Positions 1 through 64,000 of a stretch of 64,000 bases of DNA are shown piece by piece. Position 1 is the stretch's first letter. Each line of letters starts with the position of its first letter. The notes below the pieces were generated by a model, which was given only the letters and a program-made list of their open reading frames with translations, was not told the DNA's origin and ran no database searches. A program made the translations under genes and the position numbers. The stretch is from assembly GCF_006716355.1 (NCBI RefSeq), contig NZ_VFOW01000001.1, positions 992,001 to 1,056,000 of the forward strand. The letters run 5' to 3'. The stretch is from Stackebrandtia endophytica (lineage in GTDB: Bacteria; Actinomycetota; Actinomycetes; Mycobacteriales; Micromonosporaceae).

Positions 1-2
1 TC

Positions 3-932
3 GTCCGTGCGACGATTCCCGGCGCCGCCGATCACGGTGATCCGTTGTCGGCACCGTGCACGGGAGACTGGGCGGCGCTGCGGCCTGCCTCCTCCGGCCC
101 CATGCCAGTGCTGCACGCGATCCTGGAGCGTCGAACCGCTCTGGTGCGTTCGTCTTCTTCGCGTACCTCGCTCGGCCAAGTCTTGGCCGCCAACGTCGAC
201 ACGGTCGTGGTGACCGTGTCGCTCGCGGCACCGCTCAAGCACGGTCGAACCGAACGCATGCTCGCCCTGGCATGGGAAAGCGGGGCCCAGCCGGTCGTGG
301 TGCTTACCAAGGCCGACGCATGCACGGACCTGCTCTCTGCTGAGGAGCAGGTGTCCGGAGTCGCCGCCGGTGTAGACGTACTGGTCACCAGTGCCGTGAC
401 CGGGCAAGGCCTGGACACACTGACCACCGTCCTGAAGGGAACCATCGTGCTGCTCGGCCCTTCCGGAGCGGGCAAGTCCACTCTGGGCAACCGGCTGCTG
501 GGCGAGGACCGGTTGGCCACCGGCGCCGTCCGCGAGGTGGACGGCAAAGGCCGACACACCACTTCCTGGCGGGAACTGCTCCCGCTACCCGGCGGCGGGG
601 TCCTGCTGGACACCCCTGGTTTGCGCGCGATCGGTCTCCACGACGCCCAAAGTGGGTTGGAACAAACATTCGCCGAGATCGAGGACCTCGCGCAAGCCTG
701 CCGGTTCACCGACTGCGCACACGTCAGCGAACCCGGGTGCGCAGTGCTGGCAGCCGTCGAGGCCGGTGAGATCTCCCAGCGTCGCCTGGACAGTTATCAC
801 CGGCTGCTGCGGGAGAACGCCTACTCGGCCTCCCGCACCGACTCGCGGCTGCGCGCCGACCGCGAGGCTGCCAAGAAGAACATCACGCGGCATCTACGCG
901 CCACCTACCGGTTCCGGGAGCGTGGACAGTGA
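3..932 (+). CDS. rsgA: Ribosome small-subunit-dependent GTPase RsgA, 5'-truncated by the window edge
   Basis: RsgA is a circularly permuted GTPase that checks 30S subunit maturation in the cytoplasm. The G motifs appear in permuted order: TKAD (G4), then GPSGAGKST (G1/P-loop), then DTPG (G3). The C-terminal zinc knuckle CRFTDCAHVSEPGC has the Cys-x4-Cys-x-His-x5-Cys spacing of the family. The reading frame is open to the left edge, and the residues before the TTG at 45 (ending in a DxxPCTGDW-like OB-fold stretch) fit the family. The true start therefore lies outside the window; family members are about 300-350 residues. The stop overlaps the next gene's GTG by 4 bases, so the two are probably cotranscribed. 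Confidence 0.93.
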   Translation, partial: VRATIPGAADHGDPLSAPCTGDWAALRPASSGPMPVLHAILERRTALVRSSSSRTSLGQVLAANVDTVVVTVSLAAPLKHGRTERMLALAWESGAQPVVVLTKADACTDLLSAEEQVSGVAAGVDVLVTSAVTGQGLDTLTTVLKGTIVLLGPSGAGKSTLGNRLLGEDRLATGAVREVDGKGRHTTSWRELLPLPGGGVLLDTPGLRAIGLHDAQSGLEQTFAEIEDLAQACRFTDCAHVSEPGCAVLAAVEAGEISQRRLDSYHRLLRENAYSASRTDSRLRADREAAKKNITRHLRATYRFRERGQ

Positions 933-2227
933 ACAATGATGACGCCCCCACCCCCGGCGGCGACCCTGTGACGCAGGCATTCTTCGCCCTGCATCACGGC
1001 CTGCCTCGACAGGGCCCCGGTTCGGACGCCAGCACACGGCTCGCTTTGGAGGCGGCCGGACCGCTGCCCGAGCACCCGCGGGTACTGGACGCGGGCTGCG
1101 GCCCAGGCCGCTCCGCACTGCTACTGGCCGAAGAAGTCGGCGCGTATGTGACCGCGGTCGACCTGCACCAGCCGTATCTGGACAGCCTTGCCGCCGAAGC
1201 GGCCCATCGAGGTCTCGGTGACCACATCGCGCTGGTCAACTGCTCGATGGACCGGCTGCCCTTCCCCGATCACAGCTTCGACGTGATCTGGGCCGAGGGG
1301 TCTGTTTACACCATCGGCTTCGACGTCGCGCTGCGTTCCTGGCGTCGCATGCTTGCACCGGGCGGCGTCCTCGTCGTCACCGAATTGGAGTGGACCGTAT
1401 CCCACCCCGCGGCCTCGGTGCGCGCCTACTGGGACGCGGTCTACCCGTTGCGCACCCACATCGCGAACACCGATGCCGCGCAGGCTGCGGGCTACCGTCT
1501 CCACGCGCACCGGTACCTGCCGGAAAGCGATTGGTGGGACGAGTACTACACACCGCTCACTCAGCGCATGGAACGGGCGGACCCGCAGTTCCCGGGCATG
1601 GCGCAGGCTCTGGCCGCACACCGGACCGAGATCGACATGCGGCGCGACCACGGCAATGACTACAACTACGCCGTCTACATCCTCCAGCCCCACAATCGCA
1701 TCAGCAAGGACGAAACCATGACGACCTGGACCACCCATTCCGAGACCAATGGGGACATCGCCGCGATTCGCGACATCCTCCTCGCTGCGTTCCCCACCGC
1801 TTTGGAGGCCGACATCGTCGACGCTCTCCGCGCCGATCCGAATGCGTGGATCGACGGGCTGTCGATGGTCGCTGCGGCCCCCGACGGCACCGCGACCGGG
1901 TATGCCCTGCTCACCCGCTGCCACGTTGACGGCGTACCTGCTCTCACTCTTGCACCCTGCGCGGTGCCGCCCTCGGCGCAGCGCACCGGTGCAGGTTCCG
2001 CCGCCATCCGCGCCGGACTCGACGCAGCCCGAGCTATGGGCGAAAACTTCGTCCTCGTCCTGGGACACGCCGACTACTATCCGCGGTTCGGCTTCACACC
2101 GGCCTCCGGCTTCGGCATCCGGGCGCCCTTCGAGGTACCGGACGAGGCCATGATGGCTCTTTCCCTCGACAACACCCGCACCGTCCCAACAGGAACCATC
2201 CAATACCCCGCCGCGTTCGGCGTCTGA
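929..2227 (+). CDS. SAM-dependent methyltransferase fused to a GNAT N-acetyltransferase
   Basis: This is a single uninterrupted frame of 432 residues. Residues 1-255 form a class I methyltransferase: the SAM-binding motif VLDAGCGPG lies at 52-60, followed by an acidic motif II (VDLHQ) and a VIWAEGS motif IV region. Residues from about 264 onward form a YhbS-like GNAT domain, with the acetyl-CoA loop QRTGAGSAAIRAGL and a YYPRFGF motif typical of these acetyltransferases. An internal ATG at 1718 (residue 264) sits exactly at the domain boundary and could be a former or second start. The GTG start overlaps the rsgA stop. Substrates are not predictable. The domain calls are firm; a functional link between the two halves is inference. 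Confidence 0.85.
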   Translation: MNNDDAPTPGGDPVTQAFFALHHGLPRQGPGSDASTRLALEAAGPLPEHPRVLDAGCGPGRSALLLAEEVGAYVTAVDLHQPYLDSLAAEAAHRGLGDHIALVNCSMDRLPFPDHSFDVIWAEGSVYTIGFDVALRSWRRMLAPGGVLVVTELEWTVSHPAASVRAYWDAVYPLRTHIANTDAAQAAGYRLHAHRYLPESDWWDEYYTPLTQRMERADPQFPGMAQALAAHRTEIDMRRDHGNDYNYAVYILQPHNRISKDETMTTWTTHSETNGDIAAIRDILLAAFPTALEADIVDALRADPNAWIDGLSMVAAAPDGTATGYALLTRCHVDGVPALTLAPCAVPPSAQRTGAGSAAIRAGLDAARAMGENFVLVLGHADYYPRFGFTPASGFGIRAPFEVPDEAMMALSLDNTRTVPTGTIQYPAAFGV

Positions 2228-2234
2228 TCGCTCC

Positions 2235-2270
2235 TGTGTCACCCCGGGCTCGAATGCCCGGGGTGACACA
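2235..2270 (+). terminator. Rho-independent-type hairpin after the fusion gene
   Basis: A perfect 14-bp stem (2235-2248 with 2257-2270) with an 8-base loop begins 8 bases after the stop codon. There is no clear U-tract, as is common in actinomycetes. Confidence 0.75.
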
Positions 2271-2450
2271 GCCCGCTCCACAGGGGAACAAACCGGCACA
2301 CTGTCGGAGCGCACAGGTGAAATTCCGTGCCATCGACTTGTTGAAGTGGGCGCGGCGGCTGAGAGCCTGGACTGTGAGGAGCGCACCAAGAAGTGGCTGC
2401 TTGGTGCGATCTCGTCACGGCGAGTCCGTCGCGCAGTCCGCTAGTCGTCG

Positions 2451-2822
2451 ATGAGGGTGAGGATTCCCGTCAGCACTCGCGCTCTGTCGGCCTGGGTCAT
2501 CGGCGTTGGCACCGCCATCCTCGGCTCCGTGCTGCTTGGCTTCTACCGAACGGGACTCGCGGATTCCGCTCCGGCGGAGCTTCCCGGGAGCGTTCTCGAG
2601 GCGGCGCAGGAGACCCTTGCCGCAGCGCTGCTCTATGCCGGGGAGCTTCCGGGGAAGATCGGCACAGCACTGTCCACGGCAGCGATCGACTCGTTTACGG
2701 CCGCACTCGCATTGACCGGCGGAATCGCCGCACTGATTCTTCTGGGGGTGGCGTTTTTCGCAGGAATCATGCTCCGCGGGGTGTCCGCACAAGCTGATCT
2801 CAGCGAAACCGACCGCCGATAG
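2451..2822 (+). pseudogene. C-terminal remnant of a DHA2-type MFS drug exporter
   Basis: The 123-residue frame looks like the last two membrane helices of a 14-TM EmrB/QacA-like exporter. It has a helix starting at the ALSAWVIGVGTAILGSVL stretch, a YRTGL boundary, and an extracellular loop rich in L/A/G with ELPGKIGTAL. A final helix (about residues 86-108) follows, then a short basic tail. An in-frame stop at 2442-2444 lies just upstream, and no ribosome-binding site precedes the ATG. The other twelve helices are absent from 2271-2450. It is therefore best read as a deletion relic. A functional two-helix protein cannot be excluded. Confidence 0.6.
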
Positions 2823-2927
2823 CGCCGGATCCGGAATGGGGTCCCGGCAATGTCTCATGTAGCACGACCCCAACGGCCAGCGAACACATGGTGGTACGTC
2901 AGCCCCGGACGGCGAGTTGAGGTGACC

Positions 2928-2984
2928 ATGACACAACACGTCTCTCGTAGGGCCCTGTTCGGTGCGGCCGGTGCAGTCGCATGA
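2928..2984 (+). pseudogene. Orphan Tat-signal leader (18 codons), probable gene relic
   Basis: A GAGGTG ribosome-binding site sits 3 bases before an ATG. The frame reads MTQHVSRRALFGAAGAVA and then stops. The SRRALFG core followed by small hydrophobic residues is a twin-arginine signal peptide cut off before its cleavage site. It probably marks the 5' end of a deleted Tat-exported protein, next to the MFS relic. Confidence 0.4.
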
Positions 2985-3000
2985 GGAACCGGATGAGGTG

Positions 3001-3034
3001 AAGGGCCGGTTCCCGCCACCGGGAACCGGCCCTT
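3001..3034. terminator. Bidirectional hairpin terminator
   Basis: A perfect 14-bp stem (3001-3014 with 3021-3034) has a 6-base loop, with TTT on the plus side and AA on the minus side. It lies 29 bases past the stop of the minus-strand flavoprotein gene. Confidence 0.75.
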
Positions 3035-3062
3035 TGCTGCAGTACGGCAGCGAAACCGTTGC

Positions 3063-4775
3063 TCAGGCGAGGGTATCGGCAGCGATCGCCGGCTGTGTCG
3101 CCGCGTGGGTGGCGACGATATGACCGAAGACCAAGCCCTGGCCGATGGTCGCGCCGGCGCCCGGGTAGTAATGGCCGAAGACGTTGCCGGCGGTGTTACC
3201 GATCGCGTATAGGCCCTCGATCGGGGAACCGTCGGTCCGCAGCGGACGGCCGTACTCGTCGGCGCGCAGTCCGCCTGTCGTTCCCAGGTCGCTGAGCACG
3301 ACCTTCACCGCGTAGAGGTCCTGTAGGTCGAGCGCCCGCAGGTTGGGGTTCGGAGCGACCGTCGGGTCTCCGTAGTAGCGGTCGTACGCACTGTTGCCGC
3401 GGCCGAAGTCGTCGTCGATCCCGGCCGGAGCCATGGCGTTGAAGCGAGCCAGGGTTTCGGCCAGCGTGCTCTCGGGCAGACCCGCGCAGCGGGCCAGGTC
3501 GGTGACCGTCGAGGCCCGGTGCGCGATACCCGCGTCATACCACTGCTGAGGCAGGGGCATCCGTGGATACAAGGCGCCGGCGAAGACGTAGCTGTTGCGG
3601 TATCGCTGGTCGAAGATCAGCCACATCTCGCCGACGGGATCACCCGAACGCTCGCGATCGAGGACGGTCTGACCGAAACTCATGTAGCCGACCGATTCGT
3701 TGACGAAACGGCGACCGTGCCGGTCAACCATCAACGACCCGGGCAGTGAACGCTCCGCAAGCAGCACCTGCGGGGCCTCTCCCAACAGGGGCGCCACTGC
3801 GGGGAACCACCAGGCCTGGTCCATCATGGCCAGATCGGCGCCGTGCGCGGCGCCGGTCTTGATGGCGTCACCGGTGTTGCCCTCGCTGCCGAGACTCCAG
3901 TTCTCCAGGAAGTCGGCCTGGTATTCGTGACGCATCGCGAGGTCATGGTCGAAGCCGCCCGCAGCGAGGACGACACCGCGCCGAGCCGTCACGGTGAAGC
4001 GGTCGCCGTGGTGCTCGACGACCGCACCTACGACGCGGTCACCGTCACGGACCAGGTCGACCAGCGTGGTCTCACGCCAGATCGGGATGCCGGCGTCACG
4101 AACCCCGGCGAACATACCGGCCGCGAGCGCCTGCCCGCCGGCAACGTATCGGCGGCCAATCGCCAAGCCGCCGATGCCCTGAGTGACGCGGCGGAGAATG
4201 CGCGGCATGCCGCGGCCCGGTTTTCGAGCCACCAGGTTCATCCACTTGTAGTCGGCACCGGTCACCGGCATCGGCACCGGGGCCTCGACGACGCCGGGCC
4301 GCAGCAGCTTACGGTCCCTCCCCAGTTTGGCGGCGTCGAAGGGCCGACTCTCGACACTGCGACCGGAGGCGCTGCCGCCGGGGGTCTCGGGGTGGTAGTC
4401 GGAATAGCCACGGTCCCACAGGAATTTGAGCTGAGTGGTGCGCCGCAGCATCTTCACGGTCGCCGGACCGTTGGCGAGGAAGGCCCGCCAACGCGCCTCG
4501 GGCGCTGTGTCGCCGAGCAGGTTGCGCAGATAGGTCTCACCGCGCTCGATGCTGTCCTTCGAACCGCTCTCGGCCAGCACCGGGTTGGCGGGGATCCAAA
4601 ATGCGCCACCGGAACGGGCGGTGGATCCGCCGACGTACTCGGTCTTTTCGACGACGAGGACATCGAGCCCCTGCTCATGCGCACTGAGGGCTGCGGCCAG
4701 GCCGGTGCCCGAACCGACGACGAGCAGATCGACGGTGACATCAGCGGGCTGGGCGGATACAGACGAAGCGGACAT
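3063..4775 (-). CDS. FAD-dependent 3-ketosteroid dehydrogenase-like flavoprotein
   Basis: This is a 570-residue flavoprotein of the fumarate reductase/3-oxosteroid 1-dehydrogenase family, which oxidises the steroid A ring. The N-terminal Rossmann motif GSGTGLAAALSA (residues 21-32) is followed by VEKTEYVGGSTARSGGAFW, characteristic of KstD-like enzymes. The C-terminal GHYYPGAGATIGQGLVFG closes the FAD site. Length matches KstD (about 510-570). It is divergent from a TetR gene with a shared palindrome, suggesting induction by substrate. Which steroid or other ketone is used, and whether it is Delta1 or Delta4, cannot be told. No other steroid-catabolic gene is nearby, so related succinate dehydrogenase/fumarate reductase-type oxidases remain possible. 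Confidence 0.8.
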   Translation of the reverse strand: MSASSVSAQPADVTVDLLVVGSGTGLAAALSAHEQGLDVLVVEKTEYVGGSTARSGGAFWIPANPVLAESGSKDSIERGETYLRNLLGDTAPEARWRAFLANGPATVKMLRRTTQLKFLWDRGYSDYHPETPGGSASGRSVESRPFDAAKLGRDRKLLRPGVVEAPVPMPVTGADYKWMNLVARKPGRGMPRILRRVTQGIGGLAIGRRYVAGGQALAAGMFAGVRDAGIPIWRETTLVDLVRDGDRVVGAVVEHHGDRFTVTARRGVVLAAGGFDHDLAMRHEYQADFLENWSLGSEGNTGDAIKTGAAHGADLAMMDQAWWFPAVAPLLGEAPQVLLAERSLPGSLMVDRHGRRFVNESVGYMSFGQTVLDRERSGDPVGEMWLIFDQRYRNSYVFAGALYPRMPLPQQWYDAGIAHRASTVTDLARCAGLPESTLAETLARFNAMAPAGIDDDFGRGNSAYDRYYGDPTVAPNPNLRALDLQDLYAVKVVLSDLGTTGGLRADEYGRPLRTDGSPIEGLYAIGNTAGNVFGHYYPGAGATIGQGLVFGHIVATHAATQPAIAADTLA

Positions 4776-4799
4776 TAGACTGCTCCTTTCGGACCCGAA

Positions 4800-4817
4800 A
4801 CTAGCCGATCGACTAGT
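4800..4817. promoter_or_regulatory. Probable TetR operator
   Basis: The 18-bp near-palindrome ACTAGCCGATCGACTAGT (one mismatched pair) lies between the divergent flavoprotein and TetR genes, where an autoregulatory TetR operator is expected. Confidence 0.55.
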
Positions 4818-4877
4818 AGTTAGTATGACAATCGACTGGCACGTTTCATTCCCGCCTCACGTGAGAAGGACATAACG

Positions 4878-5441
4878 ATGAGCCAGGAAGCCCGACGCAC
4901 TCCGCGCGCTCGGCCAGGTCGCAGCGGCATCCTCAAGGTGGCCATCGGCCTATTCGCCGGTCAGGGCGTCGCCGGTACGTCCTTGCAGCATATCGCCGAC
5001 GCTGCGGGCGTTACGAAAGCAGCGGTTTACCACCACTTTCAGGCCAAGGAAGATATCCTCACCGCCGCGCTCGCGCCGGCAATCGCCTCGCTTGAGAGCA
5101 TCGTGCGCAACGCACGGGCCCACTCATCGGCGGCAAGCCGCACGGAAGACACGATCGCCGGCTTGGCCGACCAGGCGGTACAACATCGGCACATATGGTC
5201 GGTGCTGTTGAAAGACTCCTCGGTCACCGAATCCCTGCGCACCGATCCCGAGCACGAGAAGCTGTTCGACGAACTCCACGCGCTGTTGGAGGGCGACCAG
5301 GCCGCCGAGTCGGCGAGGATCCGGACCGCGACCTTCCTCTCCGGACTGGTGGGACCGCTGATCGACCCGCGTTGCCGTGACCTGTCCGACGACGCCTTGC
5401 GGGCCGGAATCCTCGAATCAGGTCGGCGTCTGCTGCTGTAG
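4878..5441 (+). CDS. TetR/AcrR-family transcriptional repressor
   Basis: This 187-residue regulator has an N-terminal TetR helix-turn-helix (GTSLQHIADAAGVTKAAVYHHF, residues about 34-55) and a helical ligand-binding C-terminal domain. A GAGAAGGA ribosome-binding site precedes the ATG. Because it is divergent from the 3-ketosteroid-dehydrogenase-like gene, with a palindrome in the shared 102-bp gap, it likely represses that gene and itself. It resembles KstR-type regulators in context only; the ligand is unknown. Confidence 0.88.
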   Translation: MSQEARRTPRARPGRSGILKVAIGLFAGQGVAGTSLQHIADAAGVTKAAVYHHFQAKEDILTAALAPAIASLESIVRNARAHSSAASRTEDTIAGLADQAVQHRHIWSVLLKDSSVTESLRTDPEHEKLFDELHALLEGDQAAESARIRTATFLSGLVGPLIDPRCRDLSDDALRAGILESGRRLLL

Positions 5442-5471
5442 GGCTGACCAATGAGTGTGATGGGAACGAAA

Positions 5472-5524
5472 CGTGCCGCCGCCCTCGAGTGCGGGTTGAC
5501 CCAACACACGAGGGCGGCGGCACG
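5472..5524. terminator. Strong bidirectional hairpin between convergent genes
   Basis: A 16-bp perfect stem (5472-5487 with 5509-5524) carries a 21-base loop that itself contains GGGT/ACCC. It separates the tetR stop from the convergent small membrane protein gene. Confidence 0.75.
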
Positions 5525-5537
5525 GCGACGGTGGGGG

Positions 5538-5675
5538 TTAAATGATGGGGCGACCCTCTCGCCTGGCCTTTCGCCACTCCTTCACGAAGGCTCGCACGAT
5601 GACGGTCAGCGTGGCCGCCACGAGCACCGGCCAGACGAGTACGTACGCGGTGAGCAGGATGGTTTCCCAGTTCAT
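5538..5675 (-). CDS. Small single-helix subunit associated with sodium:solute symporter
   Basis: This is a 45-residue protein with one transmembrane helix (about residues 5-30, including LVWPVLVAATLTVIVRAF) and a very basic tail (KEWRKARREGR). It has an AGAGGA ribosome-binding site and starts 22 bases after the symporter stop. The LxWP core and the basic tail ending in GR-x-I/V-I match the short companion peptides seen next to actinobacterial SSS-family symporters, annotated as putative transporter small subunits. A role in assembly or regulation of the symporter is inferred from position only. Confidence 0.75.
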   Translation of the reverse strand: MNWETILLTAYVLVWPVLVAATLTVIVRAFVKEWRKARREGRPII

Positions 5676-5697
5676 GATGTCGTTCCTCTCGAATGGA

Positions 5698-7419
5698 TCA
5701 CGGGTGGGCGGCCTTGACCGGATCGCGGCCGTCGGAGTCGGGCGAGTCCACATCGGAATCGCCGGCCTCGACCCGGGCACCGGCCTCGTCCTCGGGGTCG
5801 AAGTCACCGGTTCGCTCCTTGATCAGCGCGAAGTCGAACCGTTGATCCGACACCAGCGTGATCGCGATGCACACGATGGTGCTCACGGCGTAGGCGACGA
5901 GCGATCCGGATAGCACCGGATACTGGTGCAGGAAACCGATCGACACCGGAGCTGCGGCAACGGTCGCGATACCACCGACGATCAACGCCGCGCGCATTCC
6001 GAAGAAACCGAACGCCATGAGTCCGAGCACCACGCCGATCCCGATGGTGCTGAGGATGTCGCTGGCGATACCGAGACCACCGCTGAGATCGATCCACTCG
6101 AACCGCACCGGGAGGAACACCGCGAGCGCCGACACGACAGCGATGCTGAAGGCGGCGTTGGTGACGCGGTTCCAGTAGAAGCTGGCGATGACGGGGAACA
6201 CCAGCGCGCCCCACAGCGCACCCACGAAGACCAACAAGTCGAGGATGTTCAGTTGGGAGCCGGCGAAGAATATTCCGGCGGTGATCGCCACGATCATCGT
6301 TATTCGCCCGACGAGCACCATGGTGCGGGGGTTGGCGCGCGCCTTACCCGCGATGTTCTGGCCGTAGATGTCGGCCATCACGATCGAGGCGAGTGCGGTG
6401 AGGTCGGCATCGGCCGTCGACGAGAGCGAGCCGATGATCATGATGAAGAACAGTGCGAGCAGTGCCGGCGGCAGGTAGGTCGCCGCCATCTGCGGGATGA
6501 GGTTGTTGACATCGCCGCCGACCGGGCTGATCCCGGCGTACAGGGCGATGACCCCGAGCATGCCGATGCCGATGATGGTGGCACCGTATCCGACCGTGGC
6601 CGTGACGAAGGTCTTCTTGATGAGGTCTTCCCGCACCGCGAACAGCCGCTGCGCGATCGTCTGGTTGCCGATCGCGTAGGCGAGTACCGCCGCGATGTAG
6701 GGCGCACCCTGGTTGAAGAACGCGTCCGAGGAGAAGAAGTCCTGTTGCTGCGGGGTGAGGTGGTGCGCTCCGGTCTCGAACAGTGCCGGACCGCCCGCCG
6801 CGTAGAAGACGACGGGGATGATGATCACGACGGCTCCGAGCATGAACACGACCTGCACGAAGTCGGTGAGCACCGAGGCTCGGAATCCGGCCCAGAGCGT
6901 GTACAGCAACACTCCGGCACCGATCGCGACGATGCCCTGCGTGAACGTGAACGGTGACAGCATGTCGATGAGCGCGCCACCGGCGATGAGGTTCGAGGTG
7001 AGGCTGATGATGCTGCCGAGCACGTTCGACCCGGCTAGCATGAGCTGGCTCGACCTGCCGTGGCGGGCGAACATGACCTCGGCGATGGTGTGCGCTCGCG
7101 GCGCGACTTGTCGGATTCTGCGTCCGAACGGGTAGATGAGCAGAATCATGAGCGCGCCCCAGAGCCCATAGTGGATCGGGCCGGAGAGTCCGAACTGGAA
7201 TCCCGAAGTGGCCGAGGCATACATTGAGGCGGCCCAGATCCAGGTCGCGGTCATGGAGGCCGCGGAGATTCCGAATCCGATGCGTCCGCCGCCGGTCATG
7301 TAGCCGTCGGCGTTCTCGCGTTTCTTGCTGATGCGAAGCGAGATGTAGAGACTGACTCCGAAGAACAGGAGGAACAATCCGAGTACTGCGAGACCTGAGA
7401 GCTGCTGCAGGTCATCCAT
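5698..7419 (-). CDS. Sodium:solute symporter (SSS family)
   Basis: This 573-residue, roughly 13-helix transporter couples Na+ entry to uptake of a small solute across the cytoplasmic membrane. SSS signatures include the GGGRIGFGISAASMTATW stretch in TM1-2, the conserved GFRASVLTDFVQ block, and GSLSSTADADLTALAS, which holds the Na2-site Ser residues. The sequence style is closer to the urea/organic-solute (DUR3-like) branch than to ActP or PutP, but the substrate is not certain. It is followed by the 45-residue companion peptide on the same transcript. A 520-bp leader separates it from the next gene. Confidence 0.9.
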   Translation of the reverse strand: MDDLQQLSGLAVLGLFLLFFGVSLYISLRISKKRENADGYMTGGGRIGFGISAASMTATWIWAASMYASATSGFQFGLSGPIHYGLWGALMILLIYPFGRRIRQVAPRAHTIAEVMFARHGRSSQLMLAGSNVLGSIISLTSNLIAGGALIDMLSPFTFTQGIVAIGAGVLLYTLWAGFRASVLTDFVQVVFMLGAVVIIIPVVFYAAGGPALFETGAHHLTPQQQDFFSSDAFFNQGAPYIAAVLAYAIGNQTIAQRLFAVREDLIKKTFVTATVGYGATIIGIGMLGVIALYAGISPVGGDVNNLIPQMAATYLPPALLALFFIMIIGSLSSTADADLTALASIVMADIYGQNIAGKARANPRTMVLVGRITMIVAITAGIFFAGSQLNILDLLVFVGALWGALVFPVIASFYWNRVTNAAFSIAVVSALAVFLPVRFEWIDLSGGLGIASDILSTIGIGVVLGLMAFGFFGMRAALIVGGIATVAAAPVSIGFLHQYPVLSGSLVAYAVSTIVCIAITLVSDQRFDFALIKERTGDFDPEDEAGARVEAGDSDVDSPDSDGRDPVKAAHP

Positions 7420-7942
7420 TGGTGGTTTCCTTTCAGGTAACGGAAGTCGGCACGATGCCGGTGAACCGAAGTGAAGGAAATCCAGCTAAGTGGGGATGTA
7501 TCCCGGAGGGAGGATCACTGTGGACACGACAATGTGGTGTCCCGACGGGCGATGTGATGACACGTGACGCGGGGGTGTGATTGCGAGTTCCTTTCGACGC
7601 AGGGAGGGCCTGTGGCCTAGCGCTGCGGCGAGCTCGCGATGCCGTCACCATCCGGCTCGTTCACCGAGCGGACCGGCGGCGGCTGCTTGGCGCTCACCGC
7701 GGATACTCGAATCGGCACCGACGCCCCACTCGTGCCTTGCTGATTCGGCGCGGAAGGTCCAGTCAGTCACTCCATGGGCACAGCGCATCGCGGGCGTCTT
7801 CCACGGTCGCGATGCCTGTTCAGGGCGGGGTCGTTCGGGGCTGCACCAGACCATACATCACTCTCGACACGAGTGATCATCAGATGATCTTCGCAATGTC
7901 TCCACCACTCTTCGTGGCCACGCGACGGCTCCGCAACCGGCC
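7420..7942. other. Intergenic region upstream of the symporter
   Basis: No convincing gene is seen; frames here have no ribosome-binding site or recognisable protein. The left end must hold the symporter promoter. An inverted repeat (ATCACTC at 7857-7863 with GAGTGAT at 7871-7877) lies 66 bases past the stop of the minus-strand tetR and may be its terminator. Confidence 0.5.
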
Positions 7943-8524
7943 TCAACCCGCGTTCGAGGGTGTGAGCAGGCGGTCGATCTCCGCGCGCAGGGTGCGTTCC
8001 GCCTGCGCCCCCGTCAGGCTGCCGATCAACACTCGCATGGCGAGACCGTCGGCGGCGGCCAGCAGTGCACGGGCGGCCAGGCCGGGCTCGGGATGCCCGG
8101 GGACGATGTCGGCCATCAGGCGACCGGCTTCACGTTCGGCACCGTCCTTGGCCTCGGCGAGCAGCTGCGCCAGCGACGGATGGTTGATTCCGGCCGCGAT
8201 GTAGTGGTGGAAGACCGAGACTCCGGCCCTGGCCGACTCGGCACGGGGGATGGCGTGCCCGACGAGCTGCCACAGCGCTTCGCGGTCGTCGGTGTTCTCG
8301 GTGTCGGTGAGGTACCGGCGATGGGCGGCCGACAACATCACCTCGAGGCTGGCCTTGACCAGCTCGTCCTTACTCCGAAACCAGTACTGGATTTGTCCCA
8401 CGGAGACGTCCGCGGCGGCGGCGACGTTGCGCATGGAGACACCACCCATTCCTTCGGAGGCGATCACCTGCCATACCGCCCGGATGATCCGGGTTCGCCG
8501 CTCGTCGGAGTTCTGCTCGCTCAT
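7943..8524 (-). CDS. TetR-family transcriptional regulator
   Basis: This is a 193-residue regulator with the N-terminal helix-turn-helix GVSMRNVAAAADVSVGQIQY and the FRSKDEL extension, followed by an all-helical effector domain. The GTG at 8527 is an alternative start directly before the chosen ATG. It is divergent from an alpha/beta hydrolase across an 86-bp gap holding two copies of the same palindrome, so it probably autoregulates and represses the hydrolase. The ligand is unknown. Confidence 0.87.
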   Translation of the reverse strand: MSEQNSDERRTRIIRAVWQVIASEGMGGVSMRNVAAAADVSVGQIQYWFRSKDELVKASLEVMLSAAHRRYLTDTENTDDREALWQLVGHAIPRAESARAGVSVFHHYIAAGINHPSLAQLLAEAKDGAEREAGRLMADIVPGHPEPGLAARALLAAADGLAMRVLIGSLTGAQAERTLRAEIDRLLTPSNAG

Positions 8525-8545
8525 CACCCCAGCCTACCGCGGAAA

Positions 8546-8601
8546 AATACGACCGTATTGACCGCCGTGTACACTTATCGAGACACAAATACGATCGTAT
8601 T
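8546..8601. promoter_or_regulatory. Twin TetR operators
   Basis: AATACGACCGTATT (8546-8559, one mismatched pair) and AATACGATCGTATT (8588-8601, perfect palindrome) are 42 bases apart centre to centre, four helical turns. One lies next to each divergent start, a typical arrangement for a TetR repressor binding both promoters. Confidence 0.8.
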
Positions 8602-8610
8602 GGAGAAGTC

Positions 8611-9522
8611 GTGAGTGGCATCCTGAAGCGCCGCCGCCCGGTCGGACACTGGCGCGACCTGGCGGGCTTCCAGTCGTATCGAGTCGCCTACGACGAGGTG
8701 CTGTCCGGCATCGCCCCGCCCACCCGCCGGCTCGACATCGCCACCGATTTCGGCAGTGTCCGGGTCTACGAATGGACCACACCGGAGACGGCGGCCCGGC
8801 CACCCGTGCTCCTGCTGCCGGGTGTCCGATCAGGCGCACCGATGTGGACGGAGAACCTTCCTCACTGGATCAATCGGCGCACCGTCTACGCCATGGACGC
8901 CATCGGAGACGCCGGTATGTCCACGCAATCGGTTCCGTTCGCATCGTTCGACGACCAAGCCGCATGGGTCGAGCAGCTGCTCGGCGCTCTCGGCATCGAC
9001 CGCATACACGTCGTGGGGCATTCGTTCGGTGGAGCCATCGGCGCCACCCACGCCCTACGCCATCCCAGCCGAGTCGCATCCCTGACGCTGCTCGAACCGG
9101 TGATCGTCCTGCATGGACTTCCTGCGTCGATGTACCTGTGGGCGGCACTGCTGGTACTCCCCCTTCCGCAATCGTGGAAGGATCTCGGACTCGCCAGAAT
9201 CGGCGGCGTCTCGATCGAGGAGATACGCGAACGTACTCCCCTGTCGGAGATGATCGACAGAGCCGCGGACAGTTTCGGCGCGGTCAACGTGAGGCCACGC
9301 ACCTTCAGCGACGACGAATGGCGGTCGCTGTCGATGCCGGTGCGAATCGATCTCGCCGCAACAAGCTCCATGGCCGGCGGAGACAAGGCGGCCGAACGGG
9401 CCCGTCGGCTGGGGAAGGACCCGGTGACCGTCTGGCCCGAAACCACCCACTCCCTCCCCATGCAGGCCGCGGAGCCACTCGGCCCCGAGCTGGAGCGCTA
9501 TTGGACCGCCCACGATCGGTGA
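8611..9522 (+). CDS. Alpha/beta-fold hydrolase
   Basis: This 303-residue cytoplasmic hydrolase has the nucleophile elbow GHSFGG (Ser at about residue 138), an oxyanion region LLLPGVRSGAP, and the late catalytic-His region PVTVWPETTHSLP. The GTG start is preceded by GGAGAA. It probably hydrolyses an ester or lactone that also acts as, or resembles, the effector of the divergent TetR protein; this is inference from the twin operators. Confidence 0.85.
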   Translation: MSGILKRRRPVGHWRDLAGFQSYRVAYDEVLSGIAPPTRRLDIATDFGSVRVYEWTTPETAARPPVLLLPGVRSGAPMWTENLPHWINRRTVYAMDAIGDAGMSTQSVPFASFDDQAAWVEQLLGALGIDRIHVVGHSFGGAIGATHALRHPSRVASLTLLEPVIVLHGLPASMYLWAALLVLPLPQSWKDLGLARIGGVSIEEIRERTPLSEMIDRAADSFGAVNVRPRTFSDDEWRSLSMPVRIDLAATSSMAGGDKAAERARRLGKDPVTVWPETTHSLPMQAAEPLGPELERYWTAHDR

Positions 9523-9582
9523 GACGAACAGAATCGATTGCTAGGAGCTGATCCGCGGCACCACCGGCGCGGGGCTAACGGG

Positions 9583-9840
9583 TCACGGCGCCACCCGGTC
9601 ACGGGGGCGCTTCCGATGAGAAAGGACCTCGGGCGTCCCGTCGGCGACCTTGATGGCGGTCTCGTCGTCGAGGACGTATGCCGGGCCCCCGCCGCCCAGC
9701 GTCTCACATGGTCCACAGTGTTCTCCGGCATGTGTCCACGGCGCCAGCGCGGCCGGAAAGTCACCACAGAGCGTCTCGTCGCCTCCCGAAACCGGAGTCC
9801 AGGCGACGAACTCTCGTCCGATGCGAGGCCTCATCACCAT
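9583..9840 (-). CDS. Hypothetical 85-residue protein
   Basis: The ATG at 9840 has a very strong ribosome-binding site (GGGGGGAG, 1 base from the codon with the G-run extending upstream). The product is a compact 85-residue protein with three Cys (one isolated, then a CGPC pair), an N-terminal MVMRPRIGREFVAW, an acidic middle part and a basic tail (SHRKRPRDR). No membrane helix or signal is seen and I do not recognise the family. The CGPC pair could be a redox or metal motif. Codon use looks genuine, but the gene sits alone, convergent with the hydrolase. Confidence 0.45.
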   Translation of the reverse strand: MVMRPRIGREFVAWTPVSGGDETLCGDFPAALAPWTHAGEHCGPCETLGGGGPAYVLDDETAIKVADGTPEVLSHRKRPRDRVAP

Positions 9841-10098
9841 GCTCCCCCCAGACCGTGTCGGGCAACAACAGAAGGTCCGCCGGCCCCCGACTCGCGAACC
9901 CAACGGCACATAGTCGACCAGCAGGGGCATCCGCCTCTCGAACCCACGGGACCAGCAGCCCGAGTGGAGCCATCAACTCCAACAACCCCGTTGTTCCCGC
10001 CCAGATCGCACATGGGCGCCGGCGCCCACCGAATGCCACTCCCCCAGCGGAGTCGGCGGTGAATCCGGTCGCGCCGGACTGCACCGCCGACGTTTCAC

Positions 10099-10269
10099 CT
10101 ACCTACAGGTGGGGTGATTCGCGCAGTACCAACGTCCGGTGTCGCAGATGTAACGACCCACATTGAAATCGCAGCAGCCGTCGAGGCGACAGGTGGCCGC
10201 GGCCGCCTTCGTCGAGGGAGCGAGAACGTTGAGCATGCGGTCGCCGATGGAATTCATCAGTTTGATCAT
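10099..10269 (-). CDS. Short Cys-rich peptide (56 aa), possible secreted or modified peptide precursor
   Basis: The ATG at 10269 has a GAAGG ribosome-binding site and a near-consensus promoter upstream. The peptide divides in two. An N-terminal 26-residue helix-prone half (MIKLMNSIGDRMLNVLAPST, then KAAAAT) carries no Cys. A C-terminal 30-residue half has six Cys in the order C-x4-CC-x8-C-x6-C-x5-C, rich in aromatic residues, and ends CR. This leader-plus-core layout resembles precursors of modified peptides or small disulfide-rich peptides, but no modification enzyme is adjacent. The nearest genes are the 85-residue protein downstream and the divergent UvrA-like resistance ATPase. Function is unknown; the gene itself is well supported. 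Confidence 0.65.
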   Translation of the reverse strand: MIKLMNSIGDRMLNVLAPSTKAAAATCRLDGCCDFNVGRYICDTGRWYCANHPTCR

Positions 10270-10303
10270 GGGAGCACCTTCTAATCAGCGGGCAGTTGGC
10301 CCG

Positions 10304-10332
10304 ATGGTATTGATGCCATCGATGCATGTCAA
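10304..10332 (-). promoter_or_regulatory. Sigma70-type promoter of the Cys-rich peptide gene
   Basis: Read on the minus strand, TTGACA (10327-10332) is followed after 17 bases by TACCAT (10304-10309). The expected start point is about 28 bases before the peptide's ATG. The local DNA is AT-richer than its surroundings. Confidence 0.6.
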
Positions 10333-10635
10333 TCTTTACTGAATTCGTAACCCAAAGTCGACCGGCCACGCCGACGCGGATCCCGTGGATCAGGACAGAC
10401 GACGGCACGAGGGCAGATTCATCGCGAATGCCCATCGAATCCGGGACGACAGAGGTCGGGGCGACCACCATGAACGTCGCCCCGACGACCTGGTCACCGC
10501 ACTGAACGCCGGGGGCCGATTCCACCACGCTCCACGTGCCGGTCGGCCACTACCGCGCTACGAGACGGCAAACCGGACACGGTGCTGACGCGGTATCGAC
10601 GGCGGCTGTCCGGAATGTCCATTAGCGTGCACGCT
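10333..10635. other. Intergenic region upstream of the UvrA-like gene
   Basis: No gene is supported. It should contain the plus-strand promoter of the UvrA-like ATPase. In-frame ATGs at 10615 and 10636 are both without a good ribosome-binding site, so a leaderless transcript is possible. Confidence 0.4.
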
Positions 10636-13167
10636 ATGACACGACCGCACCACGGACACCCGCCGGAGCATGCCGACTCGACGACGCAGGCCCACCCCGA
10701 CCGGATTCGTGTCCGAGGCGCGCGAGTGCACAACCTTCGAGACGTCGACGTGGAGATTCCGCTGCGTGCACTGGTCGGCATCGCGGGATTGTCCGGGTCG
10801 GGCAAGTCGTCACTGGCGCTGGGCGTCCTATACGCCGAGGGCTCTCGCCGATACATCGAAGCCCTGTCGACCTACACCCGGCGCCGGATGGCCCAGGCAC
10901 CTCGCGCCGCGGTGGACACGGTGGAACACGTGCCGGCGGCGCTGGCGCTGCGACAACGCCCCGGCGTTCCCGGCGTCCGTTCCACGTTCGGAACCTCCAG
11001 CGAACTGCTGAACGTGTTGCGGCTGATGTTCTCCCGGTTGTCCTCACACCTATGTCCCAACGGGCACCGGGTCCCACCCACGATGGATGTCGCGGCAGAG
11101 GTCGCCTTCACCTGTCCGGTGTGCGGAGCGGAGGTTCACCCGCCCAGTGCCGAGCAGCTCTCGTTCAACTCCACCGGAGCCTGCCCCACCTGCGAGGGCA
11201 CCGGCGTGGTCCGCACGGTGGACGACACGACACTGGTTCCCGACCCCACCAAGAGCCTCGAAGCCGGAGCGGTCGCGCCCTGGCAGATGTTCGGGTTCAA
11301 CGTGCAGCCCGACATCGCCCGCGAGTTCGGAGTCCGCACGGATGTGCCCTGGCGGGACCTCACCGACGGCGAGCGAGAGATCGTCCTGGCAGGTCCCGAG
11401 GAGAAGAAGCGCATCACGGTCACCAGCAAGAAGGGCATCCACGAACTCGATTTCACGTTCCGCAACGCTCGGCTCACCGTCACCGAGGAACTCAAGCGCG
11501 CCGACACCGACAAGCGACTCGCCAAGGTCAGCCGGTTCCTCACCGAGGGCACCTGCCCGGATTGCCGGGGAACCCGACTCGCTCCGGCGGCCCGAGCACC
11601 CAGAATCGGCGAGGACAACCTGGCCGATGTCACGGCCATGACGTTGGAGGAGGTGCTCGCGTGGGTGCCCGATGTCGCGGAGACACTGCCCACCGACATG
11701 CGGGCCATGGCCCGGTCGCTGGCGGATACGTTGATCGGCATGGCCCAGCGCCTCATCGACCTCGGGCTGGGGTATCTGGCGTTGGATCGCGCCGGATCGA
11801 CCTTGTCCACCGGGGAGCGACAACGGGCGCAACTGGCTCGGGCCGTTCGTAACCGCACCACTGGTGTCCTCTATGTCCTCGACGAACCGTCCATCGGACT
11901 TCATCCCGCCAATGTGGACGGCCTCCTCGGAGTGATGCGCGACCTGCTGGCCGATGGCAACTCCGTGGTCTTCGTCGACCACGACGTTCAGATACTGCGC
12001 GAGGCCGACTGGTTGATCGAAATAGGACCGGGTTCGGGTGCCGAAGGGGGCACCGTCATCGCCGAAGCCGCACCGGATGCCCTCGCGCAGGTGCCCGAAT
12101 CGTTGATCGCCGCCTTCCTCACCGGCGAGGAGCCCGTCGTCGTCCGCGAACGCGTCGAACCGTCCATCATGTTCGAGCGAGGCGTGATCCGCCTCGCGAC
12201 CGCCGCGATCCACACCGTGCATCCGTTGGAGGTGGAGTTTCCGCTGGGCCGGATGATCGCGGTGACCGGGGTGTCGGGGTCGGGGAAGACCACCATGGTG
12301 CTGGAGTCGCTGGTTCCCGCGATCTCGTCGGCCACGTCGACTCCCGCTCAGGTTCGACGGTTGGACGCACCCGACGGCATCACCGTTCGCGTCGTCGACG
12401 CGACGCCGATCGGCATCAACATTCGCTCCACGGTGGCCACGTACTCCGGTGTCATGGACGAGTTGCGCAAGGCCTACGCCAGCACCGACCGGGCTCGCCG
12501 AGACGGGTTGACGGCGTCCGATTTCTCGTACAACACCGGGTCGCTGGCCTGCCCACGCTGTGGTGGAGCCGGAGAGATCTCCCTGGACGTCCAGTTCCTT
12601 CCCGACGTCGACATCATCTGTCCCGACTGCGACGGCAGTCGCTTCGCCCCCGCCGCCGACGACTATCGACGAGATGACATCTCGCTGCCGGATCTGTTGC
12701 GCCACACCGTCCGTGAGGCTCTGGACGTCACCGTGGACCTGTCGCGGGTCCACAAGCGTTTGACCGCTTTGGACGACCTGGGGCTGGGGTACCTCACGCT
12801 CGGCGAGGCCACTCCCGCGCTGTCGGGTGGTGAGGCTCAGCGATTGAAACTGGTGAACCAGATGCACCGGGATCAGACCGATTCCGTGTTCGTGCTCGAC
12901 GAACCGAGCGTTGGCCTCCACCCGCTCGATGTACGAACCCTCCTGAACGTCCTGCAACGACTGATCGACCGCAGTGCCACCGTCGTCGTGATCGAGCACG
13001 ACCTCGACCTGATCGCCAACGCCGACTACGTGATCGACATGGGCCCCGGCGGCGGCGAGGACGGCGGCCGGATCATCGCCACCGGCACCCCGGTCGAGAT
13101 CGCCGGCGATTCGTCCTCAATCACCGGACGCTATCTCGCCGAGCACCTCGGGCGCGACCCGCGATGA
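10636..13167 (+). CDS. UvrA-like ABC ATPase, drug-resistance type (DrrC-like)
   Basis: This is a tandem ABC ATPase of about 843 residues with UvrA architecture. It has Walker A GLSGSGKSS, a CxxC...CxxC zinc module, LSTGERQRAQLARAV and an ABC Walker B (LYVLDEPSIGLHP). A second Walker A (GVSGSGKTT), a second CxxC...CxxC pair, LSGGEAQRLKLV and FVLDEPSVGLHP follow. It is shorter than repair UvrA (about 950) and lacks most of the UvrB-binding/insertion region, as in the DrrC-type proteins that protect DNA in antibiotic producers. It probably displaces DNA-bound drugs. It stands alone, divergent from the Cys-rich peptide gene. Starts at 10582 (GTG) or 10615 are alternatives. Confidence 0.85.
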   Translation: MTRPHHGHPPEHADSTTQAHPDRIRVRGARVHNLRDVDVEIPLRALVGIAGLSGSGKSSLALGVLYAEGSRRYIEALSTYTRRRMAQAPRAAVDTVEHVPAALALRQRPGVPGVRSTFGTSSELLNVLRLMFSRLSSHLCPNGHRVPPTMDVAAEVAFTCPVCGAEVHPPSAEQLSFNSTGACPTCEGTGVVRTVDDTTLVPDPTKSLEAGAVAPWQMFGFNVQPDIAREFGVRTDVPWRDLTDGEREIVLAGPEEKKRITVTSKKGIHELDFTFRNARLTVTEELKRADTDKRLAKVSRFLTEGTCPDCRGTRLAPAARAPRIGEDNLADVTAMTLEEVLAWVPDVAETLPTDMRAMARSLADTLIGMAQRLIDLGLGYLALDRAGSTLSTGERQRAQLARAVRNRTTGVLYVLDEPSIGLHPANVDGLLGVMRDLLADGNSVVFVDHDVQILREADWLIEIGPGSGAEGGTVIAEAAPDALAQVPESLIAAFLTGEEPVVVRERVEPSIMFERGVIRLATAAIHTVHPLEVEFPLGRMIAVTGVSGSGKTTMVLESLVPAISSATSTPAQVRRLDAPDGITVRVVDATPIGINIRSTVATYSGVMDELRKAYASTDRARRDGLTASDFSYNTGSLACPRCGGAGEISLDVQFLPDVDIICPDCDGSRFAPAADDYRRDDISLPDLLRHTVREALDVTVDLSRVHKRLTALDDLGLGYLTLGEATPALSGGEAQRLKLVNQMHRDQTDSVFVLDEPSVGLHPLDVRTLLNVLQRLIDRSATVVVIEHDLDLIANADYVIDMGPGGGEDGGRIIATGTPVEIAGDSSSITGRYLAEHLGRDPR

Positions 13168-13230
13168 GCAACACGGATGAGCACCCTCTGGACGAATCGC
13201 CCTGGCCGTGGGAATCAGGATCCCATCACC

Positions 13231-14058
13231 TCACACCGGCACGCCCAGATTGGTGTAGGCGAGATAACCGGTGTCGGTGGGTTCCGTGGTGAGCAGCCCT
13301 GAAGCGTCGTAGATGCCGTCGTCGTCGTTACGGCGATCCCGGCCCGGGTGGGCGGTGTACGGTTCGGTCGAGTACACCTCGTCGTTGACGGTGTCGTCGA
13401 AGTAGAGCTGACTGGTGAGCACGCTCGTCCGGTCGATGTGGACCTTCAAATGAATGTGGACGGTCCTTCCGGTGTACCAACCCGGCCAGATCGTGAGGAA
13501 GCGGACGAGGCCGTCGGCGTCGGCCACCTGGGCACCGCGCAGGTAGGTGCCGTCATCGGTTGGTCGACTTTCCTGTTCTCCTCGGCTGTACTCGCCGTCG
13601 GATGTGTCGGTCTGCCCCGAACCGGAGCCTCCTCGGGACGCGTCCTCGTAGCCGGAGTAGATGCCTGCGGCATCACAGTGCCAGATCTCGACGACACTGT
13701 CGGGTATCGGGCGACATTGCCGGTCGTAGACGCGCAATGCCACCTGCAGCTCGGTTCCAGGGCGTTCGTCGCGGATGTCGCTGCGGATGGAGTCGACGTC
13801 GAACCAGTACGGCCCCTGGGTCTCCTCACTCGTCAGTTGACAGGATCCGACCCGATCGAGCTTCGCCAGCAGATCCGCGGTGGCGTCCGGTGACGCACTC
13901 GGCCCGGGAGCCGACGGTGATCCACTGGGATCGGCCGAATCCGGCGACTCTTCTGCGGAGCAGGCGGCCAGTAGCGCGCCCAACCCGATGACGCCTCCGG
14001 TTGCCAGAGCTCGCCGCCGACTGACGCGAAGACGACCGGCTCGAACATCCTCATGCAT
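13231..14058 (-). CDS. Tat-exported lipoprotein of the intradiol ring-cleavage dioxygenase fold
   Basis: A VSRRRALATGG twin-arginine motif and an LLAAC lipobox (residues about 17-33) place this 275-residue protein on the outer face of the membrane. A Ser/Pro/Asp linker follows. The catalytic domain shows the iron-ligand pattern of intradiol dioxygenases: Tyr in GPYWFD, a CDAAGIYSGY segment, Tyr in WPGWYTGRTVHIH, and the paired His. Secreted members act on catechols or quinone-like compounds; the substrate here is unknown. The start is placed at 14058 because GGGAGGTGGG precedes it; an ATG 13 codons upstream is less likely. Confidence 0.82.
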   Translation of the reverse strand: MHEDVRAGRLRVSRRRALATGGVIGLGALLAACSAEESPDSADPSGSPSAPGPSASPDATADLLAKLDRVGSCQLTSEETQGPYWFDVDSIRSDIRDERPGTELQVALRVYDRQCRPIPDSVVEIWHCDAAGIYSGYEDASRGGSGSGQTDTSDGEYSRGEQESRPTDDGTYLRGAQVADADGLVRFLTIWPGWYTGRTVHIHLKVHIDRTSVLTSQLYFDDTVNDEVYSTEPYTAHPGRDRRNDDDGIYDASGLLTTEPTDTGYLAYTNLGVPV

Positions 14059-14387
14059 GCGTAGATCCCACCTCCCATGGCTGCGACCTCGAAACATACC
14101 TCAACCGAGGAACGCCATCAACGCTTTGACATCCCAGATTGATCTCCAGTGTCGATACGAATGTCGAGATGGAGGCGATTCAAGCGATCGATCATCGACC
14201 CCTCAAGGAAGTCATTCCCCATATCGGTAACCCAGATTCGCCGCAGGTCCGGCCGACGGCCCGCATCGCCGCACTCCAGTTCGGCCACCGATCCCGCTAC
14301 CATCACCGAAAATGATCACCCTCCATGACCATCCGCCGCCACGCCGGGTGACCTTCGTGGTGCTCGGCCCGATGGGAAGGGGCCGCC
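14059..14387. other. Intergenic region between divergent dioxygenase and LAL regulator
   Basis: No gene, tRNA or clear terminator is seen. It must hold both divergent promoters. The GGGAAGGGG just before 14388 serves as the regulator's ribosome-binding site. Confidence 0.5.
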
Positions 14388-17387
14388 TTGCGCCCATCGA
14401 AGCGAACCGATCCACGCCTCCCCCACCAGATCAGTGCGACGACACCACTCATAGGACGTCGCAACACCATCGACACGTTGAGCACGGCACTACAGCGCGG
14501 TTCCTCCCTGATCACGATCGAAGGCGACGCGGGCGTCGGGAAGAGCCGCCTACTGAGAGAAACGTTGTCCACTCTCGATGGTGACCCGCGACGTCAGCTG
14601 ATCGCGACCTGCCCGGCGGTGGTCGAACCGTTCCCGCTGGGAGCGATCGTGGACGGAGTCCGGCGGCAGCGTCCCGACGTCGCCGATCTCGACCTGAGTC
14701 CGCTGGGCGGGGCACTCCGCCCCCTCTATCCCGAGTGGACCGATGTCCTCCCGCAGGCGCCGGAACCACTGTACGACCCTCGGGCGACACGGCACCGCCT
14801 GTACCGGGCGCTGTCGGAACTGATCGAACGGATGGGGGTCGACGTCCTCGTCGTCGAAGACGTCCACTGGGCGGACACGGCCACATTGGAGTGGCTGATC
14901 ATGTTGGCGACCGATGAACCGGCCGCCGACCACCGGTTGTCGATCGTCGTGTCCTATCGCCCCTGGGAAGTGCCCGCCGATTCACTGCTGCCGAGGCTCA
15001 CCACCCGGACTGCGCCCGGGGTGTCCCGGTCGCGAATCGGGTTGGAACCGTTGAATCCGGGACAGATCCGCGAGCTTGTTTCGGCGGTCTACCAGGTGGA
15101 GGTCTCGGAGCAGTTCGCCGTGTTCCTGCACTCGGTGACCGACGGTATCCCGTTGGTGGTCGAGGAGTATCTGCTGTTGCTGGAGGATCGGGACGACATC
15201 CGCCACGACGGTGACCGGTGGATCCGGCGGGCGTTGACCGAACTCGACGTTCCCCCGACGGTCCGGGAATCGGTGCTGGAACGGGTACACCGACTAACCG
15301 ACGGCACCCGACGGCTCCTCGAATCCGCCAGCGTCTATGCCGCACCGATCGATGCGACGACCCTGGCGCGGATGGCCGAATTGCCTCCGGAGACGGTCCG
15401 CACGGGCCTGGCCGAAGCCCTCAACTCGGGCTTGCTGCGGGAGACCTCGGCGGGCCGGTTCTCCTTCCGGCACAATCTCGACGCTCAAGCCATCGGCGAG
15501 ACCATGCCGATCTCGGAGCGGCGACGTCTTCACGAACACGCCGCCGATGCGCTACGTGCCGACGCGCATCCGCCGGTGGCGCGACTGGCGCATCACCTCC
15601 GCGAAGCGGGGAACATCGATCTGTGGTGCGAGTATGCCGAAACCAGCGCCGACCTGGCGCTGCAATCGGGCGACGACCGCACCGCCGTGGAGACGCTCTT
15701 GCAGGTCATGACGTCGACCGACCACCCGATCGAGCGGTCGGCCCAGTTGGCTCGAAAGCTGGGAGACGCCGCGTTCTTCGGCATGGGGTCGCTGGGTGAT
15801 CTCGGTGAGCCGGTGGTGCAGGTGCTTCGTCGGGTACTCGAATCCCCCGACATCACCGCGACCGATCGTGGGGAACTGCGGCTGCTTCTGGGCCGGATGT
15901 CCTGGGAGTTGGGTGATCGCCGGGCCGCCTTCGCGCTGTGGGAACTCGCGGTGTCCGATCTGGATCAACGTCCCGCTTCGGCGCTTAGGGCGATGGCCAA
16001 TATGGCTCTTCCGCTGGTGCCCGATTGGCCCGTGTCTCGTCACCTGTACTGGTTGGAGCGGGCACGCGGCCTGCTGGGCGAGGTCGAGCCCGATGACCTG
16101 CAGGCCTATCAAGACATGCACATGTCCGCGCTGCTTCTCCTCGGCGAGGCCGATGGATGGACGGCGGTGCAGGAGCTGCCCGAAACCGCGTCGAACGCCG
16201 ACGAACGACTGGCTCTCAGCGGAAACGTGGTGAGCGTGATCTGGGCGGTGATGGCCTGGGGTCACATGTCGTACGCACGACGGAGACTGGAGATCGCCGC
16301 CCGGTTCATCGATCCTTCCGAATACTCGAGGCTCGATCTCAAGGTCCAGGCGGCAAGGGCCCGCCTCGACTGGCATCTGGGGAACTGGTCGGGCTTGCAC
16401 GACCGGGTGTCCGCGTTGATCGACAACGACGACGTGGACGCCATCAGTGCCCTGCACGCACGGCAGGTTCGGGCGCTGCTGCGGCTGGCGGTCGACGGGA
16501 CGGCGGCGTTGACGGAGTTGTCCGAAGCCGCCGCCGAACGCGCCAGGACCGGTGTGACCGAACCCGAGGGGGTCGCGGTACACGCGGCGTTGGCACGGCT
16601 GCGCCTGGCCACCGGAGACTGGGCGGGTGCGTTCGCGATCGCCGAACCGGTCGTGACCGGCATTGTCGACAAGGGAGTGTGGTTGTGGATCACCGACATC
16701 GCCCCCGCCTATGTCACCGCGCTGTTGGGAATGGGCGACGTCGACCGAGCCGAGACGTTCGTATCCGCATTCGGTAACGCACTGACCGGCCGCGACCTGC
16801 CGGCCCCGGAGGCGGCGTTGGCGACCTGTCGGGCCTTGCTCGCCCAGGCGACGAACTCGTCGCCGGCGGCCGAGGAGTTCGATTCCGCCGCCAGCAAGTG
16901 GGCGGTCATGTCCCGCTCCTACGATGAACTGCTTTGTCTGGAGGGCAGGGCGACGGCGTTGCTGGCCGGTGGAGACAAGAGCATTGCACTGGAACTGTTG
17001 ACGCGGGTGCAGCAACGGTTGCAGGACTTGGGGGCCCGGTGGGACGCCGACCGGGTGGCCCGGCTGGCACGGGATCACGGTGCCGAGGTCGTTCGCACCT
17101 GGCGCGGTGGACGACGCGGATACGGAAACCGGTTGTCGCCACGGGAGTTGGAGGTCGTTCGACTCGTCGTGCAAGGCACCAGCAACCGCGAGGCGGCGGC
17201 GCTGCTGTTCCTGTCCCCGCGGACCGTCGAGGGCCACGTCAAGTCCGCGATGCGAAAGCTCGGCGTGAAATCACGTACCGCTTTGGCCATCGCCGCAGTC
17301 GAGTCCGGGCAGGTCGCCCCGGGCCGACATCCGGATTTATCACGTAGTCTCCCCGGTCGCTACGTGCCGCGTGAATCGGCAGACTGA
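14388..17387 (+). CDS. LAL-family LuxR transcriptional regulator with N-terminal ATPase
   Basis: A 999-residue regulator. The N-terminal AAA/STAND ATPase has Walker A GDAGVGKSR (46-54) and Walker B VLVVEDVHWAD (about 152-162). A long helical TPR-like sensor region (about 400-850) follows. The C-terminal LuxR helix-turn-helix is LSPRELEVVRLVVQG...NREAAALLFLSPRTVEGHVK (about 916-960). The TTG start has a GGAAGGGG ribosome-binding site. LAL proteins activate pathway-specific promoters after nucleotide and ligand binding. No biosynthetic cluster adjoins it; neighbours are a secreted dioxygenase-fold lipoprotein and a subtilase. Target unknown. Confidence 0.92.
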   Translation: MRPSKRTDPRLPHQISATTPLIGRRNTIDTLSTALQRGSSLITIEGDAGVGKSRLLRETLSTLDGDPRRQLIATCPAVVEPFPLGAIVDGVRRQRPDVADLDLSPLGGALRPLYPEWTDVLPQAPEPLYDPRATRHRLYRALSELIERMGVDVLVVEDVHWADTATLEWLIMLATDEPAADHRLSIVVSYRPWEVPADSLLPRLTTRTAPGVSRSRIGLEPLNPGQIRELVSAVYQVEVSEQFAVFLHSVTDGIPLVVEEYLLLLEDRDDIRHDGDRWIRRALTELDVPPTVRESVLERVHRLTDGTRRLLESASVYAAPIDATTLARMAELPPETVRTGLAEALNSGLLRETSAGRFSFRHNLDAQAIGETMPISERRRLHEHAADALRADAHPPVARLAHHLREAGNIDLWCEYAETSADLALQSGDDRTAVETLLQVMTSTDHPIERSAQLARKLGDAAFFGMGSLGDLGEPVVQVLRRVLESPDITATDRGELRLLLGRMSWELGDRRAAFALWELAVSDLDQRPASALRAMANMALPLVPDWPVSRHLYWLERARGLLGEVEPDDLQAYQDMHMSALLLLGEADGWTAVQELPETASNADERLALSGNVVSVIWAVMAWGHMSYARRRLEIAARFIDPSEYSRLDLKVQAARARLDWHLGNWSGLHDRVSALIDNDDVDAISALHARQVRALLRLAVDGTAALTELSEAAAERARTGVTEPEGVAVHAALARLRLATGDWAGAFAIAEPVVTGIVDKGVWLWITDIAPAYVTALLGMGDVDRAETFVSAFGNALTGRDLPAPEAALATCRALLAQATNSSPAAEEFDSAASKWAVMSRSYDELLCLEGRATALLAGGDKSIALELLTRVQQRLQDLGARWDADRVARLARDHGAEVVRTWRGGRRGYGNRLSPRELEVVRLVVQGTSNREAAALLFLSPRTVEGHVKSAMRKLGVKSRTALAIAAVESGQVAPGRHPDLSRSLPGRYVPRESAD

Positions 17388-17392
17388 CGGGC

Positions 17393-17566
17393 ATGGCGGA
17401 AGAACCGGCTGAAGCAGCTCACGACAGGAAATCACCCACGGATTCGCCGAACGGCACGACGAACCCGGCCGGAACGCATTCGCCTGAATGCCATGTCGAG
17501 TCCCCCACTCGACCCAGTGAGGCCGACGAGCCGAACGACGACGGAAAGCACTACGAACCGTTGTAG
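17393..17566 (+). CDS. Possible small acidic disordered protein (57 aa)
   Basis: The ATG opens a 57-residue frame rich in Glu, Asp, Pro, Ser and Thr (starting MAEEPAEAAHDRKSP), ending 33 bases before the subtilase start. No ribosome-binding site, domain or signal is seen. It may be untranslated leader of the subtilase gene. Confidence 0.2.
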   Translation: MAEEPAEAAHDRKSPTDSPNGTTNPAGTHSPECHVESPTRPSEADEPNDDGKHYEPL

Positions 17567-17598
17567 CCCGCTCGTTACGACCGAAAAGGACAGAGCCC

Positions 17599-20500
17599 AT
17601 GTCATCCACCCCCGCCCATCCCGGCGGCAGACGCCGCCGGGGTGGACTTCTCCCCCTGCTGGCCGTACCACTGTTGACCGCGTCACTGATCGCGGTGTCG
17701 TCGCCGGCTAACGCCGACGAGGTTCCCACGATCGCCGAACTGCCCGCCGTCGGTCCGGGCCAACAGATCGTCACCCTCATCACCGGCGACCGGGTCCTCC
17801 TCGAACCCGGGCAGGACGGCCGTCAGGTCGCCGTGGTCGAACCCGGTGATCGCGCGTCGGGGCTGGAGCCCAGCTTCGAAGTGGTCGAGGACGGCGACGA
17901 CCTGTACGTCGTTCCCGCCGACGCCGCCGCGCTCATTCCCGATCGGCTGGATCCCGAACTGTTCAACGTCACGAAACTGGTGGAGTACCAGTACCTCGAC
18001 GGCGTCCCGGTGATCGTGACCGATGCGCCCTCCTTCTCCGTCGCCGCCACACGGGACGGCCTGGCACAGCTCGATTCCCTGTCCAGTATCGACGGTTATG
18101 CCGCCACCATCGAGGCCGACGGCGGATGGTGGCCGCAGATGACGGCCACGACCGACTTCGTCACCACGAGCTCCCGCAGCTCTGAAAAGGTGTGGCTGGA
18201 CGAACTTCTCGACATCACCCTGGACGAGAGCGTGCCGATGATCGGTGCGCCCGAAGCCTGGGAGGAGGGCTACGACGGAACCGGGACGACGGTCGCGGTG
18301 TTGGACACCGGAATCGACGAGGATCATCCCGACCTCGTCGGTCAGATCGTCGACACGAAAAACTTCACGACCGAGCCCGACACCACCGACGGACACGGCC
18401 ACGGCACCCACGTCGCCGGGACCATCGCGGGCACCGGGGCCGGATCCGACGGCGCCTACACCGGTGTCGCTCCCGGTGCCGACCTGCTCATCGGAAAGAT
18501 CTGCACGTCGAGTGGGACCTGCCCGAACTCCGGCACGATCGCGGCCATGGAGTGGGCCGCGCCCATCGCCGACGTGATCAGCATGAGCATCGGCAGCAGC
18601 GCCGGAGACGACGGCACCGCCCCCACGGCGGTCGCAGTCAACAACCTCACGGCGCAGCACGACGCGCTGTTCGTGATCGCCGCCGGCAACAGCGGCCGAC
18701 AGGGCCCCGGCACCGTGGGCTCCCCGGGTTCGGCCGACGCGGCGTTGACGGTCGGCGCGGTGAACAAGAGCGGTGTCCTGGCGGACTTCTCCAGTTACGG
18801 CCCCCGCCTGGGCGACTTCGCGATCAAACCGGACGTCACGGCCCCCGGTGTGAGCATCGTGGCCCCGCGCGGTGCCGGCACTTCGATGGGTACGCCGGTC
18901 GACGACCTGTACACCAGCGCCAACGGCACTTCGATGGCCACACCGCATGTGGCCGGTGCAGCGGCGATCGCGTTGCAGGCCTCACCCGACTTGACCGCGC
19001 CACAGCTCAAGTCGAGCCTGGTGAACACGGCCGTGCCCGCGCCCGACGTGAGCGTGTATCAACAGGGCGGTGGATTGGTGAACATCCCCGCCGCGATCCA
19101 CGGCGGTGGACTGGTCGCGCCGGCACCGATGAACCTGGGCTTCTTCGGCTACCCACAGACCGACCTCGAACCGGTGGAGCGGGAGGTCACCTACACCAAC
19201 CGCACCGACCAACCGATCGAAGTGGACTTGACGCTGGAGCTCACCGATGAGGCGGGCACCGCGATACCGGATTCGGCCGTTTCAGTGGAACCGAGTGGAT
19301 TGACGGTACCGGCGGGCGACACCGCGACGGCCACCGTCACCCTCGATCCTCAGGGCCTGGCCCTCGGTGGCTACGGCGGTTTCCTGACCGCCTCGCATGC
19401 CGACGGCGCTGAACGTTCTCCGGTCGGATTCCATCTGGAGAAGGAGATGTACGAGATCGTCATCAACGGCATCGCCCGGGACGGCCGTCCGGCTTTCGGC
19501 AACAGCTCGGTGTACATCGCCGACGCCTACGACACCGCGAAACTGGCGCTGCAGGTCAGGTTCGACAACGGAGTGGCGCGCCTGCGGGTTCCGCCCGGCG
19601 CCTACTACGTCGGCGGCACGATCAACACCTATGACGGCAACAACGCCACCCCGCAGGATCGGGTCATGGTGGGTGAGCCCACTGTGGAGGTCACCGGGGA
19701 CGTCGAACTGACCTTCGACGCTCGGCTGGCCGAGGAGATCACGGTGGATACGCCCGATCACCCGGACTCGTCGCCGCATTACAACCAGTCCAGGCAGATG
19801 CTCCGCTTCATCGCGGAGGACAACGGCACCTACGGCGCGACGTACATCGGGCCGTGGACTCAGACGTTCGCCCTGGAGTCCGGCTCCGTCGAGGTGGGCA
19901 GTTTCGAGTTCGTCACCAACCCTCGATTGACGGCGCCCCACCTGGCGTTGTCGGTGACCGCTCCGACCGAATCGGACCTGTATGCACGGCAACTGTCGGG
20001 TCCTCCCCCACTGAATGAGGAACTGAACCTGCCCCTGGTGTACGTCGGCGACGGCACCGAGGCCGACTACGAGGGCCTCGACGTCACCGGAGCCGCCGTG
20101 TTGACCTCACGGACCGGGCCGACCCTTCCTCAGAAGGAGGCGGTCGCTCGAGCCAACGGCGCGGCGGCGCTGCTGGTCATGAACAACGCCGACGGTTGGT
20201 TCACCGGGTCGGTCGGTTCGGAGGCGGAACTGCCCAGCATGTCGGTCTCCGGTGAGGACGGTGAGGCGCTTCGTGAGCAGCTGGCCGATGGTGAGGTGAC
20301 GGTGCGGGTCGCCGGTACGACGGACTCGCCGTACCTGTACGACCTGGTCCTGCCCGAGCCGGACGCCTTCCCCAGTGGAGGCGACTACGTGGCGAACACC
20401 GCCGACCTGGCCGTGGTCGACAACTCCTTCCACGGGGTGCCGGGACACGTGATGGGCGAGTACCGCGCCATGTGGCGTCCCGGTCAAATCTATGGAGCCG

Positions 20501-21381
20501 CGCAGTACACCCAGACCCCGGCCGCCACGGCACGGGTGGAGTACGTCAGCCCCGGCGATTCGCTGTACCGGCAGACGCTCACCGCCGCGTGGACGACGGT
20601 CGGCACCCTGATGGAACGAGACACCACCTACCAGGTCGGAGACGAAGTCGATCGGAGTTGGTTCAGGTCGCCGATGCGGTCGGGAATTCTCGACCGATAC
20701 GGGGCGCGTAATCCGGGTGACCCGGTCACGCGTACCGGCAACGCGATCAAGTTCGTCCTTCCCGAGTGGTTCGACAACGGTTCACCGGCCGCCTACGGCG
20801 TCTATCACGCCTCAGTGGACACGGTGGCGTTCCGGGCCTATCAGGATGGTGAGCTCTTCGGCGAGGCGCCGCGTCCACGGATCACCGCGACCGTCGGCCC
20901 GGCGGAGGCGGAGTATCGCTTCGAGGTCGACCTGGCGCGAAACGCCGACTGGTGGCCGACCTCGACCGAGGTTCACACCGCGTGGACCTTCACGTCGGAT
21001 CGTCCGCAAACCGACGAGACCGAGACTCTCCCGTTGTTGCAGGCGACGTACGACACCGATCTAGATCTCACCAACACCGCGCCCCATCCGCGAGACCGGA
21101 ATGGACCGGCCACATTCGACGTGAGCGTCTCACATCAGTCGGGTGTGGAGGGAATCGACATCGCCGGAGCCAAGGTGTGGATCTCCTACGATGACGGCGT
21201 CACCTGGCAGAAGCGTCCGGTGAAGGATCTGGGCGACGGTGACTTCCGCGCCATCCTCGACTCACCCGATCCCGAGGACACCGAGACCGGATTCGCCTCG
21301 GTGAGGGTCGAGGCGTGGGACGCCGACGGCAACCGGATCGAACAGGAGGTGATCCGCGCCTGGCAACTCGCCGAGCGTTGA
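17599..21381 (+). CDS. Secreted multidomain subtilisin-like serine protease (S8)
   Basis: A 1260-residue exported protease. A basic Sec signal peptide (RRRRGGLLPLLAVPLLTASL) ends near PANADE and is followed by a propeptide. The catalytic triad is visible: Asp in VAVLDTGIDEDHPDL (about residue 236), His in GHGTHVAGTIAG (about 268), Asn in FVIAAGNSG, and Ser in NGTSMATPHVAG (about 445). A PA-type insert lies at about 815-905, after the catalytic core, and a long beta-rich C-terminus of more than 300 residues completes it. It likely degrades extracellular protein. The gene is monocistronic. Confidence 0.95.
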   Translation: MSSTPAHPGGRRRRGGLLPLLAVPLLTASLIAVSSPANADEVPTIAELPAVGPGQQIVTLITGDRVLLEPGQDGRQVAVVEPGDRASGLEPSFEVVEDGDDLYVVPADAAALIPDRLDPELFNVTKLVEYQYLDGVPVIVTDAPSFSVAATRDGLAQLDSLSSIDGYAATIEADGGWWPQMTATTDFVTTSSRSSEKVWLDELLDITLDESVPMIGAPEAWEEGYDGTGTTVAVLDTGIDEDHPDLVGQIVDTKNFTTEPDTTDGHGHGTHVAGTIAGTGAGSDGAYTGVAPGADLLIGKICTSSGTCPNSGTIAAMEWAAPIADVISMSIGSSAGDDGTAPTAVAVNNLTAQHDALFVIAAGNSGRQGPGTVGSPGSADAALTVGAVNKSGVLADFSSYGPRLGDFAIKPDVTAPGVSIVAPRGAGTSMGTPVDDLYTSANGTSMATPHVAGAAAIALQASPDLTAPQLKSSLVNTAVPAPDVSVYQQGGGLVNIPAAIHGGGLVAPAPMNLGFFGYPQTDLEPVEREVTYTNRTDQPIEVDLTLELTDEAGTAIPDSAVSVEPSGLTVPAGDTATATVTLDPQGLALGGYGGFLTASHADGAERSPVGFHLEKEMYEIVINGIARDGRPAFGNSSVYIADAYDTAKLALQVRFDNGVARLRVPPGAYYVGGTINTYDGNNATPQDRVMVGEPTVEVTGDVELTFDARLAEEITVDTPDHPDSSPHYNQSRQMLRFIAEDNGTYGATYIGPWTQTFALESGSVEVGSFEFVTNPRLTAPHLALSVTAPTESDLYARQLSGPPPLNEELNLPLVYVGDGTEADYEGLDVTGAAVLTSRTGPTLPQKEAVARANGAAALLVMNNADGWFTGSVGSEAELPSMSVSGEDGEALREQLADGEVTVRVAGTTDSPYLYDLVLPEPDAFPSGGDYVANTADLAVVDNSFHGVPGHVMGEYRAMWRPGQIYGAAQYTQTPAATARVEYVSPGDSLYRQTLTAAWTTVGTLMERDTTYQVGDEVDRSWFRSPMRSGILDRYGARNPGDPVTRTGNAIKFVLPEWFDNGSPAAYGVYHASVDTVAFRAYQDGELFGEAPRPRITATVGPAEAEYRFEVDLARNADWWPTSTEVHTAWTFTSDRPQTDETETLPLLQATYDTDLDLTNTAPHPRDRNGPATFDVSVSHQSGVEGIDIAGAKVWISYDDGVTWQKRPVKDLGDGDFRAILDSPDPEDTETGFASVRVEAWDADGNRIEQEVIRAWQLAER

Positions 21382-21507
21382 TCGTCGACTTCGCCACGGC
21401 GTCCATCCGCGACAGGTGCGGGTGGACGTCGTGGCGTCTGCCTCCTCCCTGCGAGGATCCCCACGGGATGGTGTCCACCCCCACCGCGACGGTCTCGGGT
21501 CGACGGT

Positions 21508-23169
21508 CTAATCGTCGGGCAGGTCCGGATACAGCTCCTCGTAGGGAACCCCGGGTGTCCGGAACGGATCGATGTCCAGTTGTTCAACGGTGCAGTCGGA
21601 ACTCAGGATGGGAATGTACCGACCGGTCACCCGACCCGCCAGCTCCTCCAAGAAGTCGAGTTGTCCGCTGCCGGTCAGTTCGTGGTTGACCCGGAAGAGG
21701 TGGTTGCGCACACTGGCGGCCAGGGTGTCCTCGTCACTGGCCTCGAATCCGAGCAGGGTCGCGCGCGCGGCGACCGTGGCCGCGTCGTAGTAGATCAGGC
21801 TGTATCCGCTGTAGAAGTCCTCCGGTTCGGAGGTGCTTTCGGCGGCCGCCTTCACCGTCCCCGTGACAGCCGCGCGGTAGTCGTGGAAACCGGCGGGACT
21901 CCACTCCCCCTGTTCCAGCCAGGAGGGGTCGAAGGCGCTGGCCTGTACCAGGCGGTAACGCTCACGGTCATCCGATTCATCGGCCGACACGCAGCGGGTG
22001 CCGGAATATCCGTCGACGATCTTGGGTAGCAACCCCAGTTCCACCGAGTACACCGTGATCGGAGTACTGCCGGCACCTCGGCATCCCCGAAGCTCCAGTG
22101 ACCGCAGGAAGGTGTCCAGATCGGAGTAACGGCCGGCGAAGAATACCGCGTTGGTGGTCGGGTCGGCGCAGATCTCGTTGGTTATGTGATCGAAGTAGAC
22201 GGTGGAGTTTCCGGCTCCGGCGCTGCCGTGGAAGGTCAACGAGTTCTGGACCAGGTAGGGGTCGAGGTATCGGCGGAACTGATCGGCGAGATTGCGTGAG
22301 AACACATCGGATTCGTTCTCGTCGGCCAGTAGCAGCCCGTTGATCGGCTCGTCGGTGAGTTCCGACTGTCGATCCAGGTGATCACGCAGCGCCGCGGCGA
22401 AGTCCTCATTGTTCGGTGCCGACCGGATCAGACCGGGCGAGGTCACATTGTTGATGGTCGTGGATGTCGAGGAGCTCGCGATCATCGGGATACGGTGTTC
22501 CGACAGCGTTCTGGCGACCTGCTCCGTCACGGTGGTGGTCGATGACTGTCCTATGACAACGGACAGCGGAATCTCGTCGTCGACCATCGCCGCGAGGTCG
22601 GTGACCACCGTCTGGCTGCCCTGCTGCACGCTGCCCTCGTTGGCGAGGTACAGCTGGAAGATCCGGCTCTCCTGCGCCACGACCTCGACGCCGGTTCCGG
22701 TGTCGGCGAATCCGTTCTGCCGCATCAACGCGACGTAGGCGCCCTCCACGGCGCGGGTGATCTGTTCATCGCTCAGGTCGGCTTCGCCGGACAGCGAGAA
22801 CGAACTCATCATCACGACCCGGAATGCCTCGACATCGTCGCGGGTCTCGGCGAGTTCGGCCACCTTGGCGTTCATGTGGTAGATGCGTTCGGTGATCCAA
22901 TCGAGGTCCGCGTCGAACGAATATGAGCCGTCGTTGACGCCGACGCACTCGCCCTCGATCTGTTGGAGACCCGACCCGCAGATCAGGTACGGCCACCCGA
23001 AGACTCCACCGAGCACGGCGCCGACCAGTAGGAGGACGGTCGAGAAGATTGTTGCCGCCTTGGCCCGTCGGAGCCGTCGTTGTTGCAGTGGTGAACCGAT
23101 TCGGCGGACGAGTTCACCTCTGGTCAGCGGGAACTCGAGTTCGCTGATGGCTGATCGGTCATGGTCCAT
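21508..23169 (-). CDS. Membrane-anchored type-1 periplasmic-binding-like protein
   Basis: A 553-residue protein: a cytoplasmic N-terminus of about 38 residues, one transmembrane helix (AATIFSTVLLLVGAVLGGVFGWPYLI, about 39-64), then a large extracellular domain. That domain reads like an ABC/Leu-Ile-Val-binding receptor fold. It alternates beta strands and helices, with an IPLSVVIGQSSTTTVTEQVA segment, HRIPMIASSSTS, NAVFFAGRYSDLDTFL and a TPITVYSVEL strand. No transporter permease is nearby. It starts 12 bases after the P-loop ATPase gene's stop, with AGAGG as ribosome-binding site, so the two are cotranslated. I infer an external sensor signalling to, or controlled by, the ATPase. Homology to a named family is not established by eye. 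Confidence 0.72.
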   Translation of the reverse strand: MDHDRSAISELEFPLTRGELVRRIGSPLQQRRLRRAKAATIFSTVLLLVGAVLGGVFGWPYLICGSGLQQIEGECVGVNDGSYSFDADLDWITERIYHMNAKVAELAETRDDVEAFRVVMMSSFSLSGEADLSDEQITRAVEGAYVALMRQNGFADTGTGVEVVAQESRIFQLYLANEGSVQQGSQTVVTDLAAMVDDEIPLSVVIGQSSTTTVTEQVARTLSEHRIPMIASSSTSTTINNVTSPGLIRSAPNNEDFAAALRDHLDRQSELTDEPINGLLLADENESDVFSRNLADQFRRYLDPYLVQNSLTFHGSAGAGNSTVYFDHITNEICADPTTNAVFFAGRYSDLDTFLRSLELRGCRGAGSTPITVYSVELGLLPKIVDGYSGTRCVSADESDDRERYRLVQASAFDPSWLEQGEWSPAGFHDYRAAVTGTVKAAAESTSEPEDFYSGYSLIYYDAATVAARATLLGFEASDEDTLAASVRNHLFRVNHELTGSGQLDFLEELAGRVTGRYIPILSSDCTVEQLDIDPFRTPGVPYEELYPDLPDD

Positions 23170-23181
23170 CACTCGCCTCTT

Positions 23182-25149
23182 TCAGAAGTCCGTCTCGGTG
23201 TCGAGCGGGTTCACCGGACGTTCCAGTGACAGGTTCTCGTGAAGCTCCGCTTCGGACTGAAACGGCAGTGCGTCTTCGCAGACCGCACCCAGATCGTGAA
23301 ATGCGGTTCTTACTCGCAAATGGACGTCACGGGTGTACATGCTCTCGAACGGGTCCTTGATGATCCATTTGCCGGCGACGATACGGAGGATGCGAGACAG
23401 GCGGTGTCCCAACGGATCCGTGACCGGCGACCGGCGGGGACCCCGGTTGCGCACCATGTGTCCATATCGCTGCAACGGTGTGAACTCATCGGCATCCGGG
23501 TCGTCGATGGGTGGCTGCGGCACCGAGGTGGCGTAACGAATGAGCTCCAGCACCTCCGCTTCACGGCCGGGAAGGTCCAGGAGCGCGTCGAGTTCGCGGC
23601 ACACGGCCATGAGGTCTCCGCTGCCGAGCGTGTAGTAGTACCAGTTCGGGGTGTGGCCGGAACCGACCTTGTCCGACCGGGTCGCCAACTGCCGGAACGC
23701 CTCGTCCCGGTCGCAGCGGTTCCAGGTCGGTTCGTTCTGCCAGCGATGCAGCAACAGGCGCATCAACAGCGCCCTGGCCGACCGCGCCGCGCCGGAGTTC
23801 TCGTTCCAGGCCAACCATCGACGGTCGTCCAGGCCGGCGAGGTCGTCACCGAGCTGGTAGGTCCGAATGAGATAGTCGACGTCCTCGAGATCCTTGGCCA
23901 GGGAACATATCGTCAGCGCCTCGATGGTCCGGCTCGCCAGGTCCAGTTCGGAGTGTTTCAGCAGTGCCTTGATCAGCGTGTCGCACAGATGTTCCTTGAG
24001 CGTCGGACTGTCGTCGTCGGCCCCGCGCCGATGCCGCAGCAGGCTCTGCAGTCCGTTGTGGGCGGGCAATCCGTCGATGGCGGGGTCTTGGAGTAGATAG
24101 CTGGTGGCCGCGACGTAGCCCCCGGTCAGCCCGAAGATCAACTCCGGAAAGTAGTCGTCGATGTGGTGCGGCGTGCGTCCCGCCAACTCGCGCACCTCGG
24201 TGGGAGAGAAATCCGGCACCGCGATCGCCTTGGTCCTGGTCGCGCTGGGTTTGTCGGGGGTGCTGCCGACCAGAAGCAACGGGGTTCGGCCGACACCCTG
24301 GTGAACCGGAGACGCCTGCACCGACCGAAACAGCGCGAACAGTCCCCCACCTCGATTGGAAGGCTGTTTCAGGGTGTCGACGTCGTCGAGGAAGACCACC
24401 CTGCGGTATTGGTCGGAGCCTTGGAACTGGTCACGCAGGTCGGTGAGAAACGCATGGACGAGCCATTCGTTGTTGCTGGTCTGGGTACGCCATTCGGTTT
24501 CCCTGTCGGACTCGGTGGTCGTGACGTCCGGGTAGGGGTTGATGAGGGAACCCCAGGCCCGGGTCTTGAACCACCGCTCCACTGCGGCGTCGACCCGCCA
24601 CCGCGGCAGCGCCAGCGAGGGCGTGAGGGGTCGCGCGGTACCGACCTGGAACTTCACGAAGACCAGATTGACCTCGGCGGACAAGCTGACCGACGTGGCG
24701 CTGTCCCCGCGGGGCTCCCGTCGACGATCGGAACGGACCTGGCGCCGCCAGTGCCGGACGAGGTCGGGCCAGGTCCGGGTGTAGTCGCTGACCGGTGTGA
24801 GACCGGCACGCAACGCCGCGAGAACCAGTTCCAGTCTCGGAAAGTGTCGGTGCGGTAGGCCGGATATCTTGGTGCCCAGTTGATCCCGCAGGTCGGCGAA
24901 GAGGTCGGGGATGGTCTCCGGTCGATACTCGTTGCAGTTTATGAAGGCGGTCGGCGTGATCAGGCGCAGTATCTCGTGAGCTTGGGTGAGCAGTGTGGAC
25001 TTACCACTCCCCGATGGACCGTGGACGATGAGGCTTCGGGTCGGCTCAGCGTGGTCACGACAGGCGTCGAGGATCTCGTCCAACGGCGCGCCGCGAAGGA
25101 TGATCGATCCCGCGACGTCGATCTTCGTGGACATGGGATGCAGCTTCAT
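23182..25149 (-). CDS. P-loop (AAA/STAND-like) ATPase paired with the anchored sensor
   Basis: A 655-residue soluble ATPase. Walker A is HGPSGSGKST (residues about 43-52). Walker B is VVFLDDVD (about 250-257), followed by a sensor-1-like LLLVGSTPDK and an arginine-rich segment. The remaining roughly 350 residues are helical with many Trp/Tyr (WYYYTL) and no recognisable DNA-binding motif. The layout is that of Orc/Cdc6-like or STAND NTPases used in signalling, defence and plasmid functions. It is first in a two-gene operon with the anchored receptor-like protein. ATP binding is firm; the cellular role is unknown. Confidence 0.75.
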   Translation of the reverse strand: MKLHPMSTKIDVAGSIILRGAPLDEILDACRDHAEPTRSLIVHGPSGSGKSTLLTQAHEILRLITPTAFINCNEYRPETIPDLFADLRDQLGTKISGLPHRHFPRLELVLAALRAGLTPVSDYTRTWPDLVRHWRRQVRSDRRREPRGDSATSVSLSAEVNLVFVKFQVGTARPLTPSLALPRWRVDAAVERWFKTRAWGSLINPYPDVTTTESDRETEWRTQTSNNEWLVHAFLTDLRDQFQGSDQYRRVVFLDDVDTLKQPSNRGGGLFALFRSVQASPVHQGVGRTPLLLVGSTPDKPSATRTKAIAVPDFSPTEVRELAGRTPHHIDDYFPELIFGLTGGYVAATSYLLQDPAIDGLPAHNGLQSLLRHRRGADDDSPTLKEHLCDTLIKALLKHSELDLASRTIEALTICSLAKDLEDVDYLIRTYQLGDDLAGLDDRRWLAWNENSGAARSARALLMRLLLHRWQNEPTWNRCDRDEAFRQLATRSDKVGSGHTPNWYYYTLGSGDLMAVCRELDALLDLPGREAEVLELIRYATSVPQPPIDDPDADEFTPLQRYGHMVRNRGPRRSPVTDPLGHRLSRILRIVAGKWIIKDPFESMYTRDVHLRVRTAFHDLGAVCEDALPFQSEAELHENLSLERPVNPLDTETDF

Positions 25150-25275
25150 CCGAGGACAGTCTCCTAGATTGGGCTCGCATCGAGGATACTGAACACGGGC
25201 AACGATCGCACCACACGATGTGATGGCGATGGTTCATCCTGCGGTTTCGCAGGCGCGCCATCCACATTGAGACCA

Positions 25276-25935
25276 CTATGGATTGATCTCGGGCGCCGCG
25301 GTGCCCCGCTTCGCCAGGTGCGCCACGCACAGATCGGGCCGAACGAAGGGTTGCAGGTCGGAGACGGCGACATCGGCGCCGAGGGTGTCGAGCATCCCCT
25401 TCATCAACCCGAGGTGGACCGAACAGACCACCTCGCCCGCCGTCGTGGTCAACTCCAGGAACGGGCAGTGTCGCAGGCCGATGGTGGAGTCGGTGAGCCG
25501 CTGCGGCGCGAATCCCAGGGCGTCGAGTACGGATGTCAGCCTCGACACCGGATCGACGGAGGTGCTCGGTGCGGAATCGAGAAGCCGATCGCTCCAGGTT
25601 CTGCCGACGCGTTGCGCGCTGCCGCCGGGGTCCGGGCTGTCGATGAGCGCCAGCGACAACGCCTCCGCGAGCGCGCGGTAGTGCCGAGGCCCCTGAGGAT
25701 CCATACCCGGCACGGCTCTGACCCGCCACGCCGGACGGCCCGGGCCACTGGGCATGACCGGCGCCTGCTCGACCCGGCCGGCCGAGATCAGGTTCTCGAC
25801 ATGGAACCGAACCGTGTTCGGGTGCACCCCGAGCCGATCCGCGATCTCGTTGATCGCCAGCGCACGACTCTCGTCGCGCAGAATCGTCAGGACTCTGCTC
25901 CGCGTCGTGGGTGCCTCGGCGTCTGATGGGGTCAT
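25276..25935 (-). CDS. COG2345-type winged-helix regulator with conserved Cys
   Basis: A 219-residue regulator. The N-terminal winged helix-turn-helix (INEIADRLGVHPNTVRFHVE) is of the ArsR/DeoR-like COG2345 group. The C-terminal domain has Cys at about 157, 171 and 203 (in HCPFLEL, VVCSVHLG and RPDLCVAHL), a pattern seen in regulators of this group that bind an iron-sulfur cluster. AAGGTG precedes the ATG at 25935. It is the last gene of the minus-strand cupin/membrane protein operon. A redox- or NO-responsive regulator of the divergent cupin locus is inferred. Confidence 0.75.
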   Translation of the reverse strand: MTPSDAEAPTTRSRVLTILRDESRALAINEIADRLGVHPNTVRFHVENLISAGRVEQAPVMPSGPGRPAWRVRAVPGMDPQGPRHYRALAEALSLALIDSPDPGGSAQRVGRTWSDRLLDSAPSTSVDPVSRLTSVLDALGFAPQRLTDSTIGLRHCPFLELTTTAGEVVCSVHLGLMKGMLDTLGADVAVSDLQPFVRPDLCVAHLAKRGTAAPEINP

Positions 25936-25969
25936 CGGGTTCACCTTGCCCTGCATGCCGAACCGTCGC

Positions 25970-26458
25970 TCAACCGGCCCGAAGATGCGCCAGCACGAGT
26001 CCCACCGGGATGCTCACCACCAGCACGATCAGGAGGAACACGTACGCGTGTCGCCCCCGGGCTTCGGCCGCATCCGGTCGCGTCGCCGGACGGAACACTC
26101 CGCGAAGCAGACCGAGCAGCACGGCCAGCAGGATCAAACCACCGACATCGACCAGGTACGGCATCGTCGTGAGCGTTCCCGCCATCACCGCGGCGTTTCC
26201 GAGATTCCAACCGGCCAGCTGCATCCAACCGGTCCGACCGGCAAGGCCATGTCCGAACCATGTGGACACTCGCCCCATCGCGTACAACGAGACTCCGCAG
26301 ACCAACACCAGATAGGCGGCGAGCCAACTGCCGCGCGGCAACGACAGCGGGCCGGTGACCGCCGCGACCAATCCGCCGAGGATCACGGCCACGGCACCGA
26401 GTCGAGCAGCCCATTGCGACGGCCCCGGAAGGGGCGTCGACATCGAGATCGCCGACAT
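25970..26458 (-). CDS. Small polytopic membrane protein
   Basis: A 162-residue protein with about five hydrophobic helices (AARLGAVAVILGGLVAAV, SWLAAYLVLVCGVSLYAM, a Trp-rich segment, VDVGGLILLAVLLGLL, and a final FLLIVLVVSIPVGLVLA). Its ATG shares one base with the stop of the upstream cupin gene (TGATG), so translation is coupled. The family is not recognised. The operon suggests a role in the same stress response as the flanking cupin and Cys-containing regulator. Confidence 0.7.
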   Translation of the reverse strand: MSAISMSTPLPGPSQWAARLGAVAVILGGLVAAVTGPLSLPRGSWLAAYLVLVCGVSLYAMGRVSTWFGHGLAGRTGWMQLAGWNLGNAAVMAGTLTTMPYLVDVGGLILLAVLLGLLRGVFRPATRPDAAEARGRHAYVFLLIVLVVSIPVGLVLAHLRAG

Positions 26459-26802
26459 CACGAGCGTCCCTTCACGATGGTCAACAGGACGGTCGAATCC
26501 TCCAACGCGAGCAACCGATGTCGACGCCGGGGAATCACGAGATGTTGATCGGCGAGCAGCTCCCACTCGTCGACGCCGGCGGTCAACCTCACTCGACCAC
26601 TGAGGATGTGCAACAGGGCTTCGCCGGGATTCTCGTGATCGGACAGTTCACGGTCGGCGACCAGCGCCAGCAACAGCTGGGTGAAGCCGTGGTCGGGTGC
26701 CGCGTGGACCACACGGCTCGCGCGACCACCGGCGGCAGCGGCACGTGCCATCAGTTCACCGACGGCGGTACGCAGATCAAGGGGACTCATCCGGTCGGTC
26801 AT
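26458..26802 (-). CDS. Single-domain cupin protein
   Basis: A 114-residue beta-barrel protein. The cupin core is visible as HENPGEALLHILSGRVRL followed by WELLADQHLVIPRRRHRL and ALEDSTVLLTIVK. GGAAGGAAACG immediately precedes the ATG at 26802, a better start than the one 17 codons upstream. It heads the minus-strand operon cupin-membrane protein-regulator and faces the DUF2249-cupin gene across a 124-bp region. Metal-binding sensing or a small-molecule enzyme role is possible. Confidence 0.75.
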   Translation of the reverse strand: MTDRMSPLDLRTAVGELMARAAAAGGRASRVVHAAPDHGFTQLLLALVADRELSDHENPGEALLHILSGRVRLTAGVDEWELLADQHLVIPRRRHRLLALEDSTVLLTIVKGRS

Positions 26803-26889
26803 CGTTTCCTTCCCATCTGACGCTCCCGGGTGCCGCCGGCGGCGATGCGCCACCCGCAGCCGGGGATGTCCAGGAGCTGCCCTAGTTTA

Positions 26890-26906
26890 TACAAGACAGA
26901 CTTGTA
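26890..26906. promoter_or_regulatory. Inverted-repeat operator between divergent cupin genes
   Basis: TACAAG-ACAGA-CTTGTA is a perfect 6-bp inverted repeat in a local AT-rich patch within the 124-bp divergent region. It is the likely binding site of the COG2345 regulator and overlaps a probable promoter of the plus-strand gene. Confidence 0.55.
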
Positions 26907-26926
26907 AAAACATTCGGAGGGCGGCC

Positions 26927-27544
26927 ATGCCAAGCGACTCACCTCGATCGTCGGGGCCATCGACACCACGCGTCCTCGACGTCAGGGGCATCCCCAAACC
27001 CCGGAAGCATCCGGCGATCTTCGAGCTCTATCAGTCGCTGGACGTCGGAGAGTCGTTCATTCTGATCAACGACCACGATCCGAGGCATCTGCGCGACGAG
27101 TTCGACACCGACCATCCAGGCGGGTACGAATGGGAGTATCTGAGCCGACAGCCCCGCGACTGGCAGATCACCATCACCAAACGCGCCCGGACGCCGCTGC
27201 CGCGAGTACTGGTCAACACCGGCGACCTCCCCGAGGAGGCGGCCACCGGGGCGATCTGGTCGATCTCGGCGAGCCGACGCGATCTCGACTCCAATGTCAT
27301 CTGGCTGCCACCGGGCGAGGAGATCGGTGCTCACACCGGTCCCGACCTCGATGTGCTCATCCACGTGATCAGCGGCGGCGGTTCCCTGACGACCGAGCTG
27401 GGTGAGGTACCGCTGACCGCCACCGATGTGGTCTACCTGCCCCGACAGTCGTTGCGAGGCTTCACCGCCGGCCCCGAGGGCCTGCGGTACCTGACCGTGC
27501 ACCGCCGCCGAGAATCCCTGGGACTCAACCCCACCCGCCGCTGA
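26927..27544 (+). CDS. DUF2249 domain fused to a cupin
   Basis: A 205-residue protein. The N-terminal 75 residues carry the DUF2249 pattern: LDVRGIPKPRKHPAIFEL, then LDVGESFILINDHDP, and the YEWEYLSRQPRDWQITI core. A C-terminal cupin (about 110-195) has IWLPPGEEIGAHTGPDLD and LPRQSLRGF. The ribosome-binding site is GGAGG. DUF2249 proteins often accompany nitric-oxide and denitrification functions; that link is established for the family, not shown here. The divergent cupin operon with a Cys-containing regulator suggests one regulon. Confidence 0.85.
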   Translation: MPSDSPRSSGPSTPRVLDVRGIPKPRKHPAIFELYQSLDVGESFILINDHDPRHLRDEFDTDHPGGYEWEYLSRQPRDWQITITKRARTPLPRVLVNTGDLPEEAATGAIWSISASRRDLDSNVIWLPPGEEIGAHTGPDLDVLIHVISGGGSLTTELGEVPLTATDVVYLPRQSLRGFTAGPEGLRYLTVHRRRESLGLNPTRR

Positions 27545-27814
27545 CCGATCCACCACGGAGGGCGCCGAACCAGGAAACGCGCCGTACCCCGGGGTATCAC
27601 CTCCGGGTCCATGTGACAGCCGTCCTTGCGCGGAAGCCACTCCGCATCCCACGATCGTCGCGACACCGTCAACGACGCCGTCTATCGGTGGGACATCGGG
27701 TTTCTCACCGATCCGGCGGCGACCGCGTGCGCACGCTCCACCGAACTCACCGATGAACAGCTAACGCGGTATCTGCCCGAGATCGATCCTGCGGATTATC
27801 CGGTGTGCGGGCGG

Positions 27815-28224
27815 TTATCCGCGCCTCACCACGGTGAGGGCGTCGATCTCCAACCGGGCACCGGGTACCACCAGGCCGCTCACCTGCACCAGGGAGTTCG
27901 CGGGTTCGCCTATGTCGCCGAGGAACTCGGCGCGAGCGGTGCGGATCGCCGTCAGTCGGCCAGATCCAGGACGAAGAAGTTGAGCCGCAGGATGTGGCCG
28001 ACGTCGCTGCCGCACGCCGTCAGGGCCAACCGCAGGTTGTGGAACACCTGTCGAGCCTGCCCCAACGGGTCACCGTCGGCCACCAGGTTGCCGTCGGCGT
28101 CGAGGGGCAACTGGCCGGAGACCGCGACGACCTCGCCCCTGGCGGCGACGACGTGGCTGTAGCCGTTCGTCGGCGGCATTCCCGCAGGTCGCGGAACTCG
28201 GGTTATCGGCGAGGCGTCGGTCAT
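27815..28224 (-). pseudogene. RidA-family enamine/imine deaminase, broken by a one-base frameshift
   Basis: Starting at 28224, the first frame gives a RidA-like N-terminus (GMPPTNGYSHVV, VVAVSGQLPLDADGNLV, ARQVFHNLRLALTACG) and ends prematurely at 27952 after LNFFVLDLAD. The next frame continues exactly where RidA should, with LTAIRTARAEFLGDIGEPANS and VSGLVVPGARLEIDALTVV, to a stop at 27815. Restoring a single C in GAC-TGACGG near 27955 joins the halves into a normal protein of about 136 residues. RidA removes reactive enamines from PLP enzymes. Either the gene is recently inactivated or this is a sequencing error. Confidence 0.8.
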
Positions 28225-28448
28225 CGCACCAGCGTAGGCGACCATGTTGGACGTTCGGTGGCCGGAGCTCGTGGGGCACCGAACGCGCTGGATCGCGCCG
28301 CCGAGAGCCTCGACTGGACCCGAGCGGCCCGGCGACACCGATCGTGTCGGACCGCCTTCGCTCGGTGATGCGATTCGGTCGGTAATCGCCCCCATAGTGA
28401 CCTGCGCGATCACCGCCGCGCCACTCGAAACCCCCGCCACCGACGAAT

Positions 28449-28488
28449 GCCACTATTTGTGGCCGCCTGCAAATGCGACTAGATTGCA
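28449..28488. promoter_or_regulatory. Overlapping inverted repeats upstream of the ABC importer operon
   Basis: GCCAC-TATTT-GTGGC (28449-28463) is followed by TGCAA-N11-TTGCA (28468-28488), with ATTTG/CAAAT arms between them. This cluster 33 bases before the permease start is a candidate metal-regulator operator. It does not match the classic DtxR iron box. Confidence 0.35.
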
Positions 28489-28520
28489 ATAGATGTTCGA
28501 CCGGTGAATGGAGTGGATCA

Positions 28521-29609
28521 TTGGAGGAGCTCGCGACTCGGGTCGACCCTCATGATCCGCTCGGAACCCGTCCGCAACGCCGCCGCAGTGTCTGGTGGGT
28601 TGCGGGTTTGACCGTCGGCCTGGTCGTGACCATGGTGTTGACCGTGGGCATCGGTCCGGTCGCGATCGCACCCGACCTGGTGCTGGCCATCACGGGTCAT
28701 CACCTCTTCGACATCCCCGCCACGGGCGATTGGGCCCGCTCCGACGCGTCGATCGTGTGGAACGTGCGGATACCGCGGGTGCTGCTGGGTGTCGCGGTCG
28801 GTGCCGGCCTGGCCATCTGTGGCGCGGTCCTTCAGGCCATGGTCCGCAACATGCTCGCCGACCCCTACATCCTGGGCATCTCCAGTGGTGCTTCCGTCGG
28901 AGCGGCGGGAGCCATCCTGTTCGGGGTGGGCGCCGGAATCGGACTCAACGCGTTGCCGGTGAGCGCGTTCCTGGGCGCGTTGGCCGCGGCACTGCTGGTC
29001 TTCTTCATCGCCCGCGCCGGAGGGCAGATCACCTCACTGCGGCTCCTGCTGTCGGGTGTGGCGGTCGGTTACGCGCTGTCGGCGGTCACCAGTTTCATCA
29101 TCTTCGCGTCGGATTCGGCCGAGGGTTCCCGCTCGGTGATGTTCTGGCTACTGGGGTCGTTGAGCCTGGCCAGGTGGGACATCCTGCTGTACATCGTGTT
29201 GGCCGTCGTCGTCATCGCGTTGTTGCTCATGATCCTGTGGGGCCGTCGGCTGGACGCCATCTCGCTTGGTGATGAGACCGCGTTGACGCTGGGCGTGTCA
29301 CCGACCCGCACCCGGGTCATCCTGCTGGTGTTCGTATCCCTCACCACCGGCGCCATCGTCGCCGCCGCGGGAGCCATCGGGTTCGTGGGCCTGGTGATCC
29401 CGCACATCGCACGACGGCTGGTCGGTGCGGTTCATACCCGGCTCATACCGGTTGCCGCCCTGATCGGCGCGATCTTCCTGGTGTGGGCGGATGCGTTGGC
29501 GCGCACGGTGATGCAACCCCGTGAGCTGCCCATCGGAATCATCACCGCGATGGTCGGCGCCCCGTTCCTCCTCTTCCTGGTGCGGCGCATGTACGCGCGT
29601 CGCAGTTGA
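28521..29609 (+). CDS. FecCD-family metal-chelate ABC permease
   Basis: A roughly 362-residue BtuC/FecCD-type permease with about ten helices. Signature segments are RIPRVLLGVAVGAGLAICGA, DPYILGISSGASVGAAGA, the coupling-helix region ETALTLGVSPTRTR, and GFVGLVIPHIARRL. The start is uncertain: TTG 28521 (with GGAGTGG upstream) is preferred because family N-termini are short. ATG 28473 would add 16 residues and run through the inverted-repeat element. It forms an operon with a binding lipoprotein, an ATPase and a methyltransferase. It imports an iron-siderophore, haem, cobalamin or similar chelate. Confidence 0.9.
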   Translation: MEELATRVDPHDPLGTRPQRRRSVWWVAGLTVGLVVTMVLTVGIGPVAIAPDLVLAITGHHLFDIPATGDWARSDASIVWNVRIPRVLLGVAVGAGLAICGAVLQAMVRNMLADPYILGISSGASVGAAGAILFGVGAGIGLNALPVSAFLGALAAALLVFFIARAGGQITSLRLLLSGVAVGYALSAVTSFIIFASDSAEGSRSVMFWLLGSLSLARWDILLYIVLAVVVIALLLMILWGRRLDAISLGDETALTLGVSPTRTRVILLVFVSLTTGAIVAAAGAIGFVGLVIPHIARRLVGAVHTRLIPVAALIGAIFLVWADALARTVMQPRELPIGIITAMVGAPFLLFLVRRMYARRS

Positions 29610-29640
29610 CAAGTCCCTCGCCTACCTCGAAGGAGTTCCC

Positions 29641-30615
29641 ATGCGCCACAAACCGATCGCCCTGTTGGCCGTCCCGATCCTCGCGCTGTCGTTGGCCGGG
29701 TGCGCCGAGACCGGCACGGATGCCGCGGCCTCCGACGGCTCCTACCCGGTGACGGTCCCCAACTGCGGCACCGACGTGGTCTTCGAACGCGAACCGGAGC
29801 GGGTGGTCCTGCTGGAGAGCGCCCCGGTGACCATCCTGGAGGGACTGGGCCTGCTCGACCGCGTCGTCTCACGGGCGGGATCGTTCGCTCCCGAGTACTA
29901 CTCGGACGGGTTGAACGCCCAGATCTCCGACATCCCGGCGTTGTCGGAGGACATCGACGCCAGCGGGCACCTGATGCTGTCGCAGGAGGTCGTCATAGCC
30001 GAGGAGCCGGATCTGGTGCTGGGCCTGCCCGACGGGATGACTCGGGAGGGGCTCGCCGACGCCGGCGCCAACGTGTTGATTCAGGAGGTCTACTGCTCAC
30101 AGGAGGAAACGACCTTCGAGACCCTGTACGACCAGATCAACGTGTTCGGTACGGTCTTCGACCGCTCCACCGAGGCGGCCGAGTTGATCGACTCGCTTCA
30201 GCAGCGGGTCACCGCGATCACCGACAGTACCGCCGACGCACCCGAACGGACCGCGGCGGTGCTCTACCCGTCGATCGGCGGCGGTCCACTGTATACCTAT
30301 GGAACCGCGTCGATGGCCCATCCGCAGTTGGAGGCGGCGGGGTTCACCAACGTCTTCGCCGACACCCCCGACCGGGTGTTCGAGGTCAGCATCGAAGAAC
30401 TCATCGATCGCGATCCCGAAGTGTTGATTCTGCTCGGACAGGGGGATCTGTCCGGTTTGGTCGACGAGATCACCGCGCTCCCGGGGTCGGATTCGCTGCG
30501 CGCCCTGGCCGACGATCAGGTTCTGGTGCAACCGTTCAACTTCACCGAACCACCCAGCCCACTGGCGGTCGAGGGCCTGGAGCGGATCGTCGAACGGTTC
30601 AGCACAGGAGGATAG
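29641..30615 (+). CDS. Metal-chelate ABC transporter substrate-binding lipoprotein
   Basis: A 324-residue type III (helical-backbone) binding protein anchored by lipidation: a signal peptide, then a LSLAGC lipobox (Cys at about 21). The mature domain has the FepB/BtuF pattern: VVFEREPERVVLLESAPVTI, a central long helix, EEPDLVLG and a C-terminal QVLVQPFNFTEPPSPLAVEGL. AAGGAG precedes the ATG. It delivers ligand to the FecCD permease encoded 31 bases upstream. Confidence 0.9.
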   Translation: MRHKPIALLAVPILALSLAGCAETGTDAAASDGSYPVTVPNCGTDVVFEREPERVVLLESAPVTILEGLGLLDRVVSRAGSFAPEYYSDGLNAQISDIPALSEDIDASGHLMLSQEVVIAEEPDLVLGLPDGMTREGLADAGANVLIQEVYCSQEETTFETLYDQINVFGTVFDRSTEAAELIDSLQQRVTAITDSTADAPERTAAVLYPSIGGGPLYTYGTASMAHPQLEAAGFTNVFADTPDRVFEVSIEELIDRDPEVLILLGQGDLSGLVDEITALPGSDSLRALADDQVLVQPFNFTEPPSPLAVEGLERIVERFSTGG

Positions 30616-30618
30616 TCC

Positions 30619-31455
30619 ATGTTGGATGCATACGACATCCACCACGCCTACGGATCGGCACCGGTGCTGCGCGGCGTGTCGGTGCAGGCCTCCGACGGTG
30701 AGGTCGTCGGGCTCATCGGCCCCAACGGCAGCGGAAAGACCACCCTGCTGCGGACGCTGTACGGCTCCCTGACTCCGCAACGTGGGACCGTCACCCTCGA
30801 CGACGTTCCACTGGCTCGGTTCACCCGCCCGCAGTTGGCGCGACGCCTGGCGGTCGTGGTGCAGGAACAGGCCGGCGAGATGCCGTTGAGCGTCGCCGAT
30901 ACCGTCCTGTTGGGACGGACACCGCATCTGGGCACGTTCCAACGCCGAACCGACGTCGACACCAAAATCGCCGCCGACGCGTTGGCCCGCGTCGGCGCGA
31001 CCCACCTGGCATCACGCGACTTCGGGGGGTTGTCCGGAGGCGAACGCCAACGCGTCCTCATCGCACGTGCCCTGGCACAGCAGGCGGAGTACCTGCTGAT
31101 GGACGAACCGACGAACCACCTCGACATCCACTTCCAACACGAGGTCCTGCACCTGGTGCGGGAGTTGGGGGTGACCACGGTCGTAGTGCTGCACGACCTC
31201 AACCTCGCCGCCCGCTACTGCGATCGGCTGGTGCTGCTGCACGAGGGCCGGGCACACGCCGACGGCACACCGGAGGACGTGCTGCTGCCGACGATCCTGG
31301 AGGAGGTCTACCGCATCGCGATCGAACCGGTCACCGCCGATGACGGCCGTCTCCAACTGTTGTTCCGCCACACCGAGGCGGCCATGCCCGTCAACGACGA
31401 CACGTTGGGGCGGGTGGGGTCACCACACTCCCCGGCCATGAAAGGAACCTCATGA
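30619..31455 (+). CDS. Metal-chelate ABC transporter ATPase (FepC/BtuD-like)
   Basis: A 278-residue ABC ATPase. Walker A is GPNGSGKTT. The Q-loop VVVQEQAGEMPLSV, the signature LSGGERQRVLIARAL and Walker B YLLMDEPTNHLDI complete the site, with H-loop VVLHDLN. AGGAGG precedes the ATG, three bases after the binding-protein stop. It powers import by the permease; the C-terminal tail beyond residue 235 is specific to FecE-like ATPases. Confidence 0.93.
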   Translation: MLDAYDIHHAYGSAPVLRGVSVQASDGEVVGLIGPNGSGKTTLLRTLYGSLTPQRGTVTLDDVPLARFTRPQLARRLAVVVQEQAGEMPLSVADTVLLGRTPHLGTFQRRTDVDTKIAADALARVGATHLASRDFGGLSGGERQRVLIARALAQQAEYLLMDEPTNHLDIHFQHEVLHLVRELGVTTVVVLHDLNLAARYCDRLVLLHEGRAHADGTPEDVLLPTILEEVYRIAIEPVTADDGRLQLLFRHTEAAMPVNDDTLGRVGSPHSPAMKGTS

Positions 31456-32180
31456 GCGCTGACACCGCCCAATCCGGAATCACGGCGTACTGGGACAAGT
31501 ACGCCGACGTCTACGACACCCATCAGGTCGACCGGCAGCGGCAACCGGAGGTACGCGCCGCCTGGCAACGGGTGTGGTCGCAGGCGTTGCCGTCCGAACC
31601 GGCAACCGTGCTGGACGTCGGGACCGGAAGTGGCAACGTCGCACTGCTGGTGGCAGAACTCGGCCACCGCGTCACCGGGATCGATCTGTCCGCCGGAATG
31701 CTCGGCGAAGCCAAGCGCAAGACGACCGATTCGGCCAATCCTCCGACGTTCCTCTTCGGAGACGCGGTGGCTCCCGCCTTCGACGACGCCTCCTTCGACG
31801 TCATCACCGCCCGATACGTACTGTGGACGGTTCGCGACCCGGAACTCGCGCTTGCCAACTGGCGCCGGCTGCTGCGGCCGGGCGGCCGATTGATCGCCGT
31901 CGACTCCACTTGGTACCCCGACGGTGTGGCGGCGACCGGCGTCGACACCGCCACCGACCGGGAGCGTGATTTCCGGTCCGCCTACACCGACGAGGTGTTG
32001 GAGCGGCTGCCGCTGGCGGAGTCGACCGATATCCACCAGAGCGCCGATCGGCTGCGACAGGCCGGATTCGACAACGTGACCGTCGACGAACTGCCCGAGA
32101 TTCTGGAGCTCGACCGCAGACACGGTGTAGCGCCGGGGCACCGACCGCAGATGCAGTACCGGATCACCGCGACGGTGTGA
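31452..32180 (+). CDS. Class I SAM-dependent methyltransferase in the ABC importer operon
   Basis: A 242-residue methyltransferase. Motif I is VLDVGTGSGNVALLVAELG, motif II GIDLSAGML, motif IV FDVITARYVLWTV, and LLRPGGRLIAVDS follows. Its ATG overlaps the ATPase stop (ATGA), so it is translationally coupled to chelate import. Such genes recur beside FecCD importers in actinomycetes. Modification of the imported chelate or of a metallophore intermediate is a plausible but unproven role. Confidence 0.88.
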   Translation: MSADTAQSGITAYWDKYADVYDTHQVDRQRQPEVRAAWQRVWSQALPSEPATVLDVGTGSGNVALLVAELGHRVTGIDLSAGMLGEAKRKTTDSANPPTFLFGDAVAPAFDDASFDVITARYVLWTVRDPELALANWRRLLRPGGRLIAVDSTWYPDGVAATGVDTATDRERDFRSAYTDEVLERLPLAESTDIHQSADRLRQAGFDNVTVDELPEILELDRRHGVAPGHRPQMQYRITATV

Positions 32181-32224
32181 AAGGGTCCCCGACGCGGCCG
32201 CCGCTCGGTTCTACACTGTCCGTC

Positions 32225-32659
32225 ATGGATCTGATCGAGTATCGGCGGTTGCTGCGTCGGATTCTGGAGCGGTACACCGATTCGGCGATCGGGAAGTTGA
32301 CCGCGATCCTCGCGTCGGTACCGACCACGGCGACCGGCTTGACCATTGTGGCGTCCTATGAGGATGACGGTGGTGGGAGCTTCTCGGTCTGGGCACGCTT
32401 GGAGGGGCCGGACTCCTACGTGCTGAACCGGCCGATCGAGGCTCATCGTGAACTGTTCGCCGTCCTCCACACCGAAGACGGTCTGACTCCTCCGGTCCCC
32501 GCCGAGACCGGAGGTGAGTCCTTCAACGTGCCCGACGCCATCGCCGACACCGTCGCCGACTGGGTGGCGAGCCTGCGCGACCGAGTGCCACAATCCCGGT
32601 GGGAATGGACGGTCGACGGCGCCGACGGAATCGGCACCACGACACCGCGACTACTGTGA
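32225..32659 (+). CDS. Hypothetical 144-residue protein
   Basis: An acidic cytoplasmic protein. The N-terminal helix MDLIEYRRLLRRILERYTDS is followed by alternating beta strands (TGLTIVASYEDDGGG, SFSVWARLEGP) and a C-terminal helix with WVASLRDRV. It resembles short uncharacterised actinobacterial proteins of the DUF6389 type, though I am not sure. It starts 44 bases after the methyltransferase and may end the operon. Confidence 0.6.
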   Translation: MDLIEYRRLLRRILERYTDSAIGKLTAILASVPTTATGLTIVASYEDDGGGSFSVWARLEGPDSYVLNRPIEAHRELFAVLHTEDGLTPPVPAETGGESFNVPDAIADTVADWVASLRDRVPQSRWEWTVDGADGIGTTTPRLL

Positions 32660-32684
32660 TGAGGCCGACCGGCCCCGGCGACGA

Positions 32685-33482
32685 CTACGAGTCCGCGAGC
32701 GAGATGCCCAGGTCCCGGTTCAGTCGAGCCCGGCACGCCTCGTCCAACGCGGTCGGCCATTCAACGCCGGTTCGTTCGGCCAGTTCGCGCCCCAGCGGAA
32801 GGAACGCCTCGGCGCAGGCCACGTGCACCGCCACGACCGAGTCACGGTCAGCCGACATGGCCGGAAGCTCAGTCAGCAACCGCATCCGCTCGGGCGGCAA
32901 CAACGGTGACAGATGCAGCGCCCCGCCACGGTCCTCGACGGCGACGTCTTCGAGCATCAGCTGGATGAGCATGGTCCGGAGCAGGCCCGCACCGGAGACT
33001 CCGAGCACGTATTCCCCACGTCCGATGGCGACCGGCAGCAGCCCGAGCACTCGGAAGAACTCGGTCACCAGGGCCCGGATCCGCGCCGGGTCGGGTGCCA
33101 GCGGCTGGCCGCTGTCCTGGAGTCGATCGTCCAGACCGTCCTTGTCGAACAGGACTTTGAGGGTGGTGCGGGTGCGATACGGAATCTCCTCGGGGGTACC
33201 GAAGACGACGTCGAAACGGTGCCACTGCGGCGTGATGGCGTTGAAGATCGGGAGACTTCCGACCCGTTGATTCAACACCGTGGGTGTGATCGCGTCGCAG
33301 ATTGTCGGCCAATCCTTGATCAGGGCCTCGCGTTCGGACTCGGCGACCACGAGCCAAACGTCCACGTCGCTGAATTCATCAGCGGTTCCCCTGGCCAGGC
33401 TGCCCGACAGCCACGCGCCACGAATCCGGTCGTCCGCCTGTAGCTGATCGCTCACCCGTTGAATCAATACTTCCCGGTCCAC
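32685..33482 (-). CDS. Nucleotidyltransferase-domain protein (aminoglycoside-adenylyltransferase-like)
   Basis: A 265-residue protein with the Pol-beta-type motif GSLARGTADEFSDVDVWL (the GS-x10-DxD signature for Mg-nucleotide transfer) and an all-helical C-terminal domain like that of ANT(4')/kanamycin-type or LinA/DUF4037 proteins. The GTG start at 33482 has GGGAG 4 bases upstream. The product could modify a drug or regulate a host target; there is no evidence for resistance. It is convergent with the hypothetical gene to its left. Confidence 0.8.
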   Translation of the reverse strand: MDREVLIQRVSDQLQADDRIRGAWLSGSLARGTADEFSDVDVWLVVAESEREALIKDWPTICDAITPTVLNQRVGSLPIFNAITPQWHRFDVVFGTPEEIPYRTRTTLKVLFDKDGLDDRLQDSGQPLAPDPARIRALVTEFFRVLGLLPVAIGRGEYVLGVSGAGLLRTMLIQLMLEDVAVEDRGGALHLSPLLPPERMRLLTELPAMSADRDSVVAVHVACAEAFLPLGRELAERTGVEWPTALDEACRARLNRDLGISLADS

Positions 33483-33719
33483 GTCGCTCCCAGTGATCGG
33501 TCGGAAGTTGTCGGTGCAGTGTACCGGGCGCTTCCCGATCGGCTGCAACACAGATGATGTGCTGCGTCAGCGCCGGAACCGCATGGCCACAACGTATCGC
33601 CGATACACCGATAGACCTCACTGGACTATCCACAACAGCCATTTATTTTACGCCGTCAGCGTGCACCGGCGGGCGAAGGTCCCCGGCTGACACAGCTCCC
33701 GAGCCAACGCCGTCGGTAC

Positions 33720-34030
33720 GGCTCTATGGCTTGGCGGCCATCTGAGGCACGACGAGGTCCCGGCCCCGCCGGTAGTCGATTCCCACGGCTTGGTGTTGCG
33801 AGAGGTTCAACAGACCGAGCTCGCCGTCTCGCCAAACCACTCACCGACAGACGTGACGGCCTGCCCGCCCACCCCGATCGTGACGGAGCGAACCGTCCGT
33901 TCCCACCCTCGCCGATGCGATCGCTCGGCCGTTGACCTCGACGTCACTCCGTCGCGGCCGGCGACGGCGTACTCCATCGCTTCCACTGAGGAGTACGCCC
34001 GCCGGCTTGCCGAGGCGATCACGTCGAATG
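33720..34030 (-). pseudogene. Degenerate gene fragment with several frameshifts
   Basis: The minus strand shows a coding-like signal that switches frame at least three times. DVIASASRRAYSSVEAMEYAV is followed in a second frame by VEVNGRAIASARVGTDGS, then back to SVTIGVGGQAVTSVGEWFGE, and finally LGLLNLSQHQAVGIDYRR ending PQMAAK. Joined, it would be a compact beta-rich protein of about 100 residues. I do not recognise the family. The rest of 33483-34035 shows nothing else. Confidence 0.35.
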
Positions 34031-34035
34031 GTTGA

Positions 34036-34818
34036 TCAGGCGGTTCGGCGCGCCAGTACGTGTATCAACCGCGCGATTCCCCGATACGGATCAATCCGCC
34101 CGGCACGGTACTCCAACTCGACCAGCGTCGCCAGCTCGGCGGCGGACCGACCGTCGAGGTCGTCGCGGTGATCGCTGAACACCCCCACGCCGTGCCAGGC
34201 AAGGCGCTCGGCACCCAATCCCGCCAGGCAGTCGGTCAGCCCGGCGACAGAGTCACCACGGGTGTCGACACCCAGCCAGCCCCTGGTTGTCTCGGCTTGT
34301 TCGAAGGCGCGCAGCGCGGTCGCGAAGTCGCCCTGGAATCCCGCGCGGGCCGCCAACGCCTCGCTGCTCTTGGTCAGGACCGACACCAGACCTCCCGGTC
34401 GTGCCGCCTCGACCATGATCGTCACCAATGGAACCGGACTGTCCAGATACATCAGGACCCCGTGACTGAGCACCGCGTCGAAGGACGCCTTGGGCAGTTC
34501 TGCGGCGGCCTCCTGCGCGGTCGCACACACCATCGTCACCCGGTCACCGACCTCGGTGGGCAGCTCGGCGAGGCGAGCCCGGGCACGATCCATCATCAGC
34601 GGGGAGGGTTCGACGAGGGTGACGTGGCACCCGCGCTCGGCGAACCGGATCGTCTGCTGCCCGGCCCCGCTGCCGAAGTCGACGATGCGGCGGCCGTCGA
34701 GCTCGTCGCCGAGATGCTCAAGGATGTGTCGGTCGACCAGTTCCTCACGCACCACACCGCGCCCTGAGCCGAAGTGGTCGACGTAGGTGTCCACGATCTG
34801 GGCATTGTCATTCCACAT
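34036..34818 (-). CDS. Class I SAM-dependent methyltransferase
   Basis: A 260-residue methyltransferase of the UbiE/CmoA/SmtA type. Motif I is IVDFGSGAGQQTIRFAERG, motif II LVEPSPLMM, motif IV FDAVLSHGVLMYL, then ARPGGLVSVLTKS. AAGGA lies 7 bases before the ATG. The C-terminal half (LAWHGVGVFSDHRDDLDG) resembles tRNA-cmo5U-type methyltransferases. It is monocistronic. The substrate is unknown. Confidence 0.85.
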   Translation of the reverse strand: MWNDNAQIVDTYVDHFGSGRGVVREELVDRHILEHLGDELDGRRIVDFGSGAGQQTIRFAERGCHVTLVEPSPLMMDRARARLAELPTEVGDRVTMVCATAQEAAAELPKASFDAVLSHGVLMYLDSPVPLVTIMVEAARPGGLVSVLTKSSEALAARAGFQGDFATALRAFEQAETTRGWLGVDTRGDSVAGLTDCLAGLGAERLAWHGVGVFSDHRDDLDGRSAAELATLVELEYRAGRIDPYRGIARLIHVLARRTA

Positions 34819-34984
34819 TGTTTAATCCTTGCGTGATGATGGAGGGGAAGTCCACACCGGCGGCGCCGGAGTGGCTGACGGTGTTCGGTGTCGATGGCGA
34901 TCCGTGGAGGCGACATGCGTCGACCACACGGCAACGGCGTCGACGGGGCCGGGCATGACCGGAGCATCCGCCAACAAACGTCGC

Positions 34985-35848
34985 TCAGCGCGACACCGTC
35001 ACATCGACTCGACCGGTGAGGGAGGCGGCGAACACCGCCGACATGTCGATCAGCGACGGCGCGGTGCCGGTCGGGGTCATCGTCACCGTGATCGGGCGGG
35101 ATTGCAGAATCCACACCTGATCCCCCACCACGGCCCACTCGATGTCCTGCGGGGCGGCGAACAACCGCTCCAACCGGACGGCGAGGTCACGCAACCGCGA
35201 CAGGACCACGGGGGTTAGCGTCACGCCCGCGGCTCGGTCGATGGATCGAAGCCCGCCGGTGACCTTGTCGATCCGGTACCGGTCCGGGTCGACCCGCCCG
35301 TCGCACAGCGCGTCCCCCAATCCTGAGACCGCCTCGATCACCAACTGGGACGGGTCACCGGTGACCGGGTCCTGTGTGAACATCACGCCTGCGTAGTCGG
35401 CGGGCACCATGCGCTGCACCAGAACCGGCATCGCGGTGGCGGTCGCGTCGCCGCGATATTCCCTCGCGGACGCCGCGGAGGCACTGTGCCAGCAACCGGC
35501 GACGGATCGCAGCACCTGGTCACCGGTCTGACGAGACAGATAGCTCTGGAACTGGCCCGCGAACGAGGCACGGCCACCGTCCTCGTCGACTCCGCTGGAC
35601 CGGACCGCGACCGGGACGCCGATCCGGTCGACCGCCTCGATGATTCGGTTCCGCCACGTCCTCGGAATCGCGGCTTCGAGCAGCTCCACGTCGCCGCGTG
35701 GTTCGATGGCCTCGGCGAGGCGGTGCACGTCCCCGGTGATCACGAAGCCGTCGGGGACGTCCATTCCGGCCCGTAGGATTCGGCCCAGGTTGGCGGCCTT
35801 CCCACCCACTTCGGCCGGGTCGGTGGCGTCTGGCAGGTCAACGAGCAT
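34985..35848 (-). CDS. Pyruvate phosphate dikinase/PEP-synthase N-terminal (ATP-grasp) domain protein
   Basis: A 287-residue stand-alone ATP-binding domain. KAANLGRILRAGMDVPDGFV, VAVRSSGVDEDGGRASFAGQ, VMFTQDPVTGDPSQLVIEAV and WILQSRPITV are the successive PPDK_N motifs. This domain phosphorylates a His on a partner swivelling domain. It overlaps the upstream gene by 11 bases, and that gene carries the His domain. Together they match the two-subunit layout of phenylphosphate synthase or a split rifampin phosphotransferase. The GTG at 35851 is an alternative start. Confidence 0.87.
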   Translation of the reverse strand: MLVDLPDATDPAEVGGKAANLGRILRAGMDVPDGFVITGDVHRLAEAIEPRGDVELLEAAIPRTWRNRIIEAVDRIGVPVAVRSSGVDEDGGRASFAGQFQSYLSRQTGDQVLRSVAGCWHSASAASAREYRGDATATAMPVLVQRMVPADYAGVMFTQDPVTGDPSQLVIEAVSGLGDALCDGRVDPDRYRIDKVTGGLRSIDRAAGVTLTPVVLSRLRDLAVRLERLFAAPQDIEWAVVGDQVWILQSRPITVTMTPTGTAPSLIDMSAVFAASLTGRVDVTVSR

Positions 35849-37625
35849 CACAGTCCTCCACCATGGTCACGGTTCCGACGTTTCCGTCCACTTCGATCTG
35901 TTGTCCGGTCTTGAGCACGCTGGTGACACCGGTGACTCCCATGACGGTGGGAATTCCGGCTTCTCTGGCCACGATGGCCACATGGGACATGACGCCACCG
36001 ACCTCCGTCACCAACCCGCCTGCGGTGCGCAGCATGGTCGACCAGTTGGGTGCCGCGGCGGTGGTCACCACGATGTCTCCGGGTCGGACATGTTCCAGTT
36101 CGGACTCATGAGCCACGAGGCGAACCGGTCCGCGAGCCACCCCGGGAGAGGCCGGACAACCGTTGAGGCCGTCGGCGTCGTCGGTCGCGTCGGTGACTCC
36201 GTACAACAGCGGCATGACCGGATCACCCGACTGTTGCGGTGATCCGATGACGGTCGGCGCGTCCCACCGCGCCATCGTGGCGAGCAGCCGTTTGCGGGTG
36301 TCGATCAGGCTCGGCAGGCTTCGCACCGCGGCGACCGGACCGGTGCCGATGGCCCAGCCGGTCACCCCGTGGAACAGGACGCGCTCCAGTTCCCATCGGT
36401 TGAGGCAGAACACGTCCTCGGGGTCGGCGAGCACGCCCAGATCGGTGAGCAGGCGACCGAACCGCCGGGTGGCCGCCCACAATTCCTGGTGGAACCGGTT
36501 CTCGACGTAGAAGCCGTGTTCCTCCACGAACCGCGAGACCCGGCGCGCCAATCGCACCGCCTGGTCGAAGTTCTCACGCTGGTCGAGGTCGGTGAGCAGC
36601 GCACGATATCCGTCGAGGGCCGCGTCGGAACGGGTTTGCCGGTCGTCGTGTCCGAGATCGGTTCCACGTTCCAATCGGTGTCCGATGAGGTTCCACACGA
36701 CGCCCGGGTCGTCACGCAACGGCAGATCGGTGTGATCGAGGCCGGCGCCCAAGGTGACGGCGGGCCAGCCTGCCATGGTCTCGTGCCACCGCGCCGCCCA
36801 GTCCCGGCCCGGCCCGGTGCGATCGAGCGCCCGGCCGCCCGACGACAGGTCGGTGTCGAGGATGAGTTCGGCTACTCCGAGATCGGTGGCCGAGGCGGCG
36901 AGGTCCCCGATCCATTCGTCGACCTGGTGTTGCGCACCGGGAACAGCGGGGACCAGCTCGGCGATCTGTTGATCGGCGATACCGGGGAAATGGTGCCGGG
37001 CGGTGCGATAGAGGTTCTCGTAGGCGACGTATCCCAGGGTCAGCATCTCGAAGTGGTGTTGCCACGCGGAGAACACCGATTCGATGAGTCGGTGGTAGGC
37101 GGCCAGCACCGCTCCGCTGCTGGCGGCGGGAGCTCCGTCGGCCAGAACCCGGTCGTCCTCCATTGTCGGCAACGGCGGTGGAAGGATGGCGGCGGTTTCG
37201 GCGATGAGGGTCGACATCCGACCGTTCCACCGCTGGTGGTAACGATCCCAATTGCGGTAGTAGGAGGCGGATCGTTCGGCGAACCGGGCACCGCGCGCCT
37301 CTCGTTCCACCGGGTCGGTCACGGCCACCGGCGCCACGTACACCCGCCCCAGCAGCAGCCGGTGCTCGGTGCCCAGGCTGCCGGGCAATTGGAAGACCCG
37401 GGATGTCCACTGGCCCTTGCTGAGGCGAATCGCCTCGTTGACGACCGAGTCGAAGGGGTACTTCACTCGTGGGTGGTGAATCCCGTCGTACACCCACCCC
37501 CGGGTCTCGTCCGCGGATCGACTCTCTTCGGTGAACACCAGGTCATCGGGGTACATGTCCTGCCACCCGGTCGCGTCGGCCGGGGTGGCAATGCCGAACG
37601 GTGCATCGAGGGGGTGCATTCTCAT
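35838..37625 (-). CDS. PEP-utilizing enzyme, mobile-His-domain subunit (phenylphosphate synthase/rifampin phosphotransferase-like)
   Basis: A 595-residue partner of the ATP-grasp subunit. The C-terminal 90 residues are the swivelling phosphohistidine domain: CPASPGVARGPV, GGLVTEVGGVMSHVAIV (catalytic His about residue 545) and AGIPTVMGV. The N-terminal 480 residues are helical with many Trp/Tyr/His (RNWDRYHQRWNGRM; HHFEMLTLGYVAYE), the part that binds the acceptor in this enzyme class. The start at 37625 is chosen because CAGGTGATGCG precedes it. The acceptor is unknown; aromatic alcohols or phenols (phenylphosphate synthase) or an ansamycin are family precedents. Confidence 0.82.
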   Translation of the reverse strand: MRMHPLDAPFGIATPADATGWQDMYPDDLVFTEESRSADETRGWVYDGIHHPRVKYPFDSVVNEAIRLSKGQWTSRVFQLPGSLGTEHRLLLGRVYVAPVAVTDPVEREARGARFAERSASYYRNWDRYHQRWNGRMSTLIAETAAILPPPLPTMEDDRVLADGAPAASSGAVLAAYHRLIESVFSAWQHHFEMLTLGYVAYENLYRTARHHFPGIADQQIAELVPAVPGAQHQVDEWIGDLAASATDLGVAELILDTDLSSGGRALDRTGPGRDWAARWHETMAGWPAVTLGAGLDHTDLPLRDDPGVVWNLIGHRLERGTDLGHDDRQTRSDAALDGYRALLTDLDQRENFDQAVRLARRVSRFVEEHGFYVENRFHQELWAATRRFGRLLTDLGVLADPEDVFCLNRWELERVLFHGVTGWAIGTGPVAAVRSLPSLIDTRKRLLATMARWDAPTVIGSPQQSGDPVMPLLYGVTDATDDADGLNGCPASPGVARGPVRLVAHESELEHVRPGDIVVTTAAAPNWSTMLRTAGGLVTEVGGVMSHVAIVAREAGIPTVMGVTGVTSVLKTGQQIEVDGNVGTVTMVEDCDAR

Positions 37626-37990
37626 CGCATCACCTGTCGGTCGGCCGCGTGCCGATAACGCCGTCCTACCCGATGACACATCCCTCCATAATGGAGGAAC
37701 ATGGGAACGACGGCGAACCGATGCACCGCAGCGATTGTCGAGTCGATCGGTCCTGGTCGAATCTCACGATCACAGCGAGCACCGACCATAGCGCACTCGC
37801 CGCCGCGATGCTCCCCACATTGATCACTCAACCATTTAGGACATATGGGTTGGTCATCGTCACCGGCCAGGGCCGCAACCGCGCGGACGAACCCCTCCGG
37901 CGAGCCCTCGTAACGTGTCGATGTCGACACATGGCGCTACGCCGGAGATCGGATATGATGAACCTATGTTCACTCAAAAAAGGATGGTCC
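37626..37990. promoter_or_regulatory. Divergent regulatory region with a palindrome
   Basis: This 365-bp gap separates the PEP-synthase-like operon from the TetR gene. The only clear structure is GTGTCGA-TG-TCGACAC (37915-37930), a probable TetR operator about 60 bases before the regulator start. No small gene is supported. Confidence 0.5.
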
Positions 37991-38602
37991 ATGGCGCCGC
38001 GATCGATTGAACTGTCGGCTGCGATGCGCGCGGCCACGGCGACGGCGATACAGACCGCCGCGATTCGGCTGTTCGCCGAACGCGGCTACGCCAACAGCAG
38101 CATCCGCGACATCGCCGAAGCCGCCGGCATCAGCACCGGATCGGTGTACCGGCACTACCGCTCCAAAGAGGCGCTGTTCGCCGATCTCGTCGCCCAGGCA
38201 TCAGCCGGACTGGCCAAGGCGGGCAGCACACTGCGCGACGGCGAGTCCCCCCACCGAACCCTCCTGACGTTCACCCGAGAACTCATCGCCGACATCGAAG
38301 CGAGCACGGAGGCCGCAGCGTTCCTGGCGGTCATCAACCAGGCGTTCATCACCAACGAACCCGAGGGCACCCGGCACCGGCTTCGCGACGACCACATGGT
38401 GTTTCGCCGGGCCGTGGCCGACACGATCGCCCGCGGCCAGCGCCTCGGCCAGTTCGGGCCGGGTGATCCGCATCAGTTGGCGGCGTGTTATCTCGCCACC
38501 CTGCACGGCCTGGCGGCGCTCCGCCCTGCCCTGGGCGAAGCCGCAGTCGTTCCGGCCCCCGAACTCATTCTGGAAGCCCTCACGAGAGGATCGAGCAAAT
38601 GA
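37991..38602 (+). CDS. TetR-family transcriptional regulator
   Basis: A 203-residue regulator. The helix-turn-helix SSIRDIAEAAGISTGSVYRH is followed by YRSKEALFADLV and a helical effector domain. AAAGGATGG precedes the ATG at 37991. Longer upstream in-frame starts have no ribosome-binding site. It is divergent from the split PEP-synthase pair with a palindrome between, so it may control that pair. Its stop overlaps the ATG of a GNAT gene (ATGA), giving a TetR-acetyltransferase operon. Confidence 0.87.
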   Translation: MAPRSIELSAAMRAATATAIQTAAIRLFAERGYANSSIRDIAEAAGISTGSVYRHYRSKEALFADLVAQASAGLAKAGSTLRDGESPHRTLLTFTRELIADIEASTEAAAFLAVINQAFITNEPEGTRHRLRDDHMVFRRAVADTIARGQRLGQFGPGDPHQLAACYLATLHGLAALRPALGEAAVVPAPELILEALTRGSSK

Positions 38603-39192
38603 TCGACGTCGTACGCGCGGACGCCTTGGGCGAGCCGTACCGGCGGCAGGTCGCCGAAGTGTTGACGCAGGGGTTCGCCGAGGACTTCTCATATTTTTCC
38701 CGCGACCCCGCTAAACTCGCAACGCTCTTCGAGCCCATGTTGCTGCTGGAGCGGTTCCACGTCGCACTGATCGAGGGCCGCCCCGCCGCCGTCGCCAGTC
38801 TCACCGAGAGCGCCCAGCACTGCTTTGCTCCACGATGGAGTCACATGAGACGTACCCTGGGAATATTCCACGCGACGGTGGTGTACTGGGTCATCAACAG
38901 CTACTTCATGACCACGCGGCCCGACCAGCCGACCGGACAGGCCGAGATCGGGTTCGTCGCCTCGGCGCCGGCCTATCGAGGTCGAGGGGCCGCCACCGCG
39001 CTGTTGCGTGGGCTATTGGCCCTACCCGATTATCGCGAATACGTGCTGGAGGACATCAAGGACACCAACGCCGCCGCACTGGGCCTGTACCGGAAGCTCG
39101 GATTCACCGTCTACAAGAGCCGACCGGTCAAGGGCGCGAAAAAGGCCGGCTTCTCGGAGTATGTGTCCATGAAACTGGTACAGGCGCCCTGA
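38599..39192 (+). CDS. GNAT-family N-acetyltransferase
   Basis: A 197-residue acetyltransferase. The acetyl-CoA loop is visible as GFVASAPAYRGRGAATALLRGLLAL, preceded by a substrate-side beta sheet and followed by NAAALGLYRKLGFTVYKS. Start overlaps the tetR stop. A membrane-near hydrophobic segment (GIFHATVVYWVINSYF) is unusual for the family. The substrate is unknown; cotranscription with tetR suggests a response to the same ligand. Confidence 0.85.
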   Translation: MIDVVRADALGEPYRRQVAEVLTQGFAEDFSYFSRDPAKLATLFEPMLLLERFHVALIEGRPAAVASLTESAQHCFAPRWSHMRRTLGIFHATVVYWVINSYFMTTRPDQPTGQAEIGFVASAPAYRGRGAATALLRGLLALPDYREYVLEDIKDTNAAALGLYRKLGFTVYKSRPVKGAKKAGFSEYVSMKLVQAP

Positions 39193-39207
39193 CCGGTTCG
39201 AACACGG

Positions 39208-39789
39208 TCAGCTGAGCCGCAACGTGGTCAGACAGGTCGGGTCCTCGGCACCGGTGCGAACCGTCTGGGATCCCGACCGTCCATCGTGTTCCACCACGAC
39301 CTCGGCCTCGATGTCGCGCGGCAGCCACAGACCGACGAATCCGTTGTCGTAGGTGCGAGTGGACTCGTCAATGAGCACCGTCCCGTCACCGAGGTCGGTC
39401 ACCCGGATCTGGATCGGCTCGTCACTCAGCTCCCCCAGACAGGTGGTGAAACTGTGGAAGTAACAGTCGTGCGTCTGCTCCGCATAGGGGGCGATGGACA
39501 GGTAGAACTCCCCGGTGGGCATCGCGACCGACTCCTCGGTACCGTCCTCGTCCGTCACCACGATCGCGTCGGGCCGCACCGAGGCGATGAAGCCGTCCGA
39601 TCGGCCGGACACCGGCATGGTGTCCAGGTGTTCGACGAGTTCCTTGGCGCCCAGGTCATCCAGGCTGTATCGGGAGAGGACCTCGGCGGCGGGATCCTCG
39701 CCGGCTCCAGTCGAGCAGGCGGTCAGCAGCAGCGCGCCGGCGACGACAAGGGAGGCGAGTACACGAACGAGATGGCGAGACCGGTTCAT
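39208..39789 (-). CDS. cueP: CueP-like copper-binding lipoprotein
   Basis: A 193-residue exported lipoprotein: signal peptide, lipobox LLTAC (Cys 25), then a CueP domain with DTMPVSGRSDGFIASVRPD, FYLSIAPYAEQTHDCYFHSF and LGELSDEPIQI. The three conserved Cys (about 109, 117, 186) are present, plus His residues suited to Cu(I). In Salmonella CueP is the periplasmic copper protein that supplies SodCII; actinobacterial homologues would act outside the membrane. No copper ATPase or CueR is nearby. Convergent with the GNAT gene. Confidence 0.8.
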   Translation of the reverse strand: MNRSRHLVRVLASLVVAGALLLTACSTGAGEDPAAEVLSRYSLDDLGAKELVEHLDTMPVSGRSDGFIASVRPDAIVVTDEDGTEESVAMPTGEFYLSIAPYAEQTHDCYFHSFTTCLGELSDEPIQIRVTDLGDGTVLIDESTRTYDNGFVGLWLPRDIEAEVVVEHDGRSGSQTVRTGAEDPTCLTTLRLS

Positions 39790-39867
39790 GGCGACAACCT
39801 AGCGACCGGTCGAAGCCGAGCCCGGCGGGTCCACCCGACTGCGATGAAGCCCTCAGCCCTCTAGCGG

Positions 39868-40850
39868 TCACGACCGCCGTAGCAGTGGCTGGGTGCTGCA
39901 TCGAAACGATCCACCCAACGACCGGGTGATCGCGAAGTCGACGTACTCGACAGTGACTCCGTGCTCCTCGATGCGCTCCCCGATGGAACGAAACGCGGGA
40001 TCGGTGACGTAGTGGTCCGGGTCGATCGGTAGGCCGTTGGTCGCCAGCGCGGTGGCCTGGTCGAGATCGACCCGGATGCGATCCCAATCGCGCAGCGCGC
40101 TGGGTACACCGTCGAGCAGCGCCTCCTCGCATACGACCATGAGTCCCGGCCGGACCAGACCCAACGCACAGTCCAGGTGCAGGATTCGCTTGTGCAGCCG
40201 AACCGGTTCGACCGTGAAGCCGCGTGGATGCAGGTACTTGGTCAACCATCGGGTTCCGAGCCCGTTCGACGCCAGCCCGGAGTTACCGACGAATACGTGG
40301 TTGCCGAGCACGAGGACGTCGCCGCCCTCAAGAAACGGGCCCGGCCCCAGCGTCGCGTCACCGGGTTCGGGGATCTGCGGCCGGGGGACGGCGACATACC
40401 CGCAGTCGGCGGGATAGATCCGGTCGAGGAACAGGTCCCGCATGGGCAGCACCTCGTCCCGGCGGTGCTGGAACCGCATGGAGGCCTCGACGACCTGATC
40501 GCCGACGGTGAAGAACGGATCGCGGGCGAAGAAGTTGGCGTATCCGTTGTCTCCGGCCGCAGCCTTCTCCGCCGCCGTGAGGCGACGGGGGCGAAGCACC
40601 GTCACACCATGTCGCTCCAGGACCTCGCGCAGGTTCGTCCGTTCCCGCTCCCAGGCCGCCTGCCGGGCCGGGTCCCCGTCCCGCATGTCCTGCCCGATCG
40701 GGTTCGCATCCCAGCCAGGAATCGGGAATCCGGGGAGTTGGCCGCCGACTTCGGTATCGCCACCTCGCTTTCGGCGAGCACGACGGTCCGCAGTGGAGCG
40801 AACTCGTTCTCCACCAGGACTTGTCCACCCGGCAACCGTTCCTCGGTCAT
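39868..40850 (-). pseudogene. Amidinotransferase/arginine-deiminase-superfamily enzyme, broken by a frameshift
   Basis: From ATG 40850 (ribosome-binding site AAAGGGG) the first frame encodes a proper N-terminus (VENEFAPLRTVVLAESEVAI, PKSAANSPDSRFL). A second frame then takes over with WDANPIGQDMRDGDPARQ and the rest of the enzyme: GYANFFARDPFFTVGD, the FLEGGDVLVLGNHVFVG active-site loop, HLDCALGLV (catalytic His/Asp) and a C-terminal CSTQP. Inserting one base near 40715 (between CTGGC and TGGG) gives a continuous protein of about 328 residues. The family hydrolyses or transfers guanidino groups. Pseudogene or sequencing error. Confidence 0.8.
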
Positions 40851-41015
40851 CCTCGCCCCTTTCGAATCCCCGACGCCTCCGGCGGCCGGATCCGATGCCG
40901 GCGCACCTACCGATCATGGACAGCGACGAGCCGACCGGTACCGGTTTCGCCGAAATCGTCCCGCCAGGACGACGTCGCAGTCGGCGAGCCGACCCGCAAT
41001 CCCAAAAGGCAGATA

Positions 41016-41227
41016 TCAAGGTCGTAGAAAAGACCGCTCCCCATCCCAGCATGAAGGGCGCGTACGTGATCCTGACCTCTGGCGTTACCGAAGTGGCAGA
41101 CACCATGTACACCGAGGATGTCACCGGAGCACGATACGAGACCCAGCCCGAGAATGTCGGAATATGTCGGCGATACTTCGAGGCGACCTACCAGATGGCC
41201 ACACCAATAAAGGTGTATCTGAGATGA
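41016..41227 (+). pseudogene. C-terminal remnant of an XRE/DUF5753 (Scr1-type) regulator
   Basis: The frame ending at 41227 reads KGAYVILTSGVTEVADTMYT, then EDVTGARYETQPENV and RRYFEATYQMATPIK. This aligns by pattern with the DUF5753 C-terminus (F-T-x-L ... DIVY-x-E-x-LT-x-ALYL-x-x-x-EDV) present intact in the XRE gene at 50326-51213. The helix-turn-helix and most of the domain are missing, and no start is evident. The stop still overlaps the DUF397 ATG (ATGA), preserving the usual regulator-DUF397 operon junction. Confidence 0.55.
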
Positions 41228-41400
41228 GCCCTGGCAAGTGGCGCAAATCGAGCCGTAGCCAAGGTGGTAACTGCGTCGAGACCCGCACCTACGATCAGGT
41301 GGCCGCGCCGGTCGAGGTGCGGGACAGCAAGGCACCCGAGTTGGGGAGCCTCGCCATCGACCGCAGTGAGTTCGCCGCCCTGTTGCGCTGTGTGGGATAG
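41224..41400 (+). CDS. DUF397 domain protein
   Basis: A 58-residue DUF397 protein: W-x-KSSRS-x(4)-NCVE at the N-terminus, a VEVRDSKAP middle and a DRSEFAALLR end. Family members are encoded next to XRE/DUF5753 regulators and probably act as their small partners, in a Scr1-type toxin-antitoxin-like arrangement. Here the partner is decayed, so the gene is an orphan, possibly served by the intact XRE protein 9 kb away. Confidence 0.88.
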   Translation: MSPGKWRKSSRSQGGNCVETRTYDQVAAPVEVRDSKAPELGSLAIDRSEFAALLRCVG

Positions 41401-41429
41401 CGCGACCGAACCACACTGATAGCACTCAC

Positions 41430-41463
41430 TGTAGCGGCCTTGACGCAGGTTGGGGCCGCTACA
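41430..41463 (+). terminator. Hairpin terminator after DUF397 gene
   Basis: TGTAGCGGCC (41430-41439) pairs perfectly with GGCCGCTACA (41454-41463) around a 14-base loop, 29 bases past the stop. Confidence 0.6.
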
Positions 41464-41846
41464 CGCGTTGGCGAGACCGTGAGGTGTTGGCTGATGGCCA
41501 GCGCCGGATCCGCTGTCTCGCAAGGCATCCGGTTACCCCGAACCACAACGGACACGGCGTTTCCACGGCAGGGGCGGGTCGACAACACGAACCTCGGCAA
41601 CGCGACGGACTCTGCCACCGGTGGTGCGGTCGCCGTCGAAACCGGTTCGCCGAAGTGCCCGTCTCCGTCGGAGCCGCCACCAGCCTCGATATCAATGTGG
41701 ACCGGTGGGCTTCGGCGACGGCGACCGCCGGAATCATCGCGGTGGGAATACTCGGATTTCCACGGCACGACCTGGCCTGATGATCGTCGGGTCCCGTCCA
41801 TGGCTGCCGACGGCGCCGGGCGATCTGACCGGGTATGCTCGGCAGC
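41464..41846. other. Intergenic region, no supported gene
   Basis: Long overlapping frames exist on both strands, but none has a ribosome-binding site or a recognisable protein. A plus-strand stretch reading VPVSVGAATSLDINVDRW then GIIAVGILG (ending 41780) looks faintly protein-like and may be a relic. Confidence 0.4.
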
Positions 41847-41884
41847 GGTGTGCCGGGAAGCCTGGTCGGCGTTGTAACGACACC
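41847..41884 (+). promoter_or_regulatory. Candidate structured leader RNA, copy 1 (upstream of hydrolase)
   Basis: The first 25 bases (41847-41871) are identical to 42968-42992 before nhaA. They can fold with GCCG (41852-41855) pairing CGGC (41867-41870) around GGGAAGCCTGGT, closed by an outer GGTGT (41847-41851)/ACACC (41880-41884) stem. It lies 145 bases before the hydrolase ATG, on the sense strand. A riboswitch-like role is inferred. Confidence 0.5.
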
Positions 41885-42015
41885 CCACGCCACGAGGAAG
41901 CCGTGTATCCCCCTCTCCACTCTCCCCGACCCTCCGGGTCGATCGCGCCCGCGCCATCGCGGATTCCCCGAGGCGCGTGTTCCTCCGCCGCATCACGCCG
42001 AGCGGGGACCGGGCC

Positions 42016-42882
42016 ATGACCGCGATCTACCGCAACACGGTCAGCCAGTACACGGTGCGGCAGTGGTGCCTCAACCGGTTGGCTCAATGGTCCACACCAC
42101 ACAGTCGCCAGGTGGTCAAAGTGGATGACGTCGACGTACATCTCACCCACATCGGTGACCAGGCCGCCAAAGTGGTCTTTCTGCCGGGCACCAACTTCAA
42201 TGCCGCCACCAGCCTGAAACTGGGCAGCGCGTTGAGCGAACGCTGGCCCACCATGATCATCGACCTACCCGGACAGCCGGGACTGTCCAGCGGATTCCGG
42301 CCACGCCATCCACACGACGGCTGGTACGGCCGAATCGTGGCGAAGGTTCTGGAAGCCACCGCCGCGCGAGAGGTCGTGGTCGTCGGGCACTCGTTGGGGG
42401 CCGCCGTGGCGCTGGCCTGCGACTCCCCACGCATCGGTGCCCGGGTGCTGTGCTCCCCCGCCGGCATCACCCGGCTGGGCATGGACATCCCGCTGTTGGC
42501 CTGCTCCACCCGATGGTTGCTGACGCCGACGATGGCGGCAAGTCGACGCCTGTTGAACCTGATGATGGCGCCCGGGGGCCGGGCGTCCACCACGGCTGCG
42601 GAGTGGATGAGCCTCGTCGGACATCATTGCCGGACCAGCCTGGCGCCGCCACCTCAGCCGATCGAGGTTCTGGGGCGCGCCGCCGGGAGGACGCTGGTGG
42701 TCGCCACCGGCGAGCATGATCGTTTCCTGGGGCCACGGCGGCTCGCGACACCGGTGCAGCGCGGCCTCGACGTGTCGCTGCGCACCCTGCCGGACGTCGG
42801 TCATCTCGTCGGAGACGAGCGTCCCGGGGAGATCGTGAAACTCATCGAGGGAGTCGTCGCCCGCCGAACGAAACGGCCGTGA
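42016..42882 (+). CDS. Alpha/beta-fold hydrolase
   Basis: A 288-residue hydrolase: oxyanion segment VVFLPGTNFNAATSL, nucleophile elbow VVGHSLGAAVAL, acid region LVVATGEHDRFLG and His in LPDVGHLVGDE. The ATG at 42016 follows a GGGGACCGGG stretch; an upstream in-frame start adds 13 residues. It is preceded by the same leader element as the downstream nhaA, and ends in a hairpin before that gene's own leader. A joint response with nhaA is therefore likely. The substrate is unknown. Confidence 0.83.
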   Translation: MTAIYRNTVSQYTVRQWCLNRLAQWSTPHSRQVVKVDDVDVHLTHIGDQAAKVVFLPGTNFNAATSLKLGSALSERWPTMIIDLPGQPGLSSGFRPRHPHDGWYGRIVAKVLEATAAREVVVVGHSLGAAVALACDSPRIGARVLCSPAGITRLGMDIPLLACSTRWLLTPTMAASRRLLNLMMAPGGRASTTAAEWMSLVGHHCRTSLAPPPQPIEVLGRAAGRTLVVATGEHDRFLGPRRLATPVQRGLDVSLRTLPDVGHLVGDERPGEIVKLIEGVVARRTKRP

Positions 42883-42887
42883 GGTTG

Positions 42888-42905
42888 CGTGGCCGATCGG
42901 CCACG
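42888..42905 (+). terminator. Palindromic hairpin between hydrolase and nhaA
   Basis: CGTGGCCGATCGGCCACG is an 18-bp perfect palindrome (7-bp stem, GATC loop) 6 bases past the hydrolase stop. It separates the hydrolase from the nhaA leader. Confidence 0.5.
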
Positions 42906-42967
42906 TGAAATGAACAACATCTCACAGCATGGATTTCACCACGTTGATCACGATAGGGTCAATGACT

Positions 42968-42997
42968 GGTGTGCCGGGAAGCCTGGTCGGCGAGACA
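42968..42997 (+). promoter_or_regulatory. Candidate structured leader RNA, copy 2 (nhaA leader)
   Basis: Bases 42968-42992 repeat copy 1 exactly. The GCCG (42973-42976)/CGGC (42988-42991) stem is conserved, with a short TGT/ACA outer pairing (42970-42972 with 42995-42997). It is 70 bases before the nhaA GTG. nhaA-I and nhaA-II RNAs are known leader motifs of nhaA genes and have been described as Li+ riboswitches; membership has to be tested by covariance model. Confidence 0.55.
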
Positions 42998-43061
42998 TTT
43001 GTGATGCTCGGATCAGGCGCCCTCGACGGCGTCCACCGAGCGGTGCGACGAGGAGATCGAG

Positions 43062-44315
43062 GTGGAGCCGGTGAAGTCTGGCAACCGTTTGGCCGAAGCC
43101 CTACGCAGTGACACCACAGGTGGACTGCTGTTGATCGGTGCGGCGGCGATCGCACTGTTGTGGGCGAACTCGCCATGGGGCAACGCCTACGAGTCGGTGC
43201 GCCACTTCGTGATCGGCCCCGCATGGCTGCACCTGGATCTGGCGTTGGAGGCGTGGGCGGCCGACGGTCTGCTGGCACTGTTCTTCTTCATCGTCGGGAA
43301 CGAACTCAAGCAGGAGTTCATCAACGGCCAGTTGCGAGACCCGAAGAAGGCGATGGTCCCGATCGTCGCCGCCGTCTGCGGTGTCGTCGTTCCAGCCGTG
43401 ATATTCACCGTCATCAACCTGGGCCAGGGCGGCGAAGCCGCCAACGGCTGGGGAATCCCGATGGCCACCGACGTCGCCTTCGCGATCGCGATCCTCGCCA
43501 TCGTGGGTCGACACCTTCCCCCCGCGTTGCGGATCTTCCTGTTGACGTTGGCCGTGGTCGACGACCTCATCGCGATCCTGGTCATCGCGATCTTTTACAC
43601 CGGCGGCGTCAACTTCCTCGCGCTGGTCGCCGTCCTGCTTCCGTTGGGGCTGTTCGCTTACCTACAGCGTGGCCGAGGGCTGGCCGCCGCGTTGAACCGG
43701 TCGCGCGTTCCCAACTGGGTCGTCTACCTGCCGATCATCGCCGCGATCTGGACCCTGGTGCACGCCAGCGGAGTGCACGCCACCATCGCGGGGGTCGCGA
43801 TGGGTCTGTTGATGCGCACCGGTAAGCAACCCGGCGAGAAGATGGACCCCAGCCACCGAGCCGAGATCGGACTACGGCCGTGGGCGATGGGCTTGGCGCT
43901 GCCGATCTTCGCACTCATGTCGGCAGGCGTCGTCTTCGACGGATTCGGAGCGATTTTCACCGACACGGTCGCGTTGGGCATCGTCATAGGCCTGGTCGTC
44001 GGCAAACTGGTCGGCATCGCCGGCGGCGCCTGGTTGACCACCAAGCTCACCAGCGGCAGGCTCGACGATTCGCTGGCCTGGCCCGACATCATCGGCATGT
44101 CCCAATTGGCGGGCATCGGGTTCACGGTGTCCCTGCTCATCAGTGAACTGTCCTATCCGGATAACGCCTCGATGCTGGACCACGCCAAGAGCGGTGTACT
44201 GATCGGGTCGTTGATCGCCACCATCCTGGCGATGGTGGTCCTCACGATCCGAAACCGGCATTATCAACGCCGGAACGCCCCACCCACCGTCGGCACCGGC
44301 TTCGAGTCGACCTGA
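43062..44315 (+). CDS. nhaA: Na+/H+ antiporter NhaA
   Basis: A 417-residue, 12-helix antiporter exporting Na+ or Li+ in exchange for H+. Family blocks are SDTTGGLLLIGAAAIALLWAN, FFFIVGNELKQEF, PMATDVAFAIAIL, the paired ion-binding aspartates in LAVVDDLIAILVIAIFYT, and GIGFTVSLLISELSY. Length matches bacterial NhaA (about 390-440). The GTG has GAGGAG 6 bases upstream. The leader carries the repeated candidate RNA switch shared with the preceding hydrolase. Confidence 0.95.
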   Translation: MEPVKSGNRLAEALRSDTTGGLLLIGAAAIALLWANSPWGNAYESVRHFVIGPAWLHLDLALEAWAADGLLALFFFIVGNELKQEFINGQLRDPKKAMVPIVAAVCGVVVPAVIFTVINLGQGGEAANGWGIPMATDVAFAIAILAIVGRHLPPALRIFLLTLAVVDDLIAILVIAIFYTGGVNFLALVAVLLPLGLFAYLQRGRGLAAALNRSRVPNWVVYLPIIAAIWTLVHASGVHATIAGVAMGLLMRTGKQPGEKMDPSHRAEIGLRPWAMGLALPIFALMSAGVVFDGFGAIFTDTVALGIVIGLVVGKLVGIAGGAWLTTKLTSGRLDDSLAWPDIIGMSQLAGIGFTVSLLISELSYPDNASMLDHAKSGVLIGSLIATILAMVVLTIRNRHYQRRNAPPTVGTGFEST

Positions 44316-44419
44316 GCACCGACCGACGGATGAACCGGGCGGCGGTTCACACCCGATCGCCCGGCGCAATCCTCCGGATAACGATCTAGGGTGTCAGTGA
44401 CCGACTGATTGGGGTTCTC

Positions 44420-45583
44420 ATGACCGCCGCACCGATTCCCGCCGAGCTGGGCGTCTCGATCTTCTCCCGCATGGCCGCGCTGGCCGTGGAGACCGGCGCG
44501 ATCAGTCTGGGGCAGGGATTCCCCGACGGGATCGGGCCGGAGGCCATGCTGCGCACCGCCCAGGAGGCGATCGCCGCCGGCGACAACCAGTACGCCCCCG
44601 CCATCGGTATCAAGCCGCTGCGCGAGGTGATCAGCGCTCAACGCGCCGACCGGTACGGGACCGAGTACGACCCCGACAGCCAGGTCGTGGTGACCGCCGG
44701 CGCGACCGAGGCCATCACCGCGGCGGTGATGGCGGCGGCCGGCCCCGGCGACGACGTGGTGATGTTCGAGCCCTACTACGACAGCTACGCAGCCGCCACC
44801 CGCCTGGCCGGTGCCAACCGGGTCGCCGTACCACTGATCGCCGACGACGCCGGATTCGCGTTCGATCTGAACCGGCTGGCCGAGGCGTTCACCGACCGCA
44901 CCCGCGTCCTGATCCTCAACACCCCGCACAATCCCACCGGCAAGGTCTTCACGACCGACGAACTGGTCGCGATCGCGCGGTTGTGCGAGGAACGCGACGT
45001 CGTCATCGTCAGCGACGAGGTCTACGAGTACCTCACCTTCGACGATGTCCGTCACGTTCCGGTCGCCGCCGTGGCACCGGAACGGACCATCTCGGTGTCG
45101 GGCATCGGCAAGTCGTTCTCGGCGACCGGTTGGCGCATCGGATGGGCGTGTGGCCCAACCGATCTGATCGCCCGAGTCGCCAGTGTCAAGCAGTTCCTCA
45201 GTTTCACCACCGGCACCCCGTTCCAGCTGGGCGCGGTGACCGCGCTGCGGGACTGCCTGGACTGGGTCGAGCGGTTGCGCCTTTCGCTCCAGGATCGCCG
45301 TGACCTGCTGACGACCACCTTGACCGATGCCGGGATCACGGTCTACCCCACGTCCGGCAGTTACTTCCTCCAGGTCGACTCCCGTTCGTTCGGAACCGAC
45401 GACGGCATGGCCCTGTGCCTCGACATCCCCCACAAGGCCGGTGTGGTCGCGGTGCCCAGCGTCGCGTTCTTCGATCACCCCGATGCCGGACGACATCTGG
45501 TTCGGTTGGCGTTCTGCAAGGAGACCGAGACCTTGGCCGAGGCGGCCGACCGGTTGGTCCGATACCGGGACTCGCTGCGGTGA
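44420..45583 (+). CDS. PLP-dependent class I/II aminotransferase
   Basis: A 387-residue fold-type I aminotransferase. It shows ISLGQGFPDG at the N-terminus, DNQYAPAIGIKPLREVI, VTAGATEAI, LNTPHNPTGKVF (Asn contacting PLP), VSDEVYEYL (Asp) and SGIGKSFSATGWRIGW with the Schiff-base Lys. This subgroup includes kynurenine/methionine aminotransferases and the actinobacterial N-succinyl-diaminopimelate aminotransferase DapC; sequence alone does not decide between them. Monocistronic. Confidence 0.9.
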   Translation: MTAAPIPAELGVSIFSRMAALAVETGAISLGQGFPDGIGPEAMLRTAQEAIAAGDNQYAPAIGIKPLREVISAQRADRYGTEYDPDSQVVVTAGATEAITAAVMAAAGPGDDVVMFEPYYDSYAAATRLAGANRVAVPLIADDAGFAFDLNRLAEAFTDRTRVLILNTPHNPTGKVFTTDELVAIARLCEERDVVIVSDEVYEYLTFDDVRHVPVAAVAPERTISVSGIGKSFSATGWRIGWACGPTDLIARVASVKQFLSFTTGTPFQLGAVTALRDCLDWVERLRLSLQDRRDLLTTTLTDAGITVYPTSGSYFLQVDSRSFGTDDGMALCLDIPHKAGVVAVPSVAFFDHPDAGRHLVRLAFCKETETLAEAADRLVRYRDSLR

Positions 45584-46082
45584 CCGTCGGCGTTTCGGTG
45601 GAAAAACCCATAATCAGGCCATAGCGATCGAGGCGGCCGACCGTCGACGTGATCGCCCGGGCCACCCTCATGGCGGCACCCAGGCGGTATCGTGCCTGGC
45701 AATCACCCCCCTTGAACACAATGGATACTCGGCGATCGGGGCGTTTTGTTCACTCAGGTGAACACAGTGCAACCCCTCCCCAACTCACTGATGTTTTCGA
45801 TAGCCTCGGTGCGCGTCCGATAGAACCGACACAGGCCTATCGACGTGGGTGGTCGGCGGCACCGTCCCCTTGCGACTGCGGGGCGTCCGACGAGACCTGG
45901 AGGTGCCGATACCGGTTGGTGACGAAACCTCCGGAGCACCTCGTCCGCGACACCATCTCACCGTCCAAGCGCCGCATTCGACACAGGTCACACAGGCCCC
46001 GGCACCCTGACAACCGACAGGCTCAACCCGTTCGTGACGCCGGACCTCACCCGGATCCCGGTGGTACGACAACAGGAGAAAC
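45584..46082. other. Intergenic region upstream of the esterase
   Basis: No gene is supported over 499 bp. One notable structure is TGTTCAC-TCAG-GTGAACA (45747-45753 with 45758-45764), a regulator-type inverted repeat inside an AT-richer patch about 320 bases before the esterase start. Confidence 0.45.
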
Positions 46083-47078
46083 ATGGACAACGCCCCAACG
46101 GCCCGTCGATCCTTCAACCGACGTCGGCTCTTCACCGGTATCGCCGGAGTCGCCGCCGGAACCCTGGTCGGCGGTCTGGTCATCCCCAACGCCGCCGCTG
46201 CTGCACAGGACGGTCACGGACTCCGCATCGTCGACCGCAACGAGAACGCCGGCCGACTGCAGTACTACCGCTTCGCCACCGACGCCATCGGGTGGGACCC
46301 GGCGGTGAACGTACTGCTTCCCGACGGCTACCACACCAGCGGAAAGCGCTACCCCGTGCTGTACCTGCTGCACGGTGGTGCCGGGGACTTCCGCGACTTC
46401 CACCTGCACCACAACATCATCGGCCTGACCGCCGGTCGCGAGATGATCGTCGTCATGCCCGACGGCGGCACCGCCGGCTGGTACAGCAACCCGGTGAACA
46501 CCAACGTGGGACCCCGTGACTGGGAAACCTTCCACATGGCCCAGCTGTTGCCCTGGATCGAATCGAACTTCCGGACCTTCGCCGAATACGACGGACGTGC
46601 GGTCGCGGGCTTCTCGATGGGTGGATTCGGTGCGCTGAAGTACGCCGCGAAGTACTACGGCCACTTCTGTTCGGTCAGTTCGCACTCCGGCCCGGCGAGC
46701 CTGCGACGCGACTTCGGTCTCGTCGTGCACTGGGCCAACGTCAGTTCCGGCGCGGCAGAACTCGGTGGGGGCACCGTCTACGGGGCTCCACTGTGGGATG
46801 AGGCGCGAGTCAGCGCCGACAACCCGATGGAACGCCTCCCCAGTTACCACCACAAGCGGATCTTCCTGGCGGCCGGTACCTCGCCGGATCCGATCAACTG
46901 GTTCGACACCGTCAACGAGACCCAGGTGTTGGCCGGGCAACGCGAGTTCCGCGGTGCGCTCCACAACGCGGGGATACCTCACGAGTTCCACGAGGTTCCC
47001 GGAGGGCACTTCGTCCGGCCCGAGCTGCTTCAGGCCGACATCAACGGGATGATCGGCCGAATGAAGCGAGCCGGATAG
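46083..47078 (+). CDS. Tat-exported esterase (antigen-85/esterase-D-like alpha/beta hydrolase)
   Basis: A 331-residue enzyme with a twin-arginine signal (RRSFNRRRLFTGIAGVAAG, cleavage near AAAAAQD). The mature part is an esterase of the FGH/mycolyltransferase fold: YPVLYLLHGGAGDFRDF oxyanion region, IVVMPDGG, nucleophile GFSMGGFGAL and His in VPGGHFVRPE. AGGAGAAAC precedes the ATG. Substrate could be acyl esters of sugars or lipids at the cell surface. The gene ends at a strong terminator. Confidence 0.9.
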   Translation: MDNAPTARRSFNRRRLFTGIAGVAAGTLVGGLVIPNAAAAAQDGHGLRIVDRNENAGRLQYYRFATDAIGWDPAVNVLLPDGYHTSGKRYPVLYLLHGGAGDFRDFHLHHNIIGLTAGREMIVVMPDGGTAGWYSNPVNTNVGPRDWETFHMAQLLPWIESNFRTFAEYDGRAVAGFSMGGFGALKYAAKYYGHFCSVSSHSGPASLRRDFGLVVHWANVSSGAAELGGGTVYGAPLWDEARVSADNPMERLPSYHHKRIFLAAGTSPDPINWFDTVNETQVLAGQREFRGALHNAGIPHEFHEVPGGHFVRPELLQADINGMIGRMKRAG

Positions 47079-47109
47079 GAGCCGTCCCCGGCATCCGTTC
47101 GCGGCGAAC

Positions 47110-47143
47110 GAGGTCCTGCATACCGGAATGTATGCAGGACCTC
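47110..47143 (+). terminator. Hairpin terminator after the esterase
   Basis: A perfect 13-bp stem (47110-47122 with 47131-47143) with an 8-base loop lies 31 bases past the stop. Confidence 0.72.
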
Positions 47144-47263
47144 ACGCCGTCTCCGCTCGAGACAACCGCCTGGTCGCCGCGACATGGAACACGACCAACC
47201 GAACCCGATTGCGGAGGCGTTGTCGCCATGATTGGCTGTACCTCCCCAATGACAGGAGAGCCA

Positions 47264-48082
47264 GTGACCGCCGCCTCGTACACCGCCTCGGGTATCGCCT
47301 ACGACCGCGCCGGACCCACCGGTGGAGTACCGGTCGTATTGATCCACGCCGGTGTCGCCGATCGCCGCATGTGGGATCGAGTGTGGCCGAGCCTGACCGC
47401 ACGGCACGACGTGGTGCGACTGGATCTGCGGGGTTTCGGGGAATCAGCCCGGCGACCGTCCGGTGAGCTGTCGCCCGTCGAGGATGTATTGGAGACGCTC
47501 GACGAGCTCGGCATCGAACACTGTCACCTGATCGGCGCCTCCTTCGGCGCCGGTGTCGCCACCGAGGTCGCGTTGACGCAGGCCGGGGTGGTCTCATCGC
47601 TGCTGCTGGTCACCCCCGGTGGGTCGCTCATCCCCGAGGTGACCCCGACGCTGGAGGCCTTCATCGACGCCGAGGACGCCGCGCTGGAGGCCGATGACCT
47701 CGACGCCGCGGTCGAGGCCAACCTGGCCACCTGGGTGGACGGGCCGCACCGTGATTCCTCCGTCGTCGATCCGCGGGTTCGTGAACTCGTCGGTGTCATG
47801 CAACGCCGGGCCTTCGAGTCCACCGCCGACTGGGATGACGTCGACGAGGTCGACCTCGATCCACCGGCCTTGGAACGGCTCGGCGAGATCACCGTCCCGA
47901 CCTTGGTTCTGGTGGGCGGACTGGACCTCGACGCGATACTGGCCGCCGCCGACCGGGTGGTCACCGGCATCGCCGATGCGCGCCGTGTCGACTGGCCCGA
48001 CACCGCTCACATGCCCACAATGGAGCGTTCGGAGGACTTCGTCATCCTGGTGACCGATTGGTTGACCGACGTCTCCGAATGA
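47264..48082 (+). CDS. Alpha/beta-fold hydrolase
   Basis: A 272-residue cytoplasmic hydrolase: oxyanion VVLIHAGVADRRMWD, DLRGFGES, nucleophile elbow LIGASFGAGVA, acid strand TLVLVGGLDLDAI and His in WPDTAHMPTMERS. AGGAGAGCCA stands right before the GTG at 47264; an ATG 5 codons upstream lies within that site and is less likely. This type includes haloperoxidase- and carboxylesterase-like enzymes. The substrate is unknown. Confidence 0.87.
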   Translation: MTAASYTASGIAYDRAGPTGGVPVVLIHAGVADRRMWDRVWPSLTARHDVVRLDLRGFGESARRPSGELSPVEDVLETLDELGIEHCHLIGASFGAGVATEVALTQAGVVSSLLLVTPGGSLIPEVTPTLEAFIDAEDAALEADDLDAAVEANLATWVDGPHRDSSVVDPRVRELVGVMQRRAFESTADWDDVDEVDLDPPALERLGEITVPTLVLVGGLDLDAILAAADRVVTGIADARRVDWPDTAHMPTMERSEDFVILVTDWLTDVSE

Positions 48083-48239
48083 TCGGGCGCCCCAGGGTGA
48101 ACCGTCGGGAAACTCTGGGACACAACGGATGTAACGACACACGGCGTCGTCAGCCGGGCGTCTCACGTTCCGGACGTCTTGTGGATCGTCTATGTTCGGC
48201 GTACTCACGATGAAGTCTTCCAAACACAGGAGGACTTTC

Positions 48240-49214
48240 ATGACCAGGAACGGTCGAGTTCGTCTCGCCGTCGCGTTCGCCGCGATGGCGGCCGTGGCGA
48301 TCTCGCTGATCTCCTTCGCTCCACAGGCGTCCGCCTCGGTGTCGTTGCCGGCCGGGATGGCCAACTACACCGTCGCGGTCGGACGGGTGGACGCGAAGGT
48401 AAGGACCAATTGGCAACGATTGGCGACCTATCGGTTCGCCGACGACGGCACTGTGACCGAGGAACACTGGCATTGGACACAATCGCGGCGGGTGAAGCGC
48501 AGCTACACCGGGGTCCAGGCGACGAAGTGCCCGGCCCGCGACTGCAACATACAGACCGCCAACGGATTCCAGTCCAAGAGCGCGCCGAAGAGCCTCTCCG
48601 GCACCTTCCAGGTCAGCGACGACGTGGTCCGCATCGAATGGGACGGCGACCAGTGGGAGGAATGGAAGATCTCCACTCCCATCGAGGGCAAGCTGGCCCG
48701 GTTGGCGTTTCACCGCAGCAACTTCGGTGCCACGCACGGATTCGGCTACGGTTCCCAGGCTGATCTGACCGACCGGGCGTCCATGTCCGAGCTGGCCGCC
48801 GTCGACCACACCGAACTCAAACACCGCTTCCACTTCTGGAAGACCGACAACGGCAAGCCGTACGTCGACGTCGGTTTCGGTTCGAAGTTCTGGATGACCG
48901 ACTGGGAATTGTGTGGTGGCGGAAAGTGTCTCAGCGGTGAGAGCAGCACCCCGACCGAGTACTATGTGGCCGCACCGAACAGCTCCACCGTGGACCGTCG
49001 CGATACCCTGTGGCATTGGCAGCGTGGACTCGCCGACGGGCGTGGCGAGTACTGCTATACCGGCAACTCCCATGTCAAGCCGATGATGCAGATCCTCGAC
49101 TCCGACGGCGGATTCCATGGCTGGGTGGGCATCGAGGCCTCGCTGAGCCAAACGTCCCCGGGCACCGATTCCGACGACGTCGGGTTGTTCGAAATATCGC
49201 GGTTCGCCGTGTAG
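48240..49214 (+). CDS. Secreted protein of unknown function
   Basis: A 324-residue Sec-exported protein: signal peptide with RLAVAFAAMAAVAISLISF and cleavage after ASA. The mature part is rich in Trp, His and Tyr (EEHWHWTQSRR, WEEWKIST, HRFHFWKTDNG) with two likely disulfides (CPARDC; CGGGKC). It ends with a ricin/lectin-like GWVGIEASLS segment of uncertain meaning. No catalytic motif is recognisable. AGGAGG precedes the ATG at 48240. Possibly a surface adhesin or glycan-binding protein; not assigned. Confidence 0.75.
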   Translation: MTRNGRVRLAVAFAAMAAVAISLISFAPQASASVSLPAGMANYTVAVGRVDAKVRTNWQRLATYRFADDGTVTEEHWHWTQSRRVKRSYTGVQATKCPARDCNIQTANGFQSKSAPKSLSGTFQVSDDVVRIEWDGDQWEEWKISTPIEGKLARLAFHRSNFGATHGFGYGSQADLTDRASMSELAAVDHTELKHRFHFWKTDNGKPYVDVGFGSKFWMTDWELCGGGKCLSGESSTPTEYYVAAPNSSTVDRRDTLWHWQRGLADGRGEYCYTGNSHVKPMMQILDSDGGFHGWVGIEASLSQTSPGTDSDDVGLFEISRFAV

Positions 49215-49275
49215 CGCCGGATTCGGCGGACCGGTGGGTGGCCGGCGGGTACACCGACCTGCACCATCGTGGACC

Positions 49276-49298
49276 ATGTCGCACACCGAGTGCGACAT
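49276..49298 (+). terminator. Hairpin terminator after the secreted protein gene
   Basis: ATGTCGCAC-ACCGA-GTGCGACAT forms a 9-bp perfect stem with a 5-base loop, 62 bases past the stop. Confidence 0.55.
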
Positions 49299-49421
49299 TG
49301 GTTGTGGGGTAACGGATAACCATATGGAATGCCGGTCGTCCTCAATGATCCCGGACTTCGTTGAACCGTCGACTGGCGTACCATGAGCGCCACATTTCCC
49401 TACGAGACAAAGGCTGCGCCG

Positions 49422-50249
49422 ATGACCGCATCCGAAGGGACGCCTCCTCCCCCCCAGTTCGACATCGATCAGCCCACCATCGCTCGTGTCTACGACGCGC
49501 TGTTGGGCGGCAAGGACAACTTCGCGGCGGACCGCGAAGGTGCCAAGATTTACCTGAAGCACGTCCCGGACGCGGGCAAATGCGCCATCGACAACCGCGC
49601 CGCTCTGGTTCGCGGGGTCCAGTACCTGGCCAGGGTCGCCGGTATCGACCAGTTCCTGGACATCGGAAGTGGTCTCCCCACGGTCAAGAACACCCATGAA
49701 GCCGCGCAGGAGATCAACCCCGACGCCAAGGTGGTCTACGTCGACAACGACCCGATCGTGCTGGCGCATGGGCGGGCCCTGTTGGCCTCCAACGAGAGTA
49801 CGACGGTGATCACCGCGGATCTGCGCGACCCCGAGTACATCCTGGCGCACGAGGAGGTCAAGTCCACCCTCGACTTCAACCGGCCCATCGGTTTGATGAT
49901 CGTCGGTCTGCACATGCACTTCCACGACGACGAGCAACCGGACGAATGGGTGCGCACCCTGCTGGACGCCTGTCCGGCGGGCAGCTACCTGTTCATCACC
50001 GACTTCGTCGACACCGGTGACGACCTCCAGAAGTCGATCGAGCGGGCCGGCCTGGAGAGTCTGGGCAACGGCTGGATCCGCACACCGGAACGGATTCGGG
50101 AGCACTTCCTGGGTCTGCCGTTGATCGAGCCCGGCCTCGACTTCCTGGAACGTTGGTATCCCGAGGAGCCCGACCGCGAGGTTCCCGACGCCGACAAGCT
50201 GGAGCCGTATCAGCGCATCCTCATGGCCGCCATCGGTAAGAAGGAATAA
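49422..50249 (+). CDS. SAV2177/DUF574-family SAM-dependent methyltransferase
   Basis: A 275-residue member of a methyltransferase family expanded in actinomycetes. The hallmark ARVYDALLGGKDNFAADRE opens the domain. FLDIGSGLPTVKNTHE is the SAM-binding motif I, VVYVDNDPIVLAHGRALL motif II, and LMIVGLHMHFHDDE motif IV. The family's role is uncharacterised. ATG 49422 is preferred by family N-terminus; ATG 49383 adds 13 residues. It ends at a long terminator facing the convergent XRE gene. Confidence 0.88.
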   Translation: MTASEGTPPPPQFDIDQPTIARVYDALLGGKDNFAADREGAKIYLKHVPDAGKCAIDNRAALVRGVQYLARVAGIDQFLDIGSGLPTVKNTHEAAQEINPDAKVVYVDNDPIVLAHGRALLASNESTTVITADLRDPEYILAHEEVKSTLDFNRPIGLMIVGLHMHFHDDEQPDEWVRTLLDACPAGSYLFITDFVDTGDDLQKSIERAGLESLGNGWIRTPERIREHFLGLPLIEPGLDFLERWYPEEPDREVPDADKLEPYQRILMAAIGKKE

Positions 50250-50261
50250 CGTCGAACACGA

Positions 50262-50300
50262 CGATGGGGGCGCGAGACCGGTGGTCTCGCGCCCCCATCG
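50262..50300. terminator. Long hairpin terminator between convergent genes
   Basis: An 18-bp perfect stem (50262-50279 with 50283-50300) with a 3-base loop sits between the methyltransferase and XRE stops, suitable for both strands. Confidence 0.75.
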
Positions 50301-50325
50301 CGTTTGACTCCACGGACCGCCCGCC

Positions 50326-51213
50326 TCAATCGGCGGTCAGGTCCTTGAGAATCGACGACAACAGTTCCGGCGTGCGGCGCGGTTCTTCAGCTTGCACGCA
50401 AAGATGTTCCATCGACGCGGTGTACAGGTCGACGTCTTCGCGCTTGTCGAGATACAGGGCGCTGGTCAGCTGTTCCAGGTAGACGATGTCGGGAAGGTCC
50501 ACATCCTGGAACCGCAGCATGGTGAAGGCTCCACCGGCCGCGGCGTGGCCACCGGCGCTGAACGGAATGATCTGGATCTGCACATTGGGAAGTTCTGCGA
50601 TTTCAATGAGCCTCTCAAGCTGGGCACGCATCACGTCGATGCTGCCCAGCGGTCTCCGCAATGCGGCTTCGTCGAGAACGGCCCACAATCGCGGTGGGTT
50701 CTTCTCGCGAAACAGCACCTCCTGCCGGGAGACCCGCAGATTCACTCGCTGTTCGATCTCTTCACGCCCGGCGAAGCCGTGACCCAGCATCACGACCGCG
50801 CGAGCGTAATCCTTGGTCTGAAGTAGACCGGGGATGAACTGAATCTCATAGGTTCGGATCAGGGAGGCTGTCGCCTCCAGTCCCAGATACGACTGGAACC
50901 AGTTGGGCAGCACTTCACCGAACCGGTGCCACCAGCCGGGGTTGTTGGCGTCTCTGGCAAGTTGTATCAGCCGAGTCAGCTCAGGCTCGACAACTCCGTA
51001 ATGCTTGAGCAAGTCCTCCACGTCACGCTCTTTGAAGCTGACGCGACCGAGCTCCATGCGGCTGATCTTGGAGTCGGAGGACCGGATTTCCCAACCGGCG
51101 TCTTTGCGGCTGATTCCACGCTCTTCGCGAAGTTTGCGCAGGTGAGCACCCAGCAGCATCCGAAGAGCTGTCGGGCCTCCCGGGGAGCCAACCCCAGGAG
51201 AAGGTGCACTCAC
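50326..51213 (-). CDS. XRE-family regulator with DUF5753 (Scr1-type)
   Basis: A 295-residue regulator. The N-terminal helix-turn-helix has LRKLREERGISRKDAGWEI and SKISRMELGRVSF. The DUF5753 domain runs to the end, with LEATASLIRTYEIQFIPGLL, RQEVLFREKNPPRLWAVLDE, IQIIPFSAGGHAAAGGAFTML and DIVYLEQLTSALYLDKREDV. GGAGG lies 8 bases before the GTG at 51213. It is downstream of a DUF397 gene on the same strand, a pairing typical of Scr1-type systems that tune development and antibiotic production in streptomycetes. Confidence 0.9.
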   Translation of the reverse strand: MSAPSPGVGSPGGPTALRMLLGAHLRKLREERGISRKDAGWEIRSSDSKISRMELGRVSFKERDVEDLLKHYGVVEPELTRLIQLARDANNPGWWHRFGEVLPNWFQSYLGLEATASLIRTYEIQFIPGLLQTKDYARAVVMLGHGFAGREEIEQRVNLRVSRQEVLFREKNPPRLWAVLDEAALRRPLGSIDVMRAQLERLIEIAELPNVQIQIIPFSAGGHAAAGGAFTMLRFQDVDLPDIVYLEQLTSALYLDKREDVDLYTASMEHLCVQAEEPRRTPELLSSILKDLTAD

Positions 51214-51343
51214 GTCCTGAACCTCCGGACTTCTACTACCCGATGGAATGCGGTCTCGCACCCAAGCATGTCATTGACACAGGCTAACCGGAACCGCTGA
51301 CCGGTTGGATTACAGGTAACCGTCATCGGGCGATAGGTCACTA

Positions 51344-51583
51344 CTACTTGACGATCAAGTTGTCGAAATCGCCGTCTTTCGCGCCATCGATGAACGCAAT
51401 CATCTCGTTCATCGTGTACACCAGGGCCGGGCCCTGGGGGTCGCGCGAGTTACGAACCGCGATGCCTTGCCCGTCAGGCAAAGCCGCCATCTCGACGCAG
51501 TTGCCGCTGGGATTGCTGCGGCCGCTCTTCTGCCAGGAGATGGACAGCTGTCCGGCGGGGATGCCGTTGTATGCCTTGTCCAT
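51344..51583 (-). CDS. DUF397 domain protein
   Basis: A 79-residue DUF397 protein: ISWQKSGRSNPSGNCVEMA, then DGQGIAVRNSRDPQGPALVY and a MIAFIDGAKDGDFDN end. GGAAGGACTCC precedes the ATG. It is encoded 130 bases upstream of the XRE/DUF5753 gene rather than behind it, the reverse of the common order. It may act as the small partner of that regulator. Confidence 0.88.
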   Translation of the reverse strand: MDKAYNGIPAGQLSISWQKSGRSNPSGNCVEMAALPDGQGIAVRNSRDPQGPALVYTMNEMIAFIDGAKDGDFDNLIVK

Positions 51584-51762
51584 TGGAGTCCTTCCGAAGT
51601 AGTACGGACTGTTCAGGCCTCGGCGGGAACCGACGCCGACCGGCATGTCCACGCGTGCCCGTTCATACCGCCACGAGCACCCACCGCGTGAAGCCATTCG
51701 GGCGAACCGACGGCCGGTCAGGGGTCAGCCTGTCACATGCACGGTCCGTGTCTGCACGCGCC

Positions 51763-51776
51763 TATGCACGTGCATA
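51763..51776. promoter_or_regulatory. Palindrome within an ATGCAC repeat cluster
   Basis: TATGCACGTGCATA is a perfect 14-bp palindrome. Further ATGCAC/ATGCAT motifs lie at about 51737, 51790 and 51813 in the gap between the DUF397 gene and the 103-residue protein gene. Likely a regulator-binding cluster. Confidence 0.5.
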
Positions 51777-51890
51777 TGCCCGGTGTTGATGCATAATATG
51801 ATGAGTGTGATAATGCACAACGAGGTATGGGCTCGCCCTACCGTGCAATAACCGACCCTTGCTGATCCTCGTCAGATCGGAATTGGTGCC

Positions 51891-52202
51891 ATGGTTGAAC
51901 AACAGCTGAAGACACTCCTGGATGTCGCCACAATCGACAAACTGTGGAGTTCGGCCTGCCAGCAGGTCATGGCGTTCGAACGTGGTCCCGAAGATCAGGC
52001 GATATACCGGTGCGGTGACCCGTGCCGGACGCATGTCGCCGAAGCCGCCGCGGTTCGCGCCGGGCTGCTTTGGCACTACCGGGGTCGCAGCGCCACCACG
52101 ACGTACGGCCTGCCCGACGAGGCCATCCTCGGCGACATGGTCGAGGCGTTGAACCTGGCGTGGGTACGGGACGGGAAGATCTATACCGCGAGGTTTTATT
52201 GA
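51891..52202 (+). CDS. Hypothetical 103-residue protein
   Basis: A compact soluble protein: N-terminal helices (MVEQQLKTLLDVATIDKLW), a middle with CGDPC, and a C-terminal WVRDGKIYTARFY. No domain is recognised. Codon use looks genuine and AT-rich regulatory DNA lies upstream, but the ribosome-binding site is weak. It is divergent from the DUF397/XRE locus and followed at once by the hairpin array. Confidence 0.55.
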   Translation: MVEQQLKTLLDVATIDKLWSSACQQVMAFERGPEDQAIYRCGDPCRTHVAEAAAVRAGLLWHYRGRSATTTYGLPDEAILGDMVEALNLAWVRDGKIYTARFY

Positions 52203-52236
52203 CACGGAACGGGAACCAGGACACCTATCCAAAAAG

Positions 52237-52420
52237 GTGGATCGAGGAAGCTGGTGGGAGCTTCCTCGATCCACTCAAAGGAGATCGAACCGCCGGTGGG
52301 GCAGTTCTTCGATCTCCGACAGGTGGGGGTCGATTGGGGAGACCGGTGGGGGTCTCCCCAATCCCACCACCGTTGAAGGTGGTGGATAGGGGAAGCCGGT
52401 GGGGACTTCCCCTATCCACC
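52237..52420 (+). repeat. Array of four hairpins sharing a GGTGGG loop
   Basis: Four successive inverted repeats have unrelated arms but the same hexaloop GGTGGG: stems 52237-52252/52259-52274 (16 bp), 52280-52289/52308-52317 (10 bp, internal asymmetry), 52332-52344/52351-52363 (13 bp) and 52381-52395/52406-52420 (15 bp). Loops are at 52253, 52295, 52345 and 52398. An alternative hairpin (52364-52371/52378-52385) competes with the fourth. It follows the 103-residue gene by 34 bases and no coding frame explains it. Confidence 0.8.
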
Positions 52421-52506
52421 ATCCCCTAAGCAGGATGATGGCGGTTGCCATGTGATCGCGGCGCAGCCATGACCACGAACCCCCAATTCTGCCCTATCGG
52501 GTCACC

Positions 52507-53442
52507 TCAGCCTGCCTCGGTACTGGCTTCGGCCAGGTTCTCCACGGCCGTCTCGGAATCGACGGCCTCCTCGTCGGCCGGTAGACCGTCGGTCTCAGCC
52601 GTCTCCGGCGTGTGCGCGGCCGGATCCGGTTGCAGCGTCGCCGGGTCGACGGGCAACTCCACGACCAGGCACGGACCGCCCTGGTAGATGCCCCCGTCCA
52701 CGCACAACACCATGGCTTCGCAGTAGCGACGAGGACCGACGATCTGGTCACCGGGCAAACCGAGCCGGTCCGGGATCGTGCTGTGCCCGTGAACCAATTG
52801 GCTGCCGCCGAAGCACTCGAGCATCGCGGCGGCCTGCTCGGCACCGTCCACGGCTTCGAAGCGGTGCCTGATCGTCAGTCGACGAAACAGCATCCACCAC
52901 TTCTCGTGATCATTGGACTTGAGGATCTTGCGGATCGTCTTGTTGACACCGGCGACGCTTCGACCGTATGCCGCGTACTCGACGGTGTCGGTGTGGACCA
53001 GTAGATGGTCGGCCGCGTAAACCATCACCGGGCGGTTCTGCAACCAGTTCAGCTGCTTGGTGTTGAGACGCGCGACGTCGTCGTCCTGTCCACCGTTGAG
53101 GTGCCACCACATCATGAAGTTGCGGGAGTTGCCGTCGTCGTCCTCGAACTCCTCGTCGCCGAACTTGCGCGCCCCCAACATGAGGATCTCGTGGTTGCCC
53201 AGGAGGCAGTCGACGAGGCCGCCGTCGGAATCGGCCTCGTCGGCCAACCGCATGATCAGATCGACGATGCCGACACCGTCGGTTCCCCGGTCGAAGAGGT
53301 CCCCCAGGAACCACAGCCGCGCGTTTCCGCCACTCCAGTGTCCGGAGTCGTCGATCAGCTCGGCGTCCTTCAACGCGGCGACGAGTTTGTCATAGTGCCC
53401 GTGCACGTCGCTGACGACGAAGAGTGCGGGGTCAGAGGCCAT
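52507..53442 (-). CDS. Calcineurin-like metallophosphoesterase
   Basis: A 311-residue phosphatase of the Ser/Thr phosphatase/ApaH-like fold. The metal-ligand motifs are in order: DVHGHYDKL, GDLFDRG, LLGNHE, a later conserved His and VHGHSTIPDR. A C-terminal acidic, Ala/Glu-rich tail of about 55 residues is probably disordered. It hydrolyses a phosphoprotein, dinucleotide or similar substrate in the cytoplasm. ATG 53442 is preferred; an upstream GTG at 53478 adds 12 residues. It is convergent with the hairpin array. Confidence 0.88.
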   Translation of the reverse strand: MASDPALFVVSDVHGHYDKLVAALKDAELIDDSGHWSGGNARLWFLGDLFDRGTDGVGIVDLIMRLADEADSDGGLVDCLLGNHEILMLGARKFGDEEFEDDDGNSRNFMMWWHLNGGQDDDVARLNTKQLNWLQNRPVMVYAADHLLVHTDTVEYAAYGRSVAGVNKTIRKILKSNDHEKWWMLFRRLTIRHRFEAVDGAEQAAAMLECFGGSQLVHGHSTIPDRLGLPGDQIVGPRRYCEAMVLCVDGGIYQGGPCLVVELPVDPATLQPDPAAHTPETAETDGLPADEEAVDSETAVENLAEASTEAG

Positions 53443-53515
53443 TTCCTGATGGTAATGCGCTACTGCGAAGCGCGCCACGCCTGCTCAGCCACACTTTGAT
53501 ATCAGCGTATGGCGA

Positions 53516-54232
53516 TCATGCCGAGAGTACTTTTCGGTTACCGCCCGTGGCCTCCACCGCCGATTCCAGTCGCGGTCGCGGCCACGTCACCGGCGACGGT
53601 GCGACCCGGGTCCGGCGCCGCGCCACCAACCCCATCACGATGACGATCAGAGTCTGGTTCAGCAGGAGGGCGCGCTGCGGCAGACCTCGCCAGTCACCAC
53701 CACCGGCGAGCTCGGGCAGGAAGGTGTTGAGCCCCGTCAAGAGCAGAGTCGCCACACTCAGTCCGGTCAGTCCCCACATCCAGACCCCCCATCGCCGGTC
53801 GCCAGTCGTCCCGGTGAGTTCCCGGCACATGGACGCGGCGGCCAACACCACCAGGACGAAGGCGGCACCGGCGGCGTAGCGGTGGATCTGACCGGCGATC
53901 GAACTCACGGTGTCACCGGTATCGGTGCGAAACACCACCACCAGCGTCAACATCACGGAGGTGGCCGCCAGCATCGCCCGCGCCCGGTTCTGGCCCGGCA
54001 CGCCCAGACCCGCGACCGCCAGGAGCACACAGGAAACCGCCATGCTCATCGTTCCCAGACCGAACAGCCCGGTTCCCGGAGAGGTCAGGGCGTAACTGCT
54101 GACCGGCTGCTGGAGGGGGTCGACGATGTCGGCCATCAGCAGGTGAAGCATGACGAAGCAGACGATGGAGACCAGGCCCCCGGAGACCGCGGCCATCCCC
54201 TGCCACGGTCTCCGGTGTCGGGTGGCGGTCAT
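53516..54232 (-). CDS. DUF998-family integral membrane protein
   Basis: A 238-residue protein with about six helices (GGLVSIVCFVMLHLLMADIV; GLGTMSMAVSCVLLAVAGLG; AMLAATSVMLTLVVVF; AAFVLVVLAAAS; MWGLTGLSVATLLLTGL; LLLNQTLIVIVMGLVA). Conserved FRTDTGDTVSSIAGQIHRY matches the DUF998 family, of unknown function. Its ATG overlaps the glycosyltransferase stop (ATGA), so it is the third gene of the DMT-glycosyltransferase-DUF998 operon. Confidence 0.85.
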   Translation of the reverse strand: MTATRHRRPWQGMAAVSGGLVSIVCFVMLHLLMADIVDPLQQPVSSYALTSPGTGLFGLGTMSMAVSCVLLAVAGLGVPGQNRARAMLAATSVMLTLVVVFRTDTGDTVSSIAGQIHRYAAGAAFVLVVLAAASMCRELTGTTGDRRWGVWMWGLTGLSVATLLLTGLNTFLPELAGGGDWRGLPQRALLLNQTLIVIVMGLVARRRTRVAPSPVTWPRPRLESAVEATGGNRKVLSA

Positions 54233-55500
54233 GCCCGGCTCCCCGCGGCCTGGACCAGCTGGTCGTAGATCTCCTCGAACCGCTCCAGGGACCGGCGGTG
54301 CTCGTGCGGGTCGGCCATCTTGCGGCTCTCGGATCCCATGCTCGCCAGGTCTTCGGCCGACGACAGTATCGAGTCCAACCGGGCGCCGATGCCCACGATG
54401 TCACCGGGGTCGAACAGATATCCGTTGCGGCCGTTCTCAATCAGGTGGGGCAGCGCCACCGCGTCGGCGCCGACGATCGGCAGTCCCGAGGCCATCGCCT
54501 CCAATGTCACAATGGACTGAAGCTCGGCGACGCTGGCGATCGCGAACACGTCACCGGTGTGGTAGACGCGTGGGAGATCCTCGTCGGAGACGAAACCCAG
54601 CAGGTGAACGTAGGCGGAGATGCCCAGGTCGGCGGCCAGCTTCAGCAGCGCGTCGTGATACGGCCCGACTCCGGCGACGACCAGTTGCACATCGTGGTGA
54701 CGCCGCAGCGACGGCAGTGCCCGGATCAACTGGTCGATGCGTTTCTCCTGATCGAGTCGACCCACGAAGACGACGGTCTTGCGATCGGGCAGGCCGAAGT
54801 GGGCTCGTGCCGTCGCCGCATCACCCTGCCGGGGCTGGAACCGGGACAGGTCGATTCCACAGGAGACCGCGTCGATGAACCCGCTGTAGCCGCGGTCGGC
54901 GAAGTGCTTGGCGGCCAACGGGGTCGGAGTACTGACGTAGTCGGCGCGTTCGAAGACGCGGGCGGCATCCCGCCAGGCCAGTCGCGCCGCCCAGTCCCGC
55001 ACCGCTTGAGGCACCGGTACGTGGTGCAGCAACGGTTCGGGCATGAAGTGGTTGGTGGCCATGACCGGTAGGCCCCGCCGCTTGGACACCCGCAGGCAGG
55101 CCCGCCCCACCGTGAAGTGTGATTGCAGGTGGGTCACGTCGGGGCGGACCTCGTCGAAGATCCTCTCCACCGCCGCGACCGTGCCGCCGGGCAGGACGAT
55201 CCGCTGGTTGGGATACACCACGGCGGAGCGGGATCGCAGGCGGTGAACGGTCACCCCGTCCATCTGGTGGGTGTAGGCGCGTCCCTTGTCGGACACCGCA
55301 ACCACGTGAACGTCGTTGCCGCGCTCGGCCAGGCCGGTCGCCAACCGGGAGGTGAAGTAGCCGGCACCGTTGACGTCCGGCGGATAGGTGTCGGTTCCGA
55401 TGAGGATTCGGCGGCCGCCGGTGCGAAACTCAGATGCGTCGATCGCGGCGGCGGTGTCGGCCGGTGACTCAACCAAGGTGGGTCGCAACTGGTCGAACAT
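54229..55500 (-). CDS. GT4-family glycosyltransferase
   Basis: A 423-residue GT-B enzyme: N-terminal acceptor domain with GTDTYPPDVNGAGYFTSRLA and VTHLQSHFTVGRA, and a C-terminal nucleotide-sugar domain with VVFVGRLDQEKRIDQLIRAL, AIASVAELQSIVTLEAMASG and LIENGRNGYLFDPGD (the ExxxxxxxE donor site). The sequence is of the PimB/PimA-like type that adds mannose or other sugars to a membrane lipid. AAGGAG precedes ATG 55500. It lies between a DMT-type transporter and DUF998, fitting a cell-envelope glycolipid role. Confidence 0.88.
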   Translation of the reverse strand: MFDQLRPTLVESPADTAAAIDASEFRTGGRRILIGTDTYPPDVNGAGYFTSRLATGLAERGNDVHVVAVSDKGRAYTHQMDGVTVHRLRSRSAVVYPNQRIVLPGGTVAAVERIFDEVRPDVTHLQSHFTVGRACLRVSKRRGLPVMATNHFMPEPLLHHVPVPQAVRDWAARLAWRDAARVFERADYVSTPTPLAAKHFADRGYSGFIDAVSCGIDLSRFQPRQGDAATARAHFGLPDRKTVVFVGRLDQEKRIDQLIRALPSLRRHHDVQLVVAGVGPYHDALLKLAADLGISAYVHLLGFVSDEDLPRVYHTGDVFAIASVAELQSIVTLEAMASGLPIVGADAVALPHLIENGRNGYLFDPGDIVGIGARLDSILSSAEDLASMGSESRKMADPHEHRRSLERFEEIYDQLVQAAGSRA

Positions 55501-55526
55501 GTGAGGTCTCCTTTGGTATCCGTTGG

Positions 55527-56492
55527 TCACTGGGGATTAGTCGTCTGGTGAGTGATTCGAGGTGGGATGACGCGGCTCAACAGCCGGTCGGTGGTGCGCG
55601 GCGAGTCGGATCGTTGCTGCGGGGCCGGCTGCTCCGCCGCGCCGATTCCGGCGGGAGGGCGAGCTCTTCCGGCCAGGGCGACCACCCCGATCACGGTCAA
55701 CGTCGCCGAAGCGGCGGCGGTGACCATGGCGATCACGGTGGTGGGCAATGGTTCGGCGAGGAAGACGACTCCGACGCCGGCGGCGACGATCGGGTCGACA
55801 ACCAGAAGTACCGCATAGGACAGTCCGAAGTGTCCTGCCCGGTAGGCGTTCTGCAGGATGAGCCCGCCGACGGCGACCAGAACCAGTGCGACCAGCACCC
55901 GCCAGTGCCACAGCGCCGACCAACCGTCGCGAAGGTCATGGCTGATCACCCGGACCAGGGCCGCGGTGACGCCGAAGCAGAGCCCGGCCGTGCCGGCCAG
56001 GATCGCCGCACGGGAACGCGCTCCCAACAGGTGCCCGCCCACCACCGCCGCGAACGCCAGCGGACCGGCGATGACCGACAGCGTCACGAGATGCCCGTCG
56101 CTCAACATGGGCGTGACCTCGGCATCGTGCGGCAGACTGACCACCAGGCCGATGAGACCGACCGTGACCGCCCCGGCGCCGAACCATTCGACGCGGGTCA
56201 ACCGTCGGCGACGCCAGCGGGCCGCGACCCACACCGCCACCAGCAGCCCACTGATGCCCAGTGGTTGCACGATCGTCAGCGGAGCGGTGGTCAGGGCCGC
56301 CAGGTGCAGACCCATGCCGACGACCGTGACGATCCCGCCGATCACCCAGCGAGGATTGCGCAGCAGTTGCCACACCAGGTGCATCCGACCCACGACGCCG
56401 CCGTCGGCGGCCGTGGCCGGTTGCTCCTGAGCGGCGGCTCCGATCGCTATGAACCAGGCGCCGATCACCGCGGCGGCGACTTGCCAGGTCAC
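55527..56492 (-). CDS. EamA/DMT-family transporter
   Basis: A 321-residue, ten-helix drug/metabolite transporter-like protein (two EamA-type halves: TWQVAAAVIGAWFIAIG to LPHDAEVT, and MLSDGHLVTLSVIAGPL to VIGVVALAG). The AEPLPTTVIAMVTAA end is characteristic. A polar tail of about 40 residues follows. GAGGAG precedes the ATG. It is the first gene of the operon and may be a lipid-linked-sugar or metabolite exporter for the glycosyltransferase. It faces a TetR gene with a palindrome between. Confidence 0.82.
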   Translation of the reverse strand: MTWQVAAAVIGAWFIAIGAAAQEQPATAADGGVVGRMHLVWQLLRNPRWVIGGIVTVVGMGLHLAALTTAPLTIVQPLGISGLLVAVWVAARWRRRRLTRVEWFGAGAVTVGLIGLVVSLPHDAEVTPMLSDGHLVTLSVIAGPLAFAAVVGGHLLGARSRAAILAGTAGLCFGVTAALVRVISHDLRDGWSALWHWRVLVALVLVAVGGLILQNAYRAGHFGLSYAVLLVVDPIVAAGVGVVFLAEPLPTTVIAMVTAAASATLTVIGVVALAGRARPPAGIGAAEQPAPQQRSDSPRTTDRLLSRVIPPRITHQTTNPQ

Positions 56493-56517
56493 TTCGGACT
56501 CCTCATGGGTCGGTCAT

Positions 56518-56537
56518 GTCTGTCAGCTTCGACAGAC
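56518..56537. promoter_or_regulatory. Probable TetR operator
   Basis: GTCTGTC-AGCTTC-GACAGAC is a perfect 7-bp inverted repeat, followed by a related GTGTCTGACA. It lies in the 200-bp gap between the DMT operon and the divergent TetR gene. Confidence 0.6.
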
Positions 56538-56692
56538 TTGGTGTCTGACAAACAGCCTCTGCGAAATCGGCGGCGTTAACATCGGGGAACGTCCCGGTTG
56601 AAGCCCTGAACCGGTGACCCTGAGACGCCCCTGAGCCGACCCTGAAGTGCCCAGGCCAGAACCGGTATCGGCGGCGGGTACGCTCGTGTCTC

Positions 56693-57649
56693 ATGGCGGG
56701 TGCAACGGGCCGAGTACAGACCAGACGAGATCTGTCTGCCGCAGCGTTGGCGCTGTTCGCCGACCGGGGTTATGAAGCCACCACGGTCGACCAGATCGCC
56801 GTCGCCGCCGGGGTCGCCCGACGCACCTTCTTCCGTTACTTCCCCACCAAGGAAGACGCGGTCTTTCCCGACCACGACAGCACCGTCACCAGGGTTCAGT
56901 CCGTATTGGACTCCGCCTCCCCGGCCGACGATCCGATCGACGTGGTGTGTGAGGGTGTGCGTGAGGTACTGCGCATGTATGCCGCCGACCCCACGGTCGC
57001 GGTGGCCAGATACCGGTTGCTGCGCGAGGTCCCGGCGTTGCGGGAACGTGAAATCGCGGTGGTGTCGCGTTACCAGCGCCTGTTCACGAAGTTCCTGTTG
57101 TCCAATTGGGCGGCGGAATCAGCACTGCCGGACGCCGCCCTGTACGCCGAGGTCTCGGCGGCGGCCGTCGTCGCCGCACACAACCACGTTCTTCGACAGT
57201 GGCTGCGAGCCGACGCGCGCGGCGACGCGTTCGATCAACTCGACCGGGCGTTGGACTCGGTGCGCCACCGATTCACCGAGATCGTCGTACGGCGACGCAA
57301 ACGGGTCCTGGTGACCGTGACCGAGGTGGGGACCGACAACGAGGAGATCATCTCGGCGGTCCGGGATGCGTTGCGGTTACCCGTGATTCGCCGCGTCACG
57401 CCATGGTGGATCGTCGACGTCTCCACAGTGTCTGATGCGCTGCCTCACTCCACAGGTCGGGGACCGAGCGGCCCCGAAGTGGGCGCCAGCCGGGAGTCGG
57501 GACTCTCGGAGTGCATCGGCGGCAGTCGCACCCGACCTCATACGATCAGGGAGCGCGGCCCGGTTCACCCCGGAACCCGGACGAGCGACGACGGCGAGAC
57601 GGGTTCCCGTCTTCAGGGACGCTGGCTCGACGGCGCCAGCGTCGCATAG
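56693..57649 (+). CDS. TetR-family regulator with an unusual 110-residue tail
   Basis: The first 205 residues are a normal TetR protein with helix-turn-helix TTVDQIAVAAGVARRTFFRYF. After RRRKRVLVTVTEVGTDNEE the frame continues for about 110 residues of low-complexity Arg/Ser/Gly sequence unlike the family. It runs past the end of the convergent GntR gene, overlapping its 3' end by 37 bases. A frameshift that removed the original stop is likely. It is divergent from the DMT-glycosyltransferase operon, which it probably represses. Confidence 0.78.
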   Translation: MAGATGRVQTRRDLSAAALALFADRGYEATTVDQIAVAAGVARRTFFRYFPTKEDAVFPDHDSTVTRVQSVLDSASPADDPIDVVCEGVREVLRMYAADPTVAVARYRLLREVPALREREIAVVSRYQRLFTKFLLSNWAAESALPDAALYAEVSAAAVVAAHNHVLRQWLRADARGDAFDQLDRALDSVRHRFTEIVVRRRKRVLVTVTEVGTDNEEIISAVRDALRLPVIRRVTPWWIVDVSTVSDALPHSTGRGPSGPEVGASRESGLSECIGGSRTRPHTIRERGPVHPGTRTSDDGETGSRLQGRWLDGASVA

Positions 57650-58296
57650 GTGAAGTCGACCAGGTACCTGTTCAACTGCAGGGAGGCCTCCCTGGCGGCG
57701 GCCGCGTCCCCCTGACAGATGGCGGTGAGGATTCCGCCGTGCAGAGTCGCCGCGGTACGAAGCTCCCTGGCCTTGTCCTTCATGCTGGCGAACCAGAAGC
57801 GGCGAGACGGGCCGTGAAGTGATGCCATGACACTCGCCAGGAACTCGTTGTGAGCTGCCGCGGCGACCGACTGGTGCGCGTCGGTGAGGTGGATCCCAAA
57901 TGCCCGGGCATCCCCGGAATCGAAGTCGTTCAACGCCTCGATGAGGTTTCGCATGGACGCTCGCTGAGGATCGGTGGCCCGTTCGGCGGCAAGCCCGACG
58001 GCGAGTTCCTCGACTGAACGGCGCACCTCCAGCGCTTTGAGCTGGGCCTCGGCGGAGATCGGCACGACGAAACTGCCCCGGTAAGGGTGTATCTCAACCA
58101 TGTGTTCGAGAGCCAGGCGTTGCAACGCCTCCCGAATCGGCGTGCGCCCGAAGCCGGTCCGTTCCATCAGGGTGGCCTCGGAAATCATGGAGCCGGGCGG
58201 TAGGTCCTGGAAGACGATGAGATCCTCCAACACCGCGAAAGCCCGGTCCGCCATCGGCAACCTCGATGTGTTTTTCGGGGAACTTGACGGGGGCAT
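57613..58296 (-). CDS. GntR/FCD-family transcriptional regulator
   Basis: A 227-residue regulator with the GntR winged helix (SEATLMERTGFGRTPIREAL) and a C-terminal FCD all-helical effector domain (EVRRSVEELAVGLAAERA, HLTDAHQSVAAAAHNEFL, HGGILTAICQGD). FCD proteins usually sense organic acids through a metal site. It is divergent from the flavoprotein-permease pair with a 28-bp palindrome in the gap, so it most likely represses them until the substrate arrives. Confidence 0.88.
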   Translation of the reverse strand: MPPSSSPKNTSRLPMADRAFAVLEDLIVFQDLPPGSMISEATLMERTGFGRTPIREALQRLALEHMVEIHPYRGSFVVPISAEAQLKALEVRRSVEELAVGLAAERATDPQRASMRNLIEALNDFDSGDARAFGIHLTDAHQSVAAAAHNEFLASVMASLHGPSRRFWFASMKDKARELRTAATLHGGILTAICQGDAAAAREASLQLNRYLVDFTYATLAPSSQRP

Positions 58297-58423
58297 TCAC
58301 ACTCACTTCTGACGTATTCCTCAACCGGCACCGCGTTTCCGCGACCGAGTAGATGCTAACCGGTGATGCCGTCGGCCTCGTTGTCCTGTCCCTCGGGGTT
58401 GCGCTCCCGACCGAGCCACCCTA

Positions 58424-58451
58424 ATATACGGCTGATATATCAGTCATATAT
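58424..58451. promoter_or_regulatory. GntR operator
   Basis: A perfect 12-bp core CTGATATATCAG (58432-58443) is flanked at symmetric distance by ATATA (58424-58428) and TATAT (58447-58451). It lies 15 bases upstream of the flavoprotein start and overlaps its promoter and ribosome-binding-site region. Confidence 0.65.
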
Positions 58452-58466
58452 TGGTCGGGAGATGAG

Positions 58467-59816
58467 ATGCGCAACTGGCAGATCGATGCGAGAGTCACCA
58501 CCGACACGAGATTGCCCGTCCTCGCCGACGTCGACGTCGTGGTCGTCGGCGGTGGACCGGCCGGTGTCGCCGCCGCCACCGTGGCCGCAGAATCCGGCCT
58601 CAGCGTCGTGCTCATCGAGAAGTACGGCTTCTGCGGCGGAGCAGCGGTCGCGGGCATGTCGGGCACGATCTGCGGAATGTACCTGGCAACCGAGGAACGC
58701 GCCCGGCCACAGCAGATCGTCTTCGGGTTCACCGAACGTTTCCGAGGTGAACTATTGGCCCGAGGTGGGCTGACCGAACCGCAGGTATACGGAAAGACCT
58801 GGACATCGACCCACGACCCGCTCAAGTGGAGCGAGACAGCGGATGCGTTGCTGGAGAACGCCGGTGTTCGAATTCTGTTTCACACCGCGGTCACCGACGT
58901 CGTCATGGACGGCGACACGCACGCCGGTGTGGTCGTCGAATCGAACGCCGGTCGGTCGGTTGTTCGCGCCCGCCGCACGATCGACGCATCGGGGGATGCC
59001 GCCGTCGTCGCCCGCGCCGGCCACGCCTACTCCTTCGGACTGGATGGCCGCATCCAGAACCCGACGATGTTCTTCCGACTGGGCAATGTGGATGTCGAGC
59101 GGCACTTGGAATCCTACGGCGACGACACCATCTGCCCACCCGAGGTGTCGGCGGCCATCGTCGCCGCGCGTGAGAAGGGGCTCGACCTGCCACGCAACCA
59201 CATTTGGATCTTTCCCACGCCCCGGCCGAATGAACTCATGGTCAATGCGACCAGACTGACCGCCCGTGACGGTCGCATGCTCAACGTCATCGATCCCGAA
59301 GACTTCACCGAGGCGGAGATCATGGGACGCCGTCAGGTTCGCGCCTACCGCGAGTTTCTCCACGACAACCTGCCGGGATTCGAGAACAGCTACGTCGTGG
59401 ACACCGGCACCGAGGCCGGGATCCGCCAAACCCGCACGATCAGTGGAGTAAAGACCCTCACCAATGAGGATGTCGTCAATGCCCGCAAGCAGCCGGACGG
59501 CATCTGCCGTTCCCCGTGGCCGATCGAGTTGCACGACGGCGAGCGTCCGAAGTTGCACTGGATCCTTGACGACTATTACGAGGTGCCGTTCCACACCCTG
59601 GTCCCCGCGACCGGCGAGAACATCATCGTCGCAGGTCGATCGCTCAGCGCCGAGCACGAAGCACTCGCATCGGCTCGGGTGACCGCCCAATGCTTCGAGT
59701 ACGGCCACGCAGCGGCCGTCGCCACCTTGCAGTCGATCGAGAACGGCACCCGTTATCGAGACCTGCGCGGCAGTGACATTCGCGCGGCCATGGGCGCCAA
59801 CGGCAGCGCCCTCTGA
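58467..59816 (+). CDS. FAD-dependent oxidoreductase (FAD_oxidored family)
   Basis: A 449-residue flavoprotein of the PF12831 type. The N-terminal Rossmann motif is VVVVGGGPAGVAAATVAAES, followed by IEKYGFCGGAAVAGMSG, which positions FAD. TIDASGDAAVVARAGH is the second FAD contact, and the C-terminal GENIIVAGRSLSAEHEALAS closes the site. GGGAG precedes the ATG. It forms an operon with a BenE-like permease under a GntR regulator. Oxidation of an imported organic acid or purine-like compound is inferred; the substrate is not known. Confidence 0.85.
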   Translation: MRNWQIDARVTTDTRLPVLADVDVVVVGGGPAGVAAATVAAESGLSVVLIEKYGFCGGAAVAGMSGTICGMYLATEERARPQQIVFGFTERFRGELLARGGLTEPQVYGKTWTSTHDPLKWSETADALLENAGVRILFHTAVTDVVMDGDTHAGVVVESNAGRSVVRARRTIDASGDAAVVARAGHAYSFGLDGRIQNPTMFFRLGNVDVERHLESYGDDTICPPEVSAAIVAAREKGLDLPRNHIWIFPTPRPNELMVNATRLTARDGRMLNVIDPEDFTEAEIMGRRQVRAYREFLHDNLPGFENSYVVDTGTEAGIRQTRTISGVKTLTNEDVVNARKQPDGICRSPWPIELHDGERPKLHWILDDYYEVPFHTLVPATGENIIVAGRSLSAEHEALASARVTAQCFEYGHAAAVATLQSIENGTRYRDLRGSDIRAAMGANGSAL

Positions 59817-59858
59817 ACCTGCCGCCTCCCCCAGCGGCACACGACAAAGGAGTCCCGC

Positions 59859-61184
59859 ATGTCACACAACACCCGCGAGGCGAAGCCTCCCCGCAGCGCC
59901 GCCTGGCGGATCGAACCGGGTCCCGGTTTCCGCTCAAGCCTTCGTGATTTCCGTTCGCGCCTCAACGGTTTCACCATCTCCACCGGCGTCTTCCCACCGC
60001 TGGTGCTCATGTTCACCTTCTCGGTGCTTCAGGTGCAACTGTTGTCGGCCGCCAACGTCGACACGTCCACCATCGTCGCCTGGGTCGCGGTCTCCTGGTC
60101 GGCGGGAGGAGTCGTCGGCATCGTCCTGTCCCTGTTCTACAAGATGCCGATCGCCGGAGCCTGGTCCATACCCGGTTTCACCTTCGTCGGCGGGCTGCTC
60201 GGCACCGGGGACACCACGGTCAGCGAGGCGTTCGGCGCGTTCTGGATGTCGGGAGCCGTCGTCCTGCTCCTCGGCGTGACCGGTCTGATGAAAGCCGTGG
60301 TGCGTCTGCTTCCGACACCGGTGATCCTCGCGATGATCGCGGGCATCCTGATCAAGTTCCCCATCGACATGGTGAAGGAACTCGAAACCCAGGCGCCCAT
60401 CGTGATCGCCGGAATCGTCGGCTACGTCATCGTGGCCCGCCTGGGCGGACCGTTTCGTCGTATCCCCGGTGTCGTCGGAACGATCATCCTCGGCGCGGTC
60501 GCCGCGGGTGTCACGGGCCAGCTCGACTTCTCCGGCTTCCAGTTCGGGTTCGGCCAAGTGGCGTTCCATACCCCCACATTCACCATGGAGGCCTTCCTCA
60601 CCATTGCACTTCCCTTGGCCCTCATGGTCGTCGGAGCCGAGAACATGCAGGCCATCGGCATTCTGAAGGCGTCCGGACATCGCCCGCCCATCACCGCGGC
60701 AACGGTCATCAGCGGTCTGGGCGGTCTCGTTGCCTCCGCCTTCGGATCGGAGAACGCGAATCTGGCCGGCCCCACGACCGCGGTCATGAACAGTGAGGAC
60801 GCCGGTCCACATGATGGGCGCTATGTGGCGGCGACGCTCTCGGGCGTCACCTACATCGTGTTGGGAATCCTGGCCGGGACGGTCGTCTCGCTCATCGCGG
60901 CACTGCCGGGCGCATTGGCGACCACCCTGTTGGGAATGGTGCTGATCTCGGTAGTCGTCGTCACGATCAAGGAGACCTGGGAATCCGGACGCTTCGTCGT
61001 CGGGGCATTCTTCGCATTCGTCATCGCACTGGCGAATATCCCGTTCTTCGGAATCGGCGCGCCGTTCTGGGCACTCGTCGGGGGTGCCGTTGTGGCCGCG
61101 CTGTTCGAGTTCAAGGACTACATTCTCATGCGCAAACACAACGAGTCCGGCGACGACGCCATAGAGACGGAGAACCTGCGGTAG
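59859..61184 (+). CDS. BenE/xanthine-permease-like membrane transporter
   Basis: A 441-residue permease with about 12 helices. GAWSIPGFTFVGGLLGTG, MKAVVRLLPTPVILAMIAGI, VVGAENMQAIGILKASGHRPP and GGLVASAFGSENANLAGPT match the BenE/NCS2-like (benzoate-H+ symporter) family. AAAGGAG precedes the ATG, 42 bases after the flavoprotein gene. It brings in the flavoprotein's substrate, by inference. Ends at a strong terminator. Confidence 0.88.
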   Translation: MSHNTREAKPPRSAAWRIEPGPGFRSSLRDFRSRLNGFTISTGVFPPLVLMFTFSVLQVQLLSAANVDTSTIVAWVAVSWSAGGVVGIVLSLFYKMPIAGAWSIPGFTFVGGLLGTGDTTVSEAFGAFWMSGAVVLLLGVTGLMKAVVRLLPTPVILAMIAGILIKFPIDMVKELETQAPIVIAGIVGYVIVARLGGPFRRIPGVVGTIILGAVAAGVTGQLDFSGFQFGFGQVAFHTPTFTMEAFLTIALPLALMVVGAENMQAIGILKASGHRPPITAATVISGLGGLVASAFGSENANLAGPTTAVMNSEDAGPHDGRYVAATLSGVTYIVLGILAGTVVSLIAALPGALATTLLGMVLISVVVVTIKETWESGRFVVGAFFAFVIALANIPFFGIGAPFWALVGGAVVAALFEFKDYILMRKHNESGDDAIETENLR

Positions 61185-61242
61185 CTCGGGAGGCCGGTCT
61201 CGATCCCGGTCTCGATCCGCGTGTGCGTTCACACGGAACACC

Positions 61243-61282
61243 CACCGAGCCCCTTCGTTGTCACCAACGAAGGGGCTCGGTG
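61243..61282. terminator. Strong terminator between convergent transcription units
   Basis: An 18-bp perfect stem (61243-61260 with 61265-61282) with the loop TCAC lies 59 bases past the permease stop and 111 bases past the ackA stop on the other strand. Confidence 0.8.
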
Positions 61283-61392
61283 GACTCGATCGCTGCACCT
61301 CCCGGCGCCCGCGCACGTCAACCCATCAACCGGGTTGTCACTCCTCGCCCGGTCACAGCACAACGGTCCGCCACGGCGACGGACCAGTCGGT

Positions 61393-62601
61393 TCAAATTC
61401 CATCATGGAAGGTCGAGGCCGTCTGAGCCACCGACAGGGCCTGGCGGGCAATCTCCAATTCCTCATTGGTGGGAATGACCAGCACCGCGATTCCCGAACC
61501 GCGCGTGGAGATCCAGGTGTCACCGCGGGCGTTGCGCTCATCGTCGACCACGATGCCAAGATCACGCAGACCCGCCAGCGACATCCGTCGGATGCCCGCA
61601 TCGTTCTCCCCGACACCACCGGTGAAGACGATGCCGTCAACGTGCCCGAGCTCCACGAGGTAGGCGCCCAGGTACTTGCGGATCCGGTGACAGTAGACCT
61701 CCCGCGCGAGCGCGGCTCGCCGGTCGCCGGCCTCGGCGCGTTCCCGCAGTCGCCGCATGTCGTTCTCACCGGCGAGTCCACGCAGCCCCGAGTCGTGGTT
61801 GAGGGCGTCGTCCAGTTCAGCCGACGACAACCCTGCCGATCGATGCATGTGCATGAGTATCGCCGGGTCGAGGTCCCCGCTGCGAGTTCCCATCACCAAG
61901 CCCTCCAACGGAGTCAGCCCCATCGAGGTGTCCACCGATCGACCGGCCCTCACCGCGCAGGCGCTGGCACCGTTTCCCAAGTGGAGCGTGATGAGGTTGA
62001 CGTCGCCGGGCTCGGCCCTCAACTCCCCCGCAGCCTTCCCGGCCACATAGGAGTGTGATGTGCCGTGAAAGCCGTAACGGCGCACCCCGTGCTCGGTACG
62101 CCACGAATCGGGAACCGCGTAGGTGTAGGCGGCCTCGGGCATGGTGGCGTGGAAGGCGGTGTCGAAGACCGCGACATGCGGGATGTCGGTGAACAGCGAG
62201 CGCGCGGTGCGGATACCGGCCAGGTTGGCGGGATTGTGCAGCGGCGCCAAGGCCGACAACCGATCGATGGTGTCGCATACCTTGTCGGTGATCAGGGTAG
62301 GTGCGCTGAACTCGTCTCCACCGTGGACGACCCGATGACCGATGGCGGCCAGGCTGATCCCGGTGAGGTCGGGCCCCTCCTCGTCGAAGGCGGCCAGGAT
62401 GCGACGCATCGCGGTGTCGTGATCGGGCAGGTCGACGTCGAGGGCGATGCGGTGGTCGTTCCAGGTGTGCCGGAAGTGGCCGCCGGACTCCCCGATGCGT
62501 TCGGCCAGACCGGCGGCGACGACCGAACCGTCGGCCAGATTCAACAGTTGGTACTTGATCGAGGAGGAGCCGGAGTTCAGCACCAGTACATGCGAGTTCA
62601 T
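61393..62601 (-). CDS. ackA: Acetate kinase
   Basis: A 402-residue acetate kinase making acetyl phosphate from acetate and ATP (reversible). The N-terminal VLVLNSGSSSIKYQLLNL, HRVVHGGDEF, the YGFHGTSHSYV signature, ITLHLGNGAS and FTGGVGEND are the ASKHA-family phosphate and substrate motifs. AGGAAGGTGCGCG precedes the ATG, and the start overlaps the pta stop by 4 bases (ATGA), giving the usual pta-ackA operon. Confidence 0.96.
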   Translation of the reverse strand: MNSHVLVLNSGSSSIKYQLLNLADGSVVAAGLAERIGESGGHFRHTWNDHRIALDVDLPDHDTAMRRILAAFDEEGPDLTGISLAAIGHRVVHGGDEFSAPTLITDKVCDTIDRLSALAPLHNPANLAGIRTARSLFTDIPHVAVFDTAFHATMPEAAYTYAVPDSWRTEHGVRRYGFHGTSHSYVAGKAAGELRAEPGDVNLITLHLGNGASACAVRAGRSVDTSMGLTPLEGLVMGTRSGDLDPAILMHMHRSAGLSSAELDDALNHDSGLRGLAGENDMRRLRERAEAGDRRAALAREVYCHRIRKYLGAYLVELGHVDGIVFTGGVGENDAGIRRMSLAGLRDLGIVVDDERNARGDTWISTRGSGIAVLVIPTNEELEIARQALSVAQTASTFHDGI

Positions 62602-64000
62602 CGCGCACCTTCCTGGGCTTGGACGGCGGTCAACGCCACCGTGTTGACGATGTCGTGAACCGTGGCGCCTCGGGACAGATCGTTGACCGGCTTGCGCAGC
62701 CCCTGCAGGACCGGCCCGATGGCGACGGCCCCGGCGCTGCGCTGCACCGCCTTGTAGAGGTTGTTGCCGGTGTTGAGGTCGGGGACGATCAAGACCGTGG
62801 CGCGACCGGCGACGTCGCTGTCGGGCAACTTCGTCGAGGCCACCTCGACGTCGATGGCCGCGTCGTATTGGATCGGCCCCTCCACGGGAAGTTCGGGGGC
62901 ACGGTCGCGTACCAGCGCGGTCGCCCGTCGCACCCGGTCGACCTCGGCACCACTGCCGGACTCCCCGGTGGAGTAGGACAGCATCGCCACCCGGGGCTCC
63001 ACTCCGAATGCCGCCGCCGAGGCCGCCGAGGACACCGCGATGTCGGCCAGCTGTTCGGTCGAGGGTTCCGGGATCACGGCACAGTCACCGTAGACCAGCA
63101 CCCGCTCGGCCAGACACATGAAGAACACACTGGAGACCACCGCGGTTCCCTTGACGGTCTTGATGATCTCGAATGCCGGTCGGATCGTGTGCGCGGTGGT
63201 GTGCATGGCGCCGGAGACCATGCCGTCGGCCAATCCGCAGTGGACCATCATGGTGCCGAAGTAGGAGACGTCGGTGACGATGTCCCGCGCCTGATCGACG
63301 CCGACGCCCCGGTGAGCACGCAGCCGCGCGTATTCGGCGGCGAACCTGTCGCGCAGCCCGGGATCCTGTGGACTGACCACATCGGCCCGTGAGATGTCGG
63401 CTCCGACTCGGGCCGCCAGCTCAGTCAACTCGGACCGCTCCCCCAGCAGCACGATCTCGGCGACCCCTCGGCGCAGGATGATGTCGGCGGCGCGCAACAC
63501 CCTGGGGTCGGCGCCTTCGGGCAGGACGATCCGGCGCCGGTCGGCGCGGGCCCGCTCCATCAGTTCGTGTTCGAACATCAACGGCGTCACCGCCGCCGAT
63601 CTCGCCAACCGCATCCGCTCCACGAGGGTGTCGGTGTCCACTCTGTCGGCGAACAGCCCCAAGGCGGTGGCAATCTTGCGTTCCGAGGCGGCCGATATTC
63701 GTCCGTGCACAGTGGCCAGTGTCGCCGCCGTGTCGAAGGTGTCGTATTCGGTCGACAGGATCGGCAGCTCGGAGTCCAACCCGTCGAGCAGCCGGGTCAC
63801 CTGGCGCGGTGGCCGCAGCCCCCCGGTGAGCACCACCGCCGCGCTGACCGGCGAGCCGGTGGCGTGATGAGCCGTCAGGATGCCCAGCAGCAACTCGGAT
63901 CGATCACCCGGCGTGATCACCACGGCGTTGTCGACCAGGTGGTCCAGCATGTTGGGCAGTGTCATCGCCGCGACCAGCACGTCACCCGCGGTCCGACCGA
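62598..64000 (-). CDS. pta: Phosphate acetyltransferase, 5' part beyond the window
   Basis: Partial: 467 codons remain. The frame is open through 64000 on the minus strand, and a further GRTAGDV precedes VLVAAMTLPNML, so the start lies to the right. The visible part holds a DRTGG-like regulatory domain (PGDRSELLLGILTAHH) and the full PTA domain (IVLPEGADPRVLRAADI, VDQARDIVTDVSYFGTMMV, GLADGMVSGAMHTTA, VLIVPDLNTGNNLYKAVQRS). It converts acetyl-CoA and phosphate to acetyl phosphate for AckA. It is the long (about 690-residue) Pta type. Confidence 0.95.
   Translation of the reverse strand, partial: GRTAGDVLVAAMTLPNMLDHLVDNAVVITPGDRSELLLGILTAHHATGSPVSAAVVLTGGLRPPRQVTRLLDGLDSELPILSTEYDTFDTAATLATVHGRISAASERKIATALGLFADRVDTDTLVERMRLARSAAVTPLMFEHELMERARADRRRIVLPEGADPRVLRAADIILRRGVAEIVLLGERSELTELAARVGADISRADVVSPQDPGLRDRFAAEYARLRAHRGVGVDQARDIVTDVSYFGTMMVHCGLADGMVSGAMHTTAHTIRPAFEIIKTVKGTAVVSSVFFMCLAERVLVYGDCAVIPEPSTEQLADIAVSSAASAAAFGVEPRVAMLSYSTGESGSGAEVDRVRRATALVRDRAPELPVEGPIQYDAAIDVEVASTKLPDSDVAGRATVLIVPDLNTGNNLYKAVQRSAGAVAIGPVLQGLRKPVNDLSRGATVHDIVNTVALTAVQAQEGAR

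Follow-up and report, generated by a model that had tools for sequence, protein, structure and literature searches.

A small conserved hairpin in the leaders of Na+/H+ antiporter genes of Actinomycetota and Chloroflexota as a candidate riboswitch-type RNA

Described cation riboswitches and the motif of the window

The described RNAs that come closest to the motif considered here are the riboswitches for alkali cations. The nhaA-I riboswitch (Li+-I, RF03057), like our motif an nhaA leader RNA, is a 55-position aptamer with two stems, and according to passages of PMC9646797 it has rare variants that work with terminators and show a response to Na+; the nhaA-II riboswitch (Li+-II), in passages of the same paper, also lies 5' of nhaA. 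The Na+-I riboswitch (DUF1646, RF03071) is described in passages of PMC9337991 as controlling Na+ genes at the level of transcription, with Firmicutes, Proteobacteria, Acidobacteria and Verrucomicrobia named as carriers and with the word Actinobacteria not occurring in the main text. Passages of PMC11109978 and PMC8632094 were also included in the riboswitch comparison.

In the window, that is, the whole 64,000-nucleotide stretch of Stackebrandtia endophytica DNA that was analysed, an identical 25-mer, GGTGTGCCGGGAAGCCTGGTCGGCG, is present at 41847-41871 and at 42968-42992, in both cases on the + strand, the strand of the genes that it precedes, as the earlier note had claimed. The 26-nucleotide motif occupies 41847-41872 (copy 1) and 42968-42993 (copy 2), both on the + strand. 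Copy 1 is followed by an alpha/beta hydrolase gene at 41977-42882 (+ strand; PF12697; alternative ATG start at 42017), and copy 2 by the Na+/H+ antiporter gene nhaA at 43062-44315 (+ strand; PF06965, E 1e-125). The -10-like hexamers of predicted promoters, TATGCT at 41834-41839 and TAGGGT at 42954-42959 (both + strand), start 13 bases upstream of copy 1 and 14 bases upstream of copy 2, respectively; with a TAnnnT hexamer at 13-14 bases 5' of each copy, the transcript is thus predicted to start at or next to the motif. A 20-mer pattern with one extra G in it and up to 3 mismatches matches nothing in the window but the two copies (shuffle expectation 0.01), and in the whole genome of 5.66 Mb the exact 21-mer occurs as the two window copies, with no further place at up to 3 mismatches, a tolerance at which the reversed control gives 2 matches.

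Membership of nhaA-I or nhaA-II, the precedents named in the earlier note, did not hold. When 1321 bases were scanned against Rfam by gathering score and with E up to 10, no relevant family was found, the three matches obtained being at chance level, and the nhaA-I, nhaA-II and Na+-I (DUF1646) models, with which the earlier note had proposed to check the motif, did not match it even at E 10. This absence of a cmscan match sets the motif apart from nhaA-II, whose position 5' of nhaA it shares. From Na+-I, whose consensus also begins with GG (GGUUGGGC), it differs in that Na+-I is a two-stem aptamer with another conserved core. To nhaA-I there is a further likeness, because the nhaA-I consensus begins with GGGUGC and the motif with GGUGUGC, so that 5' GG.UG is shared, and because both contain UGGUCGG; this may reflect a real link or chance. 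Based on these starts, on UGGUCGG and on the nhaA genes served by both, one could suppose that the motif is related to nhaA-I, in divergent or stripped-down form, with a common ion-binding core. However, the seven common letters are possibly due to chance, the model is unmatched, and the two stems P1 and P2 with their linker are replaced by one hairpin with one short conserved stem, and we regard such a relation as improbable. Note also that the nhaA-I model, applied to 148 genomes of the window's class, gave no match passing the cut-off and 5 weaker ones (L298-L302), which may be due to chance or to Li+-I riboswitches that have diverged and at which the motif was not found, while the Na+-I model, applied to 151 Chloroflexota genomes, gave none passing the cut-off and 1 weaker match.

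The motif strings, in their C and T variants, are absent from the main texts of the literature searched, and topic searches at the level of titles and abstracts gave no description of the motif. A 2017 survey reportedly comprised 224 candidate RNAs. The explanation that we consider probable is that the motif is a cis-regulatory RNA some 26 nt long, which would sense alkali-cation or pH status and represent a new riboswitch-type class of very small size; the sequence evidence supports a conserved RNA structure, competing helices and a regulon, which are considered in turn below.

Anatomy, covariation and position of the hairpin

The 26-nucleotide element reads GG[U/A]G[U/C]GCCGGGAAGNCUGGUCGGC[G/A]N, and over a set of 171 sites, in which both window copies are counted twice via overlapping loci, the consensus is GG[T/A]G[T/C/A]GCCGGGAAGNCTGGTCGGC[G/A]. 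It consists of the 5' flank GGNG and the hairpin P1, in which positions 6-9 pair with 21-24 around the nearly invariant 11-nt loop GGAAGNCUGGU, whose conservation is partly built in, the loop letters having been fixed in most searches. The GG at positions 1 and 2 was found in 170 and 171 of the 171 sites, respectively, though both positions had been left free, and position 15, at the centre, is variable. In the window P1 is formed by 41852-41855 with 41867-41870 in copy 1 and by 42973-42976 with 42988-42991 in copy 2, with possible wobbles U41851-G41871 and U42972-G42992. This is the GCCG/CGGC stem pointed out in the earlier note, and covariation elsewhere backs it. The extra GGTGT/ACACC stem noted for copy 1 could form as well, with ACACC at 41880-41884 (+ strand), in copy 1 only. 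When the 40 bases downstream were searched for an exact complement of motif bases 1-5, 13 of 209 Actinobacteria sites had one, where 9.5 would be expected, and a closing stem of this type is thus not general there; in Chloroflexota 6 of 48 sites had one, as compared with 1.6 expected, which is consistent with the terminators of that phylum.

Two kinds of variant were also observed. In two sites of one genome (L258, L259) the motif begins with AGTGCGCC and has T at position 16, G1 and C16 having changed to A1 and T16 together, which hints at a contact of the 5'-tail with the loop; a site with A1 and C16 (L114) speaks against such a contact. A loop variant with G for T at position 17 (e.g. AAGTCGGGTC) recurs in L131, L132, L139 and L289, with the 5' GGNG retained.

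Among 86 distinct 26-mers P1 is paired in 99.7% of cells, with double compensatory changes in three of the four pairs and one-sided standard changes in none. The compensatory pairs are A-U at 6-24 (6 rows), U-A at 7-23 (3 rows) and U-A at 8-22 (2 rows), and the covariation score of the set was reached by none of 500 shuffles; pair 6-24 is broken in a single row (L189). Without any filter on that pair, 258 sites gave G-C 250 times, A-U 7 times and A-C once, these and the other site counts being uncorrected for relatedness. It is noted that the five rows altered at 7-23 or 8-22 had been included because they pair, so that the fair test is a search with a free stem. Two such searches, each in 296 genomes with the loop fixed and the stem bases free, gave 31 places, 30 of them distinct: all five variants with a full P1 have the promoter box at the usual distance, as compared with none of the 25 without a full P1 (Fisher p 7e-6), and these five lie upstream of NhaA genes (4) and of a gene for an Mrp/NADH-quinone-type antiporter subunit (1).

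Moreover, columns 5 and 25, which adjoin the base of P1, have the top mutual information of the 38 columns tested (positions -3 to 34; 210 Actinobacteria sites), and in the same table no second conserved stem stands out. The 210 sites comprise UG 147, CA 32, UA 14, AA 6, UU 4, UC 4, CG 2 and AG 1. As the U-G and the protonated C-A wobbles are isosteric, the pattern looks like selection for pair geometry. Scoring 5-25 as a standard pair gave no added support and was rejected, C-A not being standard, and the evidence for 5-25 is thus the association of the columns. If the C-A is a protonated pair, sensing would be coupled to pH. In the 48 Chloroflexota sites no clear preference at 5-25 is seen, which counts against a riboswitch.

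The position of the motif relative to the promoter bears on whether the element acts as RNA or as DNA. In Actinobacteria a TAnnnT box lies at the same short upstream distance in 160 of 200 sites, so that the motif is predicted to start near +1. Such a fixed distance is unusual for a riboswitch and argues against one; it would suit a DNA operator or an initially transcribed promoter element at about +1 to +25, read by a transcription or sigma factor, as would the imperfect palindrome that the sequence forms around position 15. However, the box is there in only 5 of 48 Chloroflexota sites, so that element and promoter are not coupled in this phylum, where a TATNNT-like box is seen 30-75 bases upstream in 19 of 48 sites (a count made without a chance control); the fixed promoter-relative position in all lineages that a DNA operator would need is thus not found. 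In addition, the 5-25 preference, U going with G and C with A while C-G is seen in only 2 of 210 sites, contradicts the symmetry of a palindrome, and the motif is accompanied by complementary terminators and anti-P1 strands. Thus the evidence favours an RNA over a DNA element, the latter being in our estimate very improbable. A conserved, structured leader RNA with covariation, as expected of a riboswitch, is what was found, and cis-regulation by RNA is well supported.

At four sites with the promoter some 35 bases 5' of the motif (L007, L054, L062, L116), differing hairpins ending in TCGAT adjoin the motif on its upstream side by eye, and at two of them (L062, L116) S15-like hydrolase ORFs are seen by eye downstream. 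A general upstream hairpin was rejected, since z values under -1.5 were obtained for 6 of 40 Actinobacteria sites lacking an adjacent box, 17 of 160 having one and 12 of 48 Chloroflexota sites.

Competing helices and the candidate switch

In 24 of the 48 Chloroflexota sites a T-run hairpin is present whose 5' arm overlaps the 5' half of the motif, as compared with a mean of 2.5 and a maximum of 8 over 30 shuffles; five of the rows (L247, L248, L250, L251, L254) are near-identical. In L248, for example, GGAGUGCCGGG pairs with CCCGGCACUCC, and TTTTCTTT follows. The terminator complements track the variation of the motif, AGCACC going with GGTGCTTTTT in the A-U variant L184. An expression platform exclusive with the conserved fold is therefore seen in these 24 sites, while for Actinobacteria there is a predicted competing helix only, the terminator arrangement being found there in 3 of 200 sites, no more than in shuffles (mean 1.3, maximum 3). 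The 24 Chloroflexota sites without a terminator are 12 of the 21 with GC above 0.6 and 12 of the 27 others. That the terminator is missing from half of the Chloroflexota and nearly all Actinobacteria sites speaks against the riboswitch.

For the 3' half of the motif, downstream pairing is predicted at 0.81 in 198 Actinobacteria leaders, as compared with 0.56 in shuffles (p 8e-25), and the predicted probability of P1 is 0.006, as compared with 0.038 in shuffles. Copy 2 of the window provides an example of the downstream helix, GCCTGGTC (42981-42988) being predicted in the minimum-energy fold to pair with the competitor strand GATCAGGC at 43011-43018 (+ strand). When P1 was forced in 106 Actinobacteria leaders, predicted access to the Shine-Dalgarno sequence was not raised (-0.048 as compared with -0.023 in shuffles, p 0.06), and a simple translational ON switch by Shine-Dalgarno release is thus not supported for this phylum.

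With these data, a pathway can be proposed for the candidate riboswitch. In Actinobacteria the mRNA would begin at the element or close to it, and in most Chloroflexota the element would lie deeper in the leader. P1, predicted to be weak alone, would be closed by the GGAAGNCUGGU loop and flanked by the 5' GGNG and, in Actinobacteria, by the U-G or C-A wobble. A second helix would take one strand of P1, namely the terminator in half of the Chloroflexota leaders and the downstream anti-P1 helix in Actinobacteria. Under high Na+ or Li+ or alkaline stress P1 would be stabilised and the competing helix broken, turning on the antiporters and related genes. An ON switch is what the terminator arrangement predicts, since a stabiliser of P1 blocks the terminator, and it fits with an exporter being induced by the ion that it exports. 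That a ligand and not a protein stabilises P1, with the switch being ON, we infer, and the identity of this ligand, an alkali cation or the proton, is suggested by the regulon only. That the motif may sense ions is our leading hypothesis. It is to be noted that P1, with 4 pairs and an 11-nt loop, is very small for an ion aptamer, which argues against the riboswitch; direct binding of an ion, if it occurs, would make the motif an exceptionally compact aptamer.

The same structures could be read by a protein. RNA antiterminators of the BglG/LicT type are read by proteins at a small hairpin that overlaps the 5' half of a terminator. The motif is alike in this overlap, with the difference that its genes are mostly ion transporters. 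The hairpin could accordingly be the target of a BglG/LicT-like antiterminator or translational regulator protein that binds RNA and senses cation or envelope stress, because a hairpin that is small, has an invariant loop and overlaps a terminator suits a protein as well as an aptamer, and because a varied regulon would suit a stress regulator. On the other hand, occurrence in two phyla, often with 1 or 2 copies per genome, suits a self-contained RNA at least equally, and we consider the protein target rather unlikely, though a serious alternative to the riboswitch.

Downstream genes and distribution

Of 248 sites 14 had no ORF call, and of the 190 called Actinobacteria ORFs 137 were scanned and 53 left out. 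The 137 ORFs comprise NhaA 37, Na_H_Exchanger 21, ABC ATPase 12, CBS 10, CitMHS 9, LCM 5, PPDK 4, Na_Ca_ex 3 and TrkH 2, with ArsB 8 and NhaB 8 being models that overlap CitMHS, and the 44 Chloroflexota ORFs comprise Na_H_Exchanger 24, NhaA 6, Na_Ca_ex 4, DUF2254 3 and P450 2, where one protein may match both the NhaA and the Na_H_Exchanger models. Thus the commonest genes 3' of the motif encode NhaA and other cation/proton antiporters. The motif also lies 5' of genes for LCM methyltransferases, PPDK-type enzymes, DUF2254 membrane proteins, P450 and STAS proteins. The regulon includes more than ion transport, as the ABC, CBS, LCM and PPDK matches among the 137 show, and this speaks against the riboswitch reading. 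Overall, the interpretation in the earlier note, a cation-responsive riboswitch, is partly supported: the conserved sense-strand leader RNA, the covarying stem, the cation-antiporter regulon and the mutually exclusive structures stand, while membership in nhaA-I, nhaA-II or Na+-I does not.

The TrkH and CBS domains after the motif could also point to a riboswitch for a ligand other than a cation, e.g. a nucleotide second messenger of osmotic stress, for which the c-di-AMP riboswitches, controlling K+ and osmotic genes elsewhere according to passages of the literature, would be a precedent. However, Na+/H+ antiporters are foremost in both phyla, and a 26-nt core would probably offer little space for a large ligand, so that such a ligand seems to us quite unlikely.

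In the window's family a pattern with two free positions is found in 129 of 150 genomes, and its reversed control in 1 of 150. In the window's phylum 182 of 396 genomes match when up to 3 mismatches are allowed, and in Chloroflexota 117 of 350 when up to 2 are allowed, at least 31 of them exactly, chance matches being included in both of these counts; a covariance model found the motif in 17 of 201 Chloroflexota genomes, with E no higher than 2.2e-5 in 12 of these. The exact 21-mer occurs in at least 119 stretches of genome contigs, and among the 80 matches listed these are mostly from Actinobacteria, with two from Ktedonobacteria (Chloroflexota). A link to phages was rejected, since no phage record matches and the 5 viral-contig matches are without the 5' GGNG.

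The full proposal is that an aptamer about 26 nt long, which would sense an alkali cation or the proton, defines an undescribed class of riboswitch in control of a sodium/proton regulon across Actinomycetota and part of the Chloroflexota; this is possible, at somewhat less than an even chance. If it is true, the aptamer would be among the smallest natural ones. The motif offers a concrete candidate for the sensor of an entire ion-transport regulon, present in most genomes of one actinobacterial family, and it flags the alpha/beta hydrolase, DUF2254 and LCM methyltransferase genes as possible genes of salt or pH physiology.

The inclusion of the alpha/beta hydrolase in the regulon, which the earlier note had suggested, is supported by recurrence of the arrangement. 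A plasmid of Rhodococcus rhodochrous has the order motif, hydrolase, nhaA, its hydrolase being 26% identical to that of the window over 242 columns; a Pseudonocardia plasmid has the motif and then a hydrolase; and a hydrolase-like ORF is seen by eye at the motif of L111. Plasmids gave 35 matching records, 32 from Actinobacteria (some weak) and 3 weak rhizobial ones. Ten of the 35 were examined at their motif loci: a cation:proton antiporter is found in 4, an ArsB/NhaD transporter in 1, a hydrolase followed by nhaA in 1, a hydrolase in 1 and a STAS protein whose annotated start overlaps the motif in 1, the motif locus being unannotated in 2.

Finally, we note that many genomes have 1 or 2 copies of the motif and others up to 12. 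In three genomes (G441, G461, G511) several copies are spaced by about 1.4 kb or by a few kb, as though every gene in a cluster were preceded by a copy of its own.
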